The notes below the pieces were generated by a model that ran no database searches, was not told the DNA's origin, and saw nothing but the letters and a program-made list of their open reading frames with translations. From IMG/VR virus record IMGVR_UViG_3300021961_000585, positions 1 to 25,157 of that record: DNA of 25,157 bases, one strand, 5' to 3'. This document shows, piece after piece, positions 1 through 25,157 of the stretch (positions within the stretch are counted from its first letter, which is position 1; every line of letters starts with the position of its first letter). This DNA is from a virus. Position numbers and translations under genes: made by a program.

Positions 1-2
1 GG

Positions 3-176
3 TTTAGAGATTCCAACCCTACAATAACTATTATCTTTTTATTTATGAACCCTGACAATAAGATAACTAAACGTAGCAAGACAACCTATGGAGACTGGGC
101 TACTAAAAATGGATTCTTATGGTTAGATTATAGAAAGGATTGGATAAGTGATTATAAAAAACTTAAGAAAAAATGA
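3..176 (+). CDS. Endonuclease I (T7 gp3-like Holliday junction resolvase), C-terminal fragment
   Basis: The window opens inside this gene; about 57 codons and the TGA stop at 174-176 are visible. The fragment has a hydrophobic beta strand (TITIIFLF), then basic residues, a TTYGDWATKNGF segment, a DWI motif and a lysine-rich tail. This matches, in order, the end of T7 endonuclease I as I remember it (a TSYGEFCEKHGIKF segment, then EWI, then a basic C-terminus). That family cuts branched DNA such as Holliday junctions during replication and packaging. The catalytic N-terminal acidic residues lie outside the window, so activity cannot be judged. The next gene starts inside it at 148. The assignment rests on a short but well-ordered match. 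Confidence 0.72.
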   Translation, partial: FRDSNPTITIIFLFMNPDNKITKRSKTTYGDWATKNGFLWLDYRKDWISDYKKLKKK

Positions 177-342
177 TGATGGATCATATGACTTTGACTT
201 TAAAGTAACAGATATAGAAGCAGAGTTCTTAATGGATCATGCTATTAAAGATTTAATTAGAGCAGGTATTATTAAAATTAATGAAGAAGCTACAGTAGAT
301 TTTAATATACTAGATAGAGAAGAAGGAGATACATTACAATGA
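148..342 (+). CDS. Small conserved phage protein of unknown function (64 aa)
   Basis: A 64-residue acidic soluble protein without membrane segments, cysteines or a catalytic motif I recognise. It starts at GTG 148, inside the last codons of the endonuclease gene, with an AAAGGA Shine-Dalgarno about 8 bases upstream; no in-frame ATG lies near the beginning. Its stop overlaps the metallophosphatase start (ATGA, 339-342), so the two are probably translationally coupled. The middle (EAEFLMDHAIKDLIRAGII) looks like an amphipathic helix. Similar short acidic proteins sit next to replication genes in marine podophages, but I cannot assign a role. Confidence 0.7.
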   Translation: MIIKNLRKNDDGSYDFDFKVTDIEAEFLMDHAIKDLIRAGIIKINEEATVDFNILDREEGDTLQ

Positions 343-1121
343 AACATTTAGTTATACCAGATTGCCAGGTTAAGCCCGGCATTTCTGTTAAGTACTTAGA
401 GAATATAGGTAAGTACATAGTAGAAAAACTACCAGATGTTATTGTCTGTATAGGTGACTTTGCTGATATGCCTAGCTTATCAAGCTATGATGTAGGTAAA
501 AAATCTTTTGAAGGACGTACATACAAAGCTGATATTAAAGCTGTACATAAAGGTATGGAAGCTTTACTAACACCTCTATGGAAGTTTCAAGAGAAACAAC
601 GTAAGCTTAAAAAGAAAGTATATAGTCCTCGTATGATACTTACATTAGGTAATCATGAAGACAGGATAGATAGAGCAGTAGAGAATGATCGTAAACTAGA
701 AGAACTAATTAGTATAAAGGATTTAAATTATGAACAATACGGCTGGGAAGTACATGATTTTCTTGACGTGGTTGTGGTCAATGGCATTGCTTACTCACAT
801 TACTTTGCAAGTGGTGTCATGGGAAGACCAGTCACATCAGCACAAGCTCTCATTACAAAGAAACACATGTCATGCTTCGCAGGGCATCAGCAAGGTAGAC
901 AGATTGCCTATGCTAGAAAAGCAGATGGCTCTGAAATCACTTGTATTATAGCAGGTAGTTGCTATGAACATGATGAATCTTATTTAAGTAGTCAATCTAA
1001 TAACCATTGGAGAGGCTTCTATGTACTTCATGAAGTAAACAATGGTAGCTTTGATGAGATGGCAGTGTCATTAAATTATGTAAATTCTAAATATGGGGTT
1101 GACAAACGTGCGAAAAGATGA
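339..1121 (+). CDS. Calcineurin-like metallophosphatase/phosphoesterase
   Basis: A 260-aa protein with the metallophosphoesterase signature in order: D8-C-Q10 near the N-terminus (many family members have D-x-H), G39-D40, G104-N105-H106-E-D, a histidine at about 154 and GHQQ with H183. These residues hold two divalent metals that hydrolyse phosphomonoesters or phosphodiesters. The substrate (nucleotide, protein or nucleic acid) cannot be read from sequence. ATG 339 overlaps the preceding stop. The 3' end contains a consensus promoter, and its TGA (1119-1121) forms part of the extended -10 element. The position among endonuclease, DUF3310 and reductase genes favours nucleic-acid or nucleotide metabolism. 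The fold is secure, the function is not. Confidence 0.85.
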   Translation: MKHLVIPDCQVKPGISVKYLENIGKYIVEKLPDVIVCIGDFADMPSLSSYDVGKKSFEGRTYKADIKAVHKGMEALLTPLWKFQEKQRKLKKKVYSPRMILTLGNHEDRIDRAVENDRKLEELISIKDLNYEQYGWEVHDFLDVVVVNGIAYSHYFASGVMGRPVTSAQALITKKHMSCFAGHQQGRQIAYARKADGSEITCIIAGSCYEHDESYLSSQSNNHWRGFYVLHEVNNGSFDEMAVSLNYVNSKYGVDKRAKR

Positions 1122-1127
1122 TATAAT
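1099..1127 (+). promoter_or_regulatory. Consensus sigma70 promoter with extended -10, driving the nrdJ/adenosyltransferase operon
   Basis: The -35 TTGACA (1099-1104) and -10 TATAAT (1122-1127) are both perfect consensus, 17 bases apart, with TG one base before the -10 (1119-1120). It lies inside the end of the metallophosphatase gene. The predicted +1 is base 1134, one base before ATG 1135 of the DUF3310 gene, so the transcript would be almost leaderless. All genes from 1135 to 4720 follow with overlapping or abutting ends, so this is the likely promoter for the whole set, read by host RNA polymerase. Confidence 0.8.
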
Positions 1128-1134
1128 AAAAGCA

Positions 1135-1338
1135 ATGGATAAACAAATAGGTGGTAACCATTACTCTAAATTTGTAATACAACCTACTGAGTTTATTTAT
1201 AAAAACAATATACCTTTTATAGAAGGGTGTGCAATTAAATATCTTTGTCGATGGAAAGATAAAGGTGGAGTACAGGACCTAGATAAAGCTATACACTTTA
1301 TTGAAATGCTAAAGGAGTTACACAATGACACAGTTTGA
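1135..1338 (+). CDS. DUF3310 family protein
   Basis: A 67-aa protein carrying the DUF3310 pattern: GGNHY at the N-terminus, QPTEFIYKNN, a central EGCAIKYLCRWKDKGG motif and a DLDKAIHFIEML helix. The domain is common in tailed phages and is also found in T7 gp1.7, a nucleotide kinase-type protein, so a link to nucleotide metabolism fits the downstream reductase; the exact activity here is unknown. I chose ATG 1135 because conserved sequence begins right after it and the promoter at 1099-1127 puts +1 at 1134. ATG 1093 or GTG 1108 would lengthen it but would lie inside the promoter and metallophosphatase end. No Shine-Dalgarno precedes 1135, consistent with leaderless initiation. The 39-aa gene starts inside its end at 1325. 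Confidence 0.82.
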   Translation: MDKQIGGNHYSKFVIQPTEFIYKNNIPFIEGCAIKYLCRWKDKGGVQDLDKAIHFIEMLKELHNDTV

Positions 1339-1444
1339 AAGCCCTAAGTTTAATTCCAAAGCTAATAATAAAAAGTATGAGGACAACTATGATAGGATCT
1401 TTAAACAAAAAACAAAGGAGACTAAAAAGGTGAAGGAGAAATAA
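1325..1444 (+). CDS. Short hydrophilic phage protein (39 aa)
   Basis: A 39-codon gene starting at ATG 1325 with an AAAGGAG Shine-Dalgarno about 8 bases upstream. It ends at TAA 1442-1444, whose last A is the first base of the next ATG. The protein is very charged: an N-terminal ESPKFNSKANNKKYEDNYD stretch, then IF and a lysine/glutamate-rich tail; no hydrophobic segment. Small proteins with this F-x-SPKFN...Y-x-DNYD-x-IF pattern recur in marine podophages as far as I remember. The exact fit between neighbours and the good ribosome site support it as real. Function unknown; perhaps a small DNA- or protein-binding modulator. Confidence 0.7.
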   Translation: MTQFESPKFNSKANNKKYEDNYDRIFKQKTKETKKVKEK

Positions 1445-1638
1445 TGGCTCTAACGTTTGAAGAAGTATGTGAAAGACTTGCAGACTTAGACGAAGTTACT
1501 TTACTAGAGGTACTAAACATTTCTAGTAAAGAAATAATAGAAAAGTTTCAAGACAAGATAGAAGATAACTTAGAAGATCTAGAAAAAGATCTTGAACTAG
1601 ATAGAGAAGGATACGATTTTTATGGCGACATTACCTAG
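1444..1638 (+). CDS. Acidic helical small protein (64 aa) preceding nrdJ
   Basis: A 64-residue, strongly acidic protein, predicted almost entirely helical (two segments, about 4-34 and 35-53), without cysteine pairs for redox work. ATG 1444 overlaps the preceding TAA and has a GGAG site 6-7 bases upstream. Its end overlaps the nrdJ start by 17 bases and contains the AGAAGGA ribosome site for nrdJ, so translation of the two is probably coupled. An assembly or regulatory partner of the reductase is possible from position alone; I do not recognise the family. Confidence 0.7.
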   Translation: MALTFEEVCERLADLDEVTLLEVLNISSKEIIEKFQDKIEDNLEDLEKDLELDREGYDFYGDIT

Positions 1639-3499
1639 CATTTACCAACAAGTAATACATGCAAGTAGATATGCAAGATACATACCAGAAAAGAATAGAA
1701 GAGAAACATGGGACGAAACGGTTAGTCGATTAACTAACTATCTAGAAACTAAAGCTCCTGATCTTAAGAAAGATATAGCTGAATTAAAAGAATCAATACT
1801 GAATTTAGAAGTAATGCCATCCATGCGTTTAATGATGACAGCTGGAGAGGCATGTGAACGAGACAATATAGCAGCATATAACTGTAGTTATCTAGCTGTT
1901 AATAATAAAAGAGCTTTCTCAGAAGCTTTATATATTCTAATGAATGGTACAGGAGTAGGCTTTTCTTGTGAACGACAAGAGATTAATAGACTACCTGAAG
2001 TACCAGACAAAGTAGAATTATGTGATGATGTTATCGTAGTTGAAGATAGCAAGTTAGGCTGGGCTAAGGCATTTAAGAAACTTATCTCTCACCTTTACGA
2101 AGGTGATATACCTAACTTTGACTTTAGTAAAGTAAGACCTGCTGGTGCTAGACTTAAAACTTTTGGAGGTAGAGCATCAGGACCAGAACCTTTGAAACAA
2201 CTATTTGATTTTGTAATAGATACATTCAAGCAGGCTAGAGGTCGTAAGCTATCCTCAATTGAAGTGCATGACATCATGTGTATGATAGGACAGATCGTTG
2301 TGGTAGGTGGTGTCAGACGATCTGCTCTTATCTCTTTATCTAACTTGACTGATCGCAGAATGCGAGAAGCTAAAATGGGAGCATGGTATAATGACAATCC
2401 GCACAGAGGTCTTGCAAATAACTCCGTTGCCTACACAGAAACACCTGACAGTGAGACTTTCATGGAAGAATGGTTATCTCTGGTCAAGTCTAAATCAGGT
2501 GAGCGAGGAATCTTTAATAGAATTGCTTCACAAAATCAAGCCGCTAAGTGGGGACGAAGAGATCCAGATCTTAGCTACGGAACGAACCCTTGTTCAGAGA
2601 TTATCCTACGTGATAAACAATTCTGTAACCTTACAGAAGTTGTTGTCAGGTCAGGAGATACAGAAGAGTCACTAAAACGTAAGATTAGATTAGCAACATT
2701 GCTTGGTACAATCCAATCTACATTAATAGATTTCCAATTCTTATCATCAGAATGGAAGAAGAACACTGAGGAAGAAAGACTTCTTGGTGTATCGTTAACA
2801 GGTATTATGGATGCTAAAATAACTAGCAACCCTGATCCTAAAATGTTAGAAAGGTTACGAGATTATGCTAGAACAACCAACGAGAAATATGCTAAAGTGC
2901 TTAACATACCTGTTAGTGCTTCTATTACTTGTATCAAACCTAGTGGTACAGTATCTCAACTTGTCGATTCTGCGTCAGGTATACATGCAAGACATAATGA
3001 TTATTACATCAGAACAATTAGAATGGATAAGAAAGATCCCATCTACGAGTTCCTTAAAACGGCAGGGATCAAAGTAGAAGATGAACAGTTTCATCCAGAC
3101 TCTACAGCAGTGTTTAGCTTTCCAATTAAAGCACCTAATGGTGCGTTAACTAGAGATAGTAAGACTGCTTTAGAGCAATTAGATTTATGGTTAACCTATC
3201 AACGTCACTGGTGTGAACATAAACCATCAGTAACTATATCTGTTAAAGATAAAGAATGGGTTGAGGTTGGTGCATGGGTATGGAAATACTTTGATGAGAT
3301 TAGTGGAGTCTCCTTCTTACCACACTCAGATCATACATACCCACAAGCACCTTATCAAGATTGTACTGCAGAAGAATATAAAGCTTTAGATAAACTAACA
3401 CCTAAAGCATTAGACTGGACTACATTTATTGAAGTAGAAGATAACACTAAAGGTTCTCAGGAATTAGCATGTGCTTCTGGATTCTGTGAGGTAATTTAA
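1622..3499 (+). CDS. nrdJ: Adenosylcobalamin-dependent (class II) ribonucleoside-triphosphate reductase
   Basis: A 625-aa monomeric class II reductase, which converts ribonucleotides to deoxyribonucleotides using a thiyl radical made from adenosylcobalamin and needs no oxygen or small subunit. Visible landmarks: C88 (NCSY) and C335 (FCNL) as the reducing pair, N322-P-C324-S-E326 with the thiyl-radical cysteine and general-base glutamate, KPSGTVS at 439-445 in the phosphate-binding loop, and the C-terminal swinging pair C617-ASGF-C622. All key residues are intact. It is shorter than the Lactobacillus leichmannii enzyme (739 aa), which is usual for phage copies. AGAAGGA lies 10 bases before ATG 1622. 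The adenosyltransferase two genes downstream should supply its cofactor. No thioredoxin is visible, so reducing power probably comes from the host. Confidence 0.95.
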   Translation: MATLPSIYQQVIHASRYARYIPEKNRRETWDETVSRLTNYLETKAPDLKKDIAELKESILNLEVMPSMRLMMTAGEACERDNIAAYNCSYLAVNNKRAFSEALYILMNGTGVGFSCERQEINRLPEVPDKVELCDDVIVVEDSKLGWAKAFKKLISHLYEGDIPNFDFSKVRPAGARLKTFGGRASGPEPLKQLFDFVIDTFKQARGRKLSSIEVHDIMCMIGQIVVVGGVRRSALISLSNLTDRRMREAKMGAWYNDNPHRGLANNSVAYTETPDSETFMEEWLSLVKSKSGERGIFNRIASQNQAAKWGRRDPDLSYGTNPCSEIILRDKQFCNLTEVVVRSGDTEESLKRKIRLATLLGTIQSTLIDFQFLSSEWKKNTEEERLLGVSLTGIMDAKITSNPDPKMLERLRDYARTTNEKYAKVLNIPVSASITCIKPSGTVSQLVDSASGIHARHNDYYIRTIRMDKKDPIYEFLKTAGIKVEDEQFHPDSTAVFSFPIKAPNGALTRDSKTALEQLDLWLTYQRHWCEHKPSVTISVKDKEWVEVGAWVWKYFDEISGVSFLPHSDHTYPQAPYQDCTAEEYKALDKLTPKALDWTTFIEVEDNTKGSQELACASGFCEVI

Positions 3500-3636
3500 T
3501 GAATATATCTTTGCATCCAATTTGTGGATTTCATGTAGGGTTTGAGTTAACAGATGGTAGTATAGATGAGGTAGGTATTAGCTATCTTCTGATTGACTTA
3601 GGTATTTTACGAATACAATGTGCTTGGTTTAAATAA
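3499..3636 (+). CDS. Short hypothetical protein (45 aa) between nrdJ and the SLOG gene
   Basis: A 45-codon gene fitting exactly between neighbours: ATG 3499 uses the last A of the nrdJ TAA, and its own TAA (3634-3636) overlaps ATG 3636 of the next gene. The protein begins MNISLHPICGF, has a short acidic middle (DGSIDEVG) and ends in a hydrophobic beta-like segment (YLLIDLGILRIQCAWF). I recall short phage proteins of this HPI-G-F plus IDLGI-RIQ design in marine podophages. The back-to-back stop/start junctions on both sides are the main evidence that it is translated. Function unknown. Confidence 0.62.
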   Translation: MNISLHPICGFHVGFELTDGSIDEVGISYLLIDLGILRIQCAWFK

Positions 3637-4013
3637 TGAAAGTGTGTGTTGTAGGTAGCAGAAGCCTTGATTCTGCAGATAAAGTACTACCTATTATAGA
3701 TAAGTTTATAAAAGATCTTCCTACGTCTTCTATTACTTTCTTAATAGGTAGTGCTAAAGGTGTTGATCCTCTATGTAAACATTATGCTCAATCTCATGGG
3801 CATGATGTTGTAGAGTTCTTACCTTATCATTTATTAGATAGCAGTGTAGAATTTGATAGTAAGTATTTCTTTATACGTACTAAACAAATGATAGACAATG
3901 CAGATAGAGTTCTAGCAATCTGGGATACCAAAAGCAAAGGCACTCACTATGCAATTAAATATACCCAGAAGCTAGAAAAACCAATCATGATTATAAAGGT
4001 ACTTCATGGCTAG
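3636..4013 (+). CDS. SLOG-superfamily (DUF2493/YspA-like) nucleotide-binding protein
   Basis: A 125-aa single-domain Rossmann-like protein. The N-terminal strand ends in VVGSR (residues 5-9), a phosphate-binding loop; then come IGSAKGVDPL (37-46), RTKQMIDNADRVLAIWD (81-97) and KGTHYAIKYTQKLEKPI (101-117), the usual layout of the DprA/YspA-like SLOG group. Proteins of this fold bind nucleotides or nucleotide derivatives, and some cleave N-glycosidic bonds. I see no residue that decides between ligand sensor and enzyme. ATG 3636 abuts the preceding stop, and the gene overlaps the adenosyltransferase by 8 bases. Between a reductase and a cofactor-making enzyme, a role in sensing or processing nucleotides is plausible but inferred. 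Confidence 0.8.
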   Translation: MKVCVVGSRSLDSADKVLPIIDKFIKDLPTSSITFLIGSAKGVDPLCKHYAQSHGHDVVEFLPYHLLDSSVEFDSKYFFIRTKQMIDNADRVLAIWDTKSKGTHYAIKYTQKLEKPIMIIKVLHG

Positions 4014-4533
4014 AATCTATACAAAGTCAGGTGACGATGGATCAACAGGTCTAGTTACTGGAAAACGAGTAAGTAAATCTTCTAACAGAATAGATACCAT
4101 AGGCTCATTAGATGAGCTTAATTCTTTTATAGGATTATCTTTAACAGAAGAAATACCTAAAATAATACGTGATGTATTACATGTAATACAACATAATCTA
4201 TTCGATATAGGTAGCGAAATAGCTACACCTAAAACAATTAGTACAAAAGAATCTCAAGTAATCTATTTAGAAAAAACTATAGATGATTTAACAAGCAGAC
4301 TAGACATACTTCGAGAGTTTATATTGCCTGGAGGCTGCAAAGCAGCAGCTCAAATACATGTAGCTAGAGCTATGTGTCGTAGAGCAGAGCGAAGCTGTCA
4401 TAAATTAACTGATATAAATCCTATTACATTACAATATCTAAATAGACTATCTGATTTACTCTTTACTATTGCTCGTTATCTTAACGCAGCGGCTGGTATA
4501 GACCACGTATACTGGCAAAAAAATGCTAGCTGA
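4006..4533 (+). CDS. ATP:cob(I)alamin adenosyltransferase, PduO type
   Basis: A full-length 175-aa member of the PduO/MMAB family, which transfers the 5'-deoxyadenosyl group of ATP to cob(I)alamin and makes adenosylcobalamin. The N-terminal ATP loop is TKSGDDGSTGL (6-16); next come GSLDELNSFIG (33-43), IQHNLFDIGSEIA (61-73), FILPGG (105-110), the arginine-rich HVARAMCRRAER helix (118-129) and YLNRLSDLLFTIARYLN (144-160). These are the family's most conserved blocks and all are present, so the enzyme is probably active as the usual trimer. It overlaps the SLOG gene by 8 bases and is cotranscribed with nrdJ, whose cofactor is its product. No other B12 gene is visible, so the phage would depend on cobalamin already in the cell. 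Confidence 0.93.
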   Translation: MARIYTKSGDDGSTGLVTGKRVSKSSNRIDTIGSLDELNSFIGLSLTEEIPKIIRDVLHVIQHNLFDIGSEIATPKTISTKESQVIYLEKTIDDLTSRLDILREFILPGGCKAAAQIHVARAMCRRAERSCHKLTDINPITLQYLNRLSDLLFTIARYLNAAAGIDHVYWQKNAS

Positions 4534-4720
4534 GTTTGTATTATTAATTGCTTTAAATGGAAATAAAGAATATGTAGCTAACTTTGTTGACTGTGCTCAT
4601 GCTTTTGAATATGCAAAGGAAAAGTATGTAGAGTATGATCACATGTGTCTACATGAAGATTATGTTTTCTTTCCCACAGAGCAACTAAAGAAATACTACT
4701 ACCCAAAGACCAAAGATTAA
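4523..4720 (+). CDS. Small phage protein (65 aa) with hydrophobic N-terminus
   Basis: A 65-residue protein starting at ATG 4523, overlapping the adenosyltransferase end by 11 bases. A short hydrophobic N-terminus (LAEFVLLIALNG) is followed by a polar body with two cysteines (C24 and C42) and a tyrosine-rich, basic tail. The first segment could be a weak signal or anchor but is short. Similar proteins (hydrophobic start, NGN-x-x-x-V-x-x-F-x-x-C) occur at this place in marine podophages in my memory. It is the last + strand gene; its TAA (4718-4720) overlaps the stop of the opposing - strand gene. Function unknown. Confidence 0.65.
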   Translation: MLAEFVLLIALNGNKEYVANFVDCAHAFEYAKEKYVEYDHMCLHEDYVFFPTEQLKKYYYPKTKD

Positions 4721-4875
4721 TCGGATACATTATAGCTCACTAACATATATGCACCTATGTTTGCAAAAGCATAACCAAAGTACATAAGCCCAAGGGCTAC
4801 ATTACCCTTCCAAAATTGTTCAAGACTTACAGCAAGATAGATTAATCCAACTGCAATTATTAAACCTACACTCAA
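4717..4875 (-). CDS. Small membrane protein (52 aa), candidate holin or lysis accessory
   Basis: A 52-codon reading frame starting at TTG 4875, which overlaps the TGA of the 428-aa gene; no in-frame ATG precedes the first membrane segment. It encodes two hydrophobic stretches (about 3-17 and 27-47) separated by a polar EQFWKGN turn, with glycine/alanine-rich faces and a polar C-terminus: a helical hairpin. It is the last gene of the virion operon, directly after a lysozyme-domain gene. That position and topology would suit a holin or pinholin, but this is inference. The TTG start and small size keep confidence moderate; the stop shares bases with the convergent gene's stop. Confidence 0.6.
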   Translation of the reverse strand: MSVGLIIAVGLIYLAVSLEQFWKGNVALGLMYFGYAFANIGAYMLVSYNVSD

Positions 4876-6158
4876 AGTTTTACTTTGCCTGCTTTAGAAG
4901 AATTATGTTTAGCTCTTCTATATCTAAATAGTTCTCCTTTTTCTGTACTATAAATAAGAGTACCATCTTCTAACTGTTCAACAGTTTTAATCTTAGCATC
5001 AGCATATTTATTATATAGTTCAGCTCTACGAACAGCTATACCTTTAGATGTTTGTCCTGATATATTAGCTGTATCTAATAGGTTAAAAAAGATTTGTTCA
5101 GGATTATTTTCTTTAATAGCTTTAGTAAAACTTGGGTATTTCGTCATACTAGGTCCTAAGTTATAAGCTTCGTGTATAATATCAGCTTTAACTTCATTAC
5201 TAAGTTTTGAGAAACCCTCTACATCTCTATCAAATCTTGTGTATAGCTGTGTTAAATAATTCTTAGAAGCTTGCTCTTCAGATAACTCAGGATTTTTAGC
5301 TAATCTTTTTTGACGTTCATACTCTTCTTCAGTAAGACCACGTTTAAGTGTTTTAGCTGCTCCTGTAGTATCACCTGACTCACCTTCATATTTATTTAAC
5401 TGCTCATAAGCAGTATTAACTACATATCTATCTTCTTCTCGCATAACTTTTTCTTCTCCACCTCTAGTTACAGGTTTTTCAGATTGTATTTGTGTTTCTT
5501 GTATAGGTTCTTCTTTAGATATAGGTTCTGGTATTGCAGAAATAGGTTCTCCATCTTGATAGTAAACACTTTTACCTTCTTCTAATCTTTTAGCAGCATG
5601 ATCTTCTGCTTTTCTAAATATAGATTTAAATCCTTCTTGATTCTCTTCTCTAAACTTCATACGTTTTTCTTCAGGAGCATCCATTAAAGCTTCATCTTGT
5701 TTAAGAAGATTTACTTCTGACTGTGTTAATCCAGGTACTAAAGAAGGAACTCTCATTTCTTTTACAGAACCATCAGGTTGTTTAACATTTAAATCAAAAG
5801 TAAATTCTGTCATTGTTTTACCTGTATCAGATTCAATAGGTCCTAAATATCCTGATGCAGATTTAACTGTCCCATCTTGTCTATACATATCATCAGGAAT
5901 TTTATCTTCAGCTTTAGGTATTGTAGTAACTGTAGGCATTTCAACAGCTGTAGAGTCTATCTTAGGCTGTGGCATATCAACTGCAGTTGAATCTATTTTA
6001 GGTTCAGGCATAGGAACAGGCTTAACTCCACCTTGACGAGCATAAACTTCTTCAACAGATTTAGCAGGAACTAGTAACTGTTGAGCAGCTTCAATAGGAT
6101 CTCGTCTTATCTCATCATCTTTACTATCCCACCAATTTTTAAATGGATTTGTTTCCAT
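4872..6158 (-). CDS. Virion-associated protein with C-terminal lysozyme-like domain (428 aa)
   Basis: A modular protein. Residues 1-49 are polar. Residues 50-73 hold two near-identical 12-residue repeats (MPEPKIDSTAVD and MPQPKIDSTAVE). Residues 95-200 form a domain seen in phage virion proteins (YLGPIESDTGKTMTE, then VPSLVPGLT, then HAAKRLEEGKS). Residues about 245-386 look like a GH24-type lysozyme, with KYEGESG (E258 the candidate catalytic acid), DIIHEAYNLG (326-335) and VRRAELYN (376-383). It could open the peptidoglycan during DNA entry, act in lysis, or both; no other endolysin is visible in the window. The start overlaps the preceding TAA (TAATG) with AGGAG upstream. The lysozyme call rests on a few motifs and is weaker than the phage-protein call. 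Confidence 0.68.
   Translation of the reverse strand: METNPFKNWWDSKDDEIRRDPIEAAQQLLVPAKSVEEVYARQGGVKPVPMPEPKIDSTAVDMPQPKIDSTAVEMPTVTTIPKAEDKIPDDMYRQDGTVKSASGYLGPIESDTGKTMTEFTFDLNVKQPDGSVKEMRVPSLVPGLTQSEVNLLKQDEALMDAPEEKRMKFREENQEGFKSIFRKAEDHAAKRLEEGKSVYYQDGEPISAIPEPISKEEPIQETQIQSEKPVTRGGEEKVMREEDRYVVNTAYEQLNKYEGESGDTTGAAKTLKRGLTEEEYERQKRLAKNPELSEEQASKNYLTQLYTRFDRDVEGFSKLSNEVKADIIHEAYNLGPSMTKYPSFTKAIKENNPEQIFFNLLDTANISGQTSKGIAVRRAELYNKYADAKIKTVEQLEDGTLIYSTEKGELFRYRRAKHNSSKAGKVKL
5940..6011 (-). repeat. Two 36-base in-frame tandem repeats
   Basis: Two adjacent 36-base units encode MPEPKIDSTAVD and MPQPKIDSTAVE inside the 428-aa protein. They differ at 9 of 36 bases but at only 2 of 12 residues, so most differences are synonymous and the peptide appears to be maintained. 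The proline-rich repeat may serve as a flexible linker or docking segment. Confidence 0.8.
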
Positions 6159-8026
6159 TATTTTTTAACTCCTATTTTACCATCAGGTCTTTTATATTCA
6201 GTTCCTGAAGGTAAAGCATTATAATCTTCTTCTGTAGCTATATCTGGTATAGTATTTTTATCTGTTAGAATAGGAAAGTTATTACCTATAATATCTTCTG
6301 CTATATCTTTAGGATTTTTATTATCTATCTTAGCTCTAATTTTAATATAAGCATTAACTCTATTAAGAGCATTATTAATTTCAGGAGTATTAGAAAACAC
6401 CTCTCCTCTTTCAGGATTAAATTGTATTTGCCATTGAGGACCATAAGCTGTTTTAAGATCACGTAAATTCTGTGTAGTAATACCAGCATAGGCAGCTAAA
6501 GATCTATTCAATTGTACTTTCATTTCAGGTCTAGAATACATTTGATCAAAAGCTTGTTGAGGAACACCTATTTGAGAACGTAAAGTTCTATCTAAACGCT
6601 CAGCTTTTTCAGCATAGTTAGTTATATTGTTAATAAATACAAGCTCATTAGTAGCTAACTTATGTGTACTTTCTGGTATTTGACCACCATTATTTTCCAT
6701 ATCATCTATAATAGTAGAGTATGCTTGTTTAACTACATTATTATAAGGTCTACCTTTACTGTCATTAACCATGTCAGCTAACTCAGGATTAACTCCATTA
6801 GGATCAGTAACAACTCTACCACCTAAAGTAGATATTAATCCTTTTAGTTTTCTACTAGCTTCTCCAGTACCTATAACTTTTTGAACAGTCTTATAAGCAC
6901 TTGCAAGTTTATCTAAAGACTCTATCATTTGAAATGATGCACCATTTTCTATCATAAAGTCAGCATCTAATGTACTATCTACAATTGATTTACGATTTTG
7001 TGCAAACTTTTTATAGTCTTCTAATGTTATATCATTTTCAAATTTCTTTTCTATATCAGTAAACATAGCATCTGTTTGTGTTATAAAAGAAGATACTGCT
7101 TTTTTATCTTGAGGTAAAGACTCAACTAAAGTATAATATTTTTGTTTAGCAAGTTCAATAATAGATCTGACTTGTCTTTGTTTTTGTTTAAAATCTGATT
7201 GAGTATCAGATAAAATAGTTTGGATTTCTCCATCCATACCATGATAAATAGCTTGACGAACTCTAGTTAATCCACCTTTAGATTGAATAGTATTGTATAC
7301 TAATTCACCACTATACTTATCAGAAAAGTCTTCTGTTTGTAGTAGTAATTCATATTCATTCTTAGCTACTTCAATTTGTCTAACTTTATTAAATTCTTCC
7401 ATTAGTTGTGTTTCATCTAATACATAAGGATCAATATGATATTTTTCTAAGGTACCATAAATAAGTTTTTGATGAGCTTCTTGAGCTTTTCTTTGAGCTT
7501 CTGCATACTTAACATCAGCAGATATAACATCATTAATACCAGACGTTTTAAATACTTCATTCATTTTAGAAGTAATTTCACCAGTATAAGCAGGGTTAGC
7601 TCTAGCTAAATCAGTATTAACTTTAGCAACACGTCTAGAAAATTCATAAGGAGTCATAGCACCTTGTGCTTTAGCTCTTACAAGTCTTTCATTAACACTA
7701 TTTAGTTCTTGCATAAACTTACTTTGTTCTTCTCCAGAACTATTAGAAACATTAGAAGTAAGTTCTAATTGTTTATTAACTAAATAGTTTTGTTCAGTAG
7801 GACTACCAGCAAGGTAGTCATCTACAATCGTTTCAGCATTTAATCTAGCATCTTCTAATGCATCTAACTTATCTATGTTAGCTAAACCTTTTAAACCCAT
7901 CTCAGTAACAGCACCTATATCTCCTATAATTCCTGGTTTTATAGCACCTGATTTATCAACAACACCTTGTGTTGCAGATATACCTGGGTAAATACTTTGT
8001 TGTTTTGTTGTATCAAAAGTTGCCAT
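6158..8026 (-). CDS. Internal virion protein, gp15-like by position (622 aa)
   Basis: A long, largely helical soluble protein without signal peptide or cysteine-rich motif. Highly charged segments, such as a KYAEAQRKAQEAHQKLIYG run, suggest extended helices. A GAMTPYEFSRRV block (122-133) and an alternating polar/helical pattern resemble internal proteins of marine podophages. It lies between the 1712-aa ejection protein and the lysozyme-domain protein, the region where T7 encodes gp15/gp16. Stop and start overlaps (TAATG) join it to both neighbours. I infer a role in the internal core or DNA-ejection channel from order and composition; no direct domain match is visible. Confidence 0.65.
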   Translation of the reverse strand: MATFDTTKQQSIYPGISATQGVVDKSGAIKPGIIGDIGAVTEMGLKGLANIDKLDALEDARLNAETIVDDYLAGSPTEQNYLVNKQLELTSNVSNSSGEEQSKFMQELNSVNERLVRAKAQGAMTPYEFSRRVAKVNTDLARANPAYTGEITSKMNEVFKTSGINDVISADVKYAEAQRKAQEAHQKLIYGTLEKYHIDPYVLDETQLMEEFNKVRQIEVAKNEYELLLQTEDFSDKYSGELVYNTIQSKGGLTRVRQAIYHGMDGEIQTILSDTQSDFKQKQRQVRSIIELAKQKYYTLVESLPQDKKAVSSFITQTDAMFTDIEKKFENDITLEDYKKFAQNRKSIVDSTLDADFMIENGASFQMIESLDKLASAYKTVQKVIGTGEASRKLKGLISTLGGRVVTDPNGVNPELADMVNDSKGRPYNNVVKQAYSTIIDDMENNGGQIPESTHKLATNELVFINNITNYAEKAERLDRTLRSQIGVPQQAFDQMYSRPEMKVQLNRSLAAYAGITTQNLRDLKTAYGPQWQIQFNPERGEVFSNTPEINNALNRVNAYIKIRAKIDNKNPKDIAEDIIGNNFPILTDKNTIPDIATEEDYNALPSGTEYKRPDGKIGVKK

Positions 8027-11000
8027 TATTTTTTCCTTTGTTTACTAATTTCTTGTACAAATATTTCTATTTCATCTTTCATTTCTGGAGGTGCTGTTTC
8101 TATAAATGTTTTAAATCCACTAATTTCTTCAGGACTATATTGTAATTCTGAATCTATTCTAGTTCTTTCTATTAAAGCTTCAAATAAAGACTGCTGTCTA
8201 GTTTTTTCATAAGCTCTATTATCTAACATTTGAAGATGATCAAATAAAACTTCAAGTTCTGCATCACTAAACTCTTGATCTCTTAATAAACTACCATAAC
8301 TACTAAAGATAGTAACTGCTTCTTCTAATGTTAAACCATTAGTACCATGAACAGCTATTAAGTTTTGCCATAAAGCATCAGCAGCGGCTTTAGCTCTTTC
8401 ATCACCACTCTTTAATTTAGTAAAAGCATCATAAACTTTACGTTCTGATTCAGTAGGTACATTAAATAATTTTAAAAATCTATCTGTATTAGATTCAGGA
8501 ATACCTGTGGATTGTCCATGCTTACTTAATTTTTCATTTAAAGAGTTATACATTAATACATTATATAATGCATTACCTCCTGAAGTAAGTCTAACTAATT
8601 GTTTAGCTCCTTGTAAGAACATTTCATCAACTGTAAATGCTTCTGAATGATCATACATAGATTTATATAATCTAAATATATCCATACCTTGTATAACTGT
8701 TTGAGCAGTAGGACCAAAACGATAATCTTCTACTTCTCCACCTAACATATGAACTAAAGTCTTCCAAAATGTACCATAAGGACCACCAAAGTTAGTACCA
8801 AATGGAGAATATACAGAAGCTACATCAGCTTTAGATACAATAAAGTTACCTTCTTGATCATACGTAGGAGCTATTGTATCACCTAAAGTTCTAACAATAA
8901 CATTAGCTAAAGTAACATCATCCATTGCTTGAGCTATTTCTTCATAACCATTATCATTTAAAGATTTAAGTATAAAGTCACCTAGACCATAAATTAAACC
9001 TCCTCTAACTCCATACATAGCTAGATTGTAAGCAACTAAGGCAGCTCTTTGTTTAGGAGTAAAAGGAGAAGCTCCACCATTCCAAATGTTTTCAGAAGTT
9101 TTTCCACTAAATGCTTGGAACTGTCCTACATATCTTAAGATACCATTACGTTGATAAGTATAAGTAGCTTGTTTACTCATAGATCCAGAAAGTTGCCAAG
9201 CTCCATAGGAAATTTGATCTAAAGCTTCACGAGTTCTCCAGTTTTTACCTGGATTTTTACTAACCCAATCTACTCTAGCAGCATGCCACATACCTACTCG
9301 GTTCATATATTCACCAAGTTCAAAACCCCATTTACTATATATATCTAAACCACGTTGAGCCCATCCTCCTAAGAAAGAAGAACCTTTTAATGCGTTAGTT
9401 CCAGAACTATAAGATAGTTTAGCTAATACATGATCACCAATATTAGCAAGACCTGATGTTTCTAATTCTCTTAAAATTAATTGTTGATCTTTTAATGTAA
9501 GTTTATTACCTTTAGGTACATTAGTATCATTAAGTATATTTTCTTGTTCCCACATATACTTATAAACTTCATCACCATACTTATTATATTTAAAGTTAGC
9601 TTTATTTTGCATATGACGTAAGTATACAGTACCTACAGCATTGTTCATTGTAGATAAAAATAACTTAGGATCTGAAATAAGCATAGGTCCAAAGATACCA
9701 ATAGGTTGTAATGTAATGTTTCTCCATAAAGGAGCAAGAATAATCTTAGCAGTAGATACTACACGTAAAGGAAAATTAATAACTGCTTCTGGATTACGTT
9801 CTGTTTTTCTAGCATACTTAGATAGAAACTGTAAAAGAGGAGTATCTTTATCAGTAATAGCACCAATACGATCAGCTATTCTAGCTAAGTATTTAGATAT
9901 ATTACCACCACCATTACCTACTTCCATTGCTATAATACGATCATACTCAGCAATAGCTTGTTTAAAGTCTACATCTTTACCTGCAATACTTTGAATGTAT
10001 TCACGTTTATCTGGAAATTGATTAATTAACTCTGCTTGAGTATCTAATGTTCTAGATTTATTTAAGTTTTCTACATTTTTACCAGGACTATAAGAAACTT
10101 TATTACCTTTAATATAAGCTTGAACCCATAAAGTTTTCATTTGATCTATAATAGGAGCCATTAATACATCAGTGTTCATACTTTCTGATGTTTTAATAAA
10201 TGTAGTTAAAGGATCTTCATATACAGCATTATATAATTCATCTCCTTTAGCTCTAGCAGATCTAGCAGTACGTCCACGTAATACTGCACCATCAATTGTA
10301 CCTTGAATATCATCTAATGATTTTAATTCTTTAGCTTTATCTACTATAAAAACATATTTATCAGAATCTAATTTAGGATCAACTGCTTTAGATTTAATAT
10401 TATTATTTTTCCAAGCATTAGCTGCAGTTTCTGTATCAAACATAGCAACTGCAATAGAATCATTTTTAAAAATCTCTGTTGCATTTTCTTTAGTTGCAGT
10501 AATAACCTTACCATCTCGTTCTTTTATTAAAGGATAAGCTCTAATAAAGAAAGTACCTGTAGCTAAACGAGGCATATGTCCTGTTCTAGAAGGAACTATC
10601 CAATCAGGATTACCTGTAAGTGTATGTCTCTTAGGTAAAATAGCATAATTAAACTCTTTACCTAAGTCATCTATAAAAGGTTTATCTAATTTAACATACT
10701 GTCTAGTAGGAACATTGTCTGAGTTAAATAAGAACTGTGCAATAGGTCCTTCAGATTTATTACCTTCAGATAAAATAAAATCTACTTCTTTACCTAACTC
10801 CATATCCCATACTTTATTAGGTAAGTTTTCTGTTTCCCATCTAAACTCATTAGTTACCATATGTCTTGATGGTCTTTCAGAAGTTTCTTTAGCTATTTCA
10901 ATATAATTTTTAAATCCACGATTATTAGCTTTAGAAATTTCACCTATGTTTAACATTTTATAGTTAAATCTATCTATTTGTCGAGTTAAAAATAAAGCAG

Positions 11001-13164
11001 ATTGAAGTTTATGTACCTTCTGAATAGGCATAGACTCACCTATAGCAGAATAAATCTCAGGGATAGTCATTAAATTTGTTTTATCTTGTTGTAAATCATA
11101 TAGTTTTTCTAATGCACTAGTAAACTTTTTATTATAAATATCAACACCAAGGGCTTCACTTAAAATTCTAGTTTGTTCTTTAAGATAGTTTTCAACTTTA
11201 AGACTACCCATACCAATAGAACGTTCAAACTCTTTTCCTGATTTACCAAAGACAGCTACCCAATTCCAACCTTCAGTTGTATCAAATATCCACTTAGTAA
11301 ATTTATTATTCATCCAAGGTTTTTCATTTATAATACCAGAAGCATCAGCAATAGCATCAAAAAATTCACCATCTTTAGCCCATCTAATTCTGAGATTAGG
11401 TGATATACCTTTTTGTTCTGCTTCAAGAGCCATTAATCTAGCTTCTTTAATAGTAAAAGGACTAATATTACCTTGAGAATCTATGTGTTCAATAAAGAAA
11501 TTACCTGGATTATTATCAGTAACAGTTTTATTAACAGTTTCTTCTAGTTTAACTGCAGCATCTACAGCACTTTCAAATGTTTTAAAATTATTAATACCAT
11601 CTTTATTAAATGTTAATGACATTTTAATAGAGTTGCCTTCAGGTATAAATACAGTATCAACTCCAGGAGTCATTTTAAGAACTTCACCTGAGTTAACTTC
11701 ATTAACAATATTAACTGTTTGGTTTAAAAAAGTTTTTCTACCTTGAGTATCTTGAAGTAAATTACCTTCAGCTATATCTCTTACAGCTCTAAATTGTTCT
11801 CCTACAAGTTCTCTCCAAGATTGAGTAACATCAAACTTTTCTCCTAAATAAGGTTTACGTACTATTTCTGGCATCATTAAACTAAAAATAAATTGAGGTA
11901 CATTCATTTTAAATGCCTTAAGAACTCTACCTGTTTCATCAACCATTGTCATTTTAGCAAGATCTTTAGATACTCTTTTATTTACTTTAGCTACATTAAA
12001 AGGAGAATCAATAGGTATATCTAAATTTAAATCATCTGAGGTACGTACTTTAGTTTGTTGTACATTTTCAGTTTCGTAGAATGGATCTGATTTAGTTTTT
12101 AATTCTTTACTTGCATCAAACTTATCAAATGCTTTAGAAATCTCATATGCATTAGGATCTGTAAGTTTATAGTAACCTTTTTTTCCTGCTTTAACTGCAG
12201 GAATAGCAAAGATCATTGCAAGTTCCATAGGAATTTTAGCAGCTTCAGGATTATCTGGATTAATTTTTTTAGACATCCACATTAAACCTTCATCTAAACT
12301 AGAAAAGAGTTTAGCAACATAAGCATTTTCTAAATCTTCTTTTTCAATTCCCATAAACTTTGCAAAGTCTTGGTAGTTTTCTATTAACCAATCACCACCA
12401 TGTTCTGCTACAACCTTACGTGCTTTTTCTCTAGCAGTAGTCATTGTATATTTATCTGTTGGAGCTAAAGCAAGAGTTCCTAAAAGTTCTGCTGCATAAG
12501 GAATAAGACCAACAATTAATTGTTGAAATAACATTAAAGGTTCTGCTAATACAGGATCAAGTATCTTTTCATCTATTTTTTCTAACCAGTTAGGACCTAA
12601 CTGTTTAACAATTTGTTCATTCTCTTGAGTATTAACTTCAGGTACTTGACCTTTTAATACAAAGTTAGAATAGGTTTCCATAGCTTTTTGCCAATCTTGT
12701 CTAACTTTAATATCTCTTACTTGAATGTTAAGAGTTTGTAAAGAAGCTTCTGAGCCATCTGTTTGAGTAGCACCATAGTCATTAGCTACTTGATCTAAAT
12801 AAGCATCTCTTAAAGATCTAGACTTATAACCACCCATAGAAATATCTTTAAGTAGATTACGTTTAGCTTCTATTTCTATACCAGGATCACCTATAATATT
12901 TTCTACTAAAGAAGCTTGCATAATATCTTGACTACGTGAATATTCATTACGTAGTTCTTGAACTACTGCAGAGTCTCCTCTTGTAGTATATTCTTGAATA
13001 ATATTATCATAAAGATCTACTGGATCTTCAACACCTGATAAAGCTGATGCATAAAAAGCTTCATTGCTTATATCTTCTTGAGGTTTTACTTCTTCTACTT
13101 CAGATTTATAAGCAGGTATTTTAACATTACTAGGAATAATGTCAGTTTTAAATTCTAAATCCAT
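8026..13164 (-). CDS. Giant internal virion/DNA-ejection protein, gp16-like by position (1712 aa)
   Basis: By far the largest gene. The product is mainly helical with several hydrophobic stretches that could insert in the host membrane: residues about 210-233 (LMLFQQLIVGLIPYAAELLG), about 313-326, and a segment near the C-terminal third (VAYNLAMYGVRGGLIYGLG). T7 gp16 (1318 aa) is ejected and forms part of the channel across the envelope; size, membrane-prone segments and place after a gp14-like gene fit that role. I could not see the lytic transglycosylase motif found at the T7 gp16 N-terminus, so wall cleavage may be left to the 428-aa protein. AAGGAA precedes ATG 13164 by about 6 bases. The ejection role is inferred. 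Confidence 0.7.
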   Translation of the reverse strand: MDLEFKTDIIPSNVKIPAYKSEVEEVKPQEDISNEAFYASALSGVEDPVDLYDNIIQEYTTRGDSAVVQELRNEYSRSQDIMQASLVENIIGDPGIEIEAKRNLLKDISMGGYKSRSLRDAYLDQVANDYGATQTDGSEASLQTLNIQVRDIKVRQDWQKAMETYSNFVLKGQVPEVNTQENEQIVKQLGPNWLEKIDEKILDPVLAEPLMLFQQLIVGLIPYAAELLGTLALAPTDKYTMTTAREKARKVVAEHGGDWLIENYQDFAKFMGIEKEDLENAYVAKLFSSLDEGLMWMSKKINPDNPEAAKIPMELAMIFAIPAVKAGKKGYYKLTDPNAYEISKAFDKFDASKELKTKSDPFYETENVQQTKVRTSDDLNLDIPIDSPFNVAKVNKRVSKDLAKMTMVDETGRVLKAFKMNVPQFIFSLMMPEIVRKPYLGEKFDVTQSWRELVGEQFRAVRDIAEGNLLQDTQGRKTFLNQTVNIVNEVNSGEVLKMTPGVDTVFIPEGNSIKMSLTFNKDGINNFKTFESAVDAAVKLEETVNKTVTDNNPGNFFIEHIDSQGNISPFTIKEARLMALEAEQKGISPNLRIRWAKDGEFFDAIADASGIINEKPWMNNKFTKWIFDTTEGWNWVAVFGKSGKEFERSIGMGSLKVENYLKEQTRILSEALGVDIYNKKFTSALEKLYDLQQDKTNLMTIPEIYSAIGESMPIQKVHKLQSALFLTRQIDRFNYKMLNIGEISKANNRGFKNYIEIAKETSERPSRHMVTNEFRWETENLPNKVWDMELGKEVDFILSEGNKSEGPIAQFLFNSDNVPTRQYVKLDKPFIDDLGKEFNYAILPKRHTLTGNPDWIVPSRTGHMPRLATGTFFIRAYPLIKERDGKVITATKENATEIFKNDSIAVAMFDTETAANAWKNNNIKSKAVDPKLDSDKYVFIVDKAKELKSLDDIQGTIDGAVLRGRTARSARAKGDELYNAVYEDPLTTFIKTSESMNTDVLMAPIIDQMKTLWVQAYIKGNKVSYSPGKNVENLNKSRTLDTQAELINQFPDKREYIQSIAGKDVDFKQAIAEYDRIIAMEVGNGGGNISKYLARIADRIGAITDKDTPLLQFLSKYARKTERNPEAVINFPLRVVSTAKIILAPLWRNITLQPIGIFGPMLISDPKLFLSTMNNAVGTVYLRHMQNKANFKYNKYGDEVYKYMWEQENILNDTNVPKGNKLTLKDQQLILRELETSGLANIGDHVLAKLSYSSGTNALKGSSFLGGWAQRGLDIYSKWGFELGEYMNRVGMWHAARVDWVSKNPGKNWRTREALDQISYGAWQLSGSMSKQATYTYQRNGILRYVGQFQAFSGKTSENIWNGGASPFTPKQRAALVAYNLAMYGVRGGLIYGLGDFILKSLNDNGYEEIAQAMDDVTLANVIVRTLGDTIAPTYDQEGNFIVSKADVASVYSPFGTNFGGPYGTFWKTLVHMLGGEVEDYRFGPTAQTVIQGMDIFRLYKSMYDHSEAFTVDEMFLQGAKQLVRLTSGGNALYNVLMYNSLNEKLSKHGQSTGIPESNTDRFLKLFNVPTESERKVYDAFTKLKSGDERAKAAADALWQNLIAVHGTNGLTLEEAVTIFSSYGSLLRDQEFSDAELEVLFDHLQMLDNRAYEKTRQQSLFEALIERTRIDSELQYSPEEISGFKTFIETAPPEMKDEIEIFVQEISKQRKK

Positions 13165-13172
13165 TTATTTCC

Positions 13173-14036
13173 TTAAGCTATTTTAAAGATATTAATAATA
13201 TTTTCAGGATTTTCTTGCATAAAAGATCCAAGTTTACCTATATTAGCCCATTGTTGTTGTTGTCCATAAGCTATATTAGCTTGTGTACCAAAGTCAGCAG
13301 CTCTTTGATTACCTTGAGAGATAGCAGTAGAAGCTCCTGATGCCATATTAATAGCTTCTAAATTAGCAGTAGCTTGGGTTTGAATTGCACTAGTAGCTCC
13401 TGTAAATCCAGAAGTACCTGCCATACCTAAACCTGCTTGACCCATTTGAGCTTCCATAGATCCTGTTTGAATTCGAGCTTGTCTAAGTATATCAAGTCTT
13501 TGTCTTTTTTCTTGAACTAATCTATACCTTTCTTGCATTTCATTTACTTTACGTTGTTCATCTGCTTGAGATTTCATTGCACTTGATTGAGCAGATATAG
13601 ATTTTCTTTGTTGTAAATATCCTGCAACTTGTAATCCTAAACCTACTTTAGAAATTGCTGAAGCACCAAAAAGACTAGAAGCTAATCCTGCTTGTTTAGC
13701 AATACCTCCAATACCTGTATGAATTCCACCAACAAATTTAGATATAGGTCCTGCTTTTAATGCTGAAGTTGCACCAAAACTTTGATAACCTGCATAAGCA
13801 ACAGCAGCAACAGCAGCTACTTTAGCAATAGTTTTAACAGCTTTTTTATATTCAGGAAGTCCTGTATAAGGATTTATTGTACCAGATCCTCCATAAGCTT
13901 TTAATAATAAAGCTTCTTCAGGATTAATATGAGCAAGCATAGTATCACCATCTTGCCCCTTACCTGCAATATCATGATATAATTCTTTAAGTAAATCTAC
14001 TTTTTGTTTAGTAGATAAATTTGCTATTAAACTCAT
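13173..14036 (-). CDS. Internal virion protein B, gp14-like
   Basis: A protein of about 287 aa. An N-terminal helix is followed by a conserved INPEEALLLKAYGGSGT / NPYTGLPEY block, an alanine/glycine-rich hydrophobic middle (about residues 65-140, with KVAAVAAVAYAGY), a charged coiled segment (QADEQRKVNEMQERYRLVQE) and a C-terminus rich in Gly, Ala and Gln. This resembles T7 gp14-type proteins, which leave the virion first and lodge in the outer membrane. I place the start at ATG 14036 because GGAG lies 6 bases before it; ATG 14048, overlapping the preceding stop, would add four residues and has no clear ribosome site. It sits between the gp13-like and giant ejection genes, in T7 order. Confidence 0.75.
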   Translation of the reverse strand: MSLIANLSTKQKVDLLKELYHDIAGKGQDGDTMLAHINPEEALLLKAYGGSGTINPYTGLPEYKKAVKTIAKVAAVAAVAYAGYQSFGATSALKAGPISKFVGGIHTGIGGIAKQAGLASSLFGASAISKVGLGLQVAGYLQQRKSISAQSSAMKSQADEQRKVNEMQERYRLVQEKRQRLDILRQARIQTGSMEAQMGQAGLGMAGTSGFTGATSAIQTQATANLEAINMASGASTAISQGNQRAADFGTQANIAYGQQQQWANIGKLGSFMQENPENIINIFKIA

Positions 14037-14047
14037 ACTTGTCTCCA

Positions 14048-14353
14048 TTATAAAACTCGTCTTGTTAAAATTTGATCCATACCATCTGTTGTTGTAACTA
14101 CTAAATTTGTTGGTAACATACCAAACATTATATTAAACTTTAAATCTAATTTAGTTTCAGGTAACCCATAAACTACAGAGATACCCATTTCTCTAATCTT
14201 GGGAAGAATATATGTATCCCATATATTTAAATATCTTTTATAAGTTTCTGGACTCCATTGTATAGAATCCATATGTAACATCCATCCTGGTAAATCTGAA
14301 TCGTATCTTATACCTACAAAACCATTACCTGGTTCTTCATACAACTTTATCAT
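14048..14353 (-). CDS. GNAT acetyltransferase-like virion-module protein, gp13-like by position (101 aa)
   Basis: The start at ATG 14353 overlaps the tail tubular B stop (TAATG); an upstream in-frame ATG at 14389 would overlap that gene by 37 bases. The product begins MIKLYEEPGNGFVGIRYD, has a tryptophan-rich middle (PGWMLHMDSIQWSPETYKRYLNIW) and ends with GISVVYGLPETKLDLKFNIMFG and a short tail. The final part resembles the last strand and helix of small GNAT acetyltransferases (the usual KFNKMFGF pattern). It lacks a clear acetyl-CoA loop (Q/R-x-x-G-x-G/A), so it may be a non-catalytic version adapted to virion assembly. Position equals T7 gene 13. Function inferred. Confidence 0.65.
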   Translation of the reverse strand: MIKLYEEPGNGFVGIRYDSDLPGWMLHMDSIQWSPETYKRYLNIWDTYILPKIREMGISVVYGLPETKLDLKFNIMFGMLPTNLVVTTTDGMDQILTRRVL

Positions 14354-16653
14354 TAATGTGTTTGTGTCATTGTTACTGGCATACCCCATCCTAGTATCTT
14401 CATATCTTTACCAGCTTCAGAAGATATTTTAAGACTTAATGTTTTACCAGAACCTCTTAATTTATTTTTAGTTACAATTACTCCTTCACCATAATTAAAT
14501 GGATCTGCTGCACCTGAAGGTATATAATTTCTTAGTAATCTATAAGCTTGGAATTCTGTACCCCATCTACCACTATTAGCACTATCTGTCCAATTCCATT
14601 GAGCTTGTACTTTACAAGAAGATTGATTAACAAGTTCTAATGTACCTGTTGAATCATCATACCCATCTTCAGTTCTTTTAAAATAAAAGTAAATATAAGG
14701 TACTTGTTTTTCTTTTAAAAGATCTCCAAACAATTCATAACCTGTAACAAGATAACTAGTATAGTTAACTCCAGTTCCATCAGCTGTTACCCAATCTTTA
14801 AAACTATCATCTTTATATTTACTAATTGTAAATTGAGTTCCTTTTATAGTTAAAAAACTAAACTGTGTACTTCTAGCAGTTTGTATACTACTATCTATTA
14901 CTACATTATCAGTACTTACTTGTACTGGATTAGTACTAGCATATACAGCTTCTTCTACAGTAGTCACTGCATATCCAGGAATAGGTACATAGTCTGCAAT
15001 ATAAGCAGGATTACTAGCTAAATCTGATATAACATTTAAATACCAAGCTTGTAAAGTTAAATCATAAACTAATTCTTTATTGTATTTATTAATATAATTA
15101 GTTTCAGAGTAATTTTCATCATCACTATATAACCATCTTACTCTATTTTCTTTTTCATCATAATAACCTCTACAGTTATTTTTAGCAACTTCAGGTATTT
15201 CTAAATATAATGACTGTATTGTTTTAAGAGATAAAGATTCAGCTCTAAATCGACCAGATGCACTATCAGGAGCTAGTGTATAGATACCAGCTTTTGACCA
15301 ATATACAAAGTTACCACCTATACTTACTACAGAGTTTGCATTTGTAATACCATTAGTAGATATTTTAGATGCCTGGAAAGATGTAGCTAAGAATCCACCA
15401 GTATCTCCATAAACTTCCCATATACCGTTTTCACAAAACACAAGTAAGGAAGCTTGAGAAGATGCTATCTTAACAATACGAGTAGCTTCAGGTATTTGAA
15501 TTGTTCCTCCATCAGAAGGAATAATATCATTAATACCTGGATCTGTAGGGTCGGCTTCTTGATAACATTTTTCTAAGTCTTCATCAGATCTAACAACTCT
15601 TGTAAAGAAAATATAACCAGAGTAATTAGGAGATCTATTATCAGGACTAGTTATAGTTGATTGTACACCTGAATAAAATATTCGTTGAGCATAAGAAGCT
15701 ACAGTAGTAAGAGTTCCTGTATCTTGATCTAAAGGTAAACCTGATGTAACATCAGATTCACTCATACGACTAGAACCTCTATTAAAAGCATCAATAACAA
15801 AAGAACCTCTAGATACCCTATATCTAGAATGAGAGTTTCTTTTTAAAATATCAGCACTAAACTTTTCATAGTTACCATCAGAAGGATTACTATTTTTACC
15901 AAGAGTCCATACATCAGAGTTACTAGGATATTTATAATCAAAGTTTGCAGACCTAGCACATAGATCAATAGCATCTGTAGGAGTACCTTGTACTGTACCT
16001 ACATTATAAAAAGCTACACTTGAGTTCCAACCTTGATTACGAAGATTATATTTATGTTGAGGTGTAATAGCAGTTAAACTAGAACCATTCCAACCTGCTG
16101 GTCTAAAGTCATCATCATAACCATCATCAACACCAAATAAATCTCTAATTTTTAAAGTTAATGTACTTTGTGTAACAGCACCAGTACTAGTATTATAAGT
16201 TAATAAAACAGGTTTTGCTAGATCTTCTGATACTAAAATACATTTATTGTTAATAATTGCTGTTTCTAATTTAGCATTAGATAAACCAGCAATGGTTATA
16301 TAAGTACCACTATTTTTAAGATTAGCACTAGGATTAGAAGTAAGTAAATCTAAAAACCATAATCTATTTTTAATCCTAACAATACCTAAAGAAACTGTTG
16401 TATCTCCACCAGGAGATTCCCAAATGTGAAAAGACTGTTTACCTTCTTTAATATCTGCAGTAACTAATCCTGTAGAATTAAGTTGATAAAGTTCTTCATA
16501 GTCTACACCTAAACGTCTAGACCTAGATCCATCTCTATTAAGAACAAAGTTCTGTTCATCAACTGATGCAGACTCAGGAAATGTTAATTCATTTGCCTCA
16601 GTTATTAGTCCTTTAATAAAAGATCTAAATGCCTTTTCACTTTTAAGAGCCAT
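14353..16653 (-). CDS. Tail tubular protein B (T7 gp12-like)
   Basis: A 766-aa beta-rich protein. The N-terminus (SFIKGLITEANELTFPESAS, then DEQNFVLNRDGSRSRRLGVD) is a pattern I recognise from tail tubular B/gp12-type proteins of podophages; the rest has many beta strands and aromatic residues, as expected of the nozzle at the end of the short tail. It starts at ATG 16653 directly after the TAG of the 82-aa gene and overlaps the gp13-like start at its end. Tail tubular A lies upstream and internal virion proteins downstream, the T7 order. It may also hold receptor-proximal surfaces, since no tail fibre is visible. Confidence 0.85.
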   Translation of the reverse strand: MALKSEKAFRSFIKGLITEANELTFPESASVDEQNFVLNRDGSRSRRLGVDYEELYQLNSTGLVTADIKEGKQSFHIWESPGGDTTVSLGIVRIKNRLWFLDLLTSNPSANLKNSGTYITIAGLSNAKLETAIINNKCILVSEDLAKPVLLTYNTSTGAVTQSTLTLKIRDLFGVDDGYDDDFRPAGWNGSSLTAITPQHKYNLRNQGWNSSVAFYNVGTVQGTPTDAIDLCARSANFDYKYPSNSDVWTLGKNSNPSDGNYEKFSADILKRNSHSRYRVSRGSFVIDAFNRGSSRMSESDVTSGLPLDQDTGTLTTVASYAQRIFYSGVQSTITSPDNRSPNYSGYIFFTRVVRSDEDLEKCYQEADPTDPGINDIIPSDGGTIQIPEATRIVKIASSQASLLVFCENGIWEVYGDTGGFLATSFQASKISTNGITNANSVVSIGGNFVYWSKAGIYTLAPDSASGRFRAESLSLKTIQSLYLEIPEVAKNNCRGYYDEKENRVRWLYSDDENYSETNYINKYNKELVYDLTLQAWYLNVISDLASNPAYIADYVPIPGYAVTTVEEAVYASTNPVQVSTDNVVIDSSIQTARSTQFSFLTIKGTQFTISKYKDDSFKDWVTADGTGVNYTSYLVTGYELFGDLLKEKQVPYIYFYFKRTEDGYDDSTGTLELVNQSSCKVQAQWNWTDSANSGRWGTEFQAYRLLRNYIPSGAADPFNYGEGVIVTKNKLRGSGKTLSLKISSEAGKDMKILGWGMPVTMTQTH

Positions 16654-16902
16654 CTAGTCCTCTTCTTTAGAAACAGATTCTTCGGTTACTTCTTTCTTTT
16701 TAGATGTAGGTTTTTCTGAATTAATAAAGTTAAGAACAGTTTGATCTACTACACCAAGAGAAGTGTATACACCTGAAAGTTCATTAGGAACTTCACCACC
16801 ACCTTCATATTTAATTTTATAGTGAGATGTACCTGGTTCTATATATGCTTGTATTTCTTTAACTCCCTTACCTTTGTAAGATCTTATTACTTTAGCTTCC
16901 AT
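16654..16902 (-). CDS. Small virion-module protein (82 aa), unknown
   Basis: An 82-residue protein with a beta-like N-terminal half (KVIRSYKGKGVKEIQAYIEP, then HYKIKYEGGG) and a charged Lys/Glu-rich tail of about 20 residues. It starts at ATG 16902, overlapping the stop of the 92-aa gene, and ends at the TAG just before tail tubular B. The first half could be a small SH3- or OB-like barrel, which I cannot verify. It belongs to a block of four small genes between tail tubular A and B and may be an assembly or connector component. Confidence 0.65.
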   Translation of the reverse strand: MEAKVIRSYKGKGVKEIQAYIEPGTSHYKIKYEGGGEVPNELSGVYTSLGVVDQTVLNFINSEKPTSKKKEVTEESVSKEED

Positions 16903-17180
16903 TATTTTTTCTTTCTTAATATTTCTGAAGGATTAGCACCTGGTTTAGGTTGTTTAATTGTTTGTACTCTTTTTTTATTTGTTTCATTAACTTCTATAGT
17001 TTTAGCCATAGAATCAGTTACAATATTTTTAAGACTATCATATAACTTTCTACCTGCAGCTATAGGAGATGGAGGTTTACCTTCACCCATTCTAGCTTTA
17101 GTAGAGTTAGACTCACGAATATCTTCTATTTCATCTGCAGTCATATCACTAGGTTTTTTACCTTTATATAAATCTCCCAT
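16902..17180 (-). CDS. Small basic virion-module protein (92 aa), unknown
   Basis: A 92-residue basic protein with no hydrophobic segment. Residues 1-30 include MTADEIEDIRES, a helix-like start; the middle (IAAGRKLYDSLKNIVTDSMAKTIEVNE) is another amphipathic helix; the C-terminus is lysine-rich. The start at 17180 and end at 16902 overlap the neighbours' stop and start codons, so the gene is embedded in the coupled tail operon. I do not recognise the family. Confidence 0.65.
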   Translation of the reverse strand: MGDLYKGKKPSDMTADEIEDIRESNSTKARMGEGKPPSPIAAGRKLYDSLKNIVTDSMAKTIEVNETNKKRVQTIKQPKPGANPSEILRKKK

Positions 17181-17614
17181 TAGTCTTTACCTCCCATCAT
17201 TTTACGAGCTTTACGTTCAGCTTCTCTAGCCCATGACATTCTATCAGAAGATACATCAGTATCACTAGGTTTAGTTAAAGGACCTGTAACAACTTCTTTA
17301 TTAGAAGAATTACTAGAAGTATTTTGTGTTGTTGTAGTTCTAGGTTTACTATCATATACAGGATAATCTACAGCTGGTTCTAAACTTCTATATTTTTTAG
17401 GTGTTGCTTTAACTTCAGTCTTTCCTTTAGGTTTAGTATAAGGACTGAGATCAGGTTGAGAATTAGTTTTAGTATCTACTATACCAAAGTTTTGTGATGG
17501 TCTACTTTTAACTTTATATTCGTTTTCCATCTTACGTTCTTCTTGAACTTTTTTCCAAGCTTTATCACCTATAGGACCATACTGAGGCGTTTTATATTTT
17601 TTTATAAGTGCCAT
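17180..17614 (-). CDS. Low-complexity basic virion-module protein (144 aa), unknown
   Basis: A 144-residue protein rich in Lys, Ser, Thr and Pro. The first 30 residues (KKYKTPQYGPIGDKAWKKVQ) are basic, the central 80 are probably disordered (runs such as TTTTQNTSSNSSNKE), and the C-terminus has a short helix (SWAREAERKARKMMGG). An AAGGA site lies about 8 bases before ATG 17614. Proteins like this between tail tubular A and B are common in marine podophages and may be assembly factors or minor virion components. No catalytic motif is visible. Confidence 0.65.
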   Translation of the reverse strand: MALIKKYKTPQYGPIGDKAWKKVQEERKMENEYKVKSRPSQNFGIVDTKTNSQPDLSPYTKPKGKTEVKATPKKYRSLEPAVDYPVYDSKPRTTTTQNTSSNSSNKEVVTGPLTKPSDTDVSSDRMSWAREAERKARKMMGGKD

Positions 17615-17616
17615 AG

Positions 17617-17745
17617 TTAATATCCTTGTTTTTTAGGCTTAGCCATTTTCTTCATAGGTTTTTTAGCTGTTTTTTTATTTTTCATTTTTTTCTTGCCTCC
17701 ATATTGTTGTTCGTTAATAAATGCTCTAGTAGTTGAAGTTAACAT
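17617..17745 (-). CDS. Tiny lysine-rich protein (42 aa)
   Basis: This short frame fills the gap between tail tubular A and the 144-aa gene. ATG 17745 overlaps the tail tubular A stop (TAATG) and the TAA is at 17617-17619, three bases before the next ATG. The first 17 residues (MLTSTTRAFINEQQYGG) are neutral; the remaining 25 are mostly lysine with Met, Pro and Ala (KKPMKKMAKPKK). So basic a tail suggests nucleic-acid contact or a packaged basic peptide, but this is inference. Overlap logic and fit to the gap support translation. Confidence 0.62.
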   Translation of the reverse strand: MLTSTTRAFINEQQYGGKKKMKNKKTAKKPMKKMAKPKKQGY

Positions 17746-18503
17746 TATTTCTTACGACTCCTTCCATAGTTAGGATAATGTATACCATTCTTAAGTCTCC
17801 AAGCATCTTGACTCATTCTACGTTTTTGAGATACAGATACTTGTTCTGCTTTAGCATTTGCCATTTGTTTAAGTGTAGCAAAAGCAACTGACTTAGCTTC
17901 AGCAAGAAGATAAGTAAACATTTGAACAGGAAGATCTGGAATAAAAGTATTAGATATTGTAAATGTTACTGATCGTTTACCATAACATTGTGTTTTAGAT
18001 TTTTGTAATGTTGAATCTAAAGTAGAATCATAAGAGTCAAATACAATATATTCATCATCAAAAGAAGTAAAATACTCTGGATTTTTATCTGTATAAACAT
18101 TAATTTTAATACCTGTACTATCAGAAACTGCTGTTACATTAGATTTTGTACTATCTCTTTTATCTACTATTTGCATAAAATCTTCAGGAGTTTTATAAAC
18201 TATTTTAATATATCTATCTTTACCTGCACTAGACTCTTTGCAATTATATTTAATCCATTTAAGATCTATAATAGTTTCTGGAAGTTTCATATGAGTAGGT
18301 CTAGTACTAATAGCATTAGCATCTACTTGAAACAATTCATAAAGAAAATCATAATCTCTACCATCTATAATATTATAATAGGTAGATTTAATTATCTGAG
18401 CTACTTGTAATGCTTCTACACTGTCTGTAATAGAGTTTATTTCATCTGAATCCATATCAGATAAAATATCTTGTGTCATTTCAAGTAGTGTCATTTTAGC
18501 CAT
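17745..18503 (-). CDS. Tail tubular protein A (T7 gp11-like)
   Basis: A 252-aa protein. The N-terminus MTLLEMTQDILSDMDSDEIN, then EALQVAQIIKSTYYNII, is the hallmark start of tail tubular A/gp11-type adaptor proteins, which form the ring between portal and nozzle. The body is mixed alpha/beta and the C-terminus is basic (NYGRSRKK). ATG 18503 has AGGAAT about 7 bases upstream; the internal ATG at 18494 is less well placed. It precedes the four small proteins and tail tubular B, as expected for the tail block. Confidence 0.85.
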   Translation of the reverse strand: MAKMTLLEMTQDILSDMDSDEINSITDSVEALQVAQIIKSTYYNIIDGRDYDFLYELFQVDANAISTRPTHMKLPETIIDLKWIKYNCKESSAGKDRYIKIVYKTPEDFMQIVDKRDSTKSNVTAVSDSTGIKINVYTDKNPEYFTSFDDEYIVFDSYDSTLDSTLQKSKTQCYGKRSVTFTISNTFIPDLPVQMFTYLLAEAKSVAFATLKQMANAKAEQVSVSQKRRMSQDAWRLKNGIHYPNYGRSRKK

Positions 18504-18512
18504 AATTTATTC

Positions 18513-19166
18513 CTAGTCTAACCATAAAGCATTAAGTCCAGCTGATGTAGCAGTTATATTAGTAGAAGATGATGTACCATCTCCACCTACATAAAGAGAT
18601 AAAGTTTGTCCTGCAGTAGCATTAATAATACTTGAAGCCATTACATGTAATGTATCTACTCCATTAGTAGGTTTAGTTATAGTAACTACTCTAGCTAAGG
18701 GTGTTCCATTTATAGCAAATTTAAAATAATATGGAGTTCCTGATGATAAAGATGCTGTTGTAAAATTACACCAAAAATCTATTTTATAATGTCCTGCTAA
18801 AACTAAATCAATTTCACCATTAGCTGCATCAACAGTTAATACATCTTCAAAACCTGAAGCTGTCCATTCTGATGTTGGATTTAATTTAGTAAATGAAGAA
18901 GCACTTCCTAATGTATGAGCTGTTGTTCCACCATTAATATAGATTTCAGCATGTCCTTTAGCTGGGGGATATATCCATGTACCTCCGCCTGAACCATCAG
19001 ATTCAAATACTTGTCCTGATAAAGCAGTATCTAATCCTGTTAAAGGATAAACCCAAGATCCTGAACCTGTACCATCTGCTTTATATACTTTACCACTAGC
19101 AGCACTAGCTACACCTTTAGGTTCATGTATATTTGGATCTGTAATTACGTTATGTTGTACTGTCAT
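18513..19166 (-). CDS. Virion surface protein with internal repeats and beta-sandwich C-terminus (217 aa); possible head fibre
   Basis: The N-terminus carries ITDPNIHEPKG (8-18), a motif I associate with phage head-fibre or decoration proteins, followed by two 17-residue repeats 26 residues apart: GKVYKADGTGSGSWVYP (25-41) and GQVFESDGSGGGTWIYP (51-67). Residues about 70-217 are beta-rich with alternating hydrophobics (HYKIDFWCNF, YYFKFAINGTPLARV, TLSLYVGG), like a C1q/TNF-type jelly roll. The gene lies just after the terminator that closes the head cassette and before tail tubular A, so lower expression than the capsid is expected. The likely role is a surface fibre attached by the N-terminus, possibly host- or glycan-binding. 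This is inference from repeat and fold pattern. Confidence 0.65.
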   Translation of the reverse strand: MTVQHNVITDPNIHEPKGVASAASGKVYKADGTGSGSWVYPLTGLDTALSGQVFESDGSGGGTWIYPPAKGHAEIYINGGTTAHTLGSASSFTKLNPTSEWTASGFEDVLTVDAANGEIDLVLAGHYKIDFWCNFTTASLSSGTPYYFKFAINGTPLARVVTITKPTNGVDTLHVMASSIINATAGQTLSLYVGGDGTSSSTNITATSAGLNALWLD

Positions 19167-19175
19167 TTATAATTC

Positions 19176-19214
19176 CTAAAATAAAATAGGAGGGGACCGA
19201 AGTCCCCCTACCTA
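19176..19214 (-). terminator. Rho-independent terminator with UUCG tetraloop after the head genes
   Basis: Read on the - strand, a GGGGAC-TTCG-GTCCCC hairpin (plus positions 19192-19207) closes with the very stable C(UUCG)G loop. It can be extended by an outer TAGG/CCTA pairing (19187-19190 with 19211-19214) across a small internal loop. A T-rich run (TTTTATTTTA) follows, ending near 19177. It lies immediately after the 162-aa gene stop and before the 217-aa gene, whose ribosome site follows the T run. By position it parallels T7 T-phi, the leaky terminator after the capsid gene. Confidence 0.85.
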
Positions 19215-19703
19215 TTAGTTTTTGTCGTACACGTATTCAACTACGAGACGAGCTTTACCTGTAAGTAAATCGTCAACTGTAGGAGCAACTACAACTTCTC
19301 CTGCAGAAGCACCGATTGTTTTACCTACTAAAGCACCAGCACCAGTAACAACGTTACCTGCAGTGCCAATAGCTGTTTGTGTAGCTTCTGATGCAGAAAC
19401 TAAACCATCAGCATCAATAGCAACACCTGCGCCTGTATACAATCCAACAACTAAGTCTGTTGTAGTAGATGTAGAAGTAAATGCTACATCAACATATAAC
19501 TTAGCTGAAACGACTGTTGCATTTGCAGGGATAACAAACTGAAGATTGTTAGTACCAGCAGCAGGTAAGTTATTATAAGAGAAATCCCATTGGGCTCTTT
19601 TGATAATACCTGTAGAAGGAGCAGCAGCTCCTTTACTACCATCTGTAGTTCTAACACCATAGTGGTTAGCAACACCACGTTTTGCGTCTACTTCATAAGT
19701 CAT
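19215..19703 (-). CDS. Head-associated (decoration-like) structural protein (162 aa)
   Basis: A 162-aa protein rich in Ala, Gly, Val and Thr with strong beta alternation: QWDFSYNNLPAAG, then LQFVIPANATVVSAKLYVDVAF, DLVVGLYTG and ARLVVEYVYD. This is typical of small beta-sandwich capsid-surface or cement proteins. It directly follows the major capsid gene, shares its codon habits (more C-ending and CGT codons than other genes here) and sits before the terminator, so it is probably made in amounts near the capsid. AAGGGG lies about 8 bases before ATG 19703. The decoration role is inferred from place and composition; a head-completion protein is an alternative. Confidence 0.7.
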   Translation of the reverse strand: MTYEVDAKRGVANHYGVRTTDGSKGAAAPSTGIIKRAQWDFSYNNLPAAGTNNLQFVIPANATVVSAKLYVDVAFTSTSTTTDLVVGLYTGAGVAIDADGLVSASEATQTAIGTAGNVVTGAGALVGKTIGASAGEVVVAPTVDDLLTGKARLVVEYVYDKN

Positions 19704-19714
19704 GTGATGTCCCC

Positions 19715-20695
19715 TTAGTAATTAGATGGATGAGTTAAAATTACACCCAATGTGTCAACACGTTGAGCACCAAAACCGAAGCGAGAAGTAACTTGATACT
19801 TGTCAGCTCTTTCTTCGTTGTCTCTCCAACCTTCTGTTTTAGGAGCACGTCTCCATGCATGCATAATTGGCTTGCATGAGTCGTCAGCTACGCACATAAA
19901 TACGTTAGCTTTGTCACCTACAGCTGCTGTTTCAGATGTTAAACCATATGAAGAAGCGTTGATAGCTTCAGTAGCAGCTAATGAAGGTAAGAAGTTAGAA
20001 GTGTAGATATCGAAACCAAAAATGTTACGTACAAATTTGTGGTCACGAGCAAAACCTTCTGTAATAATACCTTCAAACATTGGGTTGTTTGAAACGTTAA
20101 CTAAGTTTTGTAAGCTATTTAATGTAGCTTCAACAACTGGGTCAACAATAGCGATACGACCACCAGCAGGAACGTTAGCTTTATCAAATGCTAATTTCAT
20201 AGCAATGAAGTCTTCTAATGTTATAGTTCTTGCATTAGCTGCAGCAGAACCTACCCAACGGTGTGGTCTACCATTTACTAAGTTAAGGTTTGCACCTGTT
20301 TGAGCTGAGTTAACAGCTGTTAAAAACTTAGTTTCATGATGTTCACCAAGTGCACGTGTTGATTCCATAGCTCTCATAGCCATGAGTGTATCAACTTGTG
20401 AACCATCTTCACGTAAGTCATCACTAACTTTCCATGCATCACCAACATAGTCAGTAATTGTAAGTTGTAATGTACCTGTGTCGATAGGTGAATAGTTTAA
20501 TGGTGTGTCTTCAGCAGCATCTTGAAGAGTTACTGTACCTACTGTTTTAATGTTAAGAGTTGTACCTGAACCAAAGTCTGTTACGTCTCTCCACATACCT
20601 TCTGGTAGTAGATAGTCATGTAAATTTTCAAGAATAAACTGTGAGTACTGTTGTGCCTCAATAAAAGCACTGGTATTACTTGTTAATTGTGCCAT
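19715..20695 (-). CDS. Major capsid protein
   Basis: A 326-aa HK97-fold-type capsid protein. The N-terminus (TSNTSAFIEAQQYSQFILEN) is helical; then come VTDFGSGTTLNIKTVG and DAAEDTPLNYSPIDTGTLQLTI, resembling the E-loop and P-domain strands of podophage capsid proteins; DDLREDG and a long spine-like helix (TLMAMRAMESTRALGEHHETKFL) follow. The C-terminal half has the usual VDPVVEATL and RNIFGFDIYTSNFLP segments. It follows the scaffold gene and precedes the 162-aa head protein. AAGGAT lies about 7 bases before ATG 20695. Codons are shifted to CGT for Arg and AAC for Asn, unlike most genes in the window, as expected for the most abundant virion protein. Confidence 0.92.
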   Translation of the reverse strand: MAQLTSNTSAFIEAQQYSQFILENLHDYLLPEGMWRDVTDFGSGTTLNIKTVGTVTLQDAAEDTPLNYSPIDTGTLQLTITDYVGDAWKVSDDLREDGSQVDTLMAMRAMESTRALGEHHETKFLTAVNSAQTGANLNLVNGRPHRWVGSAAANARTITLEDFIAMKLAFDKANVPAGGRIAIVDPVVEATLNSLQNLVNVSNNPMFEGIITEGFARDHKFVRNIFGFDIYTSNFLPSLAATEAINASSYGLTSETAAVGDKANVFMCVADDSCKPIMHAWRRAPKTEGWRDNEERADKYQVTSRFGFGAQRVDTLGVILTHPSNY

Positions 20696-20709
20696 AATTT
20701 ATCCTTAAG

Positions 20710-21414
20710 TTAAGATTGTTGTTTAATCTTTTCTCCAGCGGCTTTCCAAGCAGATACTAAATCTCTAGTAGAGGCTCCTCTAGGTACTCTAGCAGATACT
20801 TCTGCTTGAGGTTTATTCTTTGAGAACGCTTCTGTATTCACAGAACTTGTAGGTCTAGCTATATTAGTAGCTTTACTTTCAAATCCTGCTAGTTTTAGTA
20901 CTACATTAGGAGAACGTGTAGCAAGATCATTTAATTGTGAGGTAGTTAAGTTTAATTCTTTAGCTAAATTATTATAAACTACTTCTGCTTCACTACCATA
21001 CTGTTCAGTAAACTTATTCGCTACTGTTGCAGCATTTTGTTTAGCAGTTTGTTTAGCTTCATTTTGCTTAAGAGTTTGATTAACCATCTCCATAATAGTA
21101 TCTTGGTTAAGTCCAACCTCCTGAGTGGTGTTCTCTACAGGTCTGACTCCAGACTTTAATTCATCAAGAAGTTCTTGTGTAGTTTTACGTTTAGCAAGTT
21201 CCTCTTTCAATTGCGCCATCTCTTCCTCTAGGGTTTTAATGTGCTGTTGAGCATGAGGTACAGATCTTAACGCTTCTTCTGCACTAGCATACTTCTTTCC
21301 CTCGCCTACCAATGCTTGAGCTTCTGTCGGAATCTCAAAAGGTTTTACTTGGGTATCTTCTTGTTGAGTCTCTTGGGTAGTTGACTCAGATTGTACTGCT
21401 TGTTGTTCACTCAT
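20710..21414 (-). CDS. Capsid scaffolding protein
   Basis: A 234-aa, Glu/Gln-rich, helical protein without cysteine. The first 30 residues are low-complexity (TTQETQQEDTQ) and a clear coiled coil runs about 54-88 (HIKTLEEEMAQLKEELAKRK). Glutamine/alanine-rich helices follow, and a basic C-terminal helix (RGASTRDLVSAWKAAGEKIK) probably binds the capsid. This layout and the place between portal and major capsid are standard for podophage scaffold (T7 gp9-type). The start overlaps the stop of the 74-aa gene (ATGA). It is cotranscribed with the capsid from the promoter at 21642-21670. Confidence 0.83.
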   Translation of the reverse strand: MSEQQAVQSESTTQETQQEDTQVKPFEIPTEAQALVGEGKKYASAEEALRSVPHAQQHIKTLEEEMAQLKEELAKRKTTQELLDELKSGVRPVENTTQEVGLNQDTIMEMVNQTLKQNEAKQTAKQNAATVANKFTEQYGSEAEVVYNNLAKELNLTTSQLNDLATRSPNVVLKLAGFESKATNIARPTSSVNTEAFSKNKPQAEVSARVPRGASTRDLVSAWKAAGEKIKQQS

Positions 21415-21635
21415 TTATTTTCTCCTTGGTCAGGAATAAGATTATATAGTTTAGAGAAAGCTTTCTGAATACCTAACTGATAAGCTTGGTACTTAGACCA
21501 AGCAGGTTTATCAAAGTTATCATCATCTAAACACTTTCTTTGAGATAAACTTATTTGATCTTCTAAATAAGTTCTTATTTCTTTGAAGGCTTCAGCCTTT
21601 GAGAGGCTTTTGCCTTTATCTGATTTCAAATCCAT
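21411..21635 (-). CDS. Small conserved head-module protein (74 aa), unknown
   Basis: A 74-residue charged protein with helical pattern. DKPAWSKYQAYQLGIQKAFSKLYNLIPDQ (about 42-70) is a block I recall from short proteins located between portal and scaffold in marine podophages. It is the first gene after the strong promoter, and its ATG (21635) coincides with the predicted transcription start. No Shine-Dalgarno precedes it, so translation would be leaderless. Its stop overlaps the scaffold start (ATGA), which would couple scaffold synthesis to it. A role in assembly or in setting translation of the head cassette is possible; the biochemical function is unknown. Confidence 0.72.
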   Translation of the reverse strand: MDLKSDKGKSLSKAEAFKEIRTYLEDQISLSQRKCLDDDNFDKPAWSKYQAYQLGIQKAFSKLYNLIPDQGENK

Positions 21636-21641
21636 ATAAAT

Positions 21642-21670
21642 ATTATACCATAATTTTTATAAAAAGTCAA
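21642..21670 (-). promoter_or_regulatory. Strong sigma70 promoter with extended -10 for the head cassette
   Basis: Read on the - strand, TTGACT (21670-21665), a 17-base spacer and TATAAT (21647-21642), with TG one base before the -10. It occupies the only gap between portal and the 74-aa gene, right after the portal stop codon. The predicted +1 is 21635, the A of the next ATG. It would add transcripts for the 74-aa protein, scaffold, capsid and 162-aa head protein up to the terminator at 19176-19214. Confidence 0.83.
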
Positions 21671-21671
21671 G

Positions 21672-23456
21672 CTACATTGCTTGATCTAGTTGTTGCTTAA
21701 GCATTTCCTCCTCTAATGAAGGTTGCATAGACTGCTCTTGAAGGTCTTGTTGTATTTGCATCTTGAGTTTTTCTTGTTCTGCTCCTTCAAATAACATAGC
21801 ATTGTCTTTAATGAAGTCATACTTCTCAAAACCCATATACTCTTCGACCATATTAGCAAGTTTCTTAGCAGAAATATGAGGAGAAATAAGTTGTCCTATA
21901 GGACTATTAAATACACCTATCATATTTTGCATTAACTGTGCTCTAGCAGCATAATGTCTAGCACCTATAGGTCTAATCTTACCTTTAGCTGTTAGATCTT
22001 CTTTAGTAATAGATATAAAATCTACAACACCAAAGTCATCATCCATAACTTTAGCAAGTTCTGGAAGATTTAAATTACGTTTAGCTACTTCAAGCATAGT
22101 ATTTAAGATTGGTTCTAAAAATTCAATCTCAAATTGATTAATTTTATTTTGGAAAATACGTGAAGCAGCATTTTGTAGTTGTTGTACTTCAAATGCAGTC
22201 TTCTCTCCTGGAGTTCTAAAGCCCATAGCTTCTTTAGGAGCTCCTGCCATTTCTTCCATAATGTTTAATATAGCTGCAATCTCATTATTAACTTGAAAAG
22301 CAGCAGCATTAGGAGGCATAGCTTGAACATCTCCATCTTCTGGGATATGAATAGTTTGTTCTGGACCCCATTGGAATGGTTCTACATCACCTATAATTTT
22401 AAGTGGAGGGTGTATAGTAAGATCTAATGCATCTGCTTTAAGATTTTCTAAGTGATCTACTCTATATTGTAAACCTACTAAGTTATCTAATGGACCCATA
22501 GCATAAAGATTGTCAGGTCTTTTTCTCCAACCTACATGATGTTTAGTATCACGAGCTAAGTATGATGGATTATCTTTAATACGTAATACATAACTTCTAT
22601 CTAAAATAGTAATAATTTTATTTTTATGAAGTTTTCTTTCTACAGTATCATAGAAGTCTCCTTCAAATTCTAAGATTTCTGTATATCCTGATTGGTAATA
22701 CTCTTGTAAAGAACCAAAACCATCTACAATAAATGCTTCTGATTTATTAATATCTTCTATTTTAAATTGAGAAAGACTATTTCTAATTTCTAAAGCACGA
22801 GTTACAGCGCCTTCATCATAGTTAAGATCAGGACGTTCTTCTATCTCTGACATTAACTCTCCTACTGATTTAATGTATCTAGTAAACTTTGGAGCTTCTG
22901 TAAAGCTAGGAGCTGTAGGATTAAATACAATATCAAATGGAGATATACGTACAACTTTAGGACCATTATAAGTAGTAATTATATCTTGTGTTTCAGGATC
23001 TACATGTTGTTCATTAACATAAATAACATCTGCAAAACAATTACCATAGTCAATATAATCAGCAACTAATTGTGATATTGTTTCTCTAAATCCAGATTCT
23101 TTAATTTTAGTTTTAAGATAAGCTTCAATTGATTTACGTTTATCTGAATAGTTATCTTCTAATGTAGCACCTTCCCACTTCATCCATTCATCATTAGGAA
23201 ATAATGCATCCATATAATTTGCATGTAAGTTATCTCTAATCTGAGTTAACTTAGGTAAAGTTGTTTTATTTTTCCAAGGTAACTTAGAGTTAGAAGTAGT
23301 AGATGTATCAGTAGCAAATAAATAATTACGTAGTTCTCTCCACTCTGCTTCTTTATTTTGTCTTTGAATCCACCATTGATTATACAATGCAGCAAGATTT
23401 CTTGCCATTGTATCTGGATTAATTGCTTTTTCAAATTGTGCGACTTTACCTGCCAT
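21672..23456 (-). CDS. Portal (head-tail connector) protein
   Basis: A 594-aa podophage portal, the dodecameric ring for DNA packaging and exit. Recognisable parts are the N-terminal helical region with ALYNQWWIQRQNKEAEWREL (23-42), LTQIRDNLHANYMDALFPNDEW (70-91), GNCFADVIYV (138-147), the central MGPLDNLVGLQYRVDHLENL (320-339) followed by IHPPLKIIGDVE, and a glutamine/methionine-rich C-terminal tail (about 556-594). Length is close to T7 gp8 (536 aa) and similar proteins. AAGGAA lies about 7 bases before ATG 23456. It follows the terminase and precedes the head-cassette promoter, so portal expression is set separately from capsid expression. Confidence 0.9.
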   Translation of the reverse strand: MAGKVAQFEKAINPDTMARNLAALYNQWWIQRQNKEAEWRELRNYLFATDTSTTSNSKLPWKNKTTLPKLTQIRDNLHANYMDALFPNDEWMKWEGATLEDNYSDKRKSIEAYLKTKIKESGFRETISQLVADYIDYGNCFADVIYVNEQHVDPETQDIITTYNGPKVVRISPFDIVFNPTAPSFTEAPKFTRYIKSVGELMSEIEERPDLNYDEGAVTRALEIRNSLSQFKIEDINKSEAFIVDGFGSLQEYYQSGYTEILEFEGDFYDTVERKLHKNKIITILDRSYVLRIKDNPSYLARDTKHHVGWRKRPDNLYAMGPLDNLVGLQYRVDHLENLKADALDLTIHPPLKIIGDVEPFQWGPEQTIHIPEDGDVQAMPPNAAAFQVNNEIAAILNIMEEMAGAPKEAMGFRTPGEKTAFEVQQLQNAASRIFQNKINQFEIEFLEPILNTMLEVAKRNLNLPELAKVMDDDFGVVDFISITKEDLTAKGKIRPIGARHYAARAQLMQNMIGVFNSPIGQLISPHISAKKLANMVEEYMGFEKYDFIKDNAMLFEGAEQEKLKMQIQQDLQEQSMQPSLEEEMLKQQLDQAM

Positions 23457-23465
23457 AAATTTTCC

Positions 23466-24998
23466 TTAGTATGTTACTCCACCAAAACGAGAGTGTGTTA
23501 TTACATTGCTATTGCTTACTGCAAAACCATTTGCTCTTTGTCTAGGTACTATAGAAATAGCTATAGCATTTGACAAGGCATCTTTAATATCATCATGAGG
23601 TGGATGTCTCATACTTAATTCTTCTTCAAGAGGTTGACAATTACCACCTTTATAATGCCATACTTGTTTGTTATGATACTTAGGTTCTAGTACCGAATTA
23701 ATACGTTGGTTCTTATCTCCTAAATGTCTAGTAGGTCTAAACTCATCTATAACAAGAGGTATCCCATTTGGTTTAAGATAACTTTCTTTTAACTCTCTTA
23801 CAATAGTTTGTTGAGCTACAGTAATTTCAGCACGTAGTTTTCTAAATCCCCACTTTTCCCAAGCTCTTAATATATGTTCATAATAATCTACTATACGTTC
23901 TGTTTTAAATCTATCTATATCTAACACATAGTAATTAGCTTGATGATCTACACCTACTACAACTAAAGCTGTACTGTCAGCTTGTTTACGTAATGAGAAA
24001 GCAAAGTCAATAGCTGCATATATATTTAACTTACGATCTCTAATATACCAATCACCTTCTTTATTAACTAAGACTGCTCTATCATAATATTGAAAGTCTT
24101 CTGAACTTAAGTTAGCAGTTTCTGTACTATTAGGATCATTATAATACTGTGCATAAAACTGAGTTTGATCTATATACTTAGCTTTAATTCTTGCAAGCTC
24201 TCTTGCATCAAATCCAAATACTTTACCATCTGATCTTTTTTGTTTAGCCCAAAGAAACTCACCTTCAGTTTCTACTACTCTTTGAAACAATTCATAAACT
24301 GCTTCTTCTTTTTCTAATTCACCTTCATCATCATAAAGAGATTCTTTCATGTTTACCATGGTATCATATATATCTCTAGGATGATAACGAGTACCAACAA
24401 CCCACTCAAAAGCACCAGGATTTTCAATGGAAGCCAATTGGCTATATGCCGCTGCAACCTTATCTCGTCCTTCTTCAGTATAAGCATTACCTGGTACAAC
24501 GATATCGTCAAGGACAACAACGTCAGCGTGGAAGCCAGTAGTATTACTAGTAAGCCCAACAGCTTTACAAGTAGCATCTCGAACTCCTTCCTCTTTTCTT
24601 CTTGGATGATCTACTGCAATCTCTGCAACAGCCCACTTCTCTCGTTTACCCTCTTCAGGATGTATCATGTCTGCCCAGTACCTTCTATAAATTGAGCTAT
24701 CTATAATTTGTTTAATAGCATACAATTGTTTTTCTGCTAAGTCAGCAGTAGCTGACACATATAGTATAGTAGTTTCAGGATGTTTAGTAATCCACCAAGC
24801 AGTTCTATAAGCTACTAGTTTTGACTTCATATGACCACGAGGAAGCAATACTAATTGGTTAGCTTTAGAATCTTGTTTACACCACCATGCTATTAACTCT
24901 TCATGTACTGCACCTAACATTAAATGAGGTGCGACTAGTCGTATAAAAGTAAGCAGATCTGCTTCTGCTGCCTCTCTGATTTGGTCAATCTGAGTCAT
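23466..24998 (-). CDS. Terminase large subunit
   Basis: A 510-aa packaging motor and nuclease. The ATPase domain has a Walker A-like LLPRGHMKSKL (51-61) and Walker B VVVLDD (160-165). The nuclease domain shows AAIDFAF (D331) with nearby D341, E391 and the C-terminal HDD (D469, D470) that should bind metals. It uses ATP to drive DNA through the portal and cuts the concatemer. I place the start at ATG 24998 because the upstream ATG (25058) lies inside the 43-aa gene in another frame and adds non-conserved sequence. The start is one base after that gene's stop. Terminase is transcribed before portal here, whereas in T7 it lies at the end of the late genes. Confidence 0.93.
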   Translation of the reverse strand: MTQIDQIREAAEADLLTFIRLVAPHLMLGAVHEELIAWWCKQDSKANQLVLLPRGHMKSKLVAYRTAWWITKHPETTILYVSATADLAEKQLYAIKQIIDSSIYRRYWADMIHPEEGKREKWAVAEIAVDHPRRKEEGVRDATCKAVGLTSNTTGFHADVVVLDDIVVPGNAYTEEGRDKVAAAYSQLASIENPGAFEWVVGTRYHPRDIYDTMVNMKESLYDDEGELEKEEAVYELFQRVVETEGEFLWAKQKRSDGKVFGFDARELARIKAKYIDQTQFYAQYYNDPNSTETANLSSEDFQYYDRAVLVNKEGDWYIRDRKLNIYAAIDFAFSLRKQADSTALVVVGVDHQANYYVLDIDRFKTERIVDYYEHILRAWEKWGFRKLRAEITVAQQTIVRELKESYLKPNGIPLVIDEFRPTRHLGDKNQRINSVLEPKYHNKQVWHYKGGNCQPLEEELSMRHPPHDDIKDALSNAIAISIVPRQRANGFAVSNSNVITHSRFGGVTY

Positions 24999-24999
24999 G

Positions 25000-25131
25000 T
25001 TATTTTTTCTTTTTAGGTTTACCCCAGTTGTTTTGCATATCTTTATATGCTTTAGCACTTATAGTAGATTTCTTTTTACTTCTACTAGTACCTGCTTTTT
25101 TTCTTTTATTTATATTCTCTACTAAACTCAT
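25000..25131 (-). CDS. Short basic protein (43 aa) preceding terminase
   Basis: A 43-codon gene between an upstream gene end and terminase: ATG 25131 overlaps the preceding TAA (TAATG) and its TAA is at 25000-25002. The protein is strongly basic: NINKRKKAGTSRSKKKST, then ISAKAYKDMQNNW and a GKPKKKK tail. I recall proteins with INKRKKAGTSR and AYxxMQ-x-W in front of terminase genes of marine podophages. A role in packaging (DNA binding, accessory to the small terminase) is plausible from position and charge, not shown. Confidence 0.68.
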   Translation of the reverse strand: MSLVENINKRKKAGTSRSKKKSTISAKAYKDMQNNWGKPKKKK

Positions 25132-25157
25132 TACCATTTAACCTTATCTGCCCAATA
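25131..25157 (-). CDS. C-terminal end of an upstream virion-module gene
   Basis: Eight sense codons (YWADKVKW) and a TAA (25131-25133) read in from the window edge on the - strand and overlap the next ATG. The TAATG junction is the type used throughout this operon, so a coding gene probably ends here. A small terminase subunit is a reasonable guess, since it would precede the large subunit. Too little is visible to identify it. Confidence 0.4.
   Translation of the reverse strand, partial: YWADKVKW

Follow-up and report, generated by a model that had tools for sequence, protein, structure and literature searches.

A class II ribonucleotide reductase and a PduO-type adenosyltransferase in one gene run of a Zobellviridae phage: a probable booster of adenosylcobalamin supply

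Why should a phage that encodes a class II ribonucleotide reductase (RNR) also encode, a few hundred bases downstream, an ATP:cob(I)alamin adenosyltransferase (ATR)? The window analysed here, meaning the whole 25,157-base IMG/VR virus record, is a partial contig of a Zobellviridae phage and raises this question. We consider it probable that the operon joins the reductase (NrdJ) to a dedicated booster of adenosylcobalamin (AdoCbl) supply and regeneration, which would act atop the host ATR and not replace it.

As shown in Table 1, nrdJ, orf45, the SLOG gene and the ATR gene are intact and their junctions overlap, as the sequence-only reading had described them. Every junction from orf64 to orf65 overlaps, by 1 to 17 bases (orf64/nrdJ 17 bp, nrdJ/orf45 1 bp, orf45/SLOG 1 bp, SLOG/ATR 8 bp and ATR/orf65 11 bp). 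The core from nrdJ to ATR stands as described there, but the run is longer: orf65 follows the ATR gene, and two small genes lie ahead of nrdJ. A metallophosphoesterase gene precedes the genes of Table 1, which follow on the plus strand in the order listed. The minus strand carries head, portal, tail and endolysin genes, convergent with these early genes. The SLOG protein was modelled at pLDDT 93, and its fold resembles DprA/TM1055.

Table 1. Features of the plus-strand gene run and the promoter-like site upstream of it.
Feature	Position	Strand	Basis or remark
TTGACA-17-TATAAT promoter-like site	1099..1127	+	upstream of operon; sigma-70-type
DUF3310 protein	1135..1338	+	PF11753; reading frame open from 1093, for which a start at 1135 would suit the promoter
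orf64	1444..1638	+	kept at the same place in most relatives
nrdJ, monomeric class II (RTPR-type) ribonucleotide reductase, 625 aa	1622..3499	+	phrog_367, TIGR02505, 1L1L fold, cysteines
orf45, small protein	3499..3636	+	kept in ATR-bearing relatives and MEP401
YspA-type SLOG protein	3636..4013	+	PF10686 (E 1e-7)
PduO-type ATP:cob(I)alamin adenosyltransferase (ATR), 175 aa	4006..4533	+	PF01923, TIGR00636, motifs, omega
orf65	4523..4720	+	final gene of run, convergent with structural genes

The genes from nrdJ to ATR are presumably cotranscribed. The promoter-like site is the sole 12/12 match in the window, and the corresponding place scores 11–12/12 in almost all of 36 relatives, the exceptions being L139 (no site) and L017 (10/12). 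Because such sites in general are no commoner in the window than in shuffled sequence (17 vs 21), this one is credible only by its perfect match and its conservation. A search of the window against Rfam gave no cobalamin riboswitch and no other convincing match.

The closest relatives of the window phage are the OM43 phages MEP401 and MEP402, and MEP401 has been classified as Zobellviridae (OP830906, OP830907; PMC10580990). NrdJ is 77% and TerL about 81% identical between the window and these two phages; the exact TerL value for MEP401 is 81.6%, and the TerL of Vibrio phage ICP2 is 56% identical. The window has the terminase, head and portal genes, the head and tail PHROGs, the MEP401-like gene order and the convergent layout of a Zobellviridae member. 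MEP401 shares the nrdJ-orf45-SLOG order and the convergent structural operon but, unlike the window phage, has no ATR. Neither MEP401 nor MEP402 was among the matches listed in a PduO ATR search of an annotated phage collection, and the main text of the paper describing them mentions neither cobalamin nor adenosyltransferase (PMC10580990). The PduO matches in INPHARED, 'phage' records of Listeria, Enterococcus, Acinetobacter and Salmonella, were set aside; in the one record inspected the PduO gene is surrounded by trp genes, btuB and yvqK, so that it looks bacterial.

Two scans of viral contigs recovered the SLOG-ATR order in 20 further IMG/VR contigs, with nrdJ in front wherever the contig reaches. 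Its retention in so many contigs, together with an ATR omega (pairwise dN/dS) of about 0.1–0.3, places the arrangement far beyond chance. The co-occurrence expected in relatives is therefore real where these 20 contigs reach nrdJ, but it does not extend to the family at large. In about 50 other contigs of the family, as in MEP401, nrdJ is present, in most cases together with SLOG, but the ATR is absent, and a PF01923 search found an ATR in none of 35 whole records of relatives (two named phages and 33 environmental records). Since nrdJ persists without it in the cultured relatives and in most environmental ones, the ATR is an accessory gene of one subclade.

On the nrdJ tree, two changes suffice to account for the presence and absence of the ATR. 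In L051, which lies inside the ATR-bearing clade, SLOG runs straight into orf65 with no ATR remnant between them, while in other relatives orf65 is directly 3′ of the ATR. In some pairs SLOG and ATR show less silent-site divergence than nrdJ; between L006 and L007 it is 0.16 for SLOG and 0.27 for ATR vs 0.71 for nrdJ. The SLOG-ATR cassette looks as if it had been exchanged by recombination.

As MEP401 and MEP402 infect an OM43 methylotroph, Methylophilaceae is the likeliest host family, and the figures below hold for that family, which may not be the host of the ATR-bearing subclade. Genomes were assigned to a Methylophilaceae-like family indirectly, through the RuMP marker hexulose-phosphate synthase (12/399 genomes of the order). 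PduO ATR was detected in 131 of the 150 Methylophilaceae-like genomes drawn, many of 1.2–1.4 Mb among them, class II NrdJ in 140, and a BtuR-type ATR above cut-off in 56. A host without ATR was thus rejected for this family. Because the likely hosts already make and use AdoCbl, the phage ATR would raise or secure AdoCbl rather than fill a gap.

These counts bear directly on the first alternative, that the phage infects hosts with no ATR or a weak one, brings the missing step and does not depend on the host for cobalamin activation. An intact ATR inside an nrdJ operon would fit this, and so would the 19 of 150 genomes without a PduO match, some of which have BtuR or may be incomplete. However, the prevalence of PduO ATR in the likely host family, streamlined genomes included, and the persistence of ATR-less sister phages make it unlikely. 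The biochemical reasoning of the sequence-only reading holds, but the independence from the host that it had claimed is overstated, and its description of the module as self-contained was not borne out: among the ORFs scanned in this partial contig no corrinoid reductase or uptake gene was visible besides the ATR, and cob(II)alamin still needs reduction.

Another alternative is that the ATR mainly serves AdoCbl enzymes of the host, such as the host class II NrdJ, or general corrinoid metabolism, its place beside nrdJ reflecting only the space at the end of an early transcript. The class II NrdJ of the likely host family itself and the position of the cassette at the 3′ end of the operon, where it is cleanly gained or lost, agree with this. 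A Bacteroidota-type ATR group in large phages had neither an RNR nor a B12-binding domain in the records searched, which also favours service to the host. The link between phage ATR and reductase is hence not universal, and this group warns that not every phage ATR is to be taken as a reductase helper. Against this alternative, the ATR constantly adjoins nrdJ in the ATR-bearing clade, and adjacency of ATR and RTPR recurs in freshwater phages; we regard it as slightly less likely than the replacement of a missing host step.

A broader scan turned up PduO ATR genes in 406 viral stretches and kept the best 80. The freshwater phages are represented there by actinobacteriophage-like contigs of up to 134 kb that pair ATR with RTPR, their habitat being judged from the dataset and the nearest isolate. 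Among the best 80 of 406, at least 11 freshwater loci had RTPR in the ATR flank, 26–30% identical to that of the window. Nearly all were ordered RTPR, a secreted-looking protein of about 150 aa, ATR; in L332 the three are spaced further apart. Within the same best 80, class II RNR was found in 16/30 whole records of the group and in 8/9 of those measuring 85 kb or more. For the secreted-looking protein, nothing convincing came out of Pfam, NCBIfam or the PDB. The RTPR is 77% identical to that of the lake Actinomycetia phage DSL-LC01, in which itself no ATR was seen. The freshwater-phage ATR is closest in the PDB to 2G2D, which we take to be the M. tuberculosis ATR (225 bits vs 131 for the next family member). 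In the AU test a single origin for the ATRs of Zobellviridae and of the freshwater phages was not rejected (p 0.075), so that topology and the best PDB relatives are the sole grounds for separate origins. The recurrence of the pairing is likely, though not proven, to be convergent.

More tentatively, and with some doubt prevailing, a dedicated AdoCbl-supply module may have been built separately in two or more phage lineages that are not related, namely Zobellviridae and the freshwater actinobacteriophage-like phages; in the latter the conserved secreted protein could capture corrinoid. If there were two such assemblies, AdoCbl supply would be rate-limiting and a target of phage takeover, and a class II RNR would not imply a B12-producing host.

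A supply booster presupposes a working enzyme. The ATR matches PF01923 with 185 bits (cut-off 24) and TIGR00636 with 187 bits (cut-off 108) over its full length, and has 37 relatives in the PDB, the best being 2ZHY of B. thailandensis. Each of the 19 full-length ATRs in the clade has the motifs T-x-x-G-D-x-G-x-T, F-x-x-P-G-G, R-x3-R-R-A-E-R and N-R-L-S-D; in some of them R126 is replaced by K. In the human enzyme ATP and AdoCbl are coordinated by R186, R190, E193 and R194 (PMC9262797), whose counterparts in the window, mapped through the common motif R-A-x-x-R-R-A-E-R, are R121, R125, E128 and R129. Pairwise omega, at dS of up to 1.2, indicates purifying selection. The intact PduO-type ATR that had been reported beside nrdJ was thus recovered, and judging from its sequence it looks functional as an adenosyltransferase. 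These phage ATRs form a single clade (99–100% support) among proteobacterial ATRs. Since they are 45–52% identical to the sampled cellular ATRs and nested in no sampled family, the capture was probably old. PduO-like folds can bind AdoCbl tightly, and in principle the ATR could be a relic that no longer catalyses, or could regulate by binding corrinoid; with all four motifs kept in 19/19 and omega of 0.1–0.3, this is very improbable.

The booster also presupposes a reductase that uses AdoCbl. Among profiles, NrdJ hits phrog_367 (E 1.5e-183) and the model of adenosylcobalamin-dependent triphosphate reductase, TIGR02505 (E 1.4e-97; at 327.6 bits a little short of the equivalog cut-off of 340), the latter with a score far exceeding those of class I models; PF21995 also matched above cut-off. 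Foldseek with an AlphaFold model of NrdJ, itself weak at pLDDT 62, returned L. leichmannii RTPR (1L1L) on top with 3.5e-25, and the runner-up at 7e-7 was class II too. By alignment with the active-site and C-terminal cysteines of RTPR, C324 (thiyl), C88/C335 (redox pair) and C617/C622 (C-terminal) were identified and are invariant in 84/84 aligned sequences, in agreement with the earlier statement that all catalytic cysteines are present. On these grounds NrdJ is a class II, AdoCbl-type reductase. Some phage reductases annotated as class II have turned out otherwise, such as the cyanophage 'class O' enzyme (PMC9531940), but an AdoCbl-independent, ferritin-dependent NrdJ of that kind, unrelated in function to the ATR, was rejected as next to impossible, since the RTPR profile and fold are the best matches and the ferritin-like small subunit NrdB (PF00268) occurred in 0/14 records, two of them complete genomes.

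We therefore return to the supply booster as the probable reading. In favour of it are the identity of the enzymes, the intact motifs, the operon layout, the conservation of operon and promoter, purifying selection and the pairing in freshwater phages, where another gene intervenes; counted against it are the nrdJ-bearing relatives without ATR, the absence in L051, the ATR and class II RNR of the probable hosts, and the Bacteroidota-type phage ATRs without RNR. During infection the phage reductase would increase the demand for AdoCbl. Host enzymes would first reduce corrinoid to cob(I)alamin, and the phage ATR would adenosylate host-salvaged or spent corrinoid, making and probably remaking the cofactor, which it may pass directly to the reductase. 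In this way dNTP synthesis would be kept going, with the phage enzyme acting in addition to the ATR that the host already has. Catalysis by the ATR, its direct transfer of AdoCbl to NrdJ and a benefit to phage fitness are what we infer from the locus. The near relatives with and without ATR (L051 and its sisters; MEP401 and MEP402, which are cultured) make possible a clean test of whether AdoCbl limits phage DNA synthesis.

In a literature search that covered subscription journals sparsely, no paper was found that makes a functional connection between an ATR and a class II RNR of phages, and novelty is for that reason provisional. The earlier judgement that such a module is little described holds, with the qualification that cyanophage P-SS2 already has a class II RNR and a CobO-type ATR and that a wastewater survey of auxiliary metabolic genes includes viral 'cobA' ATRs. 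The cobaviruses are marine podoviruses, roseophages with class II nrdJ, and NrdJ of ICBM2 is about 61% identical to that of the window (PMC6775973). In the paper on them the term 'adenosyl' is absent, and phages with class II RNR are argued to need B12-making hosts (PMC6775973). A phage-borne ATR loosens the rule by which a phage class II RNR has hitherto been taken as a sign of such a host; an ATR-bearing phage could make do with a host limited to salvaging non-adenosylated corrinoid. Compared with the characterized enzymes, NrdJ shares its monomeric class II architecture and catalytic cysteines with L. leichmannii RTPR, its best fold match, but is about 100 residues shorter and about 25% identical. 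The phage ATR has the family, full length and motifs of B. thailandensis 2ZHY, L. reuteri PduO and human MMAB, and its clade is separate from these bacterial and human PduO-type enzymes. The nearest published case is P-SS2 (GQ334450; PMC2784084), whose genome encodes an ATP:corrinoid adenosyltransferase as well as a product annotated as class II RNR. The relevant section of that 2009 paper draws no link between the two; the P-SS2 ATR is of the CobO/BtuR type and lies about 14 kb from nrd, outside any shared operon, unlike the PduO-type ATR of the window, which follows nrdJ in the same run of overlapping genes.

As shown in the table, we compared the window with viral contigs carrying related genes. 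The SLOG gene adjoins the class II reductase gene nrdJ in nearly all Zobellviridae relatives compared. SLOG identity was 89-99% inside the subclade carrying SLOG and the PduO-type adenosyltransferase (ATR), including L051, a member without ATR, and only about 54-73% in other Zobellviridae; nrdJ did not follow this pattern of divergence. Apparently, SLOG is exchanged together with ATR as one cassette. The window SLOG is predicted to adopt a DprA/TM1055-like fold, and its PADLOC matches to PsyrA and ShosA were both weak. In L070, nrdJ shares only about 39% identity with the window nrdJ, versus 69% for the adjoining SLOG; this looks like an in-place replacement of the reductase gene.

Features and records compared
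Feature	Record	Coordinates
Conserved promoter region	Window	1099-1135
SLOG	Window	3636-4013
nrdJ	L070	5680-7506
Secreted-looking protein and PduO ATR	L291	5358-8555
Secreted-looking protein and PduO ATR	L284, L287-L290, L329, L333, L335; L277, L304, L308, L326	
INPHARED 'phage' records with PduO matches	OR84xxxx, PQ520108, CAKLQH/CAKLQF	

The conserved promoter overlaps the phosphoesterase gene end, and its predicted RNA start lies within 1-2 bases of ATG 1135, where a leaderless transcript could possibly begin.

Large low-GC phages (L027-L046) carried Bacteroidota-type PduO ATRs; neither RNR (PF02867, phrog_367) nor a B12-binding domain was found in these phages, in records up to 160 kb. Several INPHARED 'phage' records may be bacterial DNA. 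In CAKLQH020000002, the one inspected, the PduO match was surrounded by trp, btuB and yvqK genes.

A putatively secreted protein of ~150 aa is conserved in freshwater phages directly 5' of PduO ATR, and class II RTPR often precedes the pair. It carries invariant cysteines and an MPP...AYW motif. Pfam, NCBIfam and PDB searches found no convincing family match; it may resemble DUF4430/transcobalamin-like proteins.

Follow-up and report, generated by a model that had tools for sequence, protein, structure and literature searches.

A conserved promoter behind the portal gene of a Zobellviridae phage, spaced for a predicted leaderless start of a 74-aa protein

In the viral DNA analysed here (a stretch of 25,157 nucleotides, referred to throughout as the window), the portal gene is followed on the minus strand by a sigma-70-type extended -10 promoter whose predicted transcription start falls on the A of the next gene's ATG, and the distance that brings the two together is kept in most related viruses. 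We consider it likely that this element is a host sigma-70-type promoter that gives a 74-aa gene a leaderless start. The minus-strand gene order is terminase, portal, 74-aa gene, scaffold and capsid, and the features that concern us are as follows.

21672..21674, minus strand: TAG stop of the portal gene, separated by one base from the -35 element
21665..21670, minus strand: -35 element TTGACT, with no change in its first five positions across the tree of relatives
21648..21664, minus strand: 17-base spacer with TGG at its end, the extended -10 TG lying at 21650-21649; TG unchanged on the tree
21642..21647, minus strand: -10 element TATAAT, one change on the tree
21636..21641, minus strand: six-base stretch ATTTAT between -10 and ATG, kept in length while its sequence drifts
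21633..21635, minus strand: ATG, unchanged on the tree, with the transcription start predicted from geometry on its A
21411..21635, minus strand: 74-aa small protein gene, phrog_8956 (unknown function), the first gene after the promoter
21422..21427, minus strand: Shine-Dalgarno AAGGAG of the scaffold gene, within the 3' end of the small gene, -8.3 kcal/mol, 7 bases before the scaffold ATG
21411..21414, minus strand: ATGA overlap of the small gene's stop and the scaffold start
20710..21414, minus strand: scaffold gene, syntenic with MEP402 gp44
19715..20695, minus strand: major capsid protein gene, phrog_267

Inspection of the portal-side promoter revealed the sequence hallmarks of the sigma-70 extended -10 class, namely a TTGACA-like -35 element, a spacing within 16-18 bases, TATAAT and the upstream TG. 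Such promoters start transcription about 7 bases after the -10 element, with a purine preferred, which would set +1 on the A of ATG 21635. The original prediction had claimed both the TTGACT-17-TATAAT promoter with its TG after the portal stop and a +1 on this A; the promoter is indeed there, one base past the stop, and the geometry that predicts the +1 is borne out and strongly retained in relatives. The core motif TTGACN-17-TATAAT is found at two places in the window, where 0.2 would be expected, and the full pattern, with TG and an ATG at +1, occurs once in the window and in none of 100 shuffles. A terminator-promoter fusion, suggested by a hairpin at 21684-21667 that overlaps the -35 element, was rejected, as 36 distinct junctions fold without a shared structure (mean z -0.76).

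The window is a marine Zobellviridae phage near the Methylophilales (OM43) phages MEP401 and MEP402, which infect the OM43-clade strain FZCC0133; it has the common portal, scaffold and capsid order of MEP401-type Zobellviridae together with high portal identity (74% to MEP402 and 73% to MEP401). We compared the junction behind the portal gene in 82 sequences, comprising the window, 78 related virus contigs and three annotated genomes. At 79 of the 82 there is a promoter of this type; two of the other three are contigs that end there, and in the third, L076, the portal is fused to the small gene. The distance from -10 to ATG is exactly 6 bases at 70 of the 79 orthologous junctions (35 of 39 distinct ones), indicating that the pattern is far more than chance, and all 35 distinct spacer sequences are 17 bases long. 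The six bases before the ATG take ten distinct forms, nine of which end in T, as fits a pyrimidine at -1 and an A at +1. On a portal tree of 69 rows, TTGAC, TG and ATG undergo no change, TATAAT one and the -10-to-ATG distance four; on the same tree 15 changes fall on the gap from the portal stop to the -35 element, and as many as 19 on a single spacer column. As read from this tree, the promoter parts and their distance to the start codon appear to be held while their surroundings drift. Deviant distances were found in L040-L043 (12 bases), L050 and L051 (7) and ctOsX528 (9), and in L069 and L070 an insertion after the portal leaves a leader of about 80 bases between promoter and small gene, where the ATG is preceded by no more than a distant AAGG. 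These exceptions indicate that the leaderless geometry is not indispensable.

The small protein is conserved from its first codon onward, with dN/dS of about 0.1-0.34 in the comparisons where it is computable; judged by these substitution patterns, the 74-aa protein is under purifying selection and its gene is real. Proteins from the equivalent position in Pseudomonas phage PA11 and Salinivibrio phage CW02 align with the small protein. The PA11 counterpart of the gene overlaps the stop codon of portal, and between this counterpart and scaffold lies an AT-rich gap. Insertion of a promoter before the small gene in the MEP lineage, a history that these arrangements may suggest, would leave the gene leaderless. 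A low-confidence structure model (mean pLDDT 69) predicts mainly two long helices. In L076 (8900-9250), the portal frame runs on through the C-terminal half of the small protein, with the promoter and the N-terminal half absent; this joining is either a natural fusion or an assembly error.

Examination of ribosome-binding signals shows that anti-Shine-Dalgarno pairing upstream of the 74-aa gene reaches -2.9 kcal/mol, against a median of -5.1 for genes of the window, confirming the claim that ATG 21635 has no Shine-Dalgarno before it. Its start codon is AUG, rather than GUG or UUG, and this ATG is unchanged on the tree. Pairing of -4 kcal/mol or better precedes 73% of window genes, 80% of MEP402 genes and about 16% of random positions. 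The ATGA junction had also been expected to pass ribosomes on to scaffold and capsid. The overlap itself is real in the window, but reliance on it is unsupported: the scaffold gene has its own AAGGAG, and the MEP401 annotation places scaffold 16 bases beyond the small gene. The capsid gene likewise has a Shine-Dalgarno, AAGGA, and thus the remainder of the transcript would be independent of the leaderless start.

The window's second promoter of this design lies on the opposite strand.

1099..1127, plus strand: companion promoter TTGACA-17-TATAAT, overlapping the 3' end of a phosphoesterase gene
1135..1338, plus strand: DUF3310 gene, its ATG 7 bases after the companion -10

Upstream of the DUF3310 gene, anti-Shine-Dalgarno pairing reaches -2.8 kcal/mol. 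In MEP401 and MEP402 both promoter sites are present, with the ATG exactly 6 bases after the -10 element at each. The 1099-type promoter is kept in other close relatives as well, where the first ATG lies 0, 1 or 3 bases after the -10 element or is missing, so that distances at the DUF3310 site run overall through 0, 1, 3, 6 and 7 bases. An ATG at 0, 1 or 3 bases implies that the expected RNA would start past the AUG. The idea of two promoters of one design consequently stands in part: both are real and the one at 1099 is conserved, but its ATG lies at 7 bases and wanders in relatives, leaving only the portal-side promoter in support of a fixed leaderless geometry. In L336, L337 and L338, no ATG of the DUF3310 frame follows closely behind the promoter, and the start of that frame may fall within the phosphoesterase gene.

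On the reading we favour, host RNA polymerase would recognize a strong extended -10 promoter set in the tight gap between portal and the next gene, transcription would begin at the A of ATG 21635 to yield a leaderless mRNA, and the first codon would be translated through direct, 70S-type binding of ribosomes to the 5'-terminal AUG. A single transcript would then continue through scaffold and capsid, with their own Shine-Dalgarno sequences, such that the promoter would act as an internal booster for head genes and the leaderless start would serve only the 74-aa protein. Promoter activity, the exact start base, 70S-type initiation and the booster role are steps that we infer from the pattern and its conservation. 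The start could also lie a base or two further downstream, so that the RNA would lack an intact AUG, and read-through transcripts from upstream could add to the supply of the 74-aa protein. This last point leads to a different and, in our judgement, unlikely account, in which a genuine promoter mainly drives scaffold and capsid, its RNA perhaps starting just past the A of the ATG, while the small protein comes mainly from read-through portal transcripts on which ribosomes, having completed portal, restart at the ATG some 37 bases on. The short gap to the portal stop fits this account, as does the overlap of the small gene with that stop in PA11, which is consistent with coupling, and relatives at the DUF3310 site tolerate ATGs that the promoter's transcript would miss. 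A restart of this kind would, however, have to use an ATG with no Shine-Dalgarno before it; moreover, the distance to the portal stop varies freely and that to the -10 element does not, the opposite of the selection expected from portal coupling.

The original prediction went further and saw in the leaderless starts a deliberate adaptation, by which phage proteins would be made while host initiation is altered. Initiation factors do affect leaderless translation, and these factors, together with bS1, reportedly become phosphorylated as a result of T7 infection (PMC9031893). The idea nevertheless fares poorly against the genes themselves, for about three quarters of those in the window and 80% of those in MEP402, scaffold and capsid included, have Shine-Dalgarno-like sequences, and the geometry at the DUF3310 site is not conserved. 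With most genes using such sequences, nothing points to altered host ribosomes; we know of no such initiation change in this host, and we regard this adaptation as improbable. The cause is more likely compact gene packing than a stress response or altered ribosomes. An argument that the meeting of promoter and ATG is accidental, or that the frame is not a gene, comes from consensus-promoter scans of the region, in which matches are overall no commoner than in shuffles. Retention of promoter, distance and ATG across the tree, purifying selection on the small protein and homologues at the same place in other Zobellviridae all speak against it, and this reading, which we give practically no weight, is already contradicted by the conservation seen in the alignments.

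Scanning viral contigs for the full pattern returned at least 126 distinct matches. Among the matches listed, 83 of the 126 open an ORF of at least 60 codons, as compared with 16.5% of random ATGs, and in 86% of those 83 a pyrimidine precedes the ATG, as expected if the A is the transcription start. Ten of the 83, set against PHROGs, include DNA polymerase, thymidylate synthase, NAD-dependent ligase, exonucleases and UvsY, and several of these matches begin near the first residue of the profile. Scans without the ATG requirement gave, among the matches listed, 271 promoters, 176 of them with an ORF start within 80 bases. Within the same listed matches, ORF starts peak 6-8 bases after the -10 element (16 cases, or 5.3 per offset, against 1.5 per offset at 0-5 and 0.7 at 9-18), with a second, broad peak at 19-40 bases in which 75% have a Shine-Dalgarno. 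About 9% (16 of 176) of the strong, ORF-preceding promoters listed thus have their ATG at 6-8 bases, the count at offset 6 being if anything low, since about 40 further stretches of each scan fall outside these matches and some may carry older locus ids. A count that leaves out the contigs found by the ATG-selected scan loses the 6-base cases by design and does not enter this estimate. When the peak is compared with neighbouring offsets under a Poisson model, the value obtained is about 1e-7, which overstates independence, given that only nearly identical related contigs were removed. In L110, L112, L182, L207 and other environmental contigs, the ATG of T4-like DNA polymerase and further replication genes follows an extended -10 consensus promoter at a distance of exactly 6 bases. 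That a leaderless DNA polymerase start is common to isolate T4-like phages was considered and rejected: the gene is Shine-Dalgarno-led in Melnitz, and the six cyanophage records examined have no such promoter before theirs.

Hosts give a different picture. The full pattern is present in none of 150 Methylophilaceae genomes, and across 41 host-family genomes TGNTATAAT-6-ATGR has no excess over a 12-base spacing (14 vs 16 matches), with reversed-pattern controls at a similar level. We therefore reject the idea that the host family simply uses this geometry, since the sampled genomes show no excess of it, although host consensus promoters are few. We see about an even chance that environmental phages regularly use leaderless starts as a second way of expressing genes, at roughly one in ten near-consensus promoters, including those of T4-like DNA polymerase, UvsY and NAD-dependent ligase, and that this would be a trait of the phages that their hosts do not share.

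Several known systems bear a likeness to this arrangement. Lambda cI is transcribed from PRM, a host sigma-70 promoter under an activator, with its start codon as the first codon of the RNA. The window's gene resembles it in promoter class, predicted leading AUG and lack of a Shine-Dalgarno, and cI has been named as naturally leaderless (PMC4965119). Unlike cI, a lysogeny regulator, the window promoter heads head genes, is near-consensus and has a geometry conserved across many phages; we see no sign of lysogeny genes in the window. In Deinococcus-Thermus, -10 motifs a few bases before ORFs yield leaderless mRNA (PMC12340547), but as a common cellular mode with no -35 element, whereas the phage has a full -35 and extended -10 and the sampled host-family genomes show no excess. 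E. coli has 5'-terminal AUG ORFs upstream of Shine-Dalgarno-led genes on one message (PMC4965119), although in the window phage the first ORF is a conserved 74-aa phage protein, and initiation at leaderless AUGs by 70S ribosomes is established (PMC9031893). MEP401 and MEP402 share the gene order and both promoters with the ATG 6 bases after the -10 element but differ from the window at the level of 74% portal identity; the main text of their description contains no mention or analysis of promoters (PMC10580990). According to the AR9 paper (PMC5312081), phages often have leaderless transcripts, a statement for which it cites one E. coli study. In the open-access literature we found no lytic phage reported to have a conserved leaderless start at its head genes.

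Known leaderless phage messages are scattered cases, whereas here many phages of abundant marine bacteria keep the spacing of one such predicted start, and the survey suggests a distinct peak of leaderless-type starts across viral contigs. Whether phages use the leaderless route for specific genes is now testable; the geometry can serve as a rule when start sites in phage annotation are corrected, and it supplies natural promoters with which 70S initiation can be studied outside lambda.

Elsewhere in the window, a cobalamin adenosyltransferase gene (4006-4533) lies downstream of a B12-dependent ribonucleotide reductase gene (1622-3499); no adenosyltransferase is annotated in MEP401 or MEP402. 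A 428-aa protein encoded on the minus strand (4872-6158) has a weak, sub-threshold match to phage lysozyme. Between two structural genes, at 19208-19191 on the minus strand, lies a GC-rich, terminator-like hairpin with a T-rich tail.
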